This document shows, piece by piece, positions 1-64,000 of a DNA stretch of 64,000 nucleotides. The first letter of the stretch is position 1. The number at the start of each line of letters is the position of its first letter. Source of the DNA: Variimorphobacter saccharofermentans (lineage in GTDB: Bacteria > Bacillota > Clostridia > Lachnospirales > Lachnospiraceae). Location of the stretch: the NCBI RefSeq assembly GCF_014174405.1, contig NZ_JACEGA010000001.1, positions 990,001 to 1,054,000 of the forward strand. The letters run 5' to 3'. The position numbers were made by a program, and so were the translations under genes. A model generated the notes under the pieces. The model searched no databases. It was given only the letters and a program-made list of their open reading frames with translations, and had not been told where the DNA came from.

Positions 1-57
1 GAGACATACAAAATCAACAATCTGTACTTCTGTCTGTGTGTGAGGTAAGTCATATCC
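1..57. repeat. right half of a long hairpin repeat, cut by window edge
   Basis: The first 54 bases match 29391-29444 with about four differences, including the shared GGTAAGTCAT arm. The full element at 29289-29470 is a long imperfect hairpin, so this is probably its right half with the left half outside the window. It lies just past the 3' end of the lysR-type gene, as the other copy lies between two 3' ends. After base 54 it reads TCCCTG, which matches the complement of the left arm of the other copy. Confidence 0.65.
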
Positions 58-98
58 CTGTAAATATATAATGTATTCGCCCTTTGCATTGGTGGAAC

Positions 99-992
99 CT
101 ATATCGTTTGCATGGTTTCCTTACTGAGACTATCGATAAAGAACTTTGCTGCATCGGAGAGAGGAATATCATTATTATATGCAGTAACAAGCTTTCGCAC
201 AGGAATTTCCTGATCAGTCTGAATTACAGCCAAATCCTCCAACTCCTTAACGCAATAATCCGGGATGAATGCTATACCAAGTCCAATCTTTGCCAAATCA
301 ATCAGTAAATCATTACTGCTTAATTCGATTGCCGGAACCAGATCTAAGGAGTGTTCCAGGAAAAGATTGTGAAGAAAAATACTGGTAGTAGAACGTTTAT
401 CAAGCATTAATATGGGATATTCCTGTAACTCCTGAAGAGTGATGGGACGGTTTGTCAAGGGGAACGCTTCCTGATTTGCTATAAAGATATCCCGGAATTC
501 TTTTACAGGGATGATCTGCATTGTATTATTTATGGCGGGATTTGGGGAGTTCGTAACGATTACGTCTACCTCATTCCGTTCCAGAAGCTTTGCGCACTGG
601 AGAGAGGTACCGTTGGTGACCTTAATATGGATATTTGGATATTGCTTATGAAAGTTATTTAAGAAGGGAACGAGATAATAGCGACATATGGTATCACTTG
701 CACCAATACGTAACTGGACACCGCTTTTGGGGTCGGCGCACAGCTGGTTCTCCCCACGGCTGATCAGATTAATAGCTGGTTCGATATGCTTAAGAAGTAA
801 CTCACCCTCCTTCGTAAGTGCAACCCTTTTGGTACTTCGAATAAATAGAACCTGATTTAGCCGCTTTTCCAATGTCTTGATAGACTGACTGACAGCGGAT
901 TGTGAGATGAACAACGCTTCAGCAGCTTCCGAAAAGCTAAGACTTTTCGCAACATGATAAAATACTTTGTACAGCTCATAATTAATATCCAT
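99..992 (-). CDS. LysR family transcriptional regulator
   Basis: A 297-residue protein of normal LysR length. Residues 1-60 form the winged helix-turn-helix, with the family pattern of A-E-A-L-F-I-S-Q-S-A-V-S-Q, and residues about 90-290 form the two-lobed ligand-binding domain. It should bind DNA as a tetramer and respond to a small molecule that cannot be named from sequence. It is divergent from a chemotaxis receptor gene, and the intergenic region holds a perfect 7-5-7 inverted repeat of LysR type at 1063-1081. The same site stands before purL, so purL is a candidate second target. Start ATG at 992 has upstream GGGAGG. Confidence 0.93.
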   Translation of the reverse strand: MDINYELYKVFYHVAKSLSFSEAAEALFISQSAVSQSIKTLEKRLNQVLFIRSTKRVALTKEGELLLKHIEPAINLISRGENQLCADPKSGVQLRIGASDTICRYYLVPFLNNFHKQYPNIHIKVTNGTSLQCAKLLERNEVDVIVTNSPNPAINNTMQIIPVKEFRDIFIANQEAFPLTNRPITLQELQEYPILMLDKRSTTSIFLHNLFLEHSLDLVPAIELSSNDLLIDLAKIGLGIAFIPDYCVKELEDLAVIQTDQEIPVRKLVTAYNNDIPLSDAAKFFIDSLSKETMQTI

Positions 993-1062
993 ATTATCCT
1001 CCCTGACATTAAATAAGTATCCCAGAATCGTTGAGTAGCATATATCTCATAGTATGATTTGA

Positions 1063-1081
1063 TTATTAGTAAACCTAATAA
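1063..1081. promoter_or_regulatory. LysR-type operator, copy A
   Basis: TTATTAG and CTAATAA form a perfect inverted repeat with a 5-base spacer, fitting the T-N11-A rule for LysR sites. Its centre (1072) is about 65 bases upstream of the start expected from the -10 box at 1125-1130, the usual LysR activator position. An equivalent site is at 3430-3448. Confidence 0.6.
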
Positions 1082-1102
1082 AAGAGACACCATATATTAA
1101 TA

Positions 1103-1130
1103 TTTATTATAAGACAAGTTACATTATAAT
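1103..1130 (+). promoter_or_regulatory. promoter A, LysR-linked
   Basis: A perfect TATAAT (1125-1130) follows a weak -35 (TTTATT, 1103-1108) with 16 bases between. A weak -35 with an upstream LysR site suits an activated promoter. It aligns without gaps with the purL promoter over about 70 bases. Confidence 0.5.
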
Positions 1131-1227
1131 GCAAGTAAATGATGGATCTGGTTTTATACAATAGAAAAGATGAGTTATTTCAAAAACATAAAAAAATTAC
1201 ATACTACTATATGAATGTCGTAATTTA

Positions 1228-1256
1228 TTGTAAATTAGCTTTTTATGGTATATAAT
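1228..1256 (+). promoter_or_regulatory. sigma-A promoter of the chemoreceptor gene
   Basis: TTGTAA (1228-1233), 17-base spacer, TATAAT (1251-1256). It lies about 50 bases before the coding start and would work independently of promoter A. Confidence 0.65.
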
Positions 1257-1306
1257 GTATTCATATTACATGAAATTACGAAAATTAGCTTCAAAGGGGG
1301 ATGCGT

Positions 1307-3328
1307 GTGAAAAGTATTAAGACCAAATTATTACTATCTTTTTCGGTATTAATCATTTCTGTTGCGATATTAATATCATTTTTTGCGACTGTAACAGGGA
1401 GTGAGATGTTAAGCGAAAGTGCACAGAATACGGTTGATTTGATGGCAGAGGACGGAGCAAAATTAGTTAAGAGCAGAATGGAGACTGTGATTAAGGAGCT
1501 TTCTGTCATCTCTCAACAAAATGAGATAAGATCCATGAGTTTGAATAACCAGTTAGTAATTCTGAATGAAGCAAAAGGGAACTCCGTATTTATGGATCTT
1601 GCAATTGTTCAGAAGAATGGGACAGCTACCTATACGGATGGATCAGAGAAGGATTTGAGCGATCGCGATTATATCACGAAAGCTCTGGCAGGAGAAGCAA
1701 ATATCTCGGATGTGATTATTAGTAAGGTTACAGGAGAAGCAGTAATCATGGTTGCCGTACCCATTAAAAACGGAGATGCAGTAGTGGGAGCATTGATAGG
1801 TCGACTGAATGGTACTGCGTTGAGCGATGTTACGAATGATACCGGATATGGAGAAAAGGGTTATGCGTATATGCTAAATAATTCTGGACAGGTTATCGCC
1901 CATCCGAATTCCGATATGGTTATGAATCAGGTTAATCCTATTGTTGAAGCAGAAACACAGCCATCCTATCAGTCCTTGTCAAAGGCGATTCAGGTAATGC
2001 TTGAGAAGAGAAATGGTTTCATTGACTATCAATTTGAAGGAAAGTCCATTTACTCCGGCTATGCAGAGGTCCCCGGTACGGATTGGATTATTGTAGTAAC
2101 AGCGAATAAGGATGAGGTTCTATCAGATATTCCCGCTCTGCAGGGTAAAATGATTCTTATTTTAGTAATTGGCTTAGTATATAGTTTAATTATTGTATAT
2201 CTTATTGGAAATACAATAACGAAGCCAATGATAGCGGTAACGAAGCTTTCTAAGAAAATTGCTGACCTGGATGTGAGTGAGAATGTACCGGCAAAATATT
2301 TACGCTGGAAGGATGAGAATGGTATTTTGGCCAATGCAATGCAGAGTATCATGGATAATTTAAGAAGTATTATCGGTGAAATCACGGATGCATCCCTACA
2401 GGTATCATCTACGGCACAGGAGCTTACTGCAACGGCGGAACAATCTGCTATGTCAGCAGAAGAAGTGTCCAGAACCGTTGAGGAGATTGCAAAAGGAGCT
2501 TCTGAACAGGCTAGTAATACAGAAACAGGATCAAATGAAGCGATTAAACTGGGTGAACTCATTGAGCAAAGCCGAAATCATATGCACAATATGAATATGG
2601 CGTCCAATAAGGTAACGGAAGTAGTAAATGGTGGACTGAAGGAGATTGACCATTTGACCGGTATATCCGAGGAAAGCGCTTCTGCTACAAAGGAAATCTA
2701 TGATATTATATTAAAAACCAATGAGAGCACGGAGCAGATCGGTGAAGCAAGTAACGTGATTTCAGCTATTGCGGAGCAGACAAACCTTCTGGCACTGAAT
2801 GCTTCCATCGAGGCGGCAAGAGCAGGTGAGGCAGGTAAGGGATTTGCTGTTGTAGCGGATGAAATAAAGAAGCTGGCGGGTCAATCTGCCAAATCCACGG
2901 AATATATTGATGGAATCATCAGTGAATTAAAGGCTGTTGTTGATCGAGCTGTTGAAGCAATGGAGCGTGTAAATGAGATATCCAAGGAGCAATTCGATAG
3001 TGTTATCAGCACGAAGCAAAAATATGAATTAATCATGGATGCCATGGAGGAAACCAATACAGCAGTTACTCAATTAAATGATTCGGAGGAGGAGATGGGA
3101 GTATCGAAGAACCAGATCTTGGATATGCTCCAAACCTTATCGGCAATTGCGGAAGAGAATGCAGCAAGTACGGAGGAGGCTTCTTCCGCTATGGTGGAAC
3201 AAAGCGCTTCCATGGAGGAAATTGCGAAGTCCAGTGAGCGTCTGGCATTGCTGGCAAGCAGCTTACAGGAAATCATTATGAAGTTCAAGGTATCGGAGCT
3301 TAATTATAAGGATCAGGTTACAGAATAA
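1307..3328 (+). CDS. methyl-accepting chemotaxis protein
   Basis: Transmembrane chemoreceptor of about 673 residues. A first membrane helix (residues about 7-28) is followed by an extracellular dCache-like sensor, a second helix (about 279-300), a HAMP linker and a long helical signalling domain. The conserved hairpin tip [26 protein letters not shown] is present. It should signal to CheA/CheW, which are not in this window. I choose GTG 1307 as the start because AAAGGGGG ends at 1300, giving a 6-base spacing; ATG at 1301 would touch the ribosome site. The ligand is unknown. The gene is divergent from the LysR gene and is followed by a terminator. Confidence 0.93.
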
Positions 3329-3377
3329 ATTCAGTCTGTAAATGCAAAATAACGGAATAAATAGAGATAACGAATCG

Positions 3378-3430
3378 AAGGAGTTCTGGAGATGATAATA
3401 AAGGAAATCATCTTCGGGCTCCTTTTCCTT
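3378..3430 (+). terminator. terminator after the chemoreceptor gene
   Basis: AAGGAG pairs with CTCCTT and an inner GATGAT pairs with ATCATC, followed by a T-rich run. The T run ends at the first base of the next LysR-type operator. Confidence 0.75.
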
Positions 3431-3448
3431 TATTAGTACTCCTAATAA
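3430..3448. promoter_or_regulatory. LysR-type operator, copy B (purL)
   Basis: TTATTAG, 5 bases, CTAATAA: the same arms and spacing as at 1063-1081, with a different spacer. Centre 3439 is about -65 from the start predicted by TATAAT at 3492-3497. Confidence 0.6.
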
Positions 3449-3469
3449 AAAGCTTAACATATATTAATT

Positions 3470-3497
3470 TTGTTTATAAGAGGCAATATGCTATAAT
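3470..3497 (+). promoter_or_regulatory. purL promoter
   Basis: TTGTTT (3470-3475), 16-base spacer, TATAAT (3492-3497). The expected transcript has a leader of about 145 bases before the ATG. I could not recognise a purine riboswitch or a T-box in that leader, though it holds a G-rich stretch near 3546-3585. Confidence 0.6.
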
Positions 3498-3649
3498 GCA
3501 GATAAGTAAAATAAACCTTGAATGATGTAGAATAATTATATTACCTGGGGGGTATACCTGGAAGATAGGTAAATGCAGGGGATGAGTATGGAGCATAATA
3601 TCCGGTACTCAATGTGAACATTAAAATATGTGTTGCAATGGAGGTAATT

Positions 3650-6600
3650 ATGAATACGGTCAAACGAATTTATGTGGAAAAGAAAGCACCATATGCAGTA
3701 AGAGCAAATGAGTTAAGGTCCGAGCTTAGAAGTTATCTAGGGATTAAAGGGTTGGAAGGAGTTCGCCTCCTAATTCGTTATGATATTGAAAATATAAGTG
3801 AGGATACCTATACAAAGGCGCTTGGTACGGTGTTTTCAGAGCCACCCTTGGATTTTCTATACGAGGAACGCTTTGACTGCGGAAGCAGTGACCGAATCTT
3901 CACCGTGGAATATCTGCCGGGACAATTTGATCAGAGAGCGGATTCAGCGGAGCAGTGTGTAAAACTGTTAAACGAAAAGGAAGAACCGGTAATTCGTTCT
4001 GCTACTACCTATGTTCTATCCGGTACTATTACCGATGAAGAATTTGAGAAAATAAAAGGATACTGCATCAATCCGGTGGACTCCCGTGAGGCAGACGAAG
4101 CAAAGCCAGAGACCTTGGTGAATGAATATGAAGAGCCGGAGGATGTTATAATTCTCGAAGGTTTTACCAATATGCAGGAAGAGGAGTTCAAATCCTTATA
4201 TACATCCCTTAATCTGGCTATGACCTTTCAGGATTTTAAGCATATACAGAATTACTTTAAGAAGGAAGAGCAACGTGATCCTTCCATGACAGAAATCCGC
4301 GTATTGGATACGTATTGGTCGGATCACTGTAGACATACAACATTTTTAACTGAGCTTACACAGATTCAATTTGAGGAAGGCTATTATACAGAACCCATTA
4401 AGGCAGCGTATGCCAGCTATCTGAATGAACGAGATAAGCTTTATAAGGACAGAAATGATAAGTACATTTCACTAATGGATATAGCTCTTCTTGGTATGAA
4501 GAAATTAAAGGCAGATGGAAAACTGGAGGATATGGAGGTCTCCGATGAGATTAACGCATGCTCCATTGTAGTGCCGGTAGAAATTGACGGCAAGACAGAA
4601 GAATGGCTGGTGTTCTTTAAAAACGAAACACATAACCATCCCACTGAAATTGAACCCTTTGGTGGAGCTGCTACCTGCTTAGGTGGAGCGATCCGTGATC
4701 CGTTATCCGGCAGAGGATATGTATATCAGGCTATGAGAGTAACGGGAGCGGCTGATCCGACGGTATCCCTGAAGGATACTTTGAAAGGAAAGCTTGCACA
4801 GAGAAAGATCTGTACTGGTGCAGCAGCGGGCTATAGCTCCTATGGTAATCAGATTGGTCTTTCTACAGGTTTGGTTGATGAGGTATATCATCCGAATTAT
4901 GTGGCAAAAAGACTGGAAATTGGTGCAGTTATGGGTGCCGCACCTAGAAAGAATGTAATTCGTGAGAACTCCGATCCGGGAGATATTATTATACTGATGG
5001 GTGGAAGAACCGGACGTGATGGTTGCGGTGGAGCAACCGGATCCTCTAAGAGCCATACCACCGAATCTATCAATACCTGCGGTGCTGAAGTTCAGAAGGG
5101 TAATCCGCCTACAGAGCGAAAACTGCAACGTCTATTCCGTAGAGAAGAGGTTAGTAAGCTAATTAAAAAATGTAACGATTTCGGAGCAGGTGGTGTGTCG
5201 GTAGCCATTGGTGAACTGGCAGCAGGACTTCGAATTGATTTGGACCGTGTTCCCAAAAAATATGCAGGACTTGACGGTACAGAGTTGGCAATTTCAGAAT
5301 CCCAGGAAAGAATGGCAATTGTTGTTGATCCAAAGGACGTAGACATGATGCTTTCCTTTGCAGAAGAGGAAAACCTGGAAGCTGTCGTAGTAGCAGAGGT
5401 TACTGAATCCCCAAGACTTGTGATGAGCTGGAGAGGAAAAGAGATTGTGAATATCTCCAGAGCCTTCCTGGATACCAATGGTGCTCATCAAGAAGCAACT
5501 GCATATGTTACGATGCCTGATAGAAACAAGAACTATCTGAAGTCAGGAACTCTGAATGTAGGAGTTGATTTGAAGGATAGATGGCTGAAGTCATTATCCG
5601 CTTTAAATGTCTGCTCGAAAAAAGGGTTGGTTGAGATGTTTGACAGTTCCATCGGAGCAGCAACGGTAACCATGCCTTACGGAGGAAAATATCAGTTATC
5701 TCCGATTCAGACAATGACAGCTAAACTGCCTGTATTACGTGGCCAATGTGATACCGTAACAATGATGAGTTATGGCTTTGATCCATATTTATCAAGCTGG
5801 TCACCCTTCCATGGATCCATATATGCGGTAATTGCTTCCGTTGCAAAGATTGTGGCAGCAGGTGGTGATTATTCGAAGATACGTTTCACCTTCCAGGAAT
5901 TCTTCCGAAGACTTGGAAATGATCCGAAGCGTTGGGGTGAACCGCTGGTCGCTTTACTTGGAGCTTACGATGCTCAGATAAAATTGGGATTACCCTCCAT
6001 TGGCGGAAAGGACAGTATGTCCGGAAGCTTTAATGATATTGATGTTCCGCCGACTCTGGTATCCTTTGCAGTGGATATTGCAAAGACTCAGGATGTGATT
6101 ACAACAGAGCTTAAGAAACCAGGTAATGTACTTGTTAAGTTTACTATGAAAACAGATGCTTATGATCTGCCGGATTATGAGCAGGCTAAGAATATCTATA
6201 GAAAAATCAATTCACTAATGAGAAAAGGCAAGATAGTAACAGCATTTGCATTAGGCTTTGGTGGTATTGCGGAAGCGGTCAGCAAAATGGCATTTGGTAA
6301 CAAATTAGGGGTTACTCTGACCGAGCAATTAGGAGAGGCGGATTTATTCTTACCGGGATATGGTTCCATCCTAGTTGAAATGTCTGCTGAAGATGCTGAT
6401 AATCTAAAGGAGTATGGTTTTGATCCGGAAGAATACAGCCGAATTGGTGTTGTAACTGATGAAGATGCTTTCGTCATAAATAATGTAAGAATTCCTATGA
6501 AGGAAGCACTGGATGCATGGATGGGAACCTTAGAGAAGGTATACCCGACTCGTTCACAGGTAGAAGAAGCAACCCTTGAAACAAAGTTGTATGACGCTAA

Positions 6601-7429
6601 GAAAATATACGTTGCGAAAAATAAAGTGGCAAAACCTCGTGTATTCATACCGGTGTTCCCCGGAACCAATTGTGAATACGATACCCTGAAGGCATTTGAA
6701 AATGCCGGAGCAGAAGTAGATACCATTGTATTTAAGAATTTAACGGCGGATAACATTCGAGAATCAGTAGCAGCCTTTACAGAAGGAATTAGAAATGCAC
6801 AGATTCTGATGTTCCCAGGAGGCTTTTCAGCCGGAGATGAACCGGATGGTTCTGGTAAATTCATTGCTACTGCATTTCGTAATGAAAGTATCAAGGATGC
6901 GGTAAATGATTTACTTCAGAAAAGGGATGGACTTGCTCTTGGTATCTGTAATGGCTTTCAGGCTCTGATAAAGCTGGGATTGGTACCTTATGGAGAAATC
7001 ACTCCGCAGAAGGAAGATTCTCCGACTCTTGCTACCAATAGTATTGGCCGCCATGTATCAAAATCAGTATATACAAAAGTTGTTACAAATAAATCGCCAT
7101 GGCTTATGAAGGCTGAACTGGGAGGAATTTATTCCATTCCTGCATCACATGGTGAGGGACGTTTTGCAGCTAGTGAGGAATGGATAAAGAAATTATTCGA
7201 CAACGGACAGGTTGCTACTCAATATGTGGATATTGACGGCAATCCTACCATGGACGAAGATTTCAATCCGAATGGTTCCTATTATGCAATTGAGGGTATC
7301 GCAAGCCCGGATGGAAGAGTACTTGGTAAGATGACACATTCCGAGCGACGTGGAGACTCCGTTGCAATTAACATCACCGGTAATCAGAATCAATATATAT
7401 TTGAATCCGGTGTGGAATATTTTAAATAA
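3650..7429 (+). CDS. purL: phosphoribosylformylglycinamidine synthase, single-chain
   Basis: De novo purine synthesis step 4: FGAR plus glutamine and ATP give FGAM. At about 1259 residues it is the large fused form, with synthetase domains followed by a C-terminal glutamine amidotransferase. Visible motifs include the D-H-C-R-H-T-T-F stretch, G-G-K-D-S-M-S-G, and the amidotransferase nucleophile in G-I-C-N-G-F-Q-A-L near residue 1100. The layout resembles the clostridial FGAM synthase family. ATG 3650 is chosen because GGAGG lies at 3640-3644; the upstream in-frame GTG at 3614 has no ribosome site. No other pur gene is adjacent. Its promoter carries a LysR-type operator shared with the chemoreceptor region. 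Confidence 0.96.
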   Translation: MNTVKRIYVEKKAPYAVRANELRSELRSYLGIKGLEGVRLLIRYDIENISEDTYTKALGTVFSEPPLDFLYEERFDCGSSDRIFTVEYLPGQFDQRADSAEQCVKLLNEKEEPVIRSATTYVLSGTITDEEFEKIKGYCINPVDSREADEAKPETLVNEYEEPEDVIILEGFTNMQEEEFKSLYTSLNLAMTFQDFKHIQNYFKKEEQRDPSMTEIRVLDTYWSDHCRHTTFLTELTQIQFEEGYYTEPIKAAYASYLNERDKLYKDRNDKYISLMDIALLGMKKLKADGKLEDMEVSDEINACSIVVPVEIDGKTEEWLVFFKNETHNHPTEIEPFGGAATCLGGAIRDPLSGRGYVYQAMRVTGAADPTVSLKDTLKGKLAQRKICTGAAAGYSSYGNQIGLSTGLVDEVYHPNYVAKRLEIGAVMGAAPRKNVIRENSDPGDIIILMGGRTGRDGCGGATGSSKSHTTESINTCGAEVQKGNPPTERKLQRLFRREEVSKLIKKCNDFGAGGVSVAIGELAAGLRIDLDRVPKKYAGLDGTELAISESQERMAIVVDPKDVDMMLSFAEEENLEAVVVAEVTESPRLVMSWRGKEIVNISRAFLDTNGAHQEATAYVTMPDRNKNYLKSGTLNVGVDLKDRWLKSLSALNVCSKKGLVEMFDSSIGAATVTMPYGGKYQLSPIQTMTAKLPVLRGQCDTVTMMSYGFDPYLSSWSPFHGSIYAVIASVAKIVAAGGDYSKIRFTFQEFFRRLGNDPKRWGEPLVALLGAYDAQIKLGLPSIGGKDSMSGSFNDIDVPPTLVSFAVDIAKTQDVITTELKKPGNVLVKFTMKTDAYDLPDYEQAKNIYRKINSLMRKGKIVTAFALGFGGIAEAVSKMAFGNKLGVTLTEQLGEADLFLPGYGSILVEMSAEDADNLKEYGFDPEEYSRIGVVTDEDAFVINNVRIPMKEALDAWMGTLEKVYPTRSQVEEATLETKLYDAKKIYVAKNKVAKPRVFIPVFPGTNCEYDTLKAFENAGAEVDTIVFKNLTADNIRESVAAFTEGIRNAQILMFPGGFSAGDEPDGSGKFIATAFRNESIKDAVNDLLQKRDGLALGICNGFQALIKLGLVPYGEITPQKEDSPTLATNSIGRHVSKSVYTKVVTNKSPWLMKAELGGIYSIPASHGEGRFAASEEWIKKLFDNGQVATQYVDIDGNPTMDEDFNPNGSYYAIEGIASPDGRVLGKMTHSERRGDSVAINITGNQNQYIFESGVEYFK

Positions 7430-7456
7430 GCATATCACTATTCATTGGGGGATAAA

Positions 7457-7520
7457 GGGGCTGCTGTAAAATAGAGCATTAAGGAAATCAAAATCCTTGC
7501 TTATATTTTGCAGCGGCCCC
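7457..7520. terminator. long hairpin terminator after purL
   Basis: GGGGCTGCTGTAAAATA pairs with TATTTTGCAGCGGCCCC, with an inner AAGGA/TCCTT stem. It lies between the 3' ends of purL and the ligase gene, so it can serve both strands. Confidence 0.75.
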
Positions 7521-7527
7521 AAATTAA

Positions 7528-8457
7528 TTAAATTTTATCTGATACCTGACAATCGATGGGCTTTTTATCATCCCGAAATCCTTTCAATACGGGTTGCCGC
7601 AGGCTCCCCTTCTCATTAGGCATGTATTGAACGACACAGACCAATTCAGGCTTTAGCCATACAGCATTCTCATTACCAGGTGGCGTGACTGGGAAGGGAG
7701 AATGGTCTATTGTTTCAAGCTTTCGTAGTTCACCATATTTTACACCAAAGGTCACATGTCCCTTATAGATTAAGTCAGAACCCTGGTACTGTCCCAGAAC
7801 GATACTGGTCACGCCCTTTTCTTTCGCTATATAGCCACATACAACAAAATCCTGATCAGCCAGATACTTAAATTTGATCCAGTCCTTTGTTCTTTTATCA
7901 AAATAATATTTACTACTTAATTTTTTTGCTACCACACCCTCCAGGTGCTGGCTTTTTGCCACCGAGAATAGTTCTATCCCCTTCTCCCTGATATAGCGGC
8001 TTATGGCCAGTTTCGGATTCTCTGTAATCGTATTAGTCAGGATATCCTTCCGTTCCTGAAGGGGCAAATCGGTAAGCCGGGTATTCTTACTGTATAGAAT
8101 ATCATAGGCAACGAAGCAGGCGGGGTAATTCTCGGAGGATAATTGGAGCTTAAACTGATTGGTGGTTAAAGCACGTTTTTGTAATTCAAAAAAATCAGGT
8201 ACTCCATTTCGCAGTATGACAAGCTCGCCGTCTAAAATACAACGCTCCTTAGCAAATTGATGAATATTGCTAAGTTCCGGTACCTTAGGCAGAAGTCGGT
8301 CATTCCGCTTGTTACGCAGTTCCGTATCCTTGTCCAGATATGCGATACAGCGAATACCATCTAACTTTAGTTCATAGATCCAGTCAGGATCATTGAAGGG
8401 CTCAGTCATCTCTGAGATGAGCATTGGTTTAATATTCTTTTCATCGAATAAATCCAT
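7528..8457 (-). CDS. ligD: ATP-dependent DNA ligase (LigD ligase domain)
   Basis: Seals double-strand breaks in bacterial non-homologous end joining. The 309-residue protein holds only the adenylation and oligonucleotide-binding domains of LigD. The nucleotidyl-lysine motif K-L-D-G-I-R has Lys31 as the AMP-accepting residue, and motif IV (L-E-G-V-V-A-K) is visible near residues 172-178. The polymerase and phosphoesterase domains of large LigD proteins are absent. The start codon overlaps the ku stop, so the two genes are translationally coupled. Confidence 0.9.
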   Translation of the reverse strand: MDLFDEKNIKPMLISEMTEPFNDPDWIYELKLDGIRCIAYLDKDTELRNKRNDRLLPKVPELSNIHQFAKERCILDGELVILRNGVPDFFELQKRALTTNQFKLQLSSENYPACFVAYDILYSKNTRLTDLPLQERKDILTNTITENPKLAISRYIREKGIELFSVAKSQHLEGVVAKKLSSKYYFDKRTKDWIKFKYLADQDFVVCGYIAKEKGVTSIVLGQYQGSDLIYKGHVTFGVKYGELRKLETIDHSPFPVTPPGNENAVWLKPELVCVVQYMPNEKGSLRQPVLKGFRDDKKPIDCQVSDKI

Positions 8458-9239
8458 CAGGCGGTACCACTCAGCTTCTGATTATTAGACATAGCAAGTG
8501 TACGCTGTAAAGCCTCCATAAGATCAATGACATTATTCGGAGCTGAAGTATCCACAGCCACAATGTCCTCTCCATGGATTTTCTGCATGATGGCATCTCG
8601 CAGACGTTCTTGATATTCGTCCTTATATGCAGTAGCATCAAAAGTACCTGTCATTGTATCAATCAGAGTCTTTGCCATAGTGATCTCAGCGTCACTTAGT
8701 TGCACAGGGGGAATTTGCTTCGGAACAGGTACGATCTCATCATGATAGAAAAGTGTCTTTGCGATCATTCCTTCCGATGTCGGATAAAGAACGATAAGAT
8801 TTTCCTTCGTACCGATGACGGTTTTTGCAAGAGCAACTTTTTGCTCATTTAGCATAGCGCTTCGAAGCAGCTCGAATGCTTTCTCTGCACCAGCCTCTGG
8901 AATGGCATAATAATTTTTCTCATAATAAATCTGGTCGATTTCGGATAGCTTGACAAATTGGAGAATATGAATGGTTTTATCTTTTTTCGTCTTGATTTTC
9001 TCCAGCTCTTCCTCGGTCATAATCACATACTTGTCATTTTCGTACTCATATCCTTTAATAATTTCATCCTGTTTTACTTCCTTATTGCAGCTGGGACAGT
9101 ATTTTTTATATTTCACACGCTCTTTCGTATCCTTGCATAGTTGATTGAATTTGACATCATTATCCCTGGTAGTAGTATATAAACCAACGGGAATATAAAG
9201 CAGTCCCAAGGAAATAGCACCCTTGTGTGATACACCCAT
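8457..9239 (-). CDS. ku: non-homologous end joining protein Ku
   Basis: A 260-residue Ku homologue; Ku forms a ring on broken DNA ends and recruits LigD. The N-terminus G-V-S-H-K-G-A-I-S-L-G-L-L-Y-I-P-V and the C-P-S-C-N-K region fit the bacterial Ku core. The short polar tail is typical of sporulating Firmicutes. GGGAGGTG precedes the ATG at 9239. It is the first gene of a two-gene operon with ligD. Confidence 0.93.
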   Translation of the reverse strand: MGVSHKGAISLGLLYIPVGLYTTTRDNDVKFNQLCKDTKERVKYKKYCPSCNKEVKQDEIIKGYEYENDKYVIMTEEELEKIKTKKDKTIHILQFVKLSEIDQIYYEKNYYAIPEAGAEKAFELLRSAMLNEQKVALAKTVIGTKENLIVLYPTSEGMIAKTLFYHDEIVPVPKQIPPVQLSDAEITMAKTLIDTMTGTFDATAYKDEYQERLRDAIMQKIHGEDIVAVDTSAPNNVIDLMEALQRTLAMSNNQKLSGTA

Positions 9240-9449
9240 TTAAGCACCTCCCATTATAAAGACTCATACAGTACATAGGTTATGATTGCATTCATTGAAT
9301 GAATAACATGAAAAGTAAAATCGATATACAGTAATCCTGTTACAAATAGTATGAGAGAAATGAGAAGTAAAAATTCAAAAGAAAAACAGAGTAAATCAGA
9401 CAGAAATATTTATTAAGATGAAGTATGCGAAGGCAAGGTAAACATAACT

Positions 9450-9494
9450 GCGAGTTCGTATTATCATAGCAATGATTTGATAATACGAACTCGC
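9450..9494 (-). terminator. hairpin after the sigma operon
   Basis: GCGAGTTCGTATTATCA pairs perfectly with TGATAATACGAACTCGC. It lies 19 bases beyond the last gene of the ECF operon. The T run after it is weak. Confidence 0.6.
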
Positions 9495-9512
9495 ATAAGA
9501 AGGCGTCTATCG

Positions 9513-9821
9513 TTACCACACAACCCTAACATGGGACTGGGCATAAGTGATACATAAATCAGTAAAAGCCATTCCCATAGCAAAGAAGGATAGGATAATA
9601 ATCAATGCAAATGCTGTTTTATCATAGACGAGTTTGTCTTCCTTCTGTGAGAAATTAGCTATTAAGATTTCCAATCCTAAAAATATAAATACAACAGGCC
9701 ATAATTTAAAAATAATATCGTAGGATAATGCCGGTATGAAAATGCGAAGGAGAAATAATATACCAAAGACGACCAGCATTCCACCTAGCGTAATGGTTCC
9801 TACCCGATGAACTTTTGTCAT
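9513..9821 (-). CDS. small membrane protein with LiaI/LiaF-like helices
   Basis: 102 residues with three predicted membrane segments (about 10-30, 36-54 and 70-92). The pattern of L-W-P-V-V-F-I-F-L-G-L-E-I-L fits the DUF5668/LiaF-type transmembrane module of envelope-stress proteins. It is the last gene of the ECF sigma operon and overlaps the previous gene by 4 bases, which supports a membrane-stress role. The exact function is unknown. Confidence 0.75.
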   Translation of the reverse strand: MTKVHRVGTITLGGMLVVFGILFLLRIFIPALSYDIIFKLWPVVFIFLGLEILIANFSQKEDKLVYDKTAFALIIILSFFAMGMAFTDLCITYAQSHVRVVW

Positions 9822-10381
9822 TGTTCATTACCTCCTTTATCCTCTAGCATACGTATTTGCTCTTTCGTATCAAGATCCTTTTTCTTTCCTCTGATCAGAT
9901 AAATACCAAGCAGAATAATTAAGAAGCCGATGAACAGCTGAGGGAAATAATGACCAAAGCGATATAATGCATTCCGTAATACATCAGGAATGAACCAGCG
10001 GATCATCTCGTACATATTATTCCATAAAATTGAAATACCAACCACAATTAATGCAATGGCCAATACAACACGATATTTGCTTTGAAGCTGCATCATATGT
10101 TCCTTGGCGGTGTCTGGAAGAAGGATATAGTTGTCTTCCATAGCGTAGAATTCATCGTCGGGCATGGAACGGAGATTATGCGTATCAAAGAAAGAAAAAA
10201 ACCATATGATCGGCATCGCCAGCATCAGGGATCCGACATTGAGCCAGACACCCAGAAATATAAGAAAGAAGAATATGGACATAAGACTTAATCCACGCTT
10301 CATAAATCCCATGTACATTTGCCCTGCACCGGGCAGTAAAGAAAAGCAAAAAGTTAAAAATCCGCTTTTTTTTCTAATCAT
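9818..10381 (-). CDS. membrane protein of the ECF sigma operon
   Basis: 187 residues. The N-terminal half has the pattern L-L-P-G-A-G-Q-M-Y-M-G of TM2-like proteins, followed by several membrane helices, a polar middle, and a C-terminal helix pair ending in a charged tail. It overlaps the anti-sigma gene by 8 bases and the next gene by 4, so all are co-translated. A part in envelope stress is inferred from the operon only. Confidence 0.75.
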   Translation of the reverse strand: MIRKKSGFLTFCFSLLPGAGQMYMGFMKRGLSLMSIFFFLIFLGVWLNVGSLMLAMPIIWFFSFFDTHNLRSMPDDEFYAMEDNYILLPDTAKEHMMQLQSKYRVVLAIALIVVGISILWNNMYEMIRWFIPDVLRNALYRFGHYFPQLFIGFLIILLGIYLIRGKKKDLDTKEQIRMLEDKGGNEQ

Positions 10382-10886
10382 GTTCAGTTACCTCCGTTTT
10401 CATAATTTTATTTGAAAAATCCATCATGTTTGAACTAAAATCATCCAGGTTCTCTCTGATCACAGATGTCCAGGAAGCTGAGGAGTTATCCAATTCATCA
10501 TCCATGGACATTTCCTGTGAAAGTGGTATTGCCTGCTTGGAAGAAGCATTTTCAGCCGGTATATTTGTTGAAAGAAATAACAGGAGTAATGCAGCAACTG
10601 CAGCAGTACCGATCTTGAGGCTATAAAAGAATAATTGCATGTTTTTTGAAGTCTCATTTGCCTTCATTGCAATCTGAATGTCCGGACGTTTTGTAGCTTT
10701 TAATATACTATCCTTTAAGTTCTTGGGCGCTTGAAGCATCTCCTCGGACATAATATCAGCCAAGCGTTCAGAACAGTAGTTACAGGAGCTTACATGGGAA
10801 AGTAATTGCTCTAATTCTTCCTGATTCAAACAGTTATTTCGGAAGTTTAATAAATCTTGTTCAGAAATATGTTGATTATCATTCAT
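10374..10886 (-). CDS. zinc-finger anti-sigma factor
   Basis: 170 residues. The N-terminal part carries H-V-S-S-C-N-Y-C, the H-x3-C-x2-C motif of zinc-binding anti-sigma domains, near residues 31-38. A single membrane helix follows at about 86-107 and a roughly 60-residue outer domain completes it. This is the layout of membrane-anchored anti-sigma factors that hold an ECF sigma factor until an envelope signal arrives. It overlaps the sigma gene by 8 bases. Confidence 0.85.
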   Translation of the reverse strand: MNDNQHISEQDLLNFRNNCLNQEELEQLLSHVSSCNYCSERLADIMSEEMLQAPKNLKDSILKATKRPDIQIAMKANETSKNMQLFFYSLKIGTAAVAALLLLFLSTNIPAENASSKQAIPLSQEMSMDDELDNSSASWTSVIRENLDDFSSNMMDFSNKIMKTEVTEHD

Positions 10887-11394
10887 TCAATATAGCTCCT
10901 TTCTTATACTTTTTCTGTAGCATTGCTTTAGCCCGGTATATCTGTGTTTGTACAGTTTTTAAGTTCTTACCGGTATTTGCTGCAATCTCACTTGCCGTTA
11001 ATTCTTTAAGAAAATAATCAAGTGCGATTTCACGGTAAGGAGGTTTTAAAGAATTGCATTGCATGGATAGCTGATTCTTCACTTCAAGTTCCAGGACGTT
11101 TTCTTCTGGAGAGGGATCCCTGCCCTTCTGGGCAAGAAAATATTCTTCTTCGGTGGGAATACTTTGACGGTCTGACTTCTTTATGAAATCTAAACATTTA
11201 TTTGTAGCAATCCGGCTGAGCCATGCTTTTTCGTATTGCCGGTCAAAGGTGGGTAAGTGCTTATAGGCGGAAAGAAAGGTTTCCTGAGCTAAATCTTCAG
11301 CATCAAAGTAGTTCCTTACAATCTTATAACAAATTGAGAAAACTAAGTTCTGATATTTATCGATTAAATATTCATAATATTGCTCATTACTAAT
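10879..11394 (-). CDS. ECF sigma factor with apparent ATT start
   Basis: Reading upstream of the first conventional start (GTG 11082) the frame stays open and gives a complete ECF sigma factor of about 171 residues. It has region 2 (Y-F-D-A-E-D-L-A-Q-E-T-F-L) and region 4 (L-T-A-S-E-I-A-A-N-T-G-K-N-L-K-T-V-Q-T-Q-I-Y-R-A-K). There is no ATG, GTG or TTG at the N-terminus. AGAGGGGG lies 8 bases before an ATT at 11394, and the protein from there (I-S-N-E-Q-Y-Y-E-Y-L-I-D-K-Y) matches the usual ECF N-terminus. An ATG 11 bases further in is in another frame and stops after seven codons. ATT initiation is inferred; a sequence error is the alternative. Confidence 0.8.
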   Translation of the reverse strand: MSNEQYYEYLIDKYQNLVFSICYKIVRNYFDAEDLAQETFLSAYKHLPTFDRQYEKAWLSRIATNKCLDFIKKSDRQSIPTEEEYFLAQKGRDPSPEENVLELEVKNQLSMQCNSLKPPYREIALDYFLKELTASEIAANTGKNLKTVQTQIYRAKAMLQKKYKKGAILNE

Positions 11395-11465
11395 CTCTTC
11401 CGCCCCCTCTCTATTCTTTGATTATAGTTTAGTATAATAGATTTGTCATCTTCTTTAAAGTGGTT

Positions 11466-11588
11466 TTAAACTGTTGTTGCCGTTTTACACATATGTTTTT
11501 TTCCAAAACGGGATTTGATACACCCTAGAAGAGAAATCGATAAGATGAATACAGTAGTTACAGTAATCAATTTTAATAATGTCTTCAT
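11466..11588 (-). CDS. 40-residue lipoprotein-like peptide
   Basis: A short gene preceded by AAGGAGG with 6-base spacing, one of the best ribosome sites here. The product starts M-K-T-L-L-K-L, continues with a hydrophobic signal and ends it with the lipobox L-L-G-C (Cys23), leaving a short basic tail of 17 residues. It looks like a membrane-anchored small lipoprotein of entericidin-like layout; function unknown. A possible promoter is TTCAAT, 17 bases, GATAAT upstream. It lies 71 bases upstream of the sigma gene on the same strand. Confidence 0.55.
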   Translation of the reverse strand: MKTLLKLITVTTVFILSISLLGCIKSRFGKKHMCKTATTV

Positions 11589-11721
11589 ATATCCTCCTTT
11601 TTTAGATTATCATAGCTTAATACCTATAATTGAAACGGGCTCCCATTCATGTTACATTGATAGAAACGAAACAAAACGAATAATGTCTTCAATAAATTAA
11701 AAAATTTTTTCAAAATCCATA

Positions 11722-11761
11722 TTGACAGTGTGTATATAAGGGTGTATAGTGTGTATATGAG
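11722..11761 (+). promoter_or_regulatory. promoter and operator of the GntR-ABC operon
   Basis: TTGACA (11722-11727), 17 bases, TATAGT (11745-11750). A 14-base direct repeat, AGTGTGTATAT plus A/G-A-G, occurs at 11727-11740 and 11748-11761, two helical turns apart and overlapping both promoter boxes. This fits autorepression by the GntR protein downstream. Confidence 0.7.
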
Positions 11762-11827
11762 ATATATACAATATAACACCAACGAACGAACAAGAAATAT
11801 AGCTAACAGTGGTAGAATGGAGGTTAC

Positions 11828-12205
11828 ATGAATATTTTAATCAGCAATTCCAGCGACAAACCGATATATGAGCAAATCACATCACAGATTAAGCAAATGA
11901 TTATGAATGGCGAGTTGGAGGCTGGATCCATACTTCCCTCCATGAGAATGCTTGCAAAGGAATTGCGTATCAGTGTAATCACAACAAAAAGGGCATATGA
12001 GGATCTTGAGAGAGATGGCTTTATTTATACGGTAGTTGGCAAAGGAAGCTTTGTGGCAGAGAAAAACGTGGAGTTTGTGAGGGAGGAGCAATTACGTATA
12101 GTGGAAGAACACTTAGGAAAAGCAGTTGCCGGAGCTAAGGCCGGTGGAATTGAACTGGAAGAATTACAGGAAATAATCCGTATGATTTATGAGGAGGAGG
12201 CTTAA
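11828..12205 (+). CDS. GntR family regulator, YtrA type
   Basis: 125 residues: a GntR winged helix (residues about 8-75) with only a short tail, the pattern of the YtrA subfamily. Such proteins usually repress an adjacent ABC transporter operon. The next gene begins 2 bases after the stop codon. The operator-like repeat at 11727-11761 supports autoregulation. Confidence 0.9.
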   Translation: MNILISNSSDKPIYEQITSQIKQMIMNGELEAGSILPSMRMLAKELRISVITTKRAYEDLERDGFIYTVVGKGSFVAEKNVEFVREEQLRIVEEHLGKAVAGAKAGGIELEELQEIIRMIYEEEA

Positions 12206-12207
12206 TA

Positions 12208-13083
12208 ATGGCGATTAGCAATGTAAATGCAATTGAAATTAAACAGCTTACAAAGCGCTATAGTGATTTTACCTTGGATGGAATCGATTTATGTGTGCCT
12301 CAGGGAAGCATTATGGGCTTTGTAGGAGAGAATGGAGCAGGGAAAACTACAACCATTAAAGCAATAATGAACCTGATCCATATGGATGGAGGGGAGATCA
12401 CTGTACTCGGAACAGACCATCTGAAGCTATCAAGGAATGACAAGGCCAGTATAGGAGTCGTTTTTGATGGCAGCAATCTGCATGATAACCTAACGATCAA
12501 TAATGTTAATTTAATTATGAAGAATATCTATCCCAATTGGCAGGAGAAGGTTTTCATGGATTATATGACGAGATTCCAATTGCCACAGGGTAAAATTATC
12601 AAGGATTTTTCTCGGGGAATGAAAATGAAGCTGTCCATTGCTATTGCTTTATCTCACAAATCGAAGCTGCTGATTTTAGATGAGGCAACCAGTGGATTGG
12701 ATCCTATGGTAAGAGATGAAATCCTGGATATCTTTCTGGAATTCATTCAGGATGAGGAGCACACCATATTATTATCATCCCACATTATTAGTGATATAGA
12801 AAAGATTGCTGACTATGTAACGTTTATCCATAAGGGAAAGATTATTTTCAGTGAAAGTAAAGATAATCTGATCTATCAATATGGAGTGATTCATTGCCGA
12901 AGAGAGGATGTAGCCTCACTCGATAAGAGCTTTGTGGTAGGTATCCGGGAGAATAGCTTTGGAGCGGATGTTATGATCCGCAATAAAGAAGCTTTCCAAA
13001 AACACTATCATCAGCATCCGGTAGATAAGACTTCTATTGAGGAAATTATGCTATTTGTCAGCAGGGGAAAGGAGAGTATATAA
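12208..13083 (+). CDS. ABC transporter ATPase
   Basis: 291 residues with Walker A G-E-N-G-A-G-K-T-T (about residues 39-47), a signature-like F-S-R-G-M-K-M-K-L, and Walker B L-L-I-L-D-E-A with the D-loop. The C-terminal extension is typical of YtrB/BcrA-like export ATPases. It pairs with the permease one base downstream. Substrate unknown; peptide or cell-wall antibiotic resistance is common for this operon type. Confidence 0.92.
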   Translation: MAISNVNAIEIKQLTKRYSDFTLDGIDLCVPQGSIMGFVGENGAGKTTTIKAIMNLIHMDGGEITVLGTDHLKLSRNDKASIGVVFDGSNLHDNLTINNVNLIMKNIYPNWQEKVFMDYMTRFQLPQGKIIKDFSRGMKMKLSIAIALSHKSKLLILDEATSGLDPMVRDEILDIFLEFIQDEEHTILLSSHIISDIEKIADYVTFIHKGKIIFSESKDNLIYQYGVIHCRREDVASLDKSFVVGIRENSFGADVMIRNKEAFQKHYHQHPVDKTSIEEIMLFVSRGKESI

Positions 13084-13084
13084 G

Positions 13085-13735
13085 ATGCTGGGATTAATTC
13101 TAAAGGATATTATAAATTTAAAGAAAAACGTAAGATTGTTTGCTTTGTTTTTCGTGATTTATGGTGTAGTGTCAGTTTACCAGCGGGACGCCAGCTTTTT
13201 CGGAAGTATATTTACCATGCTTTTCGCTATATTGGTATTATCGACTTTCTCGTATGATGAGATGGCGAAATTTGATTGTTATGCATTGACGATGCCACTT
13301 TCAAGAAAGAGCATTATTCAGAGTAAATACCTGATTATGCTGCTACTCACCCTGTTTGGGTTGGTTGTTAACACGATATTTACTCTTATATTGAATACCA
13401 TATTGAAAACGGAACTAACGATGGCGAACATACAGAGTGGATTAATTGGCGTAGCAATTGTAATATTCTTCTACTGTATTGTGATACCGATTATAACAAA
13501 GTTCGGAATAGAAAGAGCCCGAATTATACTAATGTTCGTCTACTTCATCCCGTTTTTAGTTGGAATATTGATTAACCAACTGGTGAAAGGGAAATCACAG
13601 CCTCCGGAGGGGCTAATAGAAGTACTTAATACTTTGGTGAAAAATATATATGTTATTGTACCGGTAGTATTAATCCTGTCACTTGGCTTATCATACTATA
13701 TTTCTAACCGGATATATGAGAAGAAAGAATTTTAA
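13085..13735 (+). CDS. ABC-2 type permease
   Basis: About 216 residues with roughly six membrane helices and the ABC-2 permease layout. ATG 13085 is used because GGAGAG lies at 13073-13078 and the start follows the ATPase stop at once; an in-frame upstream ATG at 13037 lies inside the ATPase gene. It completes a GntR-ATPase-permease operon. Confidence 0.88.
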   Translation: MLGLILKDIINLKKNVRLFALFFVIYGVVSVYQRDASFFGSIFTMLFAILVLSTFSYDEMAKFDCYALTMPLSRKSIIQSKYLIMLLLTLFGLVVNTIFTLILNTILKTELTMANIQSGLIGVAIVIFFYCIVIPIITKFGIERARIILMFVYFIPFLVGILINQLVKGKSQPPEGLIEVLNTLVKNIYVIVPVVLILSLGLSYYISNRIYEKKEF

Positions 13736-13806
13736 TACAATATAACCTTTCTGCGTTCGTAACATAAGATAATGTATGAGTAATCACGCAGAAAGGGGTT
13801 AATGGT

Positions 13807-14307
13807 TTGAATAACGATAATGTAGATAATAACAAACAAACGCAACATAGGTATATGAAGAGTCAGCAGATATTTCAGGGGGGACCAGGAAGACCCTCTG
13901 ATCGCCCAGGCACGGACCAGCAAAGAAGACCTGCGGATCGGGACAGTGACGATAATCGGATAGATTTTACACCAGGTCCCCAAGGGCAATTTCCCGGTGC
14001 AGAAGCTGCACCAAGATCAGCCCCACCTAATTTTATTCCTGAGGCACCACAGATGGAAAGCCGCACGTTTGGTGCTCCGGGGAGACCGGGGGTTCCGGTT
14101 TCACCGCAATTCGGATTTGTTAGACCGGGGCAGATTCGCAGGTGTATTCACCGGTATACCTTTATATGGCTAGTCAACGGTAATAGCTTCTGGTTCTATC
14201 CAACCTTCGTGGGGAATCAATTTGTTCAGGGATTCCGCTGGAGAAGGAACCGTTGGGAATTTGAGAGGATTAATCTGAGAAGAATCTTATTCTTCCGCTG
14301 TTTCTAA
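13807..14307 (+). CDS. Pro/Gly-rich protein of unknown function
   Basis: 166 residues with no recognised domain. Residues 20-105 are rich in proline, glycine, arginine and glutamine and look disordered. The last 55 residues are aromatic and arginine rich (W, F, Y and R-W-R-R-N-R-W), a pattern seen in short clostridial surface or spore proteins. The start appears to be TTG at 13807, with AAAGGGG about 6 bases upstream; a nearby ATG at 13802 stops after two codons. A terminator follows. Confidence 0.65.
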   Translation: MNNDNVDNNKQTQHRYMKSQQIFQGGPGRPSDRPGTDQQRRPADRDSDDNRIDFTPGPQGQFPGAEAAPRSAPPNFIPEAPQMESRTFGAPGRPGVPVSPQFGFVRPGQIRRCIHRYTFIWLVNGNSFWFYPTFVGNQFVQGFRWRRNRWEFERINLRRILFFRCF

Positions 14308-14328
14308 GAAAATATGAGTCGAATCGAA

Positions 14329-14365
14329 AATAGCATGAGCCTAAGGATTGTAGCTCATGCTATTT
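14329..14365. terminator. two-way terminator between convergent genes
   Basis: AATAGCATGAGC pairs with GCTCATGCTATT, flanked by A-rich and T-rich tracts. It serves the Pro/Gly-rich gene on one strand and the pseudo-ATPase operon on the other, overlapping the latter's stop. Confidence 0.8.
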
Positions 14366-15778
14366 ATTTTCTAATACTCCATTACGAAGATATAATATCT
14401 TACCATTAATCGAACTAAATGATGGCCAACTGGAGGTTATAATTAATATAGCGATACCGCGCTCAGAAAGTAAAGTAATTAATTTCTCTGTGAGCTGATT
14501 TTGAGCATCGGCAACTGAGAACGGTTTCACACAAATAAGAAGTTTTGGATTGTATAATAGCCATTTACAGTAAACTATTTTCAGCTGATCATCAGGGGAG
14601 AGTGCACTTAAGGTATGCTTTAGCTTTTCTGGATCAAGAATATCCTGTAATTGTATCTCCATACTTTTTTTGTACCTGTTTTTGAGCCAGAACCATTTGA
14701 CTTTATTACTGAGGGGATAGCTTAGATTATCAAAAGCACTTAGGTTTTTGAATAACATTCTTTCGATCGAGTCCTCTTCCACAAAACCTATATCATTCTT
14801 ATAATTCATGTAACCGTACATAGGTTTAAAATTATGACCCTCCAGTAGAATGTTACCAACAAATGAGGTATGTTCTCCTTTTAGTACGGAGATAAGTCTA
14901 TTAACGCTGGTTTCATCAGTATAAAGAATGCGGACAATTTCACCCTTATGAACTTGAAAGCTTATATTTTTTAATATATCATCGGTTAAGTTATGAACTG
15001 AAAAAATCTCATTGCTTGAATTATTGTTATATTTGTACCTGTGTTGAATATCAGTATTTTCCTGATCGTAATAAAAAATACGATATAAGGTATCCTTATT
15101 AATCTGTTTAGAATCAAAGATTCCAATGGTATTACCACCCTTAATAATGGTTAAGCGATCGGTATACCGGAGCTTCATATCTTCAATATTATTAATTACT
15201 AGAAAAGAAAGTCCTTTTTTCTTTAACTTATCAATCAGATTGAAGATAGAAGCAACCTCAATGCTATTTAGTATATTTGTTATATTAGAAAGAACAATTA
15301 ACTTGCGTTCTAAAGCATAAGCGGTCATCAATTCAATGACTACACCCTCATATATTGTCAAATCTTTTACTGGTTTATCCAGTGGGATATCAATATTAAA
15401 ATACTCGAATAAATTCCTGGCGCATTTGTAATAATGCTTTGGATTAAGGTACAAAATATGAAATTGTGAAAAATATATATTTTCATATATAGTGAGGGTA
15501 GGGATCAGATGTCTAGTCTGATCGATTAAAGCAACATGATTACGAAGCTTTTTATTGATATCGGCATCCTTTATCAAGTTTTCCATGATATAGACTTTAC
15601 CGTAACTCAGTTTTAATTCTCCGCATAGCAGTTTTATTAATACGTTCTTCACTTCGGTACTATCAAGAATGATACCATGTGTTTCTGATTTTAATACTCT
15701 TAAATTAATGTTTTCAATCAACATACGATTGTGATAGGTTAGTGTTCCGTGATTAATTCTGAACAATTCTTCTTTCAT
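14360..15778 (-). CDS. catalytically dead two-domain ABC ATPase homologue
   Basis: 472 residues with the two tandem ATPase folds of sugar-import ATPases such as RbsA/MglA. It aligns along its length with the intact ATPase at 22780-24303, but both sites are destroyed. Where the active enzyme has G-E-N-G-A-G-K-S, this has L-D-S-T-E-V-K-N. Walker B I-L-D-E-P becomes V-L-S-N-I in the first half and L-I-C-V-K-P in the second, and signature and H-loop residues are gone. The frame is intact, so it is kept for a non-catalytic role. It is third in an operon after the response regulator and kinase. A role as adaptor sensing the transporter is inferred. Confidence 0.8.
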   Translation of the reverse strand: MKEELFRINHGTLTYHNRMLIENINLRVLKSETHGIILDSTEVKNVLIKLLCGELKLSYGKVYIMENLIKDADINKKLRNHVALIDQTRHLIPTLTIYENIYFSQFHILYLNPKHYYKCARNLFEYFNIDIPLDKPVKDLTIYEGVVIELMTAYALERKLIVLSNITNILNSIEVASIFNLIDKLKKKGLSFLVINNIEDMKLRYTDRLTIIKGGNTIGIFDSKQINKDTLYRIFYYDQENTDIQHRYKYNNNSSNEIFSVHNLTDDILKNISFQVHKGEIVRILYTDETSVNRLISVLKGEHTSFVGNILLEGHNFKPMYGYMNYKNDIGFVEEDSIERMLFKNLSAFDNLSYPLSNKVKWFWLKNRYKKSMEIQLQDILDPEKLKHTLSALSPDDQLKIVYCKWLLYNPKLLICVKPFSVADAQNQLTEKLITLLSERGIAILIITSSWPSFSSINGKILYLRNGVLENK

Positions 15779-15795
15779 ATACAGAAGGCCCTTCC

Positions 15796-16791
15796 TTATT
15801 CCATAATCTTTGGGAGAGTAATATGCACATCAGCTCCAAACCCCAGAGTACTATAGACGTGAATACCATAATCTTCACCAAACAATAGCTTAATTCGCTG
15901 AGATACGTTCCGAAGAGCAATGCCACCTTTTGATTTAATTTCTTCATGGGTTGTTGGTATGGCTGCTTCTTCCAATGATGCATTCAATCGACTCAGGGTT
16001 TGAGGTGGTATTCCTAATCCGTTATCGGAGACAGTAATTAATAAAGATTTATTTGTTGTTTCAATCTCAATCGTGATACATCCACCCTCTACCTTCCCTT
16101 CTAAGCCATGAAAAACAGCATTTTCAATAATGGGCTGGAGCGTTAACTTTGGAAGTCTTAATAATGTAACATTCTCCTCATTTTCTGGAAAACGTATATT
16201 CATTTTAATTTTGTCATCAAAGCGATATTGCTGAATTTTAAAGTAGTTCTCAGCGTTCTGTAATTCGTCTGCTAATGTTACCAAGGCTTTTACCTCTGTG
16301 ATAGTATAGCGAAAGAAGGAAGATAATGCCTCTGTGGTTTCGGCAATGCTTGTTACACCTGCATAGATAGCATCACCACGGATCGCCTCCAATGTATTGT
16401 ATAAAAAGTGAGGATTAATTTGATTTTGCAATGCAAGATATTCCGCCTGCTTCATAGATAAATTGATCGCATCCTGCTTATCCAACAGCTGATAAAACTT
16501 ATTCATCACCAGGGCTGACTGAGCTGTAAAGGGAATATTCTCTTTAAATAATTCCTCATATATCTTTCCTTCAACAAATAAATGATAAAGCCTATTATTA
16601 AGATTTATGGAACGTATTACAAATAAATAATATAAGAAGAGAAAAATAATGTTCAAAACTACACCAATTATAGTATAGGGTAGTCCCTCTGGAATATTGT
16701 TATGAGAACCCATAATCCAAAGAAGATTAAAGGCTGTCTGTATAGAAAGAAAGAGGATGACTCTAGGCATAATGGGTATGGATTTCATCAT
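15796..16791 (-). CDS. sensor histidine kinase, YesM type, without sensor domain
   Basis: 331 residues. Two membrane helices (about 10-27 and 39-60) are joined by only about ten residues, so there is no extracellular sensor, unlike ordinary YesM kinases. A cytoplasmic linker leads to the His_kinase motif Q-I-N-P-H-F-L-Y-N-T-L with His128, then an ATPase domain with N-box I-I-E-N-A-V-F-H-G, G1 D-N-G-L-G-I and G2 G-G-I-A-L-R-N-V. It should phosphorylate the adjacent response regulator. With no outer domain, the signal must come through the membrane part or a partner protein, possibly the neighbouring dead ATPase. Confidence 0.9.
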   Translation of the reverse strand: MMKSIPIMPRVILFLSIQTAFNLLWIMGSHNNIPEGLPYTIIGVVLNIIFLFLYYLFVIRSINLNNRLYHLFVEGKIYEELFKENIPFTAQSALVMNKFYQLLDKQDAINLSMKQAEYLALQNQINPHFLYNTLEAIRGDAIYAGVTSIAETTEALSSFFRYTITEVKALVTLADELQNAENYFKIQQYRFDDKIKMNIRFPENEENVTLLRLPKLTLQPIIENAVFHGLEGKVEGGCITIEIETTNKSLLITVSDNGLGIPPQTLSRLNASLEEAAIPTTHEEIKSKGGIALRNVSQRIKLLFGEDYGIHVYSTLGFGADVHITLPKIME

Positions 16792-16811
16792 GGTATTATT
16801 CTCCCCTCATA

Positions 16812-18413
16812 TTAGGAATAAAGCTTACGGTATTCAGAAGGACTTAACCCGGTATATTTCTTAAACTTCTTATTGAAATACTTCATGTCATTAAATCCAC
16901 ATTGCTCTGCAACATCATAAACACTAATTGACGTGTTCACCAGGAGATTCTTAGAGTTCTGAACGCGTACCTCCGTAAGATAATCAATAAAACTGGCTCC
17001 GGTTTCTTTTTTAAATACACTGGAAAAATAGGTTGGATTTAATCCAATAAAAGAACCGATAATTTCTAGAGTGAGAGGCTCCTTATAATGTTCATTTATA
17101 TATTGCTTTGCTTGTCTTATAGGCTTTGAATGTGCTAATGCTTTTTCGTTCTGCCATTCACTTAAGTAATTAATCAGTCTATCATTCAAGTACTGGAAGC
17201 ATTCATCAATACTTGTAAATCGATTAAAATTTTCATTAAAATCTTCTTCTATTGTTTTTAAGTCAAGATTAATGCTATTACTTTTCACACTGAATAAGAA
17301 GAGGGATACAATTTCGTGATAAATATCAAGTACATACTTACCGTCGATCGGAGAGGTATGTTTTAAAGTTTCTTGTATGGTCTTCAGTAGATTAGATAAA
17401 TTGTAAAAATCTAAAGTTTCTACATATATCATAAAATCTTTACGAAAGCTGTTTCCAAGGACATGATCGATAGAAGGTACCTCGGGATGCGGTTTATACA
17501 TCAGTGGAGTATCAATATTATAAAATAGTTTGTTCATTAATACATATTCGACCTGCTGCTTAAGAATAGGAACTGTATTAATTTCACTCATGCGTTCACT
17601 AAGAGCTATGATTGGCCGAATTCCATCAAAGACATCTTTGAAACTCAATATCAAGGTACGTAATTTTTGAAGGTCCGTTTTCAATGAAGAAAATTCTTCA
17701 TCTGTACCATTGATGAGACAATACATAGTACCACAAGAATAAGTGAAGACTACCTCATGATAAGAGGAGAAGGTTTCTGAAATAGCATCCTGTACTTTAG
17801 AATTAAGGAATCCGATTGTCTGAGTATTTGGTATGGGATTAAGATGAATCTGAAGTCCAATCATCTGATATAGGCCTTCAATAAAATTACAAAAATAGGT
17901 ATCATTTATACTTTGTATATGATATTGAAACGCCATACCTGCTTCGAACATATCGGAAAGAAGCTTGCTTTTCACCTTTCGTCCGCTTTGGTCCAACATT
18001 CTTCGCATATTCTCTGTCTGTATAATATTCTTTTTCACTAAATCGAGCTCTGATTTGATTTTATCCAGGGTTTGAATCAGCTCTTTTTTCTTAATGGGTT
18101 TTAAAAGATAATCATCTACTCCATACTTTATGGCGGTCTGAGCATAGGAAAAATCACTATAACCACTTATGATAATAAAGTGGGTATTATAACTGATATT
18201 TCTCGTTTGTTGAATTAGTTCCAACCCACCGAACTCAGGCATTCTTATATCGGTAATTACGATATCTGGATTTTTCTCTTGAATAATTTGGAAAGCAGAT
18301 AAGCCGTCATTAACATATCCCAGCATTTCAAAGCCAAGGGACTCCCAATCAATTAAGTATTGAATTAGACGGCATACTCGGATTTCATCATCGACGATTA
18401 ACACCTTTAGCAT
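16812..18413 (-). CDS. response regulator, YesN/AraC type
   Basis: 533 residues: receiver domain (1-120) with phosphoacceptor Asp55 in I-V-I-T-D-I-R-M-P, a long middle region, and a C-terminal AraC-type double helix-turn-helix (about 435-533). First gene of the operon with the kinase and dead ATPase, and divergent from the glycyl radical enzyme operon, which is its likely target. AGGGAGG precedes the ATG. Confidence 0.92.
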   Translation of the reverse strand: MLKVLIVDDEIRVCRLIQYLIDWESLGFEMLGYVNDGLSAFQIIQEKNPDIVITDIRMPEFGGLELIQQTRNISYNTHFIIISGYSDFSYAQTAIKYGVDDYLLKPIKKKELIQTLDKIKSELDLVKKNIIQTENMRRMLDQSGRKVKSKLLSDMFEAGMAFQYHIQSINDTYFCNFIEGLYQMIGLQIHLNPIPNTQTIGFLNSKVQDAISETFSSYHEVVFTYSCGTMYCLINGTDEEFSSLKTDLQKLRTLILSFKDVFDGIRPIIALSERMSEINTVPILKQQVEYVLMNKLFYNIDTPLMYKPHPEVPSIDHVLGNSFRKDFMIYVETLDFYNLSNLLKTIQETLKHTSPIDGKYVLDIYHEIVSLFLFSVKSNSINLDLKTIEEDFNENFNRFTSIDECFQYLNDRLINYLSEWQNEKALAHSKPIRQAKQYINEHYKEPLTLEIIGSFIGLNPTYFSSVFKKETGASFIDYLTEVRVQNSKNLLVNTSISVYDVAEQCGFNDMKYFNKKFKKYTGLSPSEYRKLYS

Positions 18414-18910
18414 GTTTTTCCTCCCTAACTAATAAGCATAACAATAGTTAACTCCGAATACAGACTTGTTTCGGAATTATATTATTCTGTTCCCCACCAT
18501 TACATCTTACTTTTATCCCATGGAAGAATTTTATCCTTGTTTTGATGAAAACAATCCCCTATGCTAAAAATGATCCCCAATTTTTTATGATATACAATAG
18601 ATTATCTAGAGTAGCTACATTAATCTTATCATATGATAAGATTATATTTGAAAAAGGGTATTAATTCAACACATTGTTCGTAAAAATTATATAAAAAAAT
18701 AGGATAAATGAAAAAATAACATAAAAAATGCACAACATCTAAAGATTGTTCCCCTTAATATAAAGATAGTAAGTTTTCGAAAAGAGTATCAAATGCTATG
18801 ATAACTATACAAATTAACCAAGGAGCTCAAAAACAAAATGACCTACGGTGAGAATACAAAGCAGCTATGAATGGTTAATGACTATTGAATTACATAAGGA
18901 GGTTTCTATT
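18414..18910. promoter_or_regulatory. divergent control region of the glycyl radical enzyme locus
   Basis: About 500 bases without a gene. It holds a perfect 22-base palindrome at 18622-18643 (AATCTTATC, ATAT, GATAAGATT) and a candidate rightward promoter, TTTTCG (18774-18779), 17 bases, TATGAT (18797-18802). The poor -35 suits activation by the response regulator. Two CCCC-containing boxes occur near 18554 and 18750. AAGGAGG at 18897-18903 is the ribosome site of the enzyme gene. A weakly placed upstream in-frame start at 18848 has no such site. Confidence 0.55.
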
Positions 18911-21148
18911 ATGAAAGAAATTGATTCGTTTCAAATTGGTACACAACCGGTTCGGACGGAGCGTATTGATAAACTTTACAAATACGTTACATCATTTGAA
19001 TACGGTATTTGTGCTGAAAGAGGTCATCTATTAACAGAGTTCTATAAGGATAACATGAATTTGCCCCCGATAGTGCGAAGAGCGAAAGCGATTGATTATG
19101 TACTTGAGAACATGAGTATTTATATTATGCCAGGAAGCTTATTCGCCGGAAATCATGCTTCCAAACCCAGATGGGCTCCGCTCTTCCCGGAATTCGAAGT
19201 TGAATGGGTAGAAGAGGAGTTGTTGAAAGGAAATCCATATTTTCCGTGGGAAAGACCAGCTGATCGCTATACACTGCAGGAAGAAGATAAGCCATTAATT
19301 AAGGATATGTGTGACTGGTGGAAAGGAAAAACCCATACGGATACACTCCGGGCAAGATTACCAAAAGAAGCACTTATTACTCATTATGATTTAAAAGCAG
19401 CGGATATCGGTACCTATTTCCAAGGTGGTGATGGTCATTTTGCACCGGATCATGAATATTTAATCAATCACGGCGTACAAAAGCTGATTGATGATTGTGT
19501 AAAATATCGTGATGAGCTTGATTGGAGCCAGCCGGATACGATTAAGAAAAAGGATTTCTATGACGCTGCCATCATTAGTGCAAATGCAATAATCAAATTT
19601 GCAGCAAGATATGCTGATTTAGCTGAAAAAATGGCATCTGAGGAAAAGGATGAAACACGTAAAAAAGAACTTATGCTGATTGCTGATACCTGTAGATGGA
19701 TTCCAAAGAATCCGGCAAGAAATTTCTATGAAGCATTACAGTTTATCATATTGACACATATTTGTATTCAAATTGAAGACAGTGGTGCAGGAGTATCCTT
19801 TGGGCGATATGATCAGTATATGTATCCATTCTATAAAAAAGGAATTCAAGACGGAAGCCTAACAGATGATCTGGCATTAGAACTGACCGAGAATTTCTTC
19901 CTTCAGATTTATACCTGTAATAAGGTAAGAAGCTGGATTGATACGGACTTTTATCGTGGTGTACCGATGTTCCAGAATCTAACGATCGGTGGACAGGATC
20001 CGATTAAGAAATGTGATGCTACCAACGAATTAAGTTATATTTGCCTGGATGCAACCTATCACACCAGAATTCCTCAACCATCCTTAACAGTACGTTTTCA
20101 TAAGAATACTCCATATGAGTTTAAAATCAAGGTAGCTGAGGTAATTCGATTAGGTACTGGACTACCATCCATTTTCAACGATGAAACCTATATTCCGGCG
20201 CTAATGAACCGTGGTTATGAATTGAATGATGCATATAATTATTGCATTATCGGTTGCGTTGAACCTGGCACAGCCGGACTGCTGGGAGGAAGAACTGGCG
20301 GAGCCTGGTTGAACTGTACAAAGGCATTGGAAATGTCCCTCTACAACGGACTGGATCCAAGAACCGGTATATGCCTGCATACCAATAAAGATAATAAAGA
20401 TCTTGCAACATTTGAAAGTTTTGATGAAGCAAAGGAAGCATACTTAAATCAGATTGCTTACTACATAAAGCAGGAAGCAATTCTGGAGAATACCATTGAT
20501 CAGGTTTGGGAGGAAACATTGGAAGAGCCCATGGCTGCCATTTTTGGTTGTACTACCACCACAATTCCGAGAGGAAAGCCGATTAAGCAAGGTGGAGCAA
20601 AATATGACTTAACTGGACAGCAGACAATCGGTACAGCTAATGTTGCAAACAGCCTATATGCAATAAAGAAATTAGTGTTTGATGATAAAGTAATCACCGG
20701 AGCACAACTGAAGCATGCATTACTAACTAATTTCTCCGATATGGAAACAAAGCCTACTGGTCCACAGATAAAAGCACTTTGCCTTGGAGTTCATAAGTAC
20801 GGTAATGATATTGATGAGGTGGACGAGCTTGCGAGAGAAATGTTAGCGTTTGTAGCAAATGAGTTGAGTAGTTATAAGAATACAAGATATGGAAGAGGAC
20901 CGATTGGAGGTACACTTCACTGTTCCACCAGTACGGTATCCAGTAACACACCATTTGGTAAAGTATGTGGAGCAACTCCGGATGGTCGTGAAGCATATAC
21001 TGCGGTGGCAGATGGTCAATCGCCAATGAGAGGAACGGATGTCAGCGGACCTACTGCAGCAATAGCATCTGTAGCAAAGATTAATAACATTTTATTATCC
21101 TGTGGTTCCTTATATAATATGAAGTTCAGCCCATCAGACCTGTGTTAA
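18911..21148 (+). CDS. glycyl radical enzyme, large fragment lacking the radical loop
   Basis: 745 residues covering the ten-stranded barrel of a glycyl radical eliminase (glycerol dehydratase, choline lyase, hydroxyproline dehydratase group). The active-site thiyl cysteine is Cys449 in G-C-V-E-P-G, with Glu451 as the expected base. The chain stops at S-P-S-D-L-C, exactly where relatives continue into the C-terminal glycyl radical domain. That domain is encoded by the next gene, 49 bases on. The two products should assemble into one enzyme. Start ATG 18911 follows AAGGAGG by 7 bases. Substrate unknown; the operon's ribose-type transporter suggests a sugar, polyol or similar small molecule. 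No aldehyde dehydrogenase or shell genes are adjacent. Confidence 0.88.
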   Translation: MKEIDSFQIGTQPVRTERIDKLYKYVTSFEYGICAERGHLLTEFYKDNMNLPPIVRRAKAIDYVLENMSIYIMPGSLFAGNHASKPRWAPLFPEFEVEWVEEELLKGNPYFPWERPADRYTLQEEDKPLIKDMCDWWKGKTHTDTLRARLPKEALITHYDLKAADIGTYFQGGDGHFAPDHEYLINHGVQKLIDDCVKYRDELDWSQPDTIKKKDFYDAAIISANAIIKFAARYADLAEKMASEEKDETRKKELMLIADTCRWIPKNPARNFYEALQFIILTHICIQIEDSGAGVSFGRYDQYMYPFYKKGIQDGSLTDDLALELTENFFLQIYTCNKVRSWIDTDFYRGVPMFQNLTIGGQDPIKKCDATNELSYICLDATYHTRIPQPSLTVRFHKNTPYEFKIKVAEVIRLGTGLPSIFNDETYIPALMNRGYELNDAYNYCIIGCVEPGTAGLLGGRTGGAWLNCTKALEMSLYNGLDPRTGICLHTNKDNKDLATFESFDEAKEAYLNQIAYYIKQEAILENTIDQVWEETLEEPMAAIFGCTTTTIPRGKPIKQGGAKYDLTGQQTIGTANVANSLYAIKKLVFDDKVITGAQLKHALLTNFSDMETKPTGPQIKALCLGVHKYGNDIDEVDELAREMLAFVANELSSYKNTRYGRGPIGGTLHCSTSTVSSNTPFGKVCGATPDGREAYTAVADGQSPMRGTDVSGPTAAIASVAKINNILLSCGSLYNMKFSPSDLC

Positions 21149-21197
21149 GAACGATAGGATAAGACTATTATAACTATTTTAAGAATGGAGGATAATT

Positions 21198-21449
21198 ATG
21201 TCAGAAGTAATGATTAATAAAAATGATGGATTGGCTAGATTTGTAAGCTTAATCGACCGATATTTTGCGGCTGGCGGAGCCCAAATGCAATTTAATGTTG
21301 TGAGTAAAAAGACACTTCTGGATGCACAGAAAAATCCGGAGAAATATGCTAATCTTCTTGTTAGAGTTGCTGGATACAGTGCTTACTTTACTCAGTTATC
21401 CAAGGACGTTCAAAAGGATATTATCGAACGTACTGAAGAAAAAATATAA
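21198..21449 (+). CDS. separate glycyl radical domain protein
   Basis: 83 residues matching only the C-terminal domain of glycyl radical enzymes. R-V-A-G-Y-S-A-Y-F places the radical glycine at Gly59, and the upstream Q-F-N-V-V-S-K-K-T-L-L-D-A-Q-K motif is typical of the eliminase class, not of pyruvate formate-lyase. It has its own GGAGG and ATG. It differs from the rescue protein YfiD/GrcA, which supplements an already complete enzyme: here the neighbouring large subunit has no such domain. It should be the target of the activase encoded at 25386-26357. Confidence 0.9.
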   Translation: MSEVMINKNDGLARFVSLIDRYFAAGGAQMQFNVVSKKTLLDAQKNPEKYANLLVRVAGYSAYFTQLSKDVQKDIIERTEEKI

Positions 21450-21505
21450 TAGGGGAACAATAAAATACTATGAATGCCTGATGAACAGGCAGCAGGAGGG
21501 TAATT

Positions 21506-22624
21506 ATGAGGAAAAGAATTATATGTTTCGTTATTGGTGTTTCAATGATTTCAACCATGCTTTTTGGATGTACTTCCGCAACAGAACTAAAGCAGGCAGG
21601 TACCTCTAATAGCGATGAGAAGAAGGTAGAAGCTTCGGGAGAAGTTTTCTCAGCAACACCGGAGCAATTGGCTTTATTACCGGAAGAAATGATTGGTGAA
21701 AAAGATCAGTTTAAGGGCTTGAAGATTGGATTTTCTCAAAGAAACATTGCAGGCTCAGAATGGTGGGAGCAGTTGGTCAGACTTGCTGAGGATGAAGCGA
21801 AACACTTAGGTATTGAATTAACCGTTTATGACGGTGGTAACGATTTAACAAAACAGTTAGCTGATATTGAAACATTAGTGAACTTGCAGCCGGATGCTAT
21901 TATTGTTAATCCTTTTCATTCTACAGGAGTTCTTCCTGCAATTGAAAAAGTTCATGCTGCGAATATTCCTTTAACAGTAGTTAACTGTGCACTCGATGCT
22001 GAAGGATCTCCCTTTACATTTGTATCCTGTGATGTTGAAAACAGTGGTTATCAATCAGGTTATCAACTAGCAAAATCCTATGATGAGAAATATGGTTGGC
22101 AGGATCAGGTACAGGCATTGGTATTATCTGCAGCTGCTCAGGAAGAAGAATCTGACTTAAGAAGATGGGGTCAGATTGCGGGTTACAACGATTATATGCT
22201 TGAGAAATATGGACAATCCAATCTTGATATCGTAGCTTACCGCTATTATAACTGGCAGCCTGAACCTGCTATGAATGAGACACTGGATGCATTACAGGCA
22301 AATCCGGACCTTGATATTATATTTGCAGCATGTGACGGTGGTGCACAGGGTGTTGTAGCTGCTCTTGACTCAGTTGGTAAAACTGGTGACATCATGATTA
22401 CGTCTATTGATGCTAGAAAATCTGTATTAGAATGGATTAAAAACGGTGATAAGGGTGTCGTAGGTACTGTAGCGAATGATCCCAGAATGATGGGTAAATG
22501 GGCAGTGTATTTGGCAGCACTTCAAGCAACTGGTGTAACAACACCTTCTACCTTCTACGTTCCCAATACATTATATACAGCTGATAACGTAAATACTGTG
22601 TATGATCCTAATTCAACATATTAA
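21506..22624 (+). CDS. sugar-type ABC transporter substrate-binding lipoprotein
   Basis: 372 residues. The lipobox L-F-G-C gives Cys22 as the lipid-modified residue. After a 40-residue linker follows a periplasmic-binding fold of the ribose/galactose family (F-S-Q-R-N-I-A-G-S-E-W-W, then D-A-I-I-V-N-P). The nonstandard Q-A/W-rich binding region makes the ligand hard to guess. It is placed between the split enzyme and the transporter ATPase, so it likely captures the enzyme's substrate. GGAGGG precedes the ATG. An intercistronic hairpin follows. Confidence 0.92.
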   Translation: MRKRIICFVIGVSMISTMLFGCTSATELKQAGTSNSDEKKVEASGEVFSATPEQLALLPEEMIGEKDQFKGLKIGFSQRNIAGSEWWEQLVRLAEDEAKHLGIELTVYDGGNDLTKQLADIETLVNLQPDAIIVNPFHSTGVLPAIEKVHAANIPLTVVNCALDAEGSPFTFVSCDVENSGYQSGYQLAKSYDEKYGWQDQVQALVLSAAAQEEESDLRRWGQIAGYNDYMLEKYGQSNLDIVAYRYYNWQPEPAMNETLDALQANPDLDIIFAACDGGAQGVVAALDSVGKTGDIMITSIDARKSVLEWIKNGDKGVVGTVANDPRMMGKWAVYLAALQATGVTTPSTFYVPNTLYTADNVNTVYDPNSTY

Positions 22625-22703
22625 TCAGATAGTATGATACAGATACTAATTAAATATTAAGATATTATTTGTTTCCCAATTATTAACAATCCCCTTATAA
22701 TAT

Positions 22704-22740
22704 GCTCTGGTAGCGGTCCCCCCCAGATCGCTACCGGAGC
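22704..22740 (+). promoter_or_regulatory. intercistronic stem-loop
   Basis: GCTCTGGTAGCG pairs with CGCTACCGGAGC around a C-rich loop, with no T run after it. Such stems after binding-protein genes usually stabilise the upstream mRNA and limit read-through into the transporter genes. Confidence 0.7.
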
Positions 22741-22779
22741 AATAGATAAAATATAGTTTGACATAAAGGAGTTGGGTAT

Positions 22780-24303
22780 ATGGAGCGTTCCAAGGCAATT
22801 GAGATGAAAAACATTACTAAAAAATTTTCCGGTGTTAAAGCCTTGGATGATGTCACCTTCAGTGTACAGCAGGGTGATATTCATGCCTTAGTTGGCGAAA
22901 ATGGTGCAGGAAAATCCACTTTGATGAATATATTAAGCGGTAGTTATTCACATCATACAGTGGAGGGATGTGTTTTCATAAATGGTCAAGAAGTAAAACT
23001 TAATAATCCGAAAGAAGCAAATCAACACGGAATAGTAATGGTTCATCAGGAACTTGCTTTAATCCCGGAACTGAGTGTTGCTGAAAACATGTTTTTAGGT
23101 AATATGCCATTGAAAAATGGAATGATCGATTGGAAAACAATGTACACCAAAGCAATGGAAGCACTTAAAAGACTTTCACTTGATATTGATGTACATTTGA
23201 AGGTAAAACATTTAAGTGTTGGTCATCAACAATTAGTAGAAATTTCAAAAGCAATTCTAATGGGCGGAAAGGTTATGATATTGGACGAACCAACGGCACC
23301 CCTTACCGGAAGAGAAATAGAATTCCTTTTTAAGGTTCTACGACAACTTAAAGAAGAAGGAATCACCATAATTTATATTTCTCATCGATTGGAAGAGATT
23401 TTTGCTTTAACAGATACTGTATCAGTAATGCGTGATGGCAGAATGATTACAACGAAAAAAACCTCGGAGGTCAGTGAGCATGATCTTGTTTCCTTCATGA
23501 TAGGCCGTGAGATGGAGGATTTCTATCCAAAGGAAAAGACAATGATCGGAAATACCATATTATCGATTAAAAATTATTGTGTAGCTCATCCGAACTATCC
23601 GGGTAAAAATATAGTAAATGATGTAACTATGAGTTTTAAAGCTGGTGAAATTGTAGGGATTGCAGGACTACTTGGAGCTGGTCGAACGGAATTAATGTCC
23701 GCATTAATTGGAGCATATACACAGAAGGGCTCAGGAATTGTAGAATTGAATAATAAAGAGGTAAAAATTAAAAATCCACGACAAGCTATAGGATATGGGA
23801 TAGGTTTCGTCTCTGAGGATCGTAAGGGGAATGGTCTCATATTAAAACAAACAATCGGCTTTAATACCAGTCTGGCTGCACTTGATCGAGTAACTAAGAA
23901 TCGCCTTCTGAATAAAAGAAAAGAGGAAAAACTTACACTGGATATGATTGATAAGCTGAAGATTAAGACTACAAATTATATCAATCCGGTCAAAAGTCTA
24001 AGTGGTGGAAATCAGCAAAAGGTTGTATTAGCCAAATGGATGGCGACGGATCCTAAAATTCTCATACTTGATGAACCAACCAGGGGCGTTGATGTTGGAG
24101 CAAAATATGAAATATATAGTATTATGAAGAAGCTTGCCCAGCAAAATGTAGCAATTATTATGATATCCTCTGATATGCAGGAAATCATCGGAATGAGTGA
24201 TCGTGTATATGTTATGTATGAGGGTAAGGTATCCGGCGAACTAAAGAGAGATCAGTTATCAGAAAAAGCGATAATGGAGTATGCAGCTGGTGCCGCATGC
24301 TAA
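22780..24303 (+). CDS. sugar ABC transporter ATPase, two-domain
   Basis: 507 residues with tandem ATPase domains of the RbsA/MglA family. Domain 1 has Walker A G-E-N-G-A-G-K-S-T and Walker B I-L-D-E-P-T. Domain 2 has the family's G-L-L-G-A-G-R-T variant, signature L-S-G-G-N-Q-Q-K and I-L-I-L-D-E-P-T-R-G. It powers import through the permease downstream. Comparison with this intact protein is what shows that the homologue at 14360-15778 is dead. Confidence 0.94.
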   Translation: MERSKAIEMKNITKKFSGVKALDDVTFSVQQGDIHALVGENGAGKSTLMNILSGSYSHHTVEGCVFINGQEVKLNNPKEANQHGIVMVHQELALIPELSVAENMFLGNMPLKNGMIDWKTMYTKAMEALKRLSLDIDVHLKVKHLSVGHQQLVEISKAILMGGKVMILDEPTAPLTGREIEFLFKVLRQLKEEGITIIYISHRLEEIFALTDTVSVMRDGRMITTKKTSEVSEHDLVSFMIGREMEDFYPKEKTMIGNTILSIKNYCVAHPNYPGKNIVNDVTMSFKAGEIVGIAGLLGAGRTELMSALIGAYTQKGSGIVELNNKEVKIKNPRQAIGYGIGFVSEDRKGNGLILKQTIGFNTSLAALDRVTKNRLLNKRKEEKLTLDMIDKLKIKTTNYINPVKSLSGGNQQKVVLAKWMATDPKILILDEPTRGVDVGAKYEIYSIMKKLAQQNVAIIMISSDMQEIIGMSDRVYVMYEGKVSGELKRDQLSEKAIMEYAAGAAC

Positions 24304-24360
24304 GAGAATAAAATCTATGTAGAAAGGTTATGCCGCAAAGGCATAGAATGGAGGTATACT

Positions 24361-25335
24361 ATGTCAGGATATGATATGACAGGGGGATTAGCTACTACTT
24401 CAAAGAAAAATATAGTAGGGAACTCACTAGGATTTATCAAAAATAATTTTGTAGTAATAGCCTTTATTGCACTAATAATCTTTGGTAGCATTGCGTCTCC
24501 TGCATTTTTAACAGTTAGTAATATTAAGACTGTTTTATTACAGAATTCAATCTACGCTATATGTGCATTAGGTATGTTATTTATTGTTATTACAGGAGGT
24601 ATTGATCTTGCAGTCGGTTCCTATGTAGTAGTAGCAGTTTGTTTTACAGCCGGCTTCATACAAGAAGGAAGAGGTTGGCTAGCAATCATTCTTGTAGCAG
24701 TAATGAGTATAGTATTTGGTTTGATCTCTGGAGTTCTCGTAGCATATGCAAAGGTAGCTCCATTTATTGCTACACTAGCGATGATGACGATATTAAAGGG
24801 TATTGCGTATATCTATCAGGTAGGTCAGAATCGTAGAATTGATGGTACCTTCTGGCCAGAATTTATTCAGGGTAATATCCTTGGTATTCCTTCTCCTGTT
24901 TTCATTTTATTCATTGTATATATCATTGTTGTGTTTATGCTTAAGAAAACAAAGTTCGGCCGCGGAATTTATGCAATTGGTGGTAATTCTGAGACAGCTA
25001 GGCTTGCTGGAATTAATGTTAAGAAATATCTTGTAATTACATACTCATTAGGTGGCTTGCTATTTGGCATGGCTGGAATGATACTTGCCGGAAGACTCAG
25101 TATGGGTACAGCTACTGTTGGTGACGGTTATGAGTTGGATGCGATAGCAGCGGTTGTTGTCGGTGGTGCGACTCTTTCAGGTGGAGTGGGTAGTCCTACA
25201 AAGACACTAATTGGTGCCTTCCTGATTGGCGCATTAGGTAATATCATGAATCTGGTAGGAATAGCATCTTACCCACAGATGATTATTAAAGGTATTATCA
25301 TTGTAGCAGCAGTATTAATGAACCGTGATAATTAA
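24361..25335 (+). CDS. sugar ABC transporter permease
   Basis: 324 residues with about nine membrane helices and the RbsC family loop G-G-N-S-E-T-A-R-L-A-G-I-N-V-K that contacts the ATPase. The channel partner of the proteins encoded at 21506 and 22780. GGAGG lies 7 bases upstream of the ATG. Confidence 0.93.
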   Translation: MSGYDMTGGLATTSKKNIVGNSLGFIKNNFVVIAFIALIIFGSIASPAFLTVSNIKTVLLQNSIYAICALGMLFIVITGGIDLAVGSYVVVAVCFTAGFIQEGRGWLAIILVAVMSIVFGLISGVLVAYAKVAPFIATLAMMTILKGIAYIYQVGQNRRIDGTFWPEFIQGNILGIPSPVFILFIVYIIVVFMLKKTKFGRGIYAIGGNSETARLAGINVKKYLVITYSLGGLLFGMAGMILAGRLSMGTATVGDGYELDAIAAVVVGGATLSGGVGSPTKTLIGAFLIGALGNIMNLVGIASYPQMIIKGIIIVAAVLMNRDN

Positions 25336-25385
25336 ACTATGCTTTTGTTATCGAATGGTTAAGAAGTGAAGAAGGAGATGCAAAC

Positions 25386-26357
25386 ATGGTTAACTATACA
25401 GGAAATAAAACAATAGCTTCTGAAATCCTTAATAAAAAAGGCATGGTATCAAATATTGAACGGTACGCGATAAATGACGGCTTTGGTCTGAGAACAACAG
25501 TATTTCTCAAAGGATGCCCGTTACGTTGTAAATGGTGCAGTAATCCTGAAACTCAGAAATTTAACTGTGAAATGGTTTTTTTTGAGGATCAATGTATCGG
25601 TTGTGGAGAATGTGTAAAGCTTTGTCGTTATGGTGCATTGGATAATGGTCTGAAGGCTGACCGGTCAATTTGTGACAAATGCTATTTGAGGGAGGATGCT
25701 TTTTCATGTACTCTAAAATGCTATCCTCAATGTCGCAAAATTGATGGACAAGAAATGACTGTAAAAGAAGTATTTGATGTGGTTAAGCGGGATATACAGT
25801 TTTATCATCTAAGTGGTGGAGGAGTAACTATATCCGGCGGAGAACCATTGGCTCAACCAGAGTTTACATTAAATCTATTACAAACATTTAAGCAGAACTA
25901 TATCAATACGGCAATTGAAACTTGTGGATATGCTCGAGAAGATGATTATGAAGCAATTGCTCCTTATCTAGATATGGCGTTTATGGATTTAAAGTCAGCA
26001 GATACTGTAAAACATGAAGAGTGGACTGGAGCAAGTAATGCAAGTATATTAAATAATATTATAGTGATGGATGAGCTTTCAAAAGAATATGGGTTTGATT
26101 TTATCATCCGTACGCCAGTCATTCCAGGATTTAATGATAGCGCTCATGAGATACAGTCTATTGGAAAGTTTGTTACTGAGAATTGTAAGAATTACAAAGG
26201 AATGGAACTGTTACCGTATCATAAGCTGGGACGTGGAAAGTATATAAGCCTTGGTCGTATATATGAATTAGAAGGATTGAAAGCCCCATCAGATGAACAG
26301 ATGAATGAGTTACATAAAATTCTTATTAATATGGGAATCAATTTATATCAGTTTTAG
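25386..26357 (+). CDS. glycyl radical enzyme activating enzyme
   Basis: 323 residues. The radical SAM cluster motif is C-P-L-R-C-K-W-C (Cys44, 48, 51). A ferredoxin-like insert with C-I-G-C-G-E-C-V-K-L-C and further cysteines at about 96, 99, 108, 112 and 116 marks the activase type used by eliminases, not the short pyruvate formate-lyase activase. G-G-E-P-L-A binds S-adenosylmethionine. It should abstract hydrogen from Gly59 of the small protein at 21198. Last gene of the operon; a terminator follows. Confidence 0.94.
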   Translation: MVNYTGNKTIASEILNKKGMVSNIERYAINDGFGLRTTVFLKGCPLRCKWCSNPETQKFNCEMVFFEDQCIGCGECVKLCRYGALDNGLKADRSICDKCYLREDAFSCTLKCYPQCRKIDGQEMTVKEVFDVVKRDIQFYHLSGGGVTISGGEPLAQPEFTLNLLQTFKQNYINTAIETCGYAREDDYEAIAPYLDMAFMDLKSADTVKHEEWTGASNASILNNIIVMDELSKEYGFDFIIRTPVIPGFNDSAHEIQSIGKFVTENCKNYKGMELLPYHKLGRGKYISLGRIYELEGLKAPSDEQMNELHKILINMGINLYQF

Positions 26358-26407
26358 TTATGATTAAGATAAACCAGTAATTAATAATATTGCGTAATAT
26401 ATTAGTA

Positions 26408-26434
26408 GGGACAATTATGGAAAGTAATTGTCCC
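26408..26434 (+). terminator. terminator of the glycyl radical enzyme operon
   Basis: GGGACAATTA pairs perfectly with TAATTGTCCC around a 7-base loop, followed by T-rich sequence. Confidence 0.75.
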
Positions 26435-26482
26435 TGTTGATGTATTATGTAACATCCATAATAATTCTCTTTTCTTAAAATA

Positions 26483-27289
26483 TTACCTCTTATCAAGAAA
26501 ATCCTTATCGACTACATCTGATATACTATCAGAATGACGTTTCTTTATAAATATCGCGATGATCAGTAGCAGAATACTGATCCATTGTGACACGGATAAT
26601 CCAAGGAGAAATCCTCGAGCACTGTCTCCCCGAAGAAACTCCATAATAAACCTCATAATACTGTATAGAATAAGGTAGCTTGTAAGAATAGCTGTGGCAC
26701 TCTTCGCTTTTCTGGCTGAATAATATAGGAATAGAAATATACCGAAGTTAACAGCACTTTCTAATAATTGTACTGGAAATAAGGATACCTCATTAGGAGC
26801 AACCAATGAACGATGGAATACGATATGCATCCACCCTTCATAGGGAATACCATAGCAGCAGCCTGCGAAAAAGCATCCTATTCTGCCAAAAGCATGTACC
26901 AGTGGTACAATGGGAATAATCGTTGCAATCATACCGGTGGTTGGAACCTGGTATCTACGACAGTAAAATAGCATCAAAAGAAAACCGGCGATAAAGCCTC
27001 CATAAAATACGAAACCACCCGACAAGAGGGAGATCAACAGTTGATAGTCATGTATAATTCGATCGATGTTCTGAAGGATTAACGGAAGCTCAATAATCAG
27101 ATATAATAGCTTACCACCAACAATAAAACCGATGATACCATAAATGATAGCAAATATTACATCTTCATTTTTGATCGACATCCTGCGAGCCAGAGATAAA
27201 GCAACGATGGTACCAATGATGACACCAATTAATATCATAAGTCCGTATAAGGCGATGGTATGTCCAAGAATAGTGACTTCAGGTAGCAT
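26483..27289 (-). CDS. lgt: prolipoprotein diacylglyceryl transferase
   Basis: Attaches diacylglycerol to the lipobox cysteine of prolipoproteins in the membrane. 268 residues with seven predicted helices and the Lgt signature H-A-F-G-R-I-G-C-F-F-A-G-C-C-Y-G near residues 137-152. GGAGG precedes the ATG at 27289. Single gene. Confidence 0.93.
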   Translation of the reverse strand: MLPEVTILGHTIALYGLMILIGVIIGTIVALSLARRMSIKNEDVIFAIIYGIIGFIVGGKLLYLIIELPLILQNIDRIIHDYQLLISLLSGGFVFYGGFIAGFLLMLFYCRRYQVPTTGMIATIIPIVPLVHAFGRIGCFFAGCCYGIPYEGWMHIVFHRSLVAPNEVSLFPVQLLESAVNFGIFLFLYYSARKAKSATAILTSYLILYSIMRFIMEFLRGDSARGFLLGLSVSQWISILLLIIAIFIKKRHSDSISDVVDKDFLDKR

Positions 27290-27347
27290 TGATTCCCTCC
27301 ATTAATACAGTGTAGGAATTTTGGTGAATTTTCTTATACATGAAAAG

Positions 27348-27405
27348 GGCTGTTGTATAATATATTACAGAGAATTAATCTCTGCTGATACATTTCGCAA
27401 CAGCC
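27348..27405 (-). terminator. long hairpin after the DUF4190 gene
   Basis: GGCTGTTG pairs with CAACAGCC, with an inner AGAGATTAATTCTCT stem. Arms resemble those of the 29289-29470 element and the purL terminator. Confidence 0.65.
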
Positions 27406-27418
27406 TCTCCAATTATTA

Positions 27419-27688
27419 TTATGCTAATGATGCAAGTGCGCCTACACAAGCAACACATGCAATGAAGGAGATTGTACAAATAGCTAAGCTAATGATACTA
27501 AGTACAACACCTGCGGTAGCCATTCCGGAAGGATTCCTTTTCTTTGAATCCATACCTAAGATTAATCCTACGATTGCCAAAACAATTCCTAATATAGCGC
27601 CATATCCAAAGAAAATGCAGATAAATGATACAATACCAAGAACTAAAGAGGCTATCGCTTTGCCGTCTGCTGGTCTCTTATCTTCCAT
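27419..27688 (-). CDS. DUF4190-type small membrane protein
   Basis: 89 residues with two long hydrophobic helices and the G-K-A-I-A-S-L-V-L-G-I-V opening plus G-V-V-L-S-I-I-S-L typical of DUF4190 proteins. Function unknown. GGGAGG precedes the ATG; a hairpin lies past the stop. Confidence 0.75.
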   Translation of the reverse strand: MEDKRPADGKAIASLVLGIVSFICIFFGYGAILGIVLAIVGLILGMDSKKRNPSGMATAGVVLSIISLAICTISFIACVACVGALASLA

Positions 27689-27864
27689 TGTATTATCCTC
27701 CCTATTATAGTTGATAAGATTATTTTATAGAAAACAGCATCCATTGTCAACATAATCTGACACAATATAATAATTCTATAAAAAATGTATTAATTTTTTA
27801 TATAGTATATTCGAAATAGCGCTTAATATTCAAATTAATTATTGAGTAACTGCATAGTTATTTC

Positions 27865-27923
27865 TTGACAGTGTAACAATGTTATGTTATATTCATAAAA
27901 ACAATAAAACAATGTTACGTTAC
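27865..27923 (+). promoter_or_regulatory. promoter and paired repeat before the yhbD-like gene
   Basis: TTGACA (27865-27870), 17 bases, TATATT (27888-27893). AACAATGTTATGTTAT at 27875-27890 recurs as AACAATGTTACGTTAC at 27908-27923, once in the spacer and once before the ribosome site. Likely operators for the downstream DNA-binding protein. Confidence 0.65.
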
Positions 27924-27937
27924 AGAGGTGATCATAA

Positions 27938-28573
27938 TTGAACTTAATATCCAAAAAGGACCTACTGGCTATAACTGGAATATCCTATGGACAGCTATAT
28001 CGATGGAAGAGGGAACGTCTCATTCCGGAAGAATGGTTTATTAAGCAATCTGCCTATACAGGACAGGAAACCTTTTTTCCGAGAGACCAGATTCTAAGTC
28101 GGATAAAATCCATATTAGATATGAAGGATCATTATTCCCTGGAGGAGCTTGCGAAAATGTTATCTCCAGAGACTGGCGAGAAAAGGATACCAATTGAGAG
28201 TATGCAGGATATATCAGAGATTAATAGCAGTTTATTGGAGCGTCTTCCGCAGATCCTAGATAAAACACAGTACGATATTCTTGAGGTGACGATGACAATT
28301 GCCATATCAAGATTAGCAGCCAGACACAGTCTATCCATAGAGGAGATGGAGGATTTACTGAGAAAAAGTATGAGTGCCGGTTCAAGACTTAGAAAGACCA
28401 ATGTTATTGGTATTATTTTTACCATCGACAAGGAATTTCATGTGTTATTTTCATCAGATACCACGATATTGGATTTTGACAGCACGATTACAGTAATTGA
28501 TCAGATAGCCTTAGAAGAAATTGCAGACGAAATAAAGCTAAAATACAAGAACCGTTTTATCCAATCAAGTTAA
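27938..28573 (+). CDS. YhbD family DNA-binding protein (DUF4004)
   Basis: 211 residues. A MerR-like helix-turn-helix opens the protein (L-L-A-I-T-G-I-S-Y-G-Q-L-Y-R-W-K-R-E-R-L-I-P), and the rest is typical of YhbD. The start is TTG at 27938 after GAGGTG. In Bacillus the yhbD gene also adjoins bactofilin genes, as here. The repeats at its promoter suggest autoregulation. Confidence 0.85.
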   Translation: MNLISKKDLLAITGISYGQLYRWKRERLIPEEWFIKQSAYTGQETFFPRDQILSRIKSILDMKDHYSLEELAKMLSPETGEKRIPIESMQDISEINSSLLERLPQILDKTQYDILEVTMTIAISRLAARHSLSIEEMEDLLRKSMSAGSRLRKTNVIGIIFTIDKEFHVLFSSDTTILDFDSTITVIDQIALEEIADEIKLKYKNRFIQSS

Positions 28574-28592
28574 GAATAGGGAGGGAGCATAA

Positions 28593-29210
28593 ATGCAGAA
28601 TTTTAAAATGGAAGGTATTGGAACAATCAGCGGTGGAGAATATGACATCGTCAAAATAGAAGGAGTAGGGAGCTGTAAGGGTAATATTAAAGCGAATGAG
28701 ATTTCTATTGAGGGAGTTTTTGATTGTAATGGCGATGTGGAAACCGGTTTATTATATTGCGAGGGTGTAGCTGATTTTAAATCCAATATCCGGGCGAAGA
28801 AATTGGTAATTGAGGGAGTATTGAGTGAAAGATCGGGTGGTAAGATTGAGGCAGAAGAAATCGTCTGTGATGGAGCAATCTCCACAAAAGGAGAGGTATC
28901 AGCTGATATTATCAATGCGGAAGGCTGCATCGAAGCAAATGAAATTGTAGGGGATCGAATTCGCATTAATTCAAGATTTACCAGGGGTAAAATACTGACC
29001 TTAATCAATCGTATTCAATCAAAGGTGAAGCTGATTGAAGCTACTACAATTGAGTTAAGAGGAGTAACAGCGGAAGTCGTAAATGGAAATGATATTACCA
29101 TTGGACCCAAATGTATCATTAATACAATCGATTGCAGTGGAGTTCTATACATTGATAAAACCGCTAAGGTTAATAAAATCACAGGGAATTATACGACAAG
29201 AGAATATTAA
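28593..29210 (+). CDS. bactofilin-like polymer-forming protein
   Basis: 205 residues of short repeated beta turns (I-E-G-V-G, I-S-I-E-G-V-F, V-I-E-G-V-L) that form a right-handed beta helix, as in bactofilins. Such proteins polymerise into cytoskeletal fibres at the membrane. It begins 19 bases after the yhbD-like gene, with GGGAGGG as ribosome site. Confidence 0.85.
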   Translation: MQNFKMEGIGTISGGEYDIVKIEGVGSCKGNIKANEISIEGVFDCNGDVETGLLYCEGVADFKSNIRAKKLVIEGVLSERSGGKIEAEEIVCDGAISTKGEVSADIINAEGCIEANEIVGDRIRINSRFTRGKILTLINRIQSKVKLIEATTIELRGVTAEVVNGNDITIGPKCIINTIDCSGVLYIDKTAKVNKITGNYTTREY

Positions 29211-29288
29211 TCTGGTGAAACTCCAGGATAACTTTATAGGAAAGTAAAGTCCTTTTACGCTAAGCTTACATCCTTCCAAAGAGTATAT

Positions 29289-29470
29289 AAAAGTGGCTGT
29301 TGCAGCAGGGATTATGACTTACCATGATACACTGTCGGAAGAACAAAGTTGTTAATTCTGTATGGATATGACGAACATTTATGTCCGTCTGAGACATATA
29401 GAATGAACAATCTGTACTTCCGTCTGTGTGTGAGGTAAGTCATAGTCTCCGCTAATCAACAGCCACTTTT
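29289..29470. repeat. 182-base imperfect hairpin element
   Basis: AAAAGTGGCTGTTG (29289-29302) pairs perfectly with 29457-29470. TATGACTTACC (29313-29323) pairs with 29434-29444, and the inner CGGAAG region with CTTCCG near 29417-29422. It fills the gap between two convergent genes. Its right half recurs at window position 1-54. It could be a miniature mobile element, a structured RNA or a two-way terminator. Confidence 0.7.
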
Positions 29471-29494
29471 TCACGATAAAAGCTTTATTCTTTC

Positions 29495-31795
29495 TTATTC
29501 TTCTTCAATACGAAAACCGTATTTCAATGCAAACTGGTACGCGTCACTGCCCTGCTGACAGTATATGGTTCTCTTGCCAGTTATATCCCAGCTATAAAAA
29601 GCATTCTTATCAATCTTAGAAACCGTTGAAGGAATATGAATTTTAGTCAGGTTTGAGCAATACCCAAAGGTATATGCAGGAATTTCATTTAATCCACTGG
29701 ATACCCAGACTTCAGTCAAGTTAGCATTATTACTAAATGCATTACGGTCAACGAAGCTAACGCTATCCGGAAGTGTCAGTGTATTCAGATTACAATTATT
29801 AAATGCACTATTACCAATGGATTGTAAGCTGCCCGGTAACTTAACCTTGCTTAACCGGGTACAACCATTAAAGGCTCCATTTTCGATGGACTCCAGACCT
29901 TCTGATAAGATTACTTCATTCAGTCTGCTGCAAAAACTAAAGGCATTCTTTGATATAACAGTAACGCTATCTGGTATAGTAACCTTGGTTAAGGTTCCAT
30001 TATTGCTAAATACGGATGGAGCAATATATACAACCTGGTCCGGTATAACAAGTTCGCTGTCTTTTCCGGTATACTTTACTAAGAAGCCATTGTTTGCAAT
30101 TACCATATGTTCAACTTCGTTATCACGAATCCATTTACTTCCGACAAAAACGTTGGAACCTAATTTCTTAAGAGAATTAGGTAGGTTTACTGTTTCCAGA
30201 TTCGCACATCCGCGAAATACATTGGATCCGATTTCCTTTACGCCCTCAGGGATATCTATATCAATTAATGCCCTACAGGAATAGAAGGCATAGGAATTAA
30301 TGACTTTGATATTCTCTGGAATCTCAATCTCTTTAAGAGAAGTACAGCCGTAGAAGAGACTTTCCGGGAGCTCTTCCAGAGAATCGGACAAGGTTACTTC
30401 CTTTAAATTTACACATTCGGAAAATGCATTGTTACCTATCATTTCAACAGAATCCGGAATTGCCAGTTCATAAAGCTGATAACATTGACGAAAAGCATAA
30501 CTACCTATATATTTTAAGGTTGCGGGTAGGTTGACGGATTGAAGGCTGTTGCAATTACCAAATGCGTTCTGTCCTATATATGTTGCCTGATCGGATATTG
30601 TAATTTTACTGAGACGTTCGCAAGCATAAAACAAGTTATCTGAGATTTTCTTAATCTTTTCAGGAAGGTTCATTTCAGTCAGCTTATTACAATTATAAAA
30701 CACACCATTCCCTAATTCTTTCAGATTATCCGGCAGGGTGAGCGAGGTTAAAGAAGTACAGTCGCAGAAAGCAAAATCCCCTATGTACGTAATTGTATCA
30801 GGTAGAGTAATCGACTTTAATTTCTTGCAGCCATTAAAGGTATTACTCTCAATACTTTTTATATTCTTTGGTAGATTGATACTCGTTAAAGAGCTGCAAT
30901 ATGAGAATGCATTAGCATCAATTTGAGTAATGCTTTCAGGTAAAGTGATACTTTTCAGTGCTTTACAATATTCAAAGGTTCCCTGCTCAATTAAGGTAAT
31001 ACCTTCTGGTATCTTGATACTCTTAAGTTTTCTACAGGATGAAAAGGCATAACTATTAATTTGCTTCACAGTACTCGGAAGCGTGATGGAAGTTAAACTT
31101 TCGCAGTATTGAAAGGTAGAGGGTTGAATGGTAGTAATACCCTCAGGAATTGTTATCTTAGTAAGACTGCGACAATACTGAAATGCCTGCTTCCCTAGTG
31201 TTGTGAGTCCTTTCGGAAGATTGATTGTTTTTAGACTGTAACAATCAATAAATGCTCTTCTTGCAATATAATATAGTTTACTATCGGATGGAATGCTCAC
31301 CGTCTTAAGTTTTCCACAATAAGCAAAGGCTTCAATACTGATAAACTTTACTGACTTGGGTAATGTAATCTTTGTTATTTTCCCACAGTTAGCAAAAGCA
31401 CGCTCACCGATATAGCTTAATTTTGAAGGCAGCGTTACATTCGTCAGCTTATAGCAGTCATAGAACGCTTCGTAAGGAATTCTGGTTATGCTGTCTGGTA
31501 AACTAATATTCTTTAACGCAGAGCAATTTGAAAAAGCTTCTTCTCCAATAACTTTTACATTAGATGGTAAAATAATGGTTGTAACCGTATTGTTTCCATA
31601 AAATGCGCGTTTTCCTATCTCAGTGACTGTATTTGGAACAGTTACGCTCTTTGCAGATCCAGTATAAGTGACTAATACGCCATCCTTAATAACAAAATCA
31701 CTGGAAACTGCCGCATTCGTCCTTGGCGTGTATGTTAACAAACACAATACTAGCAGGAAAAGGAGACCAGCTCCATATCTTATTTTTCTACTCAT
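29495..31795 (-). CDS. BspA-like leucine-rich repeat surface protein
   Basis: 766 residues. A signal peptide (about 1-30) is followed by some thirty 23-residue LRR_5 repeats with the pattern I-G-x-x-A-F-x-x-C-x-x-L-x-x-I-x-L-P. There is no anchor motif, so it is probably secreted or held non-covalently. Such proteins mediate binding to host or cell surfaces. Start ATG 31795 follows GGAGGG; an upstream in-frame ATG has the ribosome site downstream of it. Confidence 0.92.
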   Translation of the reverse strand: MSRKIRYGAGLLFLLVLCLLTYTPRTNAAVSSDFVIKDGVLVTYTGSAKSVTVPNTVTEIGKRAFYGNNTVTTIILPSNVKVIGEEAFSNCSALKNISLPDSITRIPYEAFYDCYKLTNVTLPSKLSYIGERAFANCGKITKITLPKSVKFISIEAFAYCGKLKTVSIPSDSKLYYIARRAFIDCYSLKTINLPKGLTTLGKQAFQYCRSLTKITIPEGITTIQPSTFQYCESLTSITLPSTVKQINSYAFSSCRKLKSIKIPEGITLIEQGTFEYCKALKSITLPESITQIDANAFSYCSSLTSINLPKNIKSIESNTFNGCKKLKSITLPDTITYIGDFAFCDCTSLTSLTLPDNLKELGNGVFYNCNKLTEMNLPEKIKKISDNLFYACERLSKITISDQATYIGQNAFGNCNSLQSVNLPATLKYIGSYAFRQCYQLYELAIPDSVEMIGNNAFSECVNLKEVTLSDSLEELPESLFYGCTSLKEIEIPENIKVINSYAFYSCRALIDIDIPEGVKEIGSNVFRGCANLETVNLPNSLKKLGSNVFVGSKWIRDNEVEHMVIANNGFLVKYTGKDSELVIPDQVVYIAPSVFSNNGTLTKVTIPDSVTVISKNAFSFCSRLNEVILSEGLESIENGAFNGCTRLSKVKLPGSLQSIGNSAFNNCNLNTLTLPDSVSFVDRNAFSNNANLTEVWVSSGLNEIPAYTFGYCSNLTKIHIPSTVSKIDKNAFYSWDITGKRTIYCQQGSDAYQFALKYGFRIEEE

Positions 31796-32041
31796 AAATC
31801 CCTCCATTCTGCCACGTCGGCCTATGCCAGTCTTTACATTTAGACTACGTACTTATTTTATTATGCATTTCGATTTCCTACAAGTGGAAAATAATATTAA
31901 TTCTTCAATTACAGGAGTACAGTTCCATCTCCAGTCTGTATGAATGGTATTTTGACAGGATTAACAAGTGACAGGCAGGAGATGGCTAGGACATTAGTTA
32001 TGAAAATAATATAATTAAAATAAAATATACTTTATAATAAA

Positions 32042-32078
32042 ATATACCTTGACAGGCGAGGTATATTGTGATATTTTG
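32042..32078 (+). promoter_or_regulatory. promoter with PadR-type operator
   Basis: AATATACCT (32042-32050) and AGGTATATT (32060-32068) form a perfect inverted repeat around TTGACA (32050-32055); a -10-like TATTTT follows after 17 bases. The rest of 31796-32148 is AT-rich with a second -10-like box near 32097-32112. Confidence 0.55.
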
Positions 32079-32148
32079 TATCTAGGTTGGTAATATATGC
32101 TATATTATAATACTAAATCATGATACAGATAAGAAAGGAGCTGATAAA

Positions 32149-32493
32149 TTGTCAATTGCATCAGATTTAATTCGTGGTCATACTGACACCATTATTTTAG
32201 CTCATTTAAATGTGAGTGACAGTTATGGCTATGAGATTAACAAAACAATACAGACGAAAACAAAAGGTCGTTATGAGTTAAAGGAAGCTACTCTATACTC
32301 GGCATTCCGACGACTGGAAGAGGGCGGACTTATTCTCTCCTATTGGGGAGATGAAGCCACTGGAGCGCGAAGAAGATACTATAAAATCACTGAAGCGGGA
32401 AAGGAAACCTATCAGCGATTAAAGGAAGATTGGAAGAGTGCGAAGGAAATGATAGATAAATTAATTGAATCGGAGGTTGATAAGAATGAATGA
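32149..32493 (+). CDS. PadR family regulator
   Basis: 114 residues with the PadR winged helix (G-Y-E-I-N-K-T-I, then E-A-T-L-Y-S-A-F-R-R-L-E and R-R-Y-Y-K-I-T-E-A-G). Start is TTG 32149 after AAGGAG. The 3' end overlaps the next gene by 8 bases. It likely represses this three-gene envelope operon. Confidence 0.92.
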   Translation: MSIASDLIRGHTDTIILAHLNVSDSYGYEINKTIQTKTKGRYELKEATLYSAFRRLEEGGLILSYWGDEATGARRRYYKITEAGKETYQRLKEDWKSAKEMIDKLIESEVDKNE

Positions 32494-33133
32494 TAAGCTT
32501 CGCAGGTATATCGATAATCTATTCATCGATGTACCACAGACAAAAAGTATGATTGAGCTGAAAGAGGAGATGCTACAGAACCTAATAGAAAAGTATCAGG
32601 ACTTAATTGCAGAAGGGAAGAGTGAAGAGGCAGCTTATAATATTGCGATTGCAGGTATTGGTGATATTAGTTCTTTGATAAAGGATATGGATTGTCAGAG
32701 AGTGTCCAACGTGAATATAGAGGCAGCCAGACAGAAGGCGGCATTACTTACTTCTGTTTCCGTAATGTTGTATATTCTATCCATTGTTCCACTTTTAGTT
32801 TCACTTCGGTCCGGTCATCTGTTTTACGGATTAGTTGGGGTAGTAGTCATGATAACATTAGCTACCGGAGTTATTATCTATAATGGGATGACAAAACCCA
32901 GGTTAAATAGTGGAGATCAAACTATGGTTGAAGAATTTAGAGAATGGCAGTCAGAGAAATTTGAACGAGGCAAGGCAAGAATATCCATTTCATTTGCTGT
33001 GTGGAGCATTCTGGTAGTTATTTATCTCATAGTTAGTTTTCTTACCTTTGCATGGTATATTACATGGATTGTCTTTATTATTGGAGTAGCAATTGAGGCA
33101 CTTATTAACGTGTATTTTATTTGGAAGAAATGA
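32486..33133 (+). CDS. DUF1700-like membrane protein
   Basis: About 215 residues. The N-terminal helical region (Y-I-D-N-L-F ... L-K-E-E-M-L-Q-N-L) is the permease-prefix/DUF1700 type found beside PadR genes, followed by four membrane helices. ATG 32486 is chosen because it overlaps the PadR stop, as usual in this operon. Function unknown; envelope stress is likely from the context. Confidence 0.8.
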   Translation: MNDKLRRYIDNLFIDVPQTKSMIELKEEMLQNLIEKYQDLIAEGKSEEAAYNIAIAGIGDISSLIKDMDCQRVSNVNIEAARQKAALLTSVSVMLYILSIVPLLVSLRSGHLFYGLVGVVVMITLATGVIIYNGMTKPRLNSGDQTMVEEFREWQSEKFERGKARISISFAVWSILVVIYLIVSFLTFAWYITWIVFIIGVAIEALINVYFIWKK

Positions 33134-33140
33134 GGTCAAA

Positions 33141-34154
33141 ATGAGGCAATATAGATCTATTCAAATAGTATGCTGGTTTATCATAGCGGTAGTTTTCTTA
33201 GGCCTGGCAATATGGTTTTTCATGGGTCTGGGTACAAAAAGCGGATTCCATTATGGTGGTATTCAGATTCTGCATGGACCCTATGAAGAGGTTGGAAGAT
33301 ATCAAGTTGATATTACTGATATAGATAGTCTGGATGTAGCGTGGGAAGCAGGAGGAATTAAAATTACTCCTTATGATGGAAGAGATATTGAATTAGTAGA
33401 ATATGCTCAAAGGGATCTGGATGAGGATGAGAAAGTCGTATATAATGTTCAGAATAGTACACTTATAATTCAGTATTGTGAGGATAGCACGCTCTTTATT
33501 GATTTTATTCCATCAAAGAAGCTGGAGGTATTTCTTCCTGAGAGTCTGGCAAGTAATCTGAAGTCAGTATCCCTCAATGTGGTGTCCTCCTATAGTATAG
33601 TTCAAAATCTAACCACCAACTCATTTGAACATGTGTGTGTATCCGGTGATGCTGAGCTAACCAGTATCCTAACGCAGGAGATGCTACTTCGATCCACCTC
33701 TGGTCGATATACATTGTCAGATATAACAGCATCACAGGCAAATGTAAAAACAGTCTCGGGTGATGTTAAGTCCGATAATATGATAACAGATGATCTAACG
33801 ATTAATACTACATCGGGAAATATTATAATGGATACTATGGATACGAAAAAACTGTACTTCAAGTCAGTCTCCGGTGATTTTTCCATATCGGGTAACATGA
33901 GAGAATTATCAGGGGACACCACCTCGGGTAAGCTGAATATAACAGATGAGATCATCCCGGAAGGATTTCGTATTAAGACAGTATCCGGAGACATATATCT
34001 GACTATGCCAGAATTCGATGATTTTAATCTATCTCATAAGACCGTATCAGGTGATTTTGAGAGTGAAATACCGGTGAGAACCAAGGATACAGAGGATGGT
34101 CAATATATGATTAAGACCACCACTGGTGATGTTACGATAGATGCATTATATTAA
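33141..34154 (+). CDS. DUF4097 beta-repeat envelope protein
   Basis: About 337 residues. One membrane helix (about 5-28) is followed by repeats of S-G-D and T-S-G-x turns (V-S-G-D-V-K, T-S-G-N-I, V-S-G-D-F, T-S-G-K-L), the DUF4097 beta solenoid. ATG 33141 follows GAGG and lies 7 bases after the previous stop; the in-frame ATG at 33093 is inside that gene. A strong terminator follows. Confidence 0.85.
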   Translation: MRQYRSIQIVCWFIIAVVFLGLAIWFFMGLGTKSGFHYGGIQILHGPYEEVGRYQVDITDIDSLDVAWEAGGIKITPYDGRDIELVEYAQRDLDEDEKVVYNVQNSTLIIQYCEDSTLFIDFIPSKKLEVFLPESLASNLKSVSLNVVSSYSIVQNLTTNSFEHVCVSGDAELTSILTQEMLLRSTSGRYTLSDITASQANVKTVSGDVKSDNMITDDLTINTTSGNIIMDTMDTKKLYFKSVSGDFSISGNMRELSGDTTSGKLNITDEIIPEGFRIKTVSGDIYLTMPEFDDFNLSHKTVSGDFESEIPVRTKDTEDGQYMIKTTTGDVTIDALY

Positions 34155-34180
34155 TATATAAAGATATTAATATGTAATGA

Positions 34181-34212
34181 GGATGCCAATGCAATATGAT
34201 TGGCATCCTTAT
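34181..34212 (+). terminator. terminator of the PadR operon
   Basis: GGATGCCAAT pairs perfectly with ATTGGCATCC, followed by TTATTAT. Confidence 0.8.
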
Positions 34213-34405
34213 TATATGAATTGGTTTTTATAGTAGAATCAGACATTATTTTGGTGTAGGCAATATATCTTCTTCTATTAAAAATTGATGAAAATTGTGG
34301 AATTATGTTGAAAAAGTTACCCAAATAAAGTAAGGTTTATATAGATTAATTTGGTGTCATATTTGACAAACTAATCATATTCTTTATTAATACGGGGGTA
34401 AGAAA

Positions 34406-35434
34406 ATGAGTAACTTAGAAGTAACAGCACCAAATGCGATGTCTCAAAAAAAGAAGGGGATATACGGGAGCACCTTGAAGATTGTAGCTATCGTCACTAT
34501 GCTCATTGATCACATCGGAGCAACGATTGTTCAGTATTCCATTCAATCAAGACAAACCGGTCTGAACCTTACCAATACTCAAGAATTGGTGAACTTTTAT
34601 GCAACGAATAGTACGCTGATTATTGTGAATACAATTATGAGGTTAATTGGTAGAATAGCATTTCCTATTTTCTGCTTTTTGCTGGTGGAAGGCTTTCTAC
34701 ATACAAGAAACGTATGGAAGTATGCATTAAGACTTGGAATATTTGCCTTGGTTTCTGAAATTCCGTTTGATTTGGCATTTAGTAATCATCTTTACTATCC
34801 GCAATATCAAAATGTATATTTTACTTTATTAATAGGCTTAATCACGTTAATCGGCTTCCAAAAGCTACAGGAAAAGCTACAGGACAAGAGCTGGCTCCCG
34901 GTACTGGGAGTGGCGGGAGCCATAGTAATGGGAATTGCAGTTGTAATATCACCCTTTGGTTTTGTCCAGTATATTAATAATATTCTTTGGGCATTGGGAC
35001 AGGATAACATCAATCCATACGGAAGTACTGGTATCCTGTTAGCCATAATACTTAGTCTCATTGCTCTTGGTGTATTTGCCATCATGTGTAAGAAGAGTGG
35101 AGTGAAGAAGGCTAGCCTCAGGTTCGCAGATATTCTAATTCTTGCGATCGGCATGCTTGCTGCAGAATATCTTATGACAGATTACTCTGCATTTGGTGTG
35201 CTTACCATTGCAGTAATGTATGGACTAAGGAAGAAACCATTCCGATCCATGCTAGGTGGATGCATCACCTTAGCGATCATGTCCGTTTCAGAGATTCCTG
35301 CATTCCTTGATTTGATTCTGGTACATAAATATAACGGAGAGCGCGGTTTAAAGATGAAATATGTATTCTATATATTCTATCCGGCTCATCTGTTGATACT
35401 GTATGGAATATGCTGGTTAATGAAAATAATATAA
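34406..35434 (+). CDS. TraX family membrane protein
   Basis: 342 residues with about eight to nine membrane helices. The opening L-K-I-V-A-I-V-T-M-L-I-D-H-I-G and the C-terminal Y-I-F-Y-P-A-H-L-L-I-L-Y-G-I match TraX proteins, acyltransferase-like membrane proteins known from F pilin acetylation but common in Firmicutes without conjugation genes. GGGGG precedes the ATG. No transfer genes are nearby. Confidence 0.85.
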   Translation: MSNLEVTAPNAMSQKKKGIYGSTLKIVAIVTMLIDHIGATIVQYSIQSRQTGLNLTNTQELVNFYATNSTLIIVNTIMRLIGRIAFPIFCFLLVEGFLHTRNVWKYALRLGIFALVSEIPFDLAFSNHLYYPQYQNVYFTLLIGLITLIGFQKLQEKLQDKSWLPVLGVAGAIVMGIAVVISPFGFVQYINNILWALGQDNINPYGSTGILLAIILSLIALGVFAIMCKKSGVKKASLRFADILILAIGMLAAEYLMTDYSAFGVLTIAVMYGLRKKPFRSMLGGCITLAIMSVSEIPAFLDLILVHKYNGERGLKMKYVFYIFYPAHLLILYGICWLMKII

Positions 35435-35471
35435 TAAAGAGTAGATAGAAACAGGGAGGGAGCTTTGCTCA

Positions 35472-36341
35472 TCAATGATACTCGATGGTAGAGCTGGAAC
35501 TATCAAAATAAATAAAGTCTCCATCGTCATAATTCCATATTGCTTTTAGTAACGTTGGTTTCTTTATACCGTCGCTATCCAGTCGATACTGATCGGCGGT
35601 CACAGTCCATTTAACCATGGTTATGGAACCGTCATCATTTGTGACACCTCTGTCATTAGTGGTAAAGGAGGTTATCTCGCCCAAATCATTTATGCTGAAG
35701 ATACCTTCCGTTTCTATTCCATAATACGAAATCTTTGCTTTTACATGGTTTTTATCAATTTCTTCATAGGTTATGAAATCTTCCAATAATGCATAAGGAA
35801 ATAAGATACTGTCGGCCAGGTATGTAACCAGACATGCCTGGTCCATTTCTTTGCCAGTCACATTGAATATGGTAACTACTTTACCGATCGTTCCTTTCAT
35901 ACCACCAACACCATCTTCATAGGAATCACATCCTTCAAAAGGAATCCCTTTCATCTTGCTATCAATTAATGCCATGCGGTCCGGCTGACTAAGGAAGTTA
36001 TATTGAATATAATCAATGGTTAAGTTCGGGCCGCCTCTTTCTTGCCAGAAATCCACATTCCGAAAGTATGCTTTCATATAAGAGCGTTTCTGTGTGCCTA
36101 GGATACCAATGTAGTGAATATATCTCTGAATTGGCTCCGGCAGATCTACTATATCTGCCTCTGTCACCGTTCCACTTATATGTTTATCCTTCTGAATCAG
36201 CTTATCCACCCTTTTGTAATAATCCCTCTGAACAAAGGAAACTGGGAGCTGAAAGAATATAATAATTAAAACAATAACCGCGAGAATGCTTCCGATTACA
36301 ATTAACATTATTTTAGATCTCCTGTTCTTATTCTTGCTCAT
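35472..36341 (-). CDS. DUF6544-type membrane-anchored protein
   Basis: 289 residues with an N-terminal membrane helix (about 10-33) and a soluble domain with the D-L-P-E-P-I-Q-R-Y-I-H-Y motif characteristic of DUF6544 proteins. Function unknown. Its start lies inside the upstream MarR gene (14-base overlap), so the two are co-translated. Confidence 0.75.
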   Translation of the reverse strand: MSKNKNRRSKIMLIVIGSILAVIVLIIIFFQLPVSFVQRDYYKRVDKLIQKDKHISGTVTEADIVDLPEPIQRYIHYIGILGTQKRSYMKAYFRNVDFWQERGGPNLTIDYIQYNFLSQPDRMALIDSKMKGIPFEGCDSYEDGVGGMKGTIGKVVTIFNVTGKEMDQACLVTYLADSILFPYALLEDFITYEEIDKNHVKAKISYYGIETEGIFSINDLGEITSFTTNDRGVTNDDGSITMVKWTVTADQYRLDSDGIKKPTLLKAIWNYDDGDFIYFDSSSSTIEYH

Positions 36342-36783
36342 ATGCTTTTTCCATTTCTATCACTCGGTTTGTCAGACGAATGATACCCTCATACATACCA
36401 TTTACAATTGGCTCATCAAAATCCTTAAATAATTCCATAATAAAATCTTCTCCTTTTTGATCATTTTCCTTGAAGTAATCATCACATTTCTGTGTTAATG
36501 ATACGCGGTTTACTCGTGCATCGGTTGCATCCTTAGATACAGTTACATAGCCCTTCTTTTCCAGAATTAGAGCCATTTTCTTAACGTTCTGCCTGGAATT
36601 ACCCAGTTCATTCGCAATATCTGAAATAGTAGGGGCATTCCCCTGAAACTTACTTACCACTACAATGAACAGCCATTGCTTTATCGTCATCTCAGGGTCA
36701 ATTCTGTCACCCAGTATCTGTATTCGATTAGCTAATACAAATAGTGATCCAAAAATATGAGCAATTTTGTCGTTCTTATTCAT
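36328..36783 (-). CDS. MarR family regulator
   Basis: 151 residues with the MarR winged helix (I-S-D-I-A-N-E-L-G-N-S-R-Q-N-V-K, then K-G-Y-V-T-V-S-K-D). GGAGG precedes the ATG. Two matching palindromes in its promoter show likely autorepression. Confidence 0.9.
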   Translation of the reverse strand: MNKNDKIAHIFGSLFVLANRIQILGDRIDPEMTIKQWLFIVVVSKFQGNAPTISDIANELGNSRQNVKKMALILEKKGYVTVSKDATDARVNRVSLTQKCDDYFKENDQKGEDFIMELFKDFDEPIVNGMYEGIIRLTNRVIEMEKAYEQE

Positions 36784-36806
36784 TCATAATACACCTCCAT
36801 TAAAAT

Positions 36807-36853
36807 AGGTAACCGGTTACCTGTATTATAGTTAACCAGTTACCTATTGTCAA
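36807..36853 (-). promoter_or_regulatory. MarR promoter with two operators
   Basis: On the minus strand: TTGACA (complement of 36848-36853), 17-base spacer, TATAAT (complement of 36825-36830). One operator, a near palindrome AGGTAACTGGTTAAC, fills the spacer. The other, AGGTAACCGGTTACCT (36807-36822), is a perfect palindrome just after the -10. Confidence 0.8.
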
Positions 36854-36873
36854 TACTATTTAATAAAATAATT

Positions 36874-38487
36874 TTATGCGACTTCCATAATTCTATTATT
36901 GTTGAAGGAATATTCCCTGTTACAGATGCTGCGGATAGAATCCTTATGCGTAACAATAATGACAGTTTTACCCCTCAAACGGTCTTCAATCAAACGAATC
37001 ATTTTATCTTCTGTTGCATCATCTACATTGCTGGTAGGCTCATCGAGCAGGTAAATCTCTTTATCTATTAGGAGACCTCTTAGAATATTTAGCCGTTGAC
37101 GTTGTCCGGTCGATACGAATACCCCGCGCTCACCAAGTAAGGTATCCAACCCCTTTTCCTGACGTTCATACCATTCCCCCATTCCTACTGCGTCAAGCAT
37201 ATTAATTAAGGTTTCATCAGAAATGGAGGTATTGCCAAAGGTCAGATTATCACGTAAGGTCATATCCAGCATTTCTGTATCCTGAGCAATATATACGGCA
37301 TCGATGTTCTTATGAATGCATTTCCCATCCACATACAGATGATTTTCTGACTCAATCATTCCGGATAGGATTTTCAGTAACGTGGTCTTTCCCTGACCGC
37401 TTTCTCCGGTGATACAGATTTTTTCGCCTTTGTTAATATGAAAGTCAGGAATTTCAATGGTAATGGAGCCTTGCCCGGTGGTATATTGATAGGTAATATC
37501 CTTCATGGCTATGCAATGAAAATCATTTCCGATGGAGGTAGAAGTATATTGAGGGGACTGCTCCTCTACAATTTGATCCATTTCCTTCTGGCTGGTAGCA
37601 TATAGGTTATAGTCATTTATAAAACCTGCAATATTCTTTACATTATGAACCAGCTGTACCGTTACGATGGAGAGATATGCCATGAATTCAATCATCGGGA
37701 AGCCAGGGTTCTTATTGTAAAGGGATAGAGCAACGAACATACAGATAGGGCATAGTAAATAATTGATTGTCTTATATATGCAAAATCCAAGTTCATTACC
37801 CAATGTAAAACGTCTGGAGGTCGTAAGATTATTCTTATGGAATACAGCCGCTTTCTTCTCGATAAACTGCAGGCCTCTTAGCTTTTGAATCGTAGAAATA
37901 TTATTAATGCCATCCATAAAGATTCGTGTCTGCTCTCCTCTGGCAACCGTCATTTCCTTTAGTGGCTTTTCAATTAAGGAGGAGCAAATGAGACGAGTTA
38001 GGATACCTAGTACCGCCAACAGAAATACAATCAAAGAAAACCACATGGAATAAATACCGATGTAAAATATAACGTATACTACATAGATGGCACTTACACC
38101 GGCAAATATGAAGCTGAACAGCATATTGCTTTTTCGTTCGATTAACTGCGTCAGAATTCCCGCAATATATCCGGTATTTCCCCTCTGTAAAGCCTCCGGT
38201 TTTGTAAAATATAATTTCTTGAAGTAATAATTGAAATTACCATTTCGTACATATGCTTTGGCAATGGAATCAGCATAATCACAAGTGAATTCCACTACTT
38301 CCCACAGAAGAATATATCCAATGAAAAAGATAGCAGCTCTTAAGAAGTCTTTCTGAATAATATTTGCTGCAGTTACCTTTGCCAGCACGCTAGTCAAGTA
38401 AGCGTTCATTACTCCCCAGAGTATTGTAAAACAACCATCAAGTACGAGAATTCTTCTTGGAATACCTATAAATATTTTCTTTAACAT
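36874..38487 (-). CDS. ABC half-transporter, permease fused to ATPase
   Basis: 537 residues: six membrane helices (about 1-300), then an ATPase domain with Walker A G-E-S-G-Q-G-K-T-T, a variant signature V-S-T-G-Q-R-Q-R and Walker B I-Y-L-L-D-E-P-T-S. This is the exporter layout of peptide and drug half-transporters, working as a dimer. It follows a 34-residue peptide gene and two hairpins on the same strand, so peptide export is possible but inferred. Confidence 0.88.
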   Translation of the reverse strand: MLKKIFIGIPRRILVLDGCFTILWGVMNAYLTSVLAKVTAANIIQKDFLRAAIFFIGYILLWEVVEFTCDYADSIAKAYVRNGNFNYYFKKLYFTKPEALQRGNTGYIAGILTQLIERKSNMLFSFIFAGVSAIYVVYVIFYIGIYSMWFSLIVFLLAVLGILTRLICSSLIEKPLKEMTVARGEQTRIFMDGINNISTIQKLRGLQFIEKKAAVFHKNNLTTSRRFTLGNELGFCIYKTINYLLCPICMFVALSLYNKNPGFPMIEFMAYLSIVTVQLVHNVKNIAGFINDYNLYATSQKEMDQIVEEQSPQYTSTSIGNDFHCIAMKDITYQYTTGQGSITIEIPDFHINKGEKICITGESGQGKTTLLKILSGMIESENHLYVDGKCIHKNIDAVYIAQDTEMLDMTLRDNLTFGNTSISDETLINMLDAVGMGEWYERQEKGLDTLLGERGVFVSTGQRQRLNILRGLLIDKEIYLLDEPTSNVDDATEDKMIRLIEDRLRGKTVIIVTHKDSIRSICNREYSFNNNRIMEVA

Positions 38488-38530
38488 AGTAACCCTCCCA
38501 TTAAATTATGCGCATTCTGCCCAAAGGGCT

Positions 38531-38610
38531 TTTTATCGTAAAGAAAATCCGGATACATCTCTTTACGATAAAATAAGCCGTTATTCTGTGCGTCCACAAA
38601 ATAACGGCTT
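38531..38610 (-). terminator. two tandem hairpins between peptide gene and ABC gene
   Basis: Reading the minus strand, AAGCCGTTATT (38600-38610) pairs with its complement at 38575-38585, and a second stem pairs TTTTATCGTAAAGA (38531-38544) with TCTTTACGATAAAA (38560-38573). They may set the ratio of peptide to transporter mRNA or end the peptide transcript. Confidence 0.65.
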
Positions 38611-38635
38611 TTCTGATAAATTATAAAAGATATAA

Positions 38636-38740
38636 TCAGGATGAAGTCCTTATTTTATGGTAGCAAAAATAATCGGTAAAGCGAATAAATCTACCGACGA
38701 GCATAAACACTACAAAATGTTTCATAAATTTTGCTGCCAT
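38636..38740 (-). CDS. 34-residue peptide upstream of the ABC exporter gene
   Basis: A short gene with AAAGGAG 11 bases before its ATG. The product starts M-A-A-K-F-M-K-H-F-V-V-F and is hydrophobic and basic with one Cys (26) and a charged tail. No known family recognised. Same strand as the ABC half-transporter and separated from it by hairpins. It could be a small membrane protein, an exported signal or bacteriocin, or a chance frame; the ribosome site and hairpins favour a real gene. Confidence 0.45.
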   Translation of the reverse strand: MAAKFMKHFVVFMLVGRFIRFTDYFCYHKIRTSS

Positions 38741-38962
38741 AATTAAGAAATCTCCTTTCATTATTTTTACTAATTATAGCCTTTAAAATGGATTTGTCAA
38801 GCAATTTATAATTACTTTTTCAAAATTCTGAATAAATACCCTACTTTGGGTGAAAAACTCTGGTAAAAAAAGATGGTATACATTTTTTGGAAGCTGTGGT
38901 AATATGATTAACATGGAAAAAAATTACAGGATAAAAGCGTAATATAGAAATGAGGTGGCATA

Positions 38963-39724
38963 TTGAAGGCAAATCAATGCTTTCGATACATATTTTTTGT
39001 GATAATATCGGCAACTATTTTAATAAGTGGGTGCAAATCAATGAAGAAAGTTAGAACCTCAGATATATTTACGCTGAAGGACATCGCCTATGATGTCAAT
39101 AAAAAATCCGGATATACCGTGTATATCGAAGAGAATTCGATATATTGCCCATATTTGGTTTTAACATCCGACTATAATGGTAATGTCTTATTACTAAGGA
39201 AGGATGTATTGGAAGAGGATCAGGTATTCAATGATTATGTAGGATATTATAAGGATAGTCTGATCGATAATTATCTTAACAATGACTATCGATTATCACT
39301 GAATTCAGAATTGCAGGACATAATCATGGATACGGAAATTGTGATAACCTCTAGGGATAGCATGGGAATTGCGGGAACGGATACGGAGAAGATCACGCGA
39401 GAGATATTTCTACTCTCTTGTACGGAGGTTGGATTATTTGATACCTCCTTTCATGGTAAGGAAGGAAAGAAATTAAAGTACTTTAATGATGTAAAAAGCC
39501 GTATTGCCTACCATAACACCGCTCCAAGAAGCTGGTGGTTAAGGACTGGCTATACAATGAATGAGAGTACAGTATGGGTAGTATTTACAGAAGGTCAGAT
39601 GGGAGCTGGAGGGGCTTATGAGGAGTGTGGAGTCAGACCAGCTTTCTGTCTTAAGAGCGATACCCGCATTGAAAAGAAGAACGATGTCATTGATGGGCAG
39701 ACAGTATATGTAATTGCATATTAA
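38963..39724 (+). CDS. DUF6273-like lipoprotein
   Basis: 253 residues. Signal with lipobox I-S-G-C (Cys23), then a domain with W-W-L-R-T near residue 192 and G-V-R-P-A-F-C-L near the end, the hallmarks of DUF6273. Start is TTG 38963 after GAGGTG. It lies upstream of a large surface protein; a shared role is possible. Function unknown. Confidence 0.75.
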   Translation: MKANQCFRYIFFVIISATILISGCKSMKKVRTSDIFTLKDIAYDVNKKSGYTVYIEENSIYCPYLVLTSDYNGNVLLLRKDVLEEDQVFNDYVGYYKDSLIDNYLNNDYRLSLNSELQDIIMDTEIVITSRDSMGIAGTDTEKITREIFLLSCTEVGLFDTSFHGKEGKKLKYFNDVKSRIAYHNTAPRSWWLRTGYTMNESTVWVVFTEGQMGAGGAYEECGVRPAFCLKSDTRIEKKNDVIDGQTVYVIAY

Positions 39725-39796
39725 GGCATTTGTAAAATACGAAAGCAACTTATCTGATATACAAAGGACATAAAAAAACGTATAGGGAGAGTTGTT

Positions 39797-42700
39797 ATGA
39801 AACGACGTATTTTAAGTATTGTATTATCATTATTTATGATTTTTTCCTTGTTACCTCAGACTGCATTTGCTGAAGAAATTTCCAGGGACTCCAGCTTTAG
39901 AGAGGCATCCGGAGAGCAATTTGCAGAAGAAGGGGGGATTACGGAAGAGATATCTGGGCAGGTAGATACTGTTACCGGTGATGCCATAGTGGTAGCCGAA
40001 GAGCCGAATGATACAGAAGATGGGTCCCAGGCATTAAGGCAAGAATGGCTAAATATGAAAGAAGCTTCCGCTGTCAGGAGAGCGAAAAGCCCTGTAGCAC
40101 CTTCAGTCGCTGCAGCAAGCGCAGGACCATCAGCATTAAAAGTTGGACAGGGTACCAAGAATACGAAGAGATATACGGTACTGGTTCTTGATGCATCGGG
40201 AAGTATGAGCGGAACTCCGATGAATACGATGAAATCAGCAGCAATTAAATTCTGTGAACAGGTGCTGAAAGCCAGTGGTGAAAACTATGTAGCAGTTGTA
40301 TCCTATGCCACCTCAGGATATACAAGATATGATTTTTCCAATGATCTTAATAGTCTGACCAATTCTATCAAAGGTATCTCTGCGACCGGAGTTACCAATA
40401 CCAATGACGGATTAGTGATTGCTGATAAGCTTTTAAGCAAGATTCCTTCAGAACAGGGAACAATAAAGAATATCCTATTATTATCGGATGGATTACCAAA
40501 CACAGGACAATATGAGACGAGTGGCCGCTATATCTATAATGACTACTATTATTATGAATATGCAAATAAAACCTATAATACAGCAATATCCTTACATGAT
40601 AAGGGTTATTATGTATACACCCTTGGATTTTTCCATTCTCTCTACAGCAATGAACTGACATTTGCACGTAAATTCATGAATGACTTGCAAAATGCAGGTT
40701 ATTATGATGTGGTAAATGTCAATGAATTAGAATTTGTCTTTGGAGAAATCGCAAAAGAGATCTTAAAAAAGACCGGTACCTTTCGATACCGATCAGGAGA
40801 TAGTGATTATGAAGCGACTTATTATTATGACGATACATATTTCTTTGATAGCTCCTATGCATATAATGAAAGTCTTGCAACCATGTCACTATGTCTGGCT
40901 ATGTCAGCATTTGCTACAAGTCAGGATGTGCCCTATACACATAAAAGTGCCAATGCATTAGATTTATTGGAGCAAATAGGCTTCACCGGAATTACAACGA
41001 ATTACTGGTATACGGTTAAGCCAACAAGAGATTCTATTGGAGCAATTGCCGCCAATAAAACAATTGAAGTAAATAAAAAGGAATATACTCTTATTGCAGT
41101 AGCACTCCGTGGAGGAGGCTACGAAAGCGAGTGGGCTAGTAATTTTACCATTGGCAACACAGGAATTCACCAAGGCTTCAATGAAGCAAAGAACAATGTA
41201 TTGGATTTTATACGAGACTATATTGATGACAAGGAAATAACCGGCGACATAAAGCTATGGATAACCGGATTTAGCCGTGCGGCAGCTACTACAAATTTAG
41301 TTGCAGGTGCATTAGATGAGGGTTTCAAGCTACCAAATTGTACGCTGAATCTATCCGATCTGTATGCATACTGTTTTGAGACTCCGGCAGGAGCTATAGC
41401 GGCTGATGCCAATACCCATTGGATTTATAAAAACATTTTCAATATCATCAATTATAATGACCCTGTAACCAAGGTTGCACCTGCTACCATGGGCTTCCGT
41501 CGCTACGGGGTGGATAAACGATTACCAGACCCGTTAACAGATCGTTACTATCTGTCAAAAAAAAGCAAAATGATTGCTAAGTACAATGCATTACCCAGTA
41601 CTAACGGATACATTGTTGATAACTTTTCCATGAAAAAAATATCTGTGGATATTAAGCTTCTACCTCCCTCTGTAAAGCCTACTATCGTGGATGATAAGAA
41701 AAATCAGATGATACAGGGAGCATTTCTGGATACCTTTATTAACAAACTGGTAAAGGAGCAGATAAAGAGTCGAAGTAATTATGTTAGCAAGTATCAGGAC
41801 GGCATACGTGAAATATTTGGCGTATTGAACGGAACAGAAGATGAGCAATGGGAAGATTTTAAACAACGATTTGAAGCGAAATTAAAGTCCAATATTGGTT
41901 GGCTGATTGCATCTACCACCCCGATTGGAGAGATGATTCTGGGAAGTACAGTAGAATTAATTGAGGAATATGCGATTGAGAGTCTCAATGAGGCAGGCAT
42001 CACACAATATAATAAAGACCAGATTCACCGGCTAGCATTGACACTGGCAGGAACTATTATGCAATTTGCCATTAGTCATCCGAACCTTACAACCACTTTA
42101 GTCTGCAATTTGAAAGGAATGGAATCAGCACATTTCCCTGAACTGTGTCTTGCTTGGCTACAGTCCATGGATAAGAACTACACCACCAATGCAGGACAAT
42201 CGTTCAGTAATGGAGCATATCGAATTATTCGAATTAACTGTCCTGTTGATGTGGAGGTCTTTGATGACACCGATACCTTAGTATCATCCATCACTGATGA
42301 CACACCGTTGACAGCTACAGGCTGTAGTATCGTAACAGTCATCAATGAAGATGATGAGAAACTAGTATATCTTCCGGCGGATGCGGAATACCGTATCCGA
42401 CTTACAGCTACCGGCAATGGAAAGATGACCTTTGCTATCAATGAATTTAACTGCGATATGGGTGATATTGCTCGTATAATCAATTACAATGACATCCCTA
42501 TCCAGCAGGGCAATACATTTGCAAGTATTATTCCGGCATATCAGCCCGACGATTTCACCGATAATACGGAAAAAGGATCATCCATTAACTATTCCCTGAC
42601 GGATGAGAATCATACACCGATTGATCCGAATGTTGATTTATCAGGATATGCGGCAGCTGAGGCATACTATATGGTAACCGTCGAAGCTTCAAACAATGAA

Positions 42701-44287
42701 TATGGTTTTGTATCCGGTCAGGGGGTAAGACAGCTCGGAAATTATGCTATGGTTACAGCCACTGCATATGAAGGGTGTAAATTTGAAGGCTGGTATCATG
42801 AGGAGCAACTTGTTTCGACAGACATGCAGTATCGCTTCCGTGTAGAGTCAGACGTGGAATTGACTGCAAAATTTACAAAGCCCGATGTAGGAACAAAATA
42901 CCTTGGTACTGAAAACCCATCTCCTATCACCGGAGTATCAAACGGTACCGCGAAGACAGCCGAAGCCCTTGGATTACCTGCCAATATCCTGATTGACACC
43001 ACCGCTGGTAAAGTAAGCGCAAGTGTTATCTGGGATGTAGACAACTGCGATTATAAACCTACCTCTGGAAATGAACAAACCTTTAGTATAAATGGAATCG
43101 TTCAGCTTCCTGCTGGTATCATAAACCCAAACAATGTTAGTTTAGCTGTCACAATCAGTGTATCGGTGAATGCAGCTATTGTTCCTCCAACTATTGCTCC
43201 TGCATCCAGTAATACACCAACTGTGGCAGAGATCAAGCTTCCGGTTATTAAGGATAGTGACATCAAAGGCTGGAAGTCTATTACCCAGAGTATAACCGAG
43301 AATGCAAGGGAAGTTGTAATTCTCATGAATGGCTCGACGGTCGTTCCGAAGGAGCTGCTGGATGTAATCCGTGACAAAGAGAAGAAAGCTACTATTATTC
43401 TTGATAATGGAGTGGAGTGGGTGATTAACGGAAAGAACATACCGGAGAACACCGAAACCTCGAAGCTTCAGGATATTAACCTGGCAACAGCACTTGTAAA
43501 GACAACATCCTCTGAAGAGAATCTGGCGGTAAAGTTGACCTTTGCTCAAGATCAGGAGTTGCATTTTGATATTACACTACGGATACCGTTTGAAAAAGCC
43601 CAAATTGGAAAAATAGCTAATATATATGTAGAGAATAAGACCTCAGAAAAGCCCGAGCTCCATTTCGTTGAAAAGATCTTATTCAATGGGTATATGGAAG
43701 TATCCTTAACAAAGCTTCAGGCCTATACCCTCATCATCAGTGATAAGATGATAGTAGGTGATATACTTCAAAGCATCACTGTAACACCTGCGAAGAAAAC
43801 ACTTTATGTGGGAGGAAATAAGGATAATAAATTCACTCTACAGACAGAACTTCCTCAAGTACTTCGTAAGGCATCGACATGTGGATATTGTGATATTCAA
43901 GTCACCTATCGGACTGACAATAAGAAGGTGGCTACGGTATCTGCTGCTGGAAGAATTACAGCAAAGAAAACCGGTAAGGCAACCATTACCACGACTGTTA
44001 CAGTAAATGGTGAGACTGTAAGCTTCCAGACGGTTGTCACTGTGAAAAAGGCATATATTACGATAACAGAAAGTACTGATAGTTTGAGGGTGGGAGAAAC
44101 ATATACCTTTAAAGCAAAAGGTTATGGAGTTGATGTTAAGACCATCCGGTTTACCACTTCAAAGGTCTCCATCGTAACGATTGATAAGAAAACCGGTAAG
44201 GCAAAAGCGGTATCTGCCGGCACGGATTATGTTATTGCAAAAGCTGGTAATATTAAGGCTACCAAGAAAGTAAAAGTAAAAAAGTAA
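39797..44287 (+). CDS. secreted von Willebrand A protein with lipase-like and Ig-like domains
   Basis: 1496 residues. Signal peptide (1-26); von Willebrand A domain with the metal site D-A-S-G-S-M-S (Asp132); a hydrolase-like region around I-T-G-F-S-R-A-A-A-T, where Ser493 sits in a G-x-S-x-A nucleophile elbow; a cysteine-containing helical stretch; an InlB-B-like repeat with F-E-G-W-Y near residue 1000; a Big_4-like region; and two C-terminal Big_2-like domains with repeated K-K-T-G-K-A. No LPxTG. Probably a surface adhesin with an enzymatic module, but catalysis is only inferred. Confidence 0.85.
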   Translation: MKRRILSIVLSLFMIFSLLPQTAFAEEISRDSSFREASGEQFAEEGGITEEISGQVDTVTGDAIVVAEEPNDTEDGSQALRQEWLNMKEASAVRRAKSPVAPSVAAASAGPSALKVGQGTKNTKRYTVLVLDASGSMSGTPMNTMKSAAIKFCEQVLKASGENYVAVVSYATSGYTRYDFSNDLNSLTNSIKGISATGVTNTNDGLVIADKLLSKIPSEQGTIKNILLLSDGLPNTGQYETSGRYIYNDYYYYEYANKTYNTAISLHDKGYYVYTLGFFHSLYSNELTFARKFMNDLQNAGYYDVVNVNELEFVFGEIAKEILKKTGTFRYRSGDSDYEATYYYDDTYFFDSSYAYNESLATMSLCLAMSAFATSQDVPYTHKSANALDLLEQIGFTGITTNYWYTVKPTRDSIGAIAANKTIEVNKKEYTLIAVALRGGGYESEWASNFTIGNTGIHQGFNEAKNNVLDFIRDYIDDKEITGDIKLWITGFSRAAATTNLVAGALDEGFKLPNCTLNLSDLYAYCFETPAGAIAADANTHWIYKNIFNIINYNDPVTKVAPATMGFRRYGVDKRLPDPLTDRYYLSKKSKMIAKYNALPSTNGYIVDNFSMKKISVDIKLLPPSVKPTIVDDKKNQMIQGAFLDTFINKLVKEQIKSRSNYVSKYQDGIREIFGVLNGTEDEQWEDFKQRFEAKLKSNIGWLIASTTPIGEMILGSTVELIEEYAIESLNEAGITQYNKDQIHRLALTLAGTIMQFAISHPNLTTTLVCNLKGMESAHFPELCLAWLQSMDKNYTTNAGQSFSNGAYRIIRINCPVDVEVFDDTDTLVSSITDDTPLTATGCSIVTVINEDDEKLVYLPADAEYRIRLTATGNGKMTFAINEFNCDMGDIARIINYNDIPIQQGNTFASIIPAYQPDDFTDNTEKGSSINYSLTDENHTPIDPNVDLSGYAAAEAYYMVTVEASNNEYGFVSGQGVRQLGNYAMVTATAYEGCKFEGWYHEEQLVSTDMQYRFRVESDVELTAKFTKPDVGTKYLGTENPSPITGVSNGTAKTAEALGLPANILIDTTAGKVSASVIWDVDNCDYKPTSGNEQTFSINGIVQLPAGIINPNNVSLAVTISVSVNAAIVPPTIAPASSNTPTVAEIKLPVIKDSDIKGWKSITQSITENAREVVILMNGSTVVPKELLDVIRDKEKKATIILDNGVEWVINGKNIPENTETSKLQDINLATALVKTTSSEENLAVKLTFAQDQELHFDITLRIPFEKAQIGKIANIYVENKTSEKPELHFVEKILFNGYMEVSLTKLQAYTLIISDKMIVGDILQSITVTPAKKTLYVGGNKDNKFTLQTELPQVLRKASTCGYCDIQVTYRTDNKKVATVSAAGRITAKKTGKATITTTVTVNGETVSFQTVVTVKKAYITITESTDSLRVGETYTFKAKGYGVDVKTIRFTTSKVSIVTIDKKTGKAKAVSAGTDYVIAKAGNIKATKKVKVKK

Positions 44288-44323
44288 GATAGTAACAATG
44301 GAATAGGTGGTTTACAATAGAAG

Positions 44324-44375
44324 ATATGATCCCTCAGAGGAACAGCGTATTGGCTGATACTTTGAGGGATCATAT
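44324..44375. terminator. terminator after the von Willebrand A gene
   Basis: ATATGATCCCTCA pairs perfectly with TGAGGGATCATAT, followed by TT-rich sequence. Confidence 0.8.
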
Positions 44376-44424
44376 CATTTCATCATAATGTTTATTAATC
44401 GTTGCAGTGAAAAACAGTATATAA

Positions 44425-44742
44425 TTATTTCACACAACAGAAAATACCGGCGTCGGATAATACGATCTCGAGATCAACGTGGGTTTGCTCTGCAAAATGG
44501 ATCACATAATCAAAGTCATAATCATGAAAGAGCTTCTTTACAAAGTCTTCATCGCAGATATTTCCCTTTATAAAAGTATAATTATTGCATATTTCATACA
44601 TTGCTGTATTACTGCGTTTTCCACAATAGGTTAATGCATCAAGGTTAGTAATTCGAATATGTTCACCATAGCATTTCATCAGGTAATGAATATAATTGGA
44701 GCCGATAAAGCCTGCACCTCCAGTTACTAAATAAGATTTCAT
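44425..44742 (-). pseudogene. rfbB: truncated dTDP-glucose 4,6-dehydratase (rfbB)
   Basis: 105 residues representing the first third of RfbB: G-G-A-G-F-I-G-S-N-Y cofactor motif and the I-T-N-L-D-A-L-T-Y-C-G-K region. The match runs to about S-D-A-G-I-F and then ends in a short tail and stop; the catalytic Y-x-x-x-K part is absent. AAGGAGG and the start survive. The insertion sequence sits 24 bases upstream of the start codon, so this stump is also cut from its promoter. No other dTDP-rhamnose genes are adjacent. Confidence 0.8.
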
Positions 44743-44765
44743 ATCAATATCCTCCTTAAATTAAG

Positions 44766-46658
44766 TGTTAGTGTAAAGTATTTTACACTGATTTTTTATA
44801 AGAACCCTTTATTTTTCAAGGGTTACAGAGCTTTTTAAAATAAAAAAACAATGACCCCCTATTTTCAGTTATAATTGAAGTTACCACACAACAAAATACT
44901 GAAGAAAGGTCATTGTTATGGACTCAATTATACTCTATTTAATTAACATTATTCAAGAGCAGTACAAACAAATCTGCTATTTACTTCTCTTTATCTGCAA
45001 ATATATTCCTCTCAAGCAGTGGGCTTTCGATGATTCCCATTCCCCTGAGTACCAAAAATTCAAGGTTGATAAACTTCCTACTGTGTACACTCCTGCAACC
45101 TTCGATTATCAGCTTTACATAGCTTATATCAAACACCGCTATGGTTACCTGATTAAACCAATCAAACGCCGTTCCGAATCTGATATCCCAAAGGATTTGG
45201 TCTGTCCCCGCTGCGGTGCTCCTCACGATTACTTATACAAAAACAATGGCGCCAAAGGTCAATTCATGTGCAAGGTCTGTGAGGAACTCTTTAACTCCGA
45301 TAACATTTATAAGCATACCATCGAGCTTCGCTGCCCTTACTGTGGTAACATCTTGGTTCCCAAGAAGGAGCGTAAGTTCTTCCGTATCCACAAGTGTACC
45401 AATCGTAAATGTAGCTATTACCTAGCCAATAAACGTAAGCTTCCACCAGATCTGAAACCGGAAGAAAAACACAAATATAAGCTCCACTATATCTATCGTG
45501 AGTTCACGATGGATTTCTTTCGCATGGACTTACACTCCCTTCCGTCAAATGCCACGGGCTTCAGTTTCAAGAAGTTTTCTCCTCATATACTGGGATTGGT
45601 TCTAACCTATCATGTAAACCTAAAGCTCTCCACCAGACAGACTTCTCATGCATTGAAAGAGGTTCACGGTATCGACATTTCCCACACTACTGTTGCCAGT
45701 TATGCTATGACCGCGGCTTGTGTCATTAAGCCTTTCGTAGACACCTACGATTATAAACCATCCAACATCCTCTCTGCCGATGAAACCTACATCAAAAAGC
45801 TCGGTAAAAAGCATTATGTCTGGATTATCATGGATGCATGTAAAAAGAGCATCCTTGGCTATCAGGTCTCCGATAACCGGAGTGTCGGTCCCTGTATTCT
45901 TGCCATGCGCATGGCCTTCGAGAAGTTCAAAGTGTTTCCCTCAAAGCTTCTGAAATTCATTGCTGACGGTTATAGTGCCTATCCTCTGGCAGCCCAGTAT
46001 ATAAAAGCTCAGAAAGGATGGGACTTTGACGTAACACAGGTAATCGGACTTACAAATGATGATGCTGTTTCAACCGAATTCCGTTGGGTCAAACAGGTTG
46101 TGGAACGTTTAAATCGTACCTTCAAGATGTCCTACCGCATCACCAATGGTTATAACAGTGATGAGGGTGCCTTGTACGGAGTTTCCCTGTGGGTTGCTTA
46201 TTACAACTTCCTAAGACCGCATCCCCATAATTACTGGAAACCTTTAAATGAGATAGATGAATTCGAGAAAGTAGGGAACATGCCCGCCAAGTGGATTATC
46301 CTCATCCGTTTGGGGCAGCAAAAAATCTTGGAAATGCAGAAATCCTCCGCTGTGTCAGGTAATACCTGTTCCTAGATTAAGGAGCCAGAGGTGGTACCCA
46401 GCCACCGGAAGTTTACTTCCGGCTTGACCTTGAATGCAATAAAAAGTAATGCTACAATGCTGTGAATACGACGGTAAGAACTTCCTGTTCCTGAGTTACT
46501 TCGCCGTCGGTGAAACCTTCAGAGCATTACTTTTTGTTGCAATCAAGGTTGGCGTAGTCTGCCACTGCATAAATTTCTAGTTAAAATATTTGCTTTTTCA
46601 ATGTTCAAAGGATCATATTTCTTTACATCAGTTTTTCATACCAAACTTTACACTACCA
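44766..46658 (+). mobile_element. complete insertion sequence, 1893 bp
   Basis: Left end TGTTAGTGTAAAGT and right end ACTTTACACTACCA form 14-base inverted repeats with one mismatch. The 6-base duplication ATTAAG flanks them (44760-44765 and 46659-46664). It carries one transposase gene. A hairpin (AACAATGACC at 44847-44856 with GGTCATTGTT at 44908-44917) abuts the start codon and would hide the ribosome site in read-through transcripts. A second long inverted repeat lies at about 46428-46548 after the gene. The intact gene and clean duplication suggest recent insertion. I do not assign an IS family. Confidence 0.88.
44918..46375 (+). CDS. DDE transposase with zinc ribbons
   Basis: 485 residues. 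Two zinc-ribbon motifs (C-P-R-C-G ... C-K-V-C and C-P-Y-C-G ... C-T-N-R-K-C) lie in residues about 90-165, then a helix-turn-helix and an integrase-like core. Catalytic candidates are Asp in L-S-A-D-E-T-Y, Asp in F-I-A-D-G-Y-S, and the Glu of V-V-E-R-L-N-R. Complete and probably active. Codon use and higher C content differ from the neighbours, as expected for a mobile gene. Confidence 0.9.
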   Translation: MDSIILYLINIIQEQYKQICYLLLFICKYIPLKQWAFDDSHSPEYQKFKVDKLPTVYTPATFDYQLYIAYIKHRYGYLIKPIKRRSESDIPKDLVCPRCGAPHDYLYKNNGAKGQFMCKVCEELFNSDNIYKHTIELRCPYCGNILVPKKERKFFRIHKCTNRKCSYYLANKRKLPPDLKPEEKHKYKLHYIYREFTMDFFRMDLHSLPSNATGFSFKKFSPHILGLVLTYHVNLKLSTRQTSHALKEVHGIDISHTTVASYAMTAACVIKPFVDTYDYKPSNILSADETYIKKLGKKHYVWIIMDACKKSILGYQVSDNRSVGPCILAMRMAFEKFKVFPSKLLKFIADGYSAYPLAAQYIKAQKGWDFDVTQVIGLTNDDAVSTEFRWVKQVVERLNRTFKMSYRITNGYNSDEGALYGVSLWVAYYNFLRPHPHNYWKPLNEIDEFEKVGNMPAKWIILIRLGQQKILEMQKSSAVSGNTCS

Positions 46659-47057
46659 ATTAAGTTTATTTCGTATCATTTGTAGTCTGTAATTTGCTTT
46701 GTTAAATTGATTGTATTGGGTTACGTCACGTAAGAGTCAAGTATAATTTTTGAAAGAAATTTCATGTAATTGTGTTTGAGAATCATACCTAATACATTAT
46801 AGAAACCACGTAATATAACTTGAATGTAGAGTATTATACGATAAAATTAGGTCAGATTTTGAGATTGCACATTTGGTTCTCTGTGCAATTAATCAAAGAA
46901 AGGAGTAGCCGAGAAGTGCTGACCGTGGTATACTATCACTATTACATCTCCTCGGAGGACTAAATACGAAAGAGATATGAGAGTATGTAAGAGTATATAT
47001 GAGTATATTGGAGTATATTGGAGTATAATGGAGAGCATAGCTGCAAAGGATGGATAA
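46659..47057. other. gene-free debris after the insertion sequence
   Basis: I see no convincing gene. It holds a hairpin ATTGCACA/TGTGCAAT at about 46864-46889, an imperfect stem near 46908-46956, and the 10-base tandem repeat described separately. Confidence 0.5.
46981..47030. repeat. five tandem 10-base repeats
   Basis: Five consecutive blocks of ten bases each start GAGTAT (consensus GAGTATATTG). The third and fourth are identical. The period equals about one turn of DNA. Confidence 0.85.
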
Positions 47058-47411
47058 TTAATTATAGATAATCTATGTGCGGTTCCAGATTTTGTTATAA
47101 CTAATAAAGCCAGTGAAAGAGGAAAAATTAAGCGATTAGGATGCGTTGAAGTGAAATTTTCTTATAACGATGTAGAGGCTCATTTGCTAAAACGACATCA
47201 TAATAGGTTGATTAATTATTATAAGCAAAAAGGATATCTGGATACATATAATCATAATGTTCTTTACACAAATGGGTGGAAATGGAATTATTATGAGAAT
47301 AATGAACCATCGTGGAGTTTTGATTTTTCTATAAAAGAAAATCGTAATGAAGAATATTTTAAGAAATTAGTTACAAAACTACAGGAAATTGATTGGGAGA
47401 AAACTATATAA
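47058..47411 (+). pseudogene. 5'-truncated PD-(D/E)XK nuclease-like fragment
   Basis: An open frame of 117 codons follows a stop at 47055-47057 and has no start at its beginning. The peptide shows V-P-D-F-V-I, then G-C-V-E-V-K-F, the P-D ... E-x-K spacing of nuclease cores, followed by a roughly 85-residue tail with many aromatic residues. A GTG inside the core (47151) could start the tail only. It looks like the end of a longer nuclease-related gene. Family uncertain. Confidence 0.5.
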
Positions 47412-47480
47412 TCATCCGATTAATGCAGTTTATGTATTTGAAAATGATATAGAATAATTGATAATTTTTCTGAAATGGGA

Positions 47481-47509
47481 TTGTTATTTTGAGAAAACTA
47501 GCATATAAT
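47481..47509 (+). promoter_or_regulatory. promoter of the abiF-like RNA
   Basis: TTGTTA (47481-47486), exact 17-base spacer, TATAAT (47504-47509). Confidence 0.7.
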
Positions 47510-47515
47510 AATATT

Positions 47516-47580
47516 AACAGAGTTGCCCGAAGCTGAAAGGCATTGGGGACCAAGCTGAGCGTATGGCTCAGCTTCTTTAC
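47516..47580 (+). ncRNA. abiF-like small RNA
   Basis: A transcript from the promoter just upstream would be about 65 bases, ending at the hairpin AAGCTGAGC/GCTCAGCTT (47552-47574) and its pyrimidine tail. The 5' half holds TGCC/GGCA pairing and a CCC/GGGG pair that could make a pseudoknot. The arrangement promoter, structured RNA, terminator, abi gene is that of type III toxin-antitoxin loci, and a conserved abiF RNA motif is known upstream of Abi_2 genes. I cannot run a covariance search, so membership is inferred. Confidence 0.6.
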
Positions 47581-47599
47581 TTTATGGAGAAATAATATT

Positions 47600-48226
47600 A
47601 TGGATTTAAAGAAACCTTTAGAATTTAATGAACAAATAAATCGGTTAAGAGACCATGGGATGATAATTAATTGCGAAGAGAAAGCCTTGAATATTCTCAG
47701 GAAAATAAATTATTATCGATTCACCGGATATGCACTTCAGTTTAGAGTGAATCCTCAAGATAGTAATTACGTAGAGGGAACTACTTTTGAAAGCGTACAT
47801 AATCTTTATATTGTTGATGAGCATTTACGTGATTTGTTCAGAATGTATATTGAAAAGGCTGAGGTTTACTATCGTACACAGATAGCATATGGATTTTCAA
47901 TAAATAAATGTCTTGATGCACCACATGATCAACATTATGATGAGAGCAATTTCTATCATAAAGAAGGTTATAATCAGGTAATTGATAGTTTTTATAGAGA
48001 GCAAAACTATTATAAGGACAGTCTTATTGTGAAGCATCATAAAAATAAGTATGCAAGTAAAATGCCTCTCTGGAAGCAAATAAACGTGCGGAGCAAGAAG
48101 CAAGAAAGGCACAGCATTATAAGCACATATTTGGACCATTTTATTATAAAGAATGTAAAAATAAAAAGTGATTTTTCTCTATTAGAGGTTTCTGTTATTG
48201 ATGAGGTAAATGTATGGAATATATGA
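47600..48226 (+). pseudogene. Abi_2 family gene with replaced C-terminus
   Basis: The first 158 or so residues match Abi_2/AbiD-AbiF abortive-infection proteins: opening with L-N-x-L-R-K-I-N-Y-Y-R-F-T-G-Y and the K-Y-A-S-K-M-P-L-W motif. After that motif the family continues with a conserved serine/glycine segment, but here an unrelated basic tail follows and runs into the next gene by 13 bases. In another frame the same DNA encodes A-N-K-R-A-E-Q-E-A-R-K-A-Q-H and stops at 48171, which looks like the end of a different gene. The Abi gene is thus a recombination product and probably inactive. ATG 47600 is used; the 19 residues upstream overlap the RNA terminator. Confidence 0.7.
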
Positions 48227-48402
48227 CAATTAAAGAAGCAGCAGAAAAGTGGAATGTATCAGTTCGTAGAGTTCAAACTATATGCAATGAAGGTCTGATT
48301 AAAGGTGCAATGAAGTTTGGCAGTGTATGGGCAATTCCTTCAGATGCTGAAAAACCAATAGATAAGAGGATCAAATCAGGAAAATACAAAAAGTCCAAAT
48401 AA
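48214..48402 (+). CDS. small helix-turn-helix protein, copy 1
   Basis: 62 residues with an excisionase/MerR-like helix-turn-helix: T-I-K-E-A-A-E-K-W-N-V-S-V-R-R-V-Q, then W-A-I-P-S-D-A-E-K-P and a basic tail. GAGG lies 7 bases upstream. It resembles the gene at 60624 and the N-terminus of the protein at 51996. Nothing intact follows it directly, so its partner may have been lost. Confidence 0.75.
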   Translation: MEYMTIKEAAEKWNVSVRRVQTICNEGLIKGAMKFGSVWAIPSDAEKPIDKRIKSGKYKKSK

Positions 48403-48558
48403 CTTTGCGCAAATGCTTTAAAAGCGAGTTGTAAAGATTTCGGTTTCATCTTTATTTGACTAAGATACACCATAATATGCCATGATATGACAGAAATACA
48501 AGGCTGTAGAAATAGCTTAAAATCGCTAATTCACAAGGAAGAATGAGGTTTATATACT

Positions 48559-48642
48559 ATGATACGAGTGTTATTTGTCTGCCACGGCAGCAATGCGCGT
48601 TTTCACAAGAATCCAGTAAATACAAGGGTTGTGGGATTTTAA
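48559..48642 (+). pseudogene. 5' stump of a low-molecular-weight tyrosine phosphatase gene
   Basis: The 27-residue frame opens with I-R-V-L-F-V-C-H-G-S-N, the start and most of the P-loop of low-molecular-weight phosphotyrosine phosphatases (usually V-C-x-G-N-I-C-R-S), then departs and stops. Only the first 12 codons are homologous. The sharp break suggests integration or deletion at this point. Confidence 0.55.
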
Positions 48643-48772
48643 AACGGAATTTTTATACCAGATTTATACCAATTTTTAAGGATTTTGGGCTGTGACATGG
48701 CTGGATTATTTGAAGGTCTGAAAGTGAACGGATAAGGATAGTTGTAAAATTTATAAAGTGTGAAAAGGCAAT

Positions 48773-48813
48773 TTCGAGGTGTTGGAGGACGGCTTGGGGT
48801 TGCCTTTTTCTCT
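48773..48813 (+). terminator. terminator in the 48.4-48.97 kb gap
   Basis: AAAAGGCAA pairs with TTGCCTTTTT. The flanking gap of about 570 bases contains only this, the phosphatase stump and the promoter at 48893. Confidence 0.6.
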
Positions 48814-48880
48814 TTATCAAAAAGCTTTGCCTAATAGAGATGTTAATAATAGATATGAATAAAATGTTAGCAATAGATTT

Positions 48881-48920
48881 AGTGTAAAACTATTGTTTAA
48901 CACTCTAGAAATGCTATACT
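48881..48920 (+). promoter_or_regulatory. promoter and inverted repeat before the DUF6076 gene
   Basis: TTGTTT (48893-48898), 16 bases, TATACT (48915-48920). AGTGTAAAAC (48881-48890) and GTTTAACACT (48895-48904) form an inverted repeat over the -35, a likely operator. Confidence 0.6.
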
Positions 48921-48969
48921 TAAATTAGTAAAAGACTTACGAAACTAAGTATAGAGAGAGGGTGTACTG

Positions 48970-49989
48970 ATGGATATTGGTCTGCGTGTAGAATATGACG
49001 GAAAGAAAAATGTTGTTTTGGCAGGGGAGATAATAAAGGAATATCCTATTGGAGGTCTTATGTGTGAATATGCAAGGTTAAGACCAACAGAAGTGAAAGA
49101 GGTAATTTTGAGAAATCCTTTTTGGAACGAAGAAAGTTTGTCTGAAAAAGGTGGAGATGCTCTCTATACTTTTTATAATGATATGGTAGCAAAATTTGAT
49201 GTTGTAATTGCAGGAATTGTAACTGCGGATTTTTCTTCATTTCTGCGAGACTATTTACAAGCGGAAAGAAAGGATTTGATTGAACTTATTGGTAGACTGA
49301 ACTGTGATAAGGATGAAAACTCAATAAAACAGTTTATATTGAAAGATACCGGATTTCAAGAATTCGGAATATCAACTATTGGACAAGCCTTTTTATCAGC
49401 ATACTGTTCTTATGCATTAAGTTATGTGCTATTCAAGCATACATTTGAACAATTTGTTTTAGGAAATGAAATTAATGATGAACAAATTGATAGAATACTT
49501 AGTTTATATAGTGAGAACGTGGAGCAACAAGAATTTGATTTTTCTATAATGTTGTATGAAGGAAAATTTCATTCTGTTTATTCGATTAATTCCTCACTTT
49601 CACTGCTTATTTTTGAAATGGCACATGCTATAGACACTGAAGCAAAAATTGTCAAGTGTAGAAATTGTAATAATTATTTTGTTCCAGTTGGAAGAGCGGA
49701 TGCTGTGTATTGTGGGTATCCATCTCCACAGGATGTAAATAAAGATTGTAGAGACATAGGGGCACAAGCTACTAGGGCAAAGAAAATGAAGAACGATGTG
49801 GTCACACAGGAATATCGAAGATTATACATGCGTCTAACGATGGGAATAAAGCGACATCCTGAAGATTTAAAAATGAAAGAGTCATTGGAGAATTTGATAC
49901 AAGGAATGAAAAAACTTAGAAGGCAGCGTGAGGAAGGGATTGTATCGTCGGATGACATTTTGGAATGGATACATAGTATCGATAATTAA
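48970..49989 (+). CDS. DUF6076-type protein with zinc-binding motif
   Basis: 339 residues. The C-terminal part has C-R-N-C-N-N-Y-F (Cys230, Cys233) followed by Y-C-G and C-R-D, a zinc-ribbon-like set, and a basic helical tail as in DUF6076 proteins and CGNR-like RNA- or DNA-binding domains. GAGAGGG precedes the ATG. It lies among defence genes and may work with the DUF6119 gene 43 bases downstream; no function is established. Confidence 0.7.
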   Translation: MDIGLRVEYDGKKNVVLAGEIIKEYPIGGLMCEYARLRPTEVKEVILRNPFWNEESLSEKGGDALYTFYNDMVAKFDVVIAGIVTADFSSFLRDYLQAERKDLIELIGRLNCDKDENSIKQFILKDTGFQEFGISTIGQAFLSAYCSYALSYVLFKHTFEQFVLGNEINDEQIDRILSLYSENVEQQEFDFSIMLYEGKFHSVYSINSSLSLLIFEMAHAIDTEAKIVKCRNCNNYFVPVGRADAVYCGYPSPQDVNKDCRDIGAQATRAKKMKNDVVTQEYRRLYMRLTMGIKRHPEDLKMKESLENLIQGMKKLRRQREEGIVSSDDILEWIHSIDN

Positions 49990-50032
49990 TTGTAGTAGTG
50001 CAGATACATATTTTATAGAAAGAAGGTAAGTG

Positions 50033-51772
50033 ATGAAACTGGATACATAATTTAGTATTTACAAAATAGATACAAATAAATTTCTGTCTATTAGAGGAAT
50101 GAAAGAATTATCTACAACCAAACGAACAAAAGAAATTTTAAATGTAATGTTGGGCGAAATAAGGCATAATATTGAAGAAAGGGAGAATTCAACTCAAAAG
50201 GATATTAATATAGACGGATTTATTGGCGTAGTATATAGGACAATAAATACTCCAGATTGGGATGGCATGATTACATATCTATTTGGACAAATGAATGAAA
50301 AAATAAATTTTGAATTAGAAAATATTAATGTTTCATATATTCTATTTTATCCCATTAAGGAAAGTATATATGCGATGACGGCAGGTTTTGGGAATCATTT
50401 GATTAAGAACTATATAGAGAGAAGCTGGGGATTATATTTGATGCCCAAAATACTTGGTGATGATGAAGGTGTAATAAGAGAGGTAAAAGAGAATAATCTT
50501 TATGGAAATGCATTAGCGGTTAGCAAGGCTAATAGGTATACAACGAATTTACTGTTTGAAAAAAAGATGAGTGCAGTTTTTAAAGAACTTTCTATTGAGG
50601 TGGATGATGAGGTGGCCGAAATATTTGGAATCTCAGATAAAAAAAAGAAAAGAAAGACGAGTGTGCTACTCAAAGATTCGCTGAATCTACGTAAATCTAT
50701 TGACATAAAGAAATTGAAGACTGTATTAAGTGAAATATATGAAATAGAGAAGAAAAAAGATCAATATTCTATGGGATATTTTTTGAGTGCAAAGAAGATT
50801 GGAATTTCCAATGCAAATCTTTTTGAGGCTCTACAAGAATGTATTATAAATAATGAACTTGATAAATTTGTATTAATTGGTGATGATTATCAAAAATATT
50901 GTGTTGACGCTGAAGAGTATATTATTACTGATGAAACGGGAACGGATTGTTATACCTCTGATGTACCGATAACATTTAAAGAACTGATTGAATTTATCTC
51001 AGAAGATAAGGAGTTGTCGAGGAATTACATTTCTATTGTTATGAAGAAGTGGAAAATTCAAACAAAAGATTCTAGTGGGAATACATTATTATTTCCTGTT
51101 TCAATATTTAATGCACTGCAAGGGTTTGTTGAGTTTGGTGAACAAAGGATACCGTGCTTTTTAATGCAAGGTGAATGGTATTGTTTAAATATAAGATATA
51201 TTTCTATTCTTGATGAGGAATTCAAAAAAAGGATGGACGAAAACTCTGAGTTGGTTAATGCTATTAAAACAAAATTCAATTTAATATCAAAATCAAAAAC
51301 AGAAGATAGTTATAACGACTCTTTCTTTTCTAGAGAAAAAATCATTGTTGCTCATAAAGCGTTAGTGGATCGCTTTGAAATTGCTGATTTAATATTTTGG
51401 GATGACCAAACACTATATATTATGTGCAACAAAATGAAATTTGATGCATCTGGTACTAGAGATTTAACTAATCAAATATGGGCATCAGCAAATTATCTTC
51501 AAGCCAGATTGAATTCGAGAGAAAGAAATAGTTTTCTTGCGGATTATTATGCCCAAATTTCTGATAGGTATAATAAAGAAGGGCAGGAGTTAATAATTGA
51601 AAAAGAAAGATTTGTTGAACTTTTTGATCGTCATATAGTCTTTATTGCTGGTTATATGTCTGGTTATTCATTAAGGTGTAAATCGTATTATGCAAAGTAT
51701 TTGGATGTAGATAGTTATAAAAAGATGTTAGATATGGGATATGATTATATAACTATGAATATACGAGATTAA
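50033..51772 (+). pseudogene. DUF6119/TIGR04141-like gene with in-frame stop at codon 6
   Basis: The frame from ATG 50033 reads M-K-L-D-T, then TAA (50048-50050), then F-S-I-Y-K-I-D-T-N-K-F and on for 573 more residues. The part after the stop matches the expected N-terminal strand of this sporadically distributed family, so the stop lies inside the original gene. AAGG lies upstream of ATG 50033, whereas the next ATG (50099) has AGAGGA touching it. A 557-residue product from 50099 would lack the first strand. The rest of the frame is intact, so the mutation is recent, suppressed, or a sequence error. Function unknown. Confidence 0.7.
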
Positions 51773-51841
51773 AAATAAGGGTTTAATAATGAATAGAATT
51801 TTGATGGAAGGCAGGATTGATATTTTGTTTTGCTTCTGCGA

Positions 51842-51859
51842 TAATGCAAATTTGCATTA
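51842..51859. promoter_or_regulatory. 18-base perfect palindrome
   Basis: TAATGCAAATTTGCATTA, about 155 bases before the HTH-AAA gene and after the DUF6119 gene. Role unknown; an operator is likely. Confidence 0.5.
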
Positions 51860-51895
51860 CGCGTTTGTAAATTGAATAGTAGAGAAAAAATAATA

Positions 51896-51950
51896 TTTTG
51901 ACTGAAAAGCCAAAGTTTATATTGATATTTCAGCCAAAATTACATATAAT
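51896..51950 (+). promoter_or_regulatory. promoter with overlapping inverted repeat
   Basis: TTGATA (51922-51927), 17 bases, TATAAT (51945-51950). TTTTGACTGAAA (51896-51907) and TTTCAGCCAAAA (51928-51939) are inverted repeats with one mismatch that straddle the -35. The N-terminal helix-turn-helix of the downstream protein could bind here. Confidence 0.7.
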
Positions 51951-51995
51951 TTATTTAAAAACAAGAAATACTAATTTCAAAAGGGAGGATGCCGA

Positions 51996-53867
51996 ATGAA
52001 ATCAAGTGAGCAAATAGCTGAAGAATGGGGTCTCTCAAAGATTACAATAAATGACTTGTGTAACAAAGGAAAAATTCTGGGTGCTGTTAAACAAGGAAGA
52101 AAATGGCTTGTTCCCGATGATGCGGTAAGACCTGCGGACGGCCGTGTCTCTTCCGGCAAATATGCCAAGAAAAAGGATGGTAAAACAAGACCTTTGCCAA
52201 TAGGAGTTTCAGATTACGTCCGCGCACAGAGCGAATATTATTATGTAGATAAGACTTTGTTGATTAAGGAATTTCTGGATCAGAAGCCTTTAGTTTCTTT
52301 GTTTGCAAGACCAAGACGTTTTGGAAAGACATTGAATATGGATATGCTCCGTGTATTCTTTGAGATTTCTGCCGAGGATACGAGCAAATACTTTGTAGAC
52401 AAAGCAATTTGGAAATGTGGAGAAGAGTATCGTAAGCACCAGGGAAAATATCCGGTTATCTTTTTGACTTTTAAGGATGTGAAATATGATTCCTGGGAAT
52501 CTACGGTGGCTAAGATTCGTGGACTCCTACAGAACGAGTTTGGAAGACATCAGGAGCTGTTAAGCAGTAGCGAGCTGGCAGAGTATGAGAAGGCATATTT
52601 TTCTAAAGTGTTGAATGGAGAAGCGTCTGCGGTAGAAATGTCAGAGGCGCTTGAAAAATTGTCGCAGATGCTTGCGGCACATTACGGCAAGGCCCCGATT
52701 ATTATTATTGATGAATACGATACACCAATACAGGAAGGATACTCAAAGGATTTCTATGATGAAATCATTGGCTTTATGAGAAACTTCTTCTCGGGAGCCT
52801 TTAAAGATAATAAAAATATAACCTATGGATTTCTTACGGGAATACTTCGTATTGCACAGGAGAGTATTTTTAGTGGGTTAAATAATCTGACCGTAAATTC
52901 AGTAATGGACGATGAATATGATGAGTTCTTCGGTTTTACTTCTTCGGAAGTAAGAAAGATGCTTGAATATTATGGTGTTGCAGATAAAGAGGATGAGCTT
53001 AAAGATTGGTACGATGGTTATCTGTTTGGTAGTACAGAGATTTATAATCCATGGTCTGTGATTAATTACATTTCAAGAGGCTGTATTCCACAGGCGTACT
53101 GGGTTAATACCGGAAAAAATGAAGTGCTGGAGGATGTACTCACCATTGCTACGGACGATATCACAGAGAGGTTATATGCGTTGCTGCGAGGAGAGAAAGT
53201 AGTCGCCAGAATTGATCAGAATGTGGTATACAGATCGCTGGCCGAAGATCCTGCAAATATTTATAGTCTGTTATTAGTAGCCGGATATCTTAAGACGCCG
53301 AAGAAGGAATTGCAGGCGGATGGTGCTTATTTGTGCGAAGTATCTATTCCAAATAGAGAAATAGCTTCTGTTTATAAGAGCGAGATATTATCACACTTGA
53401 TGCAAATTGGTGCAATTACAAGAACTACAGCAAATATGATTGCGGAAAGCCTATATGCAAATGATATTAAAAAACTGCAAAAAGCAATTTCAGAGTATAT
53501 GGACAAATCCATAAGCTTTTATGACGCCGGAGCAGAGGGTTTTTATCATGGACTTACGCTTGGACTCATTGCATTGTTGGATAATCAGTATAGGATTAAA
53601 TCAAACAGAGAATCTGGTGATGGCAGATATGATATCAGCTTGATTCCGAGAGAAAAGAAATATCCGGGTATTATCATGGAGTTGAAATGGAAGAGTGGTT
53701 TGGAAGAGGCTGAACTTGAAAAACTCTCGATAGATGCACTTGGCCAAATTGATGAAAAGCGATATGACTTGGAGCTTAAGGAAGAAGGAATTGAGAATAT
53801 CATTAAGCTTGGAATTGCATTTTCAGGTAAGAAAGTTGTAATAAATGCAAAACAGAGTGTTCTTTAA
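51996..53867 (+). CDS. HTH-AAA ATPase-PD-(D/E)XK nuclease-like protein
   Basis: 623 residues in three parts. Residues 1-60 are a helix-turn-helix module related to the proteins at 48214 and 60624. Residues about 66-350 are an AAA-ATPase_like domain with A-R-P-R-R-F-G-K-T (Lys111) and Walker B I-I-I-I-D-E-Y (Asp239, Glu240). The C-terminus has Asp546 and M-E-L-K-W-K (Glu562, Lys564), the PDDEXK_9 nuclease-like core. Proteins with the last two parts are multiplied in gut Clostridia and Bacteroidetes with no agreed function; the DNA-binding module suggests self-regulation. GGGAGG precedes the ATG. Confidence 0.85.
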   Translation: MKSSEQIAEEWGLSKITINDLCNKGKILGAVKQGRKWLVPDDAVRPADGRVSSGKYAKKKDGKTRPLPIGVSDYVRAQSEYYYVDKTLLIKEFLDQKPLVSLFARPRRFGKTLNMDMLRVFFEISAEDTSKYFVDKAIWKCGEEYRKHQGKYPVIFLTFKDVKYDSWESTVAKIRGLLQNEFGRHQELLSSSELAEYEKAYFSKVLNGEASAVEMSEALEKLSQMLAAHYGKAPIIIIDEYDTPIQEGYSKDFYDEIIGFMRNFFSGAFKDNKNITYGFLTGILRIAQESIFSGLNNLTVNSVMDDEYDEFFGFTSSEVRKMLEYYGVADKEDELKDWYDGYLFGSTEIYNPWSVINYISRGCIPQAYWVNTGKNEVLEDVLTIATDDITERLYALLRGEKVVARIDQNVVYRSLAEDPANIYSLLLVAGYLKTPKKELQADGAYLCEVSIPNREIASVYKSEILSHLMQIGAITRTTANMIAESLYANDIKKLQKAISEYMDKSISFYDAGAEGFYHGLTLGLIALLDNQYRIKSNRESGDGRYDISLIPREKKYPGIIMELKWKSGLEEAELEKLSIDALGQIDEKRYDLELKEEGIENIIKLGIAFSGKKVVINAKQSVL

Positions 53868-53938
53868 AATAGAGGTTAGAAAATCCGATAGTTTTGATAG
53901 TTATTGACAAATTAGACGCGAAGGAAGTGAAAACATAG

Positions 53939-55318
53939 ATGTTTCATGTGATTGACGAACGGTTTTTTGTGCCGCTGGGATCACCGAATAAAATAGTATA
54001 TTGGGAGTGTATCTGCAAGCTGTTCTCTGTATTGGATCATCAGCTTTCCTTTGGAGTAGAAAGGGATGTGCTTGTGGAGGAGCTGCAATATTATTTTGAA
54101 CAGGCACAAGCAGCGGATTTTCAAGAAGAAGAGGTAGAGGGAAAATCCAGTAGGGATAAAGCCAACTGGATGATACGTAAGCTGGAATATTATGGTTGGA
54201 TTGAAATAGAGACGGATAAAAGCTATGTACAGCGCGTAAGTTTTAAGGAATATGCTGTAAAGATTATCAGAACGCTTATTGATATTGCAGAGGGAAAGCA
54301 GATTGAGTATCAGGGATACATCTATACGATATACAGTCTGGTGCGTAGCAACACAGAAAATCCCGGTATTGTTCTGATGTCTATTGTGGAAAACACGGAC
54401 ATGCTGATTACCGGTCTGAAAAATTTAAATTCCAGTATCAAGCATTATATAGATGAATTGACAAAATACAAGACACCTGCTGAAATCATGGATGTTTTGT
54501 TTAATGATTATATCGAAAATATAGTGGACAAGGCATACCATCGACTCTTGACATCGGATAATGTATCAAAGTTTCGACCTGAAATCGTCGAGAGATTAGA
54601 AAGTAAAAGCCAGAGCAAAAGCTACATAGAGAAGGCAAGTGCAGATTTAGCGAGTATTAGGGAAATCAGTAGGGATGAAGCAGAGGAACTTGTTTATCAG
54701 TGCATTCATCAAGTCGTGGACGCTTTCCGGAATATGGATGAGATTTTATCTGAGATTAATCAGAAAAATACACAATATCAGCGTGCAGCAATCAACCGTG
54801 CCAAGTTTTATTTGATTGGTGGCGAGGATGTAAGAGGACAGTTAAAGGAAATACTTTCAGGAATCGGGGAAAAAATGAACGAGGAAAGTATGGATTTGGG
54901 TGGAATTTATCGAATTGATTTTATGGAGGAACTGGTTCGCCTATATAGTGCAGCAGTGTTGGATGAAAAGTCCTTATATACGCCAATAGAAGGGAAAAAG
55001 GCATTTGAACCAGTGGCAATTGGGGATTCGGCACCTGATTTGGAACTACGAAATGAAAAATTACAGCGCATGATGGAAAAACTCGCGAAAGTATTGAATC
55101 CGGAGAAAATAAATCAGTATGTAAGTCAGAATATGCAGGGTAAAAATATTATATATGCATCGGAATTACCACTAAAAAATACTGATGATTTTGTTAAAAT
55201 GATTTATGTCAGACTTTATGGTCAACGAAAAAATATGAAGTACAAAATTGTCGTAAAAGAAGAAATACAGTATAACGGATATCGATTCCGGGATTTTGAG
55301 ATTCAAAGAAAGGATTAG
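53939..55318 (+). CDS. jetA: Wadjet subunit JetA
   Basis: 459 residues of the kleisin-like JetA (DUF5716-like) family: F-H-V-I-D-E-R-F-F-V-P-L at the start, two winged-helix regions and a helical middle. Wadjet is an SMC complex that recognises and cleaves small circular DNA, giving plasmid immunity. JetA bridges the JetC dimer and binds JetB. It begins 71 bases after the HTH-AAA gene and overlaps nothing; jetB follows 7 bases on. Confidence 0.88.
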   Translation: MFHVIDERFFVPLGSPNKIVYWECICKLFSVLDHQLSFGVERDVLVEELQYYFEQAQAADFQEEEVEGKSSRDKANWMIRKLEYYGWIEIETDKSYVQRVSFKEYAVKIIRTLIDIAEGKQIEYQGYIYTIYSLVRSNTENPGIVLMSIVENTDMLITGLKNLNSSIKHYIDELTKYKTPAEIMDVLFNDYIENIVDKAYHRLLTSDNVSKFRPEIVERLESKSQSKSYIEKASADLASIREISRDEAEELVYQCIHQVVDAFRNMDEILSEINQKNTQYQRAAINRAKFYLIGGEDVRGQLKEILSGIGEKMNEESMDLGGIYRIDFMEELVRLYSAAVLDEKSLYTPIEGKKAFEPVAIGDSAPDLELRNEKLQRMMEKLAKVLNPEKINQYVSQNMQGKNIIYASELPLKNTDDFVKMIYVRLYGQRKNMKYKIVVKEEIQYNGYRFRDFEIQRKD

Positions 55319-55325
55319 AAACTGT

Positions 55326-55940
55326 ATGGATATGTTAGAAGGAATGTTACAACGGGACAAAGATGACTTTTCGAGAATCTGTAATCGATTGTTAAGCAGT
55401 TGTTTTCTTTGCAAAAGAAATGAAACGAATAAAGCGGATTATTATTTTGTTTTGAAGCATCGTGATAAATTTTCAGAATACTTGGCTTTATTAGGATATC
55501 GTTTGGAAATCAATGAAGAATATGGAGTAGTGCAGCTTACTAATCCTCAAAATTATAACCGCTACAATTTAAAATTATTTGAATCTATAATTCTTCTTAT
55601 TATGCGTATTTTGTATGATGAGAAAAAAAGAGAATTGTCCATATCTGATGAGGTGATTATTAATGTTGGAGATATTCACGAAAAATTTATGAGTCTTAAA
55701 ATTAGAGATAAAATGATTGACAAAACGACTCTGCGGAATGCTATCAGTACGTTCAAGAGATTTCAGTTGATTGAAACGTTAGACAGTGATTTGTCTAGCG
55801 AGGATACACGCATTATTATCTTTGATTCCATACTAATGGCGGTTCGTGTGGAAGAAATTAAGCAGGCATATGAAAAACTGCAGAATTACAAAAAGGGAGA
55901 TAAATCAAATGAAGAAACTGACGAGAGTGAAACTGATTAA
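55326..55940 (+). CDS. jetB: Wadjet subunit JetB
   Basis: About 204 residues, MukE-like (DUF4194) with winged-helix folds; it binds the JetA kleisin. ATG 55326 is placed so that the gene follows jetA closely; an in-frame upstream ATG at 55296 is inside jetA. Its end overlaps jetC by 32 bases. Confidence 0.85.
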   Translation: MDMLEGMLQRDKDDFSRICNRLLSSCFLCKRNETNKADYYFVLKHRDKFSEYLALLGYRLEINEEYGVVQLTNPQNYNRYNLKLFESIILLIMRILYDEKKRELSISDEVIINVGDIHEKFMSLKIRDKMIDKTTLRNAISTFKRFQLIETLDSDLSSEDTRIIIFDSILMAVRVEEIKQAYEKLQNYKKGDKSNEETDESETD

Positions 55941-58900
55941 TTGGCATCGTTTCATTAATGATACTATTGAATTTGAGAATTCCACTTTGATTTCCGGTGA
56001 AAATGGTGCGGGAAAATCTACACTTCTGGACGCTATCCAATTTGTAGTGACTTGTACTACAAATTATTTTAATAAGGCGGCGCATGAAAACGGAAAACGT
56101 AAGCTGACAGGTTATATTCGATGTAAGACAGGACGAGAGAATAAGCCATATGAGCGTACCGGAGAGATTAGTGCACATGTTGCACTGGAGTTTTATGAGG
56201 AGAAAAAGGACCGATATTTTATCGTTGGTGCAGTGGTGGATTCGGCTTCAGAAGGGCAGGAAAAAACGGTAAGATATTTGATGGATAATATGCGTCTTGA
56301 TGATACTTTGTTTTTTCAAGGTAAAACCCCAAAATCAATTAATCAGTTTCGAACTACAAATACGAAAGTGATTCGTCAGTGGTGTACCACAGAAAAAGAA
56401 GCAAAGTCTATGATGAAAAACCGTTTTGGACGTATTGAAGATAAATTTTTTCGTCTGATACCGAAAGCATTGGCTTTTCGTCCAATTGATGATATTAAGG
56501 ATTTTGTATATTCATATGTGTTGGATGAAAAGGAAGTCAACATTGATGTCTTACGTGAAAATGTTCGCTCATATCAGGATTTGCAGAGAACGTTAGAGAA
56601 TGTAAAACTACGTATTGAGAAATTGGAACAGATTGTTTCTGCTCATACCCAGATTGTAGATGGACAGAAAAAAGATAAAATGTATGATTTTTTTCTGGAG
56701 CGCGTGGAGGCAGATTTGATAGCAGAGGAAATCGCTGCCTTGCAGAGAGAAGTTTCTTCGGAAGAGTATCGTCTTAAGGAACAGAACGGACAGATTATAA
56801 CAACGAAGAAAGAACAGGAGGAGAAACAGAGAATCCGGGATGACCTACGGACAGAACTTGCCAGTGATAAAGATTTTATTGCGAAGGATGAGCAGGAGAA
56901 AAGATTAAAGGAATTGGAAGAGAGGCAGGCGGAGCGTCTGGAGGAAAAGCAAAATCTGCTAGATAGCATTGAAAAAGCGAAACGACAGTTAAAGAAACTG
57001 CTAGAAGTAAAGGATGTAGCAGATTGCGTGAAGAAATATAGTGAAGATTTATCTGGGATTGAGAAAAAGACAAATCTTGCAGATGTGAGAAGTAATTTAG
57101 AACAGGTGATTTCCTACAAAAATGAGATGCGGGATAAGGTGTTTAAAAAGCAAGCAGATTTGTCTATTCAAAAAGAACATATTAGTCAGGAAAAACAGGA
57201 ACTTGAACAGAAAATTGAGCGTCTTATGAAGAAGAAACTGTCTTATGCAGATGAGGTTTCTTGTGTTATAGAATCGATTAGGGAAGAATTCGTACGTATC
57301 GGCAGATTACCTGCACCAAGAATCTTGTGCGAAATGTTAGAAATTACAGACGAGACATGGAGAAATGCAGTGGAAGGATATTTGAATACACAGAGATTCT
57401 ATATTCTTGTGGAACCTGAGAACTTCGATATTGCACTTGGAACTTATGATAGGCTTAGAAAAGAAAAGAGAGCATATGGTGTGGGCTTGATTAATACTCA
57501 AAAATTGGATGAATATGATGTGGCTCCTGAAGGCTCGCTGGCGACGGTGGTAACTTCAAAAAATAAATATGCTAAGCGTTATATTAACATGATTTTGGGA
57601 AAGGTAGTTATGTGTGATAACTATCAGGATTTGAAGAAGCATAGAACTTCGATTACCAGAGAATGTATGAAATACCAAAACCATGTGGCAAGTGCCATAA
57701 AACCGTCCATTTTTGAGACTCCTTATATTGGTCAAGCTGCAGTAAAAGTACAGTTAGATCAGGCACGACAGAAAAGCCTTAAACTGAAAGCGCAGTTGAA
57801 GGAGTTGGATGACAGAATAGAAATGCTGCAAAGTGTTTTAGAACCATTATCAACAGAGCATGATATGGATATTAAGTACAGAATTCCCGTGCTTTCAGAT
57901 TTGCAGTGGTTACGCATGGAGATTCATAAATGTAAGGAAAATATAGCTACGTTGGAAAAGAATTCCGGTATGATTATGAAACAGGTACAGTTGTCAGCAT
58001 TAGAAAGCTTATTACAGGAATTAGCAAGTGAGTTGGACCAGTTAAACCGAAGAGCGGGAAACACGGAAGAGCATATTAAAAATCTAACGCAGCAGATTGC
58101 AGAAAGACAGGTCGATTTTTCTGTGCAGAAAGGACTCTATACAGAATCAGGTCTGCAGGCAGGAGATTATCTACCGTCATGGAATCAAGAATATGAAAAA
58201 CAGACTGGAGATAAGTCTTTTTTACAATTCAAAGAGAATTATGGTCGACGGAAAAAGGCGAATCTGACTACGGTAGATAAGCTGATAGACAATATGAAGG
58301 ATACTATGGTGAAATATAAAACTGCCCATGATTTTGGTGCGGCAGCAGCCATGGAAGGGTATTCGGATTTTGAGGCAGAATATGTGAAACTGAAGAATTC
58401 AGAATTGCTTCAGTATGAGGAAAAGGTGGAGTCGGCCAGACAGTCTGCTGAGGAGGAGTTTAGAGAGCAATTTTTATCTAAACTGCAAGAGAACATGAAG
58501 ACTGCTCAGGGAGAATTTAAAGAGCTGAATAGGGAGTTGCAAAATATAGTATTTAGTAATGAAAAATACGAATTCTTATTCATGCCGAGTAAACGATATC
58601 GTCAGTATTATGAGATGATTATGGACGATTTTAATGCTATGCAAGGCGAATCTATTTTTAGTGGTATATTTCATGAAACCCATAAGGCGGTAATTGATGA
58701 ACTGTTTGAGCGACTTGCTTTGGATAATGAGAATAGTTCAAAAGCATTGGATGAGTTTACGGACTATCGAACTTATATGGATTATGACATTCGTATAATT
58801 CACAGCGATGGTACTTATTCGCTTTACTCTAAAGTTTGCGAGGAAAAGAGTGGCGGAGAGACACAAACTCCTTTCTACGTGACTGTAGCAGCATCTTTTG

Positions 58901-59151
58901 TGCAACTCTATAAAAATAATATTGGTGGCGAATCTATAGGGCTCGTTTTATTTGATGAAGCATTCAATAATATGGATGATGAGAGAATAGGAGGAGTATT
59001 GGAGTTTTTAAGACGTCTACCGCTACAGATTTTAATTGCTTCACCACCAGATAAAATACAGTATATCAGTCCATTTATTGAAGAAACTCTTCTTGTTATG
59101 ACGGATGAAAAGACAAGTTTTGTAGAGAGGTACGTAAATGGTGCAGTATGA
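55909..59151 (+). CDS. jetC: Wadjet SMC ATPase JetC
   Basis: About 1080 residues with SMC layout. N-terminal Walker A S-G-E-N-G-A-G-K-S-T (Lys36), long coiled coils around a hinge-like middle (about 460-600), and a C-terminal head with signature K-S-G-G-E (Ser981) and Walker B L-V-L-F-D-E-A (Asp1016, Glu1017). It should extrude DNA loops by ATP hydrolysis. ATG 55909 follows AAAGGGAG; an in-frame upstream ATG lies inside jetB. All catalytic motifs are intact. Confidence 0.93.
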   Translation: MKKLTRVKLINWHRFINDTIEFENSTLISGENGAGKSTLLDAIQFVVTCTTNYFNKAAHENGKRKLTGYIRCKTGRENKPYERTGEISAHVALEFYEEKKDRYFIVGAVVDSASEGQEKTVRYLMDNMRLDDTLFFQGKTPKSINQFRTTNTKVIRQWCTTEKEAKSMMKNRFGRIEDKFFRLIPKALAFRPIDDIKDFVYSYVLDEKEVNIDVLRENVRSYQDLQRTLENVKLRIEKLEQIVSAHTQIVDGQKKDKMYDFFLERVEADLIAEEIAALQREVSSEEYRLKEQNGQIITTKKEQEEKQRIRDDLRTELASDKDFIAKDEQEKRLKELEERQAERLEEKQNLLDSIEKAKRQLKKLLEVKDVADCVKKYSEDLSGIEKKTNLADVRSNLEQVISYKNEMRDKVFKKQADLSIQKEHISQEKQELEQKIERLMKKKLSYADEVSCVIESIREEFVRIGRLPAPRILCEMLEITDETWRNAVEGYLNTQRFYILVEPENFDIALGTYDRLRKEKRAYGVGLINTQKLDEYDVAPEGSLATVVTSKNKYAKRYINMILGKVVMCDNYQDLKKHRTSITRECMKYQNHVASAIKPSIFETPYIGQAAVKVQLDQARQKSLKLKAQLKELDDRIEMLQSVLEPLSTEHDMDIKYRIPVLSDLQWLRMEIHKCKENIATLEKNSGMIMKQVQLSALESLLQELASELDQLNRRAGNTEEHIKNLTQQIAERQVDFSVQKGLYTESGLQAGDYLPSWNQEYEKQTGDKSFLQFKENYGRRKKANLTTVDKLIDNMKDTMVKYKTAHDFGAAAAMEGYSDFEAEYVKLKNSELLQYEEKVESARQSAEEEFREQFLSKLQENMKTAQGEFKELNRELQNIVFSNEKYEFLFMPSKRYRQYYEMIMDDFNAMQGESIFSGIFHETHKAVIDELFERLALDNENSSKALDEFTDYRTYMDYDIRIIHSDGTYSLYSKVCEEKSGGETQTPFYVTVAASFVQLYKNNIGGESIGLVLFDEAFNNMDDERIGGVLEFLRRLPLQILIASPPDKIQYISPFIEETLLVMTDEKTSFVERYVNGAV

Positions 59152-60385
59152 TAAGCAAGTCATAAACAAATTACTGGATACCTATGAAAACAGTCTTCTT
59201 TCAATTGGTAAAAATAAAAGAAATGTGAAAATAGAACTTCGTTTTACCAGAACAGTATTACCGGAATATTTTGATGAGAGTTCTTTTGTATATGAAAATA
59301 TACATATCCAAATGCGGAATCTTGAAGAGGAAGGACTTGTTAGAATTGTCTGGAAAGACCAGAAAGTTGATTATGTGATACAAAAGGTACAACTCAACAT
59401 GGAAAGGTTGACGCAGGCATATGCTTTTGTTCGGCGAACTCCGAAATGCAATCTCGAAGAAGCAAATCAGGCGCTTTTGGAGGAGTATTGCAATGGTGAA
59501 AAAGGAGAGATTCCAATCACCAGAGAATTTGCTCGGTATCTGCAAGAACGGCTGAATAATCATCAGCCTGTAAAAGAGTATATTGAACTGTCGAATATAA
59601 AGGATACCAGGCGTCTGTTTGAGGCTTTATTAAGCGTTGAGAAAAATAGAAAGCCATGTTATATTAGAGAGTTTTCCATTGAGCATTTTCAAGATTCAAA
59701 ATATTTTGAACGAATAAAAAATCAAGTGGCGAAAATATTTCGAAGATTTCATTCAGAGTATGATTCGATGGATACCACAGAGATTTTGGCAGAGTATGGA
59801 ATTTATCACACACCAAACTATGTCTATCTCAAGGGAGATGTAATGGTTATGATAGATGGAGAACCTATAAAGCTTCGAACACTGAATCAAGGTTTGGGAA
59901 TTTCGGGTGAAGATTTACGGAAGGTTACCTTTTCTGACTTGTCTCGGATTAAGCAGGTGATTACAATCGAAAATCTGACTACATTTTTTCGATGGCATGA
60001 GCCGGATAGTCTGATTATCTATTTGGGTGGTTATCATAATGGCATTCGACGAACACTGTTAAAAAAGATATATCAGGAACTTCCGAGAATCTCCTATTAT
60101 CATTTTGGAGATATTGATGCAGGCGGTTTTTCAATATTAAAAGATTTGCGAAATAAAACGGGGATTCCCTTTCAGATGTACCATATGGATATTGAGACAT
60201 TGAAGTACTATGAAAGATATGGGAAAGTATTAACGGAATCTGACAGAATGCGCTTGAAAGAAATGGAAAAGGATGAAGAATTACAGGAAGTGGTTTCGTA
60301 TATGCTTTTACATAATGTAAAGCTTGAGCAGGAGTGTGTTGGGCTAGAAAGGGATTTTTATTCCAAAATTGAGCCAGAAAACTAA
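59138..60385 (+). CDS. jetD: Wadjet nuclease JetD
   Basis: 415 residues. The C-terminal TOPRIM-like domain (DUF2220) has H-F-G-D-I-D-A-G-G with Asp325 and Asp327, and the upstream L-I-I-Y-L-G-G-Y-H-N-G stretch. JetD cuts the DNA stalled in the SMC complex. It overlaps jetC by 14 bases, completing a jetABCD operon with every gene intact. Subtype is left open, since I cannot compare profiles. Confidence 0.92.
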   Translation: MVQYDKQVINKLLDTYENSLLSIGKNKRNVKIELRFTRTVLPEYFDESSFVYENIHIQMRNLEEEGLVRIVWKDQKVDYVIQKVQLNMERLTQAYAFVRRTPKCNLEEANQALLEEYCNGEKGEIPITREFARYLQERLNNHQPVKEYIELSNIKDTRRLFEALLSVEKNRKPCYIREFSIEHFQDSKYFERIKNQVAKIFRRFHSEYDSMDTTEILAEYGIYHTPNYVYLKGDVMVMIDGEPIKLRTLNQGLGISGEDLRKVTFSDLSRIKQVITIENLTTFFRWHEPDSLIIYLGGYHNGIRRTLLKKIYQELPRISYYHFGDIDAGGFSILKDLRNKTGIPFQMYHMDIETLKYYERYGKVLTESDRMRLKEMEKDEELQEVVSYMLLHNVKLEQECVGLERDFYSKIEPEN

Positions 60386-60415
60386 AGATTTGAGGATGTG
60401 GCGTGGCGGAAAAAC

Positions 60416-60460
60416 AAATAGCATTTCGGTGGTGAGTGGTTGCTGCCGGAGTGCTATTTT
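60416..60460 (+). terminator. terminator after jetD
   Basis: AAATAGCA with CGG pairs with CCG and TGCTATTT, followed by TT. A smaller stem (GAACAAT/ATTGTTC) follows near 60470. Confidence 0.65.
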
Positions 60461-60557
60461 GCATTATTCGGAACAATGTAGTATTGTTCGGCTGGAGTAT
60501 GAAAAAACGATGAAAAAAACGTACGGTACATTACGGAAGAGCAAATGCAGAATAATG

Positions 60558-60586
60558 TTGAAAGTGTTCGCTTTTAGGAATATAAT
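60558..60586 (+). promoter_or_regulatory. promoter of the HTH-helicase-MazG operon
   Basis: TTGAAA (60558-60563), exact 17 bases, TATAAT (60581-60586). The start codon of the HTH gene is 38 bases on. Confidence 0.75.
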
Positions 60587-60623
60587 TATCATGTAGTGTG
60601 TTGAGTATTATGGAGGATGGAAT

Positions 60624-60812
60624 ATGGAATATTACACAACCGCAGAATTGGCAGAAAAATGGGGAATTACACAGAGAAGAGTGGCCATTTATTGTAAAGA
60701 AGGACGCTTTGAAGACGCTATTTTGAAGGGAAGAACCTGGCTTATTCCGGGCGATGTTGAGAAACCAAAAGACCCAAGGCGTAACAAGAAAAATAGCGAG
60801 GAATCAAAATAA
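60624..60812 (+). CDS. small helix-turn-helix protein, copy 2
   Basis: 62 residues: T-T-A-E-L-A-E-K-W-G-I-T-Q-R-R-V-A, W-L-I-P-G-D-V-E-K-P and a charged tail. GGAGG lies 7 bases before ATG 60624. Its stop overlaps the next start (TAATG), so it is coupled to the helicase gene. Probably the operon's regulator, related to copy 1 at 48214 and the module in the protein at 51996. Confidence 0.82.
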   Translation: MEYYTTAELAEKWGITQRRVAIYCKEGRFEDAILKGRTWLIPGDVEKPKDPRRNKKNSEESK

Positions 60813-62565
60813 TGGGAACCGATATTAAGCCAATAGTAAAAAAGATAGATGATAATGTGCAGGGATTGAAAAGCTTTCATGAGTCATTAGTACAAAATGC
60901 ATCTGAAAAGGAGCAGGATATATTATTACAATTCCCTACAGTGTACATTCATAATTGGAAGAACACAGGTGATTATGAAGTGTATATCGGAGAGTCTAAC
61001 AACATTATTCAGAGAACAAAACAGCATTATGATGCCGGTATAGATGAAAGTAAATGGCAGCATCAGCTGTTTCTTCAGGATGCCAGTTTATACATTATTG
61101 GGCATGAACACTTTAATAAGTCAATGACGTTAGATATTGAAAACCGACTGATGCTATATATGATGAGCGTAGAGCGTGTGCGCAAGATACATAATCTGCG
61201 GGGGAATCCACAGAGTAGATATTATCCTGACAGTGAGATGGATGATATTTTCCAAATGATTTGGAAGAAGCTGCGTAAGGATAATAAAGAATTGTTTCCA
61301 AGTGAAAGTGCCATAAAGGATTCAGCGGTTTTTAAGGCTTCACCATTGCATAAATTGACAGAAGAGCAAGAAGCAGTAAAGCTAAAAATAATACAAAGAG
61401 TTTTTGAGGCATTACAGACAGGAAAACGTGGACAATTAATCTTTATTGAAGGAGAAGCAGGAACAGGAAAAACGGTTTAAATAGTAGTACATTCTATGAA
61501 ATATTTGCTAGTGCTGAAGAACAAGAGATGGAGCCATTGAAGTGTTGTATGATGGTCAATCACGATGAGCAGATTACGGTTTATGAACAGATTGCTCGAA
61601 AGTTGGGGTTGGTGGAGCACTATGGAGAGGTTGTGTATAAACCAACATCATTCATAAATCGTCATTCGGTAGATGAACCTATAGATGTTGCATTTATTGA
61701 TGAAGCACATTTGCTGTTGACGCAAGGAAAACAGTCATATCAAGGTGAAAATCAGCTTAAAGATATTATTGAGCGTGCAAGGGTAACAGTGGTGATGTTT
61801 GATGAAAACCAAATACTTACTACAGAACAATATTGGGAGGCTCAAATATTAAGTCAATACAGAGAATTGGCTAAGCGTCAGAATAATTATTTTGAATTAA
61901 AGAATCAACTAAGAATAAGGTCATCAGAGGAAATTGTCGCATGGATTGATGATTTTACTAAGAAACGGAAGGTTTCGACTGTTCCTCAAAATAGTGGTGG
62001 TTATGAGATTAGAATATTTGAATCCCCATTAGAATTGGAGCATGCATTAAAGGAGAAGGCAGAGGATGAAAATCATAAGTTATCAAGGTTGATAGCTACA
62101 TATGATTGGGAATATAATTCGAAACCACCTGCTACTGCGAGGCTGTTAAAATACTGGGAAGTAATGATTGGGCAATGGCATAAGCCATGGAATAGAGAAT
62201 TGGATCGAGAATTAGGCAAGCAAGAAAAAAGAGCAAATAGGTCTCTGTCTTGGGCAGAACAGCCACAGACGATTGATGAAATTGGTTCTACTTTTACAAT
62301 ACAGGGGTTCGATTTAAATTATGCAGGTGTCATTCTTGGACCTTCTGTAAAATATCGTAATGGTGAAGTGATATTTGATCCGTCGGCAAGCTACAATTCT
62401 AAGGCGGTTCGAAATAGGACGCTATCAGATGGAAGTAAACAAAAATTTGGAGAAGAACTTATTCAGCATGAGGTGAGAGTTCTTATGACGCGTGGTGTAG
62501 AAGGATTGTATATATACGCATGTGATGATGAGTTGCGCGAAGCGCTCTTACAAGCAATGAAGTAG
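60812..62565 (+). pseudogene. GIY-YIG/DUF2075 helicase gene, split by a frameshift
   Basis: Two frames make one protein. The first (60812-61480, 222 residues) has a GIY-YIG-like nuclease region (V-Y-I-H-N-W ... V-Y-I-G-E-S) and ends at G-E-A-G-T-G-K-T-V. The second (conventional ATG 61528, 345 residues) is the remainder of the Schlafen-related DUF2075 helicase: V-A-F-I-D-E-A-H, then D-E-N-Q and later V-L-M-T-R-G. Reading in the second frame back from 61528 gives N-S-S-T-F-Y-E-I-F, the expected continuation. One T is missing in the run at 61476-61478: GTTTAA where GTTTTAAAT would keep the frame. Two proteins could be made, but the ATPase would be cut after Walker A. Confidence 0.85.
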
Positions 62566-62580
62566 CAAGGGAGTAGGGTT

Positions 62581-62913
62581 ATGACACAAGAAACAATAAA
62601 CCAGGTATTAAAATTCAGAGATGATAGAAATTGGAAGCAGTTCCATAATCCGAAGGATTTGGCATTGTCAATTAGCTTAGAAGCTGCTGAATTATTAGAA
62701 GTATTCCAATGGAGCGGTTCTGATACTGTGTGTGAGTCCAAGAGGGACAAAATCAGAGAAGAATTAGCGGATGTATTAAACTATTGTATTCTCATGGCGG
62801 ATGTTTGTGGCTTAGATATGGATGAAATTGTGCAGGAGAAAATCAAGCGTAATAACGCAAAATATCCGGTAGAGAAAGCTAAGGATAGCGCAAAAAAGTA
62901 TGATGAATTATAA
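62581..62913 (+). CDS. MazG-like nucleotide pyrophosphohydrolase
   Basis: 110 residues of the all-alpha NTP pyrophosphatase fold: L-S-I-S-L-E-A-A-E-L-L-E-V-F-Q-W with E-x-x-E metal ligands, then R-E-E-L-A-D-V-L-N-Y. It would hydrolyse NTP or dNTP to NMP and pyrophosphate. It follows the helicase gene by 15 bases in a defence operon, where nucleotide depletion or clearing of modified nucleotides is plausible. Confidence 0.88.
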   Translation: MTQETINQVLKFRDDRNWKQFHNPKDLALSISLEAAELLEVFQWSGSDTVCESKRDKIREELADVLNYCILMADVCGLDMDEIVQEKIKRNNAKYPVEKAKDSAKKYDEL

Positions 62914-62927
62914 AAGGTGTGGAGCTA

Positions 62928-63233
62928 ATGAAAGAAGGAAAATTAGTACGAGATAAAATTCCGGAGATTATCATTGCAGATGGCAAGAAGCCTATTACAA
63001 GAATCTTGGATAACGAGGAGTATCTGCAAGAATTGGATAAGAAGTTGAATGAGGAAATAGCGGAGTACCAAGCAGATAAGTCCATTGAAGAAATGGCGGA
63101 TGTGCTTGAGGTGTTGTTTGCTATTTGCGAGGCAAGAGGACATTCTGTTGAGGAATTGATGAAAATTCGTAATGGTAAGCGCGAGAATCGTGGTGGCTTT
63201 GAAAAGAAGATATTTTGGAGTGGTAATGAATAA
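62928..63233 (+). CDS. second MazG-superfamily pyrophosphohydrolase-like protein
   Basis: About 101 residues: K-L-V-R-D-K-I-P-E-I-I opening, N-E-E-I-A-E-Y and E-E-M-A-D-V-L-E-V, matching the phosphoribosyl-ATP pyrophosphohydrolase-like branch. ATG 62928 is chosen from the family N-terminus (M-K-E-G-K-L-V-R-D); a GTG at 62919 is possible. It is distinct from its upstream neighbour. The stop overlaps the next start (TAATG). Confidence 0.82.
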   Translation: MKEGKLVRDKIPEIIIADGKKPITRILDNEEYLQELDKKLNEEIAEYQADKSIEEMADVLEVLFAICEARGHSVEELMKIRNGKRENRGGFEKKIFWSGNE

Positions 63234-64000
63234 TGCAACTTACAATTGATGCACATTATTATAACAAACTAGATATTGAGGGCTTTTCTCGAATGATGAA
63301 AGATCCATCTTACTGCTACAAGTTTTATTGGTTGGAAGCAATTGTACAGCTTATATCGGGGAATAAGACGGAAGCTACGTATGATGAAATTATTGATGAG
63401 ATGATTTCAAATGCGTGGTATTCGGTTCTTGAATTTCACATCCATTTGAGTGGTATTTGGGGTGAAGGTGGAATTAAGGATAATCTTGAAAGAGCTGTAG
63501 TGAAACTTAGGGAATTGAGCGGACTGGAAGCAAATGCATCAAAGGTTGAAATAAAGAACGCTATTAAGCAGTTTAATAAGCAGCTCCATGCAGAGAAACA
63601 AGCGTTGACTCTTAATGTGCCATATAAAGCATTATCAGGGTTTGCAAATAAGTCTGGTGAGAAGATTAGTCTTGATAGCAGTGCAGGACGAATGATTGCA
63701 TATTATAATAAGCTGAGTGCAAGTGATATTTTGCTGCCTTATACATTTGGTGGTGAAAACGGCTTGAGCAGAAAACTTACATTTAACGATGCTTGGGTCC
63801 AGATGATTCGGGATAATACCGTGGCGATTTTAGGTTGGATTCAGTGTGAAAAGGTAAAGTGGCTGCAGAATAATAATCCGGAAGTACCGGGATTGATATA
63901 TAAACTTGCACCATTAGATGAGAAGATGCGGAAACTGTCACATGTGCGGAAATTATGGGATGGCATATTGGATTTGCGTAGTATTGTAGATGTTTTTACA
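63233..64000 (+). CDS. partial protein, possibly HNH endonuclease
   Basis: An open frame of 256 codons runs off the window. It starts M-Q-L-T-I-D-A-H-Y-Y-N and includes a repeated region around N-A-W-Y-S-V-L-E-F-H-I, reminiscent of the N-terminal part of some HNH endonucleases in Lachnospiraceae; the catalytic domain would be beyond the window. It is coupled to the preceding gene, so it belongs to the operon. The nuclease call is tentative. Confidence 0.5.
   Translation, partial: MQLTIDAHYYNKLDIEGFSRMMKDPSYCYKFYWLEAIVQLISGNKTEATYDEIIDEMISNAWYSVLEFHIHLSGIWGEGGIKDNLERAVVKLRELSGLEANASKVEIKNAIKQFNKQLHAEKQALTLNVPYKALSGFANKSGEKISLDSSAGRMIAYYNKLSASDILLPYTFGGENGLSRKLTFNDAWVQMIRDNTVAILGWIQCEKVKWLQNNNPEVPGLIYKLAPLDEKMRKLSHVRKLWDGILDLRSIVDVFT

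Follow-up and report, generated by a model that had tools for sequence, protein, structure and literature searches.

A probable two-chain glycyl radical enzyme of the eliminase type encoded beside a sugar importer in Variimorphobacter saccharofermentans

The window, a stretch of 64,000 nucleotides from the genome of Variimorphobacter saccharofermentans, contains a gene for a large catalytic chain directly followed by a short gene for a glycyl radical domain. This pair lies between a divergent regulatory gene set and the genes of a sugar importer and an activase, arranged as follows.

15796..16791, minus strand: sensor histidine kinase (Pfam)
16812..18413, minus strand: response regulator of the AraC type, divergent (Pfam)
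18896..18902, plus strand: AAGGAGG 5′ of the large chain, read from the sequence
18911..21148, plus strand: large catalytic chain with a PFL-like barrel, 745 aa from ATG, with the C-terminal end ..LYNMKFSPSDLC before the stop codon (ORF, Pfam)
20255..20263, plus strand: codons Cys449 (predicted thiyl) to Glu451, motif GCVEP, aligned to Cys433/Glu435 of 1r8w and counted by hand
21149..21197, plus strand: spacer of 49 bases from stop to start, with GGAGG at 21187-21191, 6 nt before ATG, read from the sequence
21198..21449, plus strand: small chain, 83 aa, glycyl radical domain (ORF, Pfam)
21372..21374, plus strand: codon of the predicted radical Gly59, motif RVAGY
21506..22624, plus strand: ribose-type solute-binding protein (domain and structure matches)
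22780..24303, plus strand: sugar ABC importer ATPase (domain matches)
24361..25335, plus strand: ABC importer permease (domain matches)
25386..26357, plus strand: glycyl radical enzyme activase, radical SAM, TIGR02494 at 335 bits (NCBIfam and Pfam profiles)

An earlier note on this DNA, made from the sequence alone, had placed the active-site Cys449 and Glu451 in the large chain and the radical Gly59 in the small chain, and the ORF translations confirmed these positions. The Cys-x-Glu pair of the eliminase (dehydratase) class was present as GCVEP, with both residues invariant across the 46 rows of alignment A1; the glycine loop RVxGY was also present, but on the separate small chain. Pfam detected the PFL-like domain in the large chain (PF02901, E 7e-190, 633 bits) and divided the Gly_radical domain between the two products, positions 1-44 (25 bits) falling in the large chain and 46-106 (E 1e-21) in the small chain. 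Because the domain continues across the break with a single joint position absent, nothing was counted as missing there. The earlier statement that the large chain ends just before the radical domain therefore stood in part: the stop falls inside Pfam Gly_radical, yet ahead of the segment corresponding to YfiD's structured half, where comparison with solved structures aligned small-chain residues 24-79 with YfiD 67-122. The small-chain stretch before residue 24 would form a helix. The small gene has its own ribosome site inside the spacer, as had been claimed; the lack of a homologous remnant in the spacer proved uninformative, since all Pfam domain positions bar the one at the joint are present. 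The fold predicted for the window's junction RNA did not surpass that of shuffled sequences (z 0.67), the spacer contained no terminator-like site, and no Rfam family matched within 14000-27500 of the window.

A scan of named genomes yielded 20 relatives, and the 15 with at least 74% identity (L036-L050), which include Ruminiclostridium cellobioparum, Anaerobium acetethylicum, Diplocloster agilis and Muricomes intestini, were compared with the window. Both chains were readable in 13 of these 16 sequences (the window and 12 of the 15 loci); L043 and L049 leave the contig inside the large gene, and L046 reaches the hinge on a contig that ends before the small gene. The same split was thus found in several genera, and the break fell at an identical residue in 13 of 13 readable sequences, the large chain ending one residue past the motif KF.P..L. 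Each of the 13 has two ORFs, whereas glycyl radical enzymes normally carry both parts on one polypeptide. The view that this is an organised split and not a simple frameshift was upheld by the conserved break, by spacers that vary in length (27-134 nt) and in relative frame (all three frames, in 4, 3 and 6 of the 13), and by low median pN/pS in both genes (0.17 for the large and 0.14 for the small chain, 78 pairs each, at synonymous sites near saturation). A Shine-Dalgarno-like purine-rich stretch lay ahead of the small gene in all 13.

Among the best 120 of 3943 large-chain relatives, 109 stop at the hinge, nine are fused and two are cut short. The radical motif was found in none of the 90 among these 120 with at least 62% identity, of which 88 stop 1-2 residues past the hinge motif and two are cut short, and a further 21 of the 120 carry the motif GCAEP at about 55% identity and end 1-3 residues past the hinge. 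The small chain had 1021 relatives at E ≤0.001 within the length limits of the search; among the best 120 of these, which were examined, a small chain is named in records of Blautia wexlerae. Since the same arrangement recurs in related bacteria, the two-part form is probably a genuine enzyme rather than a broken gene.

The earlier note had named a complete paralogue elsewhere as the finding that would mark the two genes as unrelated remnants, and the organism's own genome shows no complete member of the large-chain family. Elsewhere in this genome, Gly_radical matched three proteins: two are intact and, by similarity (63-66% to a PFL-family protein), pyruvate formate-lyases (PFLs), whereas the third, of 724 aa, has no match to the PFL-like barrel. 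The small chain is 64-75% identical to the radical domains of the nine fused relatives, versus 38-41% to the corresponding domains of the two PFLs in the same genome as the pair.

The history of the split was assessed in a 48-row tree that excluded the hinge columns and left out L056. Three changes between the split and fused forms were needed, each forced by well supported branches, and a single clade of all split rows plus P0213 was rejected (p-AU 3e-8); from the rejection and the forced changes it follows that the split arose at least twice, or was undone. One clade of the window's group and the L062 group was not rejected (p 0.33). Five changes were needed in a 71-row tree without L065, L072 and P0238, in which P0262 was labelled split though it ends differently. 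In the second group, the small gene lies behind the large gene in L056 and L061, and P0258 is a fused form inside this group. The large chain of L062 bears a 19-residue tail, and its spacer is longer. P0213, a fused near relative of L062, has a linker that matches the L062 tail and the leader and start of the small gene and includes an apparent ribosome site translated as protein; because of this match, its sequence suggests a re-fusion of the split form, the presumed direction of change.

Three loci (L041, L042 and L047) have two large genes each, 82-92% identical and both with GCIEP, together with one small gene, the first large gene of L041 being cut by the contig start. The Diplocloster agilis genome (G048; positions as in the genome of L042) likewise combines two large genes of this kind with a single small one. 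If both large chains work, they must depend on the same radical chain. The large-chain family was uncommon among the sampled species, with matches in 2 of 392 genomes of the order at E 1e-170 (its own genome among them), in 2 of 391 genomes of the class for a second-group query at 1e-200, and in 10 of 398 genomes of the phylum for a fused query at 1e-200. Four of these ten matches are at least 57% identical (the own genome, L061, L062 and L063), and the rest are 45-47% identical and fused. No plasmid copies were found at E 1e-150.

Gene neighbourhoods were compared in 15 sequences, namely the window and 14 loci, some cut by contig ends, with clusters drawn at 45% identity. The large chain was present in 15, the binding protein and the ATPase in 13 each, the permease in 12, the activase in 11 and the histidine kinase in 10; the response regulator cluster (at least 45% identity) occurred in 6 and a second regulator cluster in 3. 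The small chain was present in 11 of 15 in the cluster count, in which overlapping frames were dropped, and in 13 by motif search. L039 had no permease or activase from the window's clusters. Among solved structures, those that scored best with the binding protein are annotated as binders of ribose or other monosaccharides. Other neighbours vary: L038 has an arabinose isomerase and an FGGY kinase; L042 has a glyoxalase-like protein with a short-chain dehydrogenase; L073 has a ROK kinase, a class II aldolase, a phosphoglucose/phosphomannose isomerase and a 1-phosphofructokinase; and, adjoining the fused L075, there are a sulfoquinovose-isomerase-like protein, an aldolase and an FGGY kinase. These varying genes point to sugars and nothing more specific. 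An ABC-ATPase-like protein (window 14360-15778, minus strand), whose first domain lacks a Walker A motif by eye, adjoins the sensor kinase and has relatives in L037, L038, L040 and L044; it is perhaps a signalling partner. In L040, a 439-aa ORF on the opposite strand (9084-10403, minus) lies between the small gene and the binding protein, and its GLDVHK stretch may mark an IS110-type transposase.

The best-scoring solved relatives of both chains were the B12-independent glycerol dehydratase 1r8w and the diol dehydratase 5i2a, which have the same Cys-x-Glu but are one chain; the break of the window pair corresponds to residue 710/711 of 787 in 1r8w. Asp447 of 1r8w, the diol-dehydratase aspartate, is replaced by Gly463 in the large chain (alignment, counted by hand), and the assignment therefore stops at the eliminase class. 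YfiD/GrcA and T4 Y06I are likewise stand-alone radical domains that work with a truncated enzyme and an activase, according to the cited sections of PMC8683613. These proteins rescue a one-chain PFL cut by oxygen, whereas the neighbouring gene in the window is itself truncated and the two genes are paired, at variance with the partner that defines an autonomous cofactor; the small chain also lacks the 60-residue disordered N-terminus of YfiD/GrcA. NCBIfam GrcA3 (NF038360) is another stand-alone radical domain of ~80 aa, but of the PFL type, and the small chain scored far under its cut-off (76 of 158 bits), as it did under those of GrcA2 (56 of 145) and GrcA (50 of 170). The split class II ribonucleotide reductase NrdJa/NrdJb is similarly a two-chain radical enzyme with both chains required, in the cited part of PMC4520616, but it is a cobalamin enzyme with a different domain. 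Searches of the open-access literature showed no description of a split glycyl radical enzyme.

A comparable arrangement was observed for PFL elsewhere in the order. The Diplocloster agilis genome also encodes a 709-aa PFL without a radical domain, a separate PFL-type radical domain of 81 aa scoring above the GrcA3 cut-off, and a PFL activase. Used as a query, the 81-aa domain matched in 233 of the 295 genomes scanned from the order. Short frames of 80-141 aa encoding the domain alone made up at least 60 of the matches, spread over at least 53 genomes, and 32 of the genomes so counted had no other match at E 1e-12. A PFL core stopping at the equivalent hinge lay upstream of the domain in 30 of 30 loci fetched from the order scan. 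The core was also upstream of four of six further stand-alone domains from genomes behind named loci, which gives 34 of 36; L114 and L115 had no truncated PFL core in the 1.5-kb flank. Representative features are the following.

L080:3643-6859, minus strand: split PFL, core and stand-alone GrcA3-type domain, then the activase; split PFL also in L082-L113, L122 and L123
L086:1234-1458 and L113:1195-1398: examples of a third ORF between core and radical domain

The third ORF (54-84 aa as read) was present in 29 of the 34 split-PFL loci, and in the remaining five the core tail is longer (25-37 versus 10-24 residues). Its first half resembles the radical domain, and most copies have a Cys motif like SLDC...AC.VPTL in place of the glycine loop. 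With a radical-domain HMM, 24 of 29 outscored the best of 1450 shuffles; of three tested, none reached the Pfam cut-off and all three matched GrcA3 weakly (E 0.0003-0.006), and the one compared with the PDB had no match. The window genome's own PFLs are intact. Anaerobium acetethylicum has three PFL-like proteins, and the sole one with a PFL-type radical domain is split (radical-domain match 84%; the next, 49%, is in an intact 871-aa protein). The large chain of this split PFL has a computed mass of 75.8 kDa from the ATG preceded by a Shine-Dalgarno sequence, or 76.1 or 77.3 kDa from earlier starts, near the 75.7-kDa formate C-acetyltransferase reported with 13 peptides in the proteome (cited part of PMC5270724), a tentative link by mass that concerns the PFL-type and not the sugar-type pair. 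According to the same part of that source, this organism makes formate, little on glycerol and more on sugars, and its authors did not find formate dehydrogenase genes.

Together, these results make it very probable that the pair forms a C-O eliminase-type glycyl radical enzyme built of two chains, one that would act on an imported sugar or polyol; the two-chain character, as the earlier note had proposed, follows from homology and from the PFL:YfiD precedent in the cited sections of PMC8683613. The large chain would supply the barrel with Cys449 and Glu451, and the strand, the glycine loop and the C-terminal helix of the radical domain would come from the small chain, docked at the place of the C-terminal domain in one-chain enzymes. 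The activase encoded nearby would place the radical on Gly59, which would then oxidise Cys449. An unphosphorylated sugar or polyol delivered by the neighbouring importer is the probable substrate. Small chains may further be exchanged or shared between large chains. Separate supply, activation or replacement of the radical part after oxygen damage, also proposed earlier, may occur; the loci that pair two large genes with a single small gene are compatible with it without proving it. The cited sections of PMC8683613 report that oxygen cuts glycyl radical enzymes at the radical, with loss of activity, that the opening of the radical domain for activation is largely unexplained, and that YfiD and Y06I are the only spare parts validated for PFL. 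In the same sections, PFL truncated at 695 reached wild-type activity with YfiD once activated, but its YfiD binding was no longer measurable and activation fell 32-fold; the two-chain form may thus cost affinity.

Two open reading frames where one is usual could reflect a frameshift, a sequencing error or a decaying gene, an explanation we regard as practically negligible in view of the identical break in independent assemblies from several genera, the low pN/pS and the ribosome-site-like stretch in every readable sequence. Recoding by stop read-through or a programmed frameshift, which would restore a fused protein, is very improbable: the two genes share a frame in 4 of the 13 sequences, but the use of all three frames, the broad range of spacer lengths, the unstructured window junction and the lack of Rfam matches argue against it. 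It is also improbable that the small protein is a GrcA/YfiD-type spare part for oxygen-damaged PFL or other intact enzymes, beside a dead or separate neighbour. The radical domain does stand alone, and some of the best 120 of 1021 homologues are named GrcA by their sources; against this, a truncated large chain under low pN/pS precedes the small gene in 13 of 13 readable sequences, and the small chain resembles the fused kin rather than its own PFLs and falls under the GrcA family cut-offs.

It is quite possible, if somewhat short of probable, that a tolerant loop was split by neutral accident, giving a two-chain enzyme without exchange, repair or sharing. The hinge is a loop of varying length, and fused kin persist; as nine of the best 120 homologues are fused, the split is unnecessary for the chemistry. 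Many hosts of the split pair are presumably anaerobes, judging by their names, which we counted in favour of neutrality. Three observations speak against it: a single origin was rejected, so that splits were repeated or one was reversed; some loci pair two large genes with a single small gene; and PFL is cut at the equivalent place. A broader reading is more tentative, and we consider it rather unlikely: an exchangeable radical protein in the order, one small chain serving several catalytic chains and renewable after oxygen damage, which would have evolved more than once at the same hinge, both in a sugar eliminase and in PFL, the latter with a glycine-less domain mimic that may hold the site.

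For the favoured reading of a two-chain eliminase, the natural separation of the chains would permit direct measurement of radical-domain docking, activation and exchange, and it suggests that an annotated spare-part gene can encode one subunit of a split enzyme.
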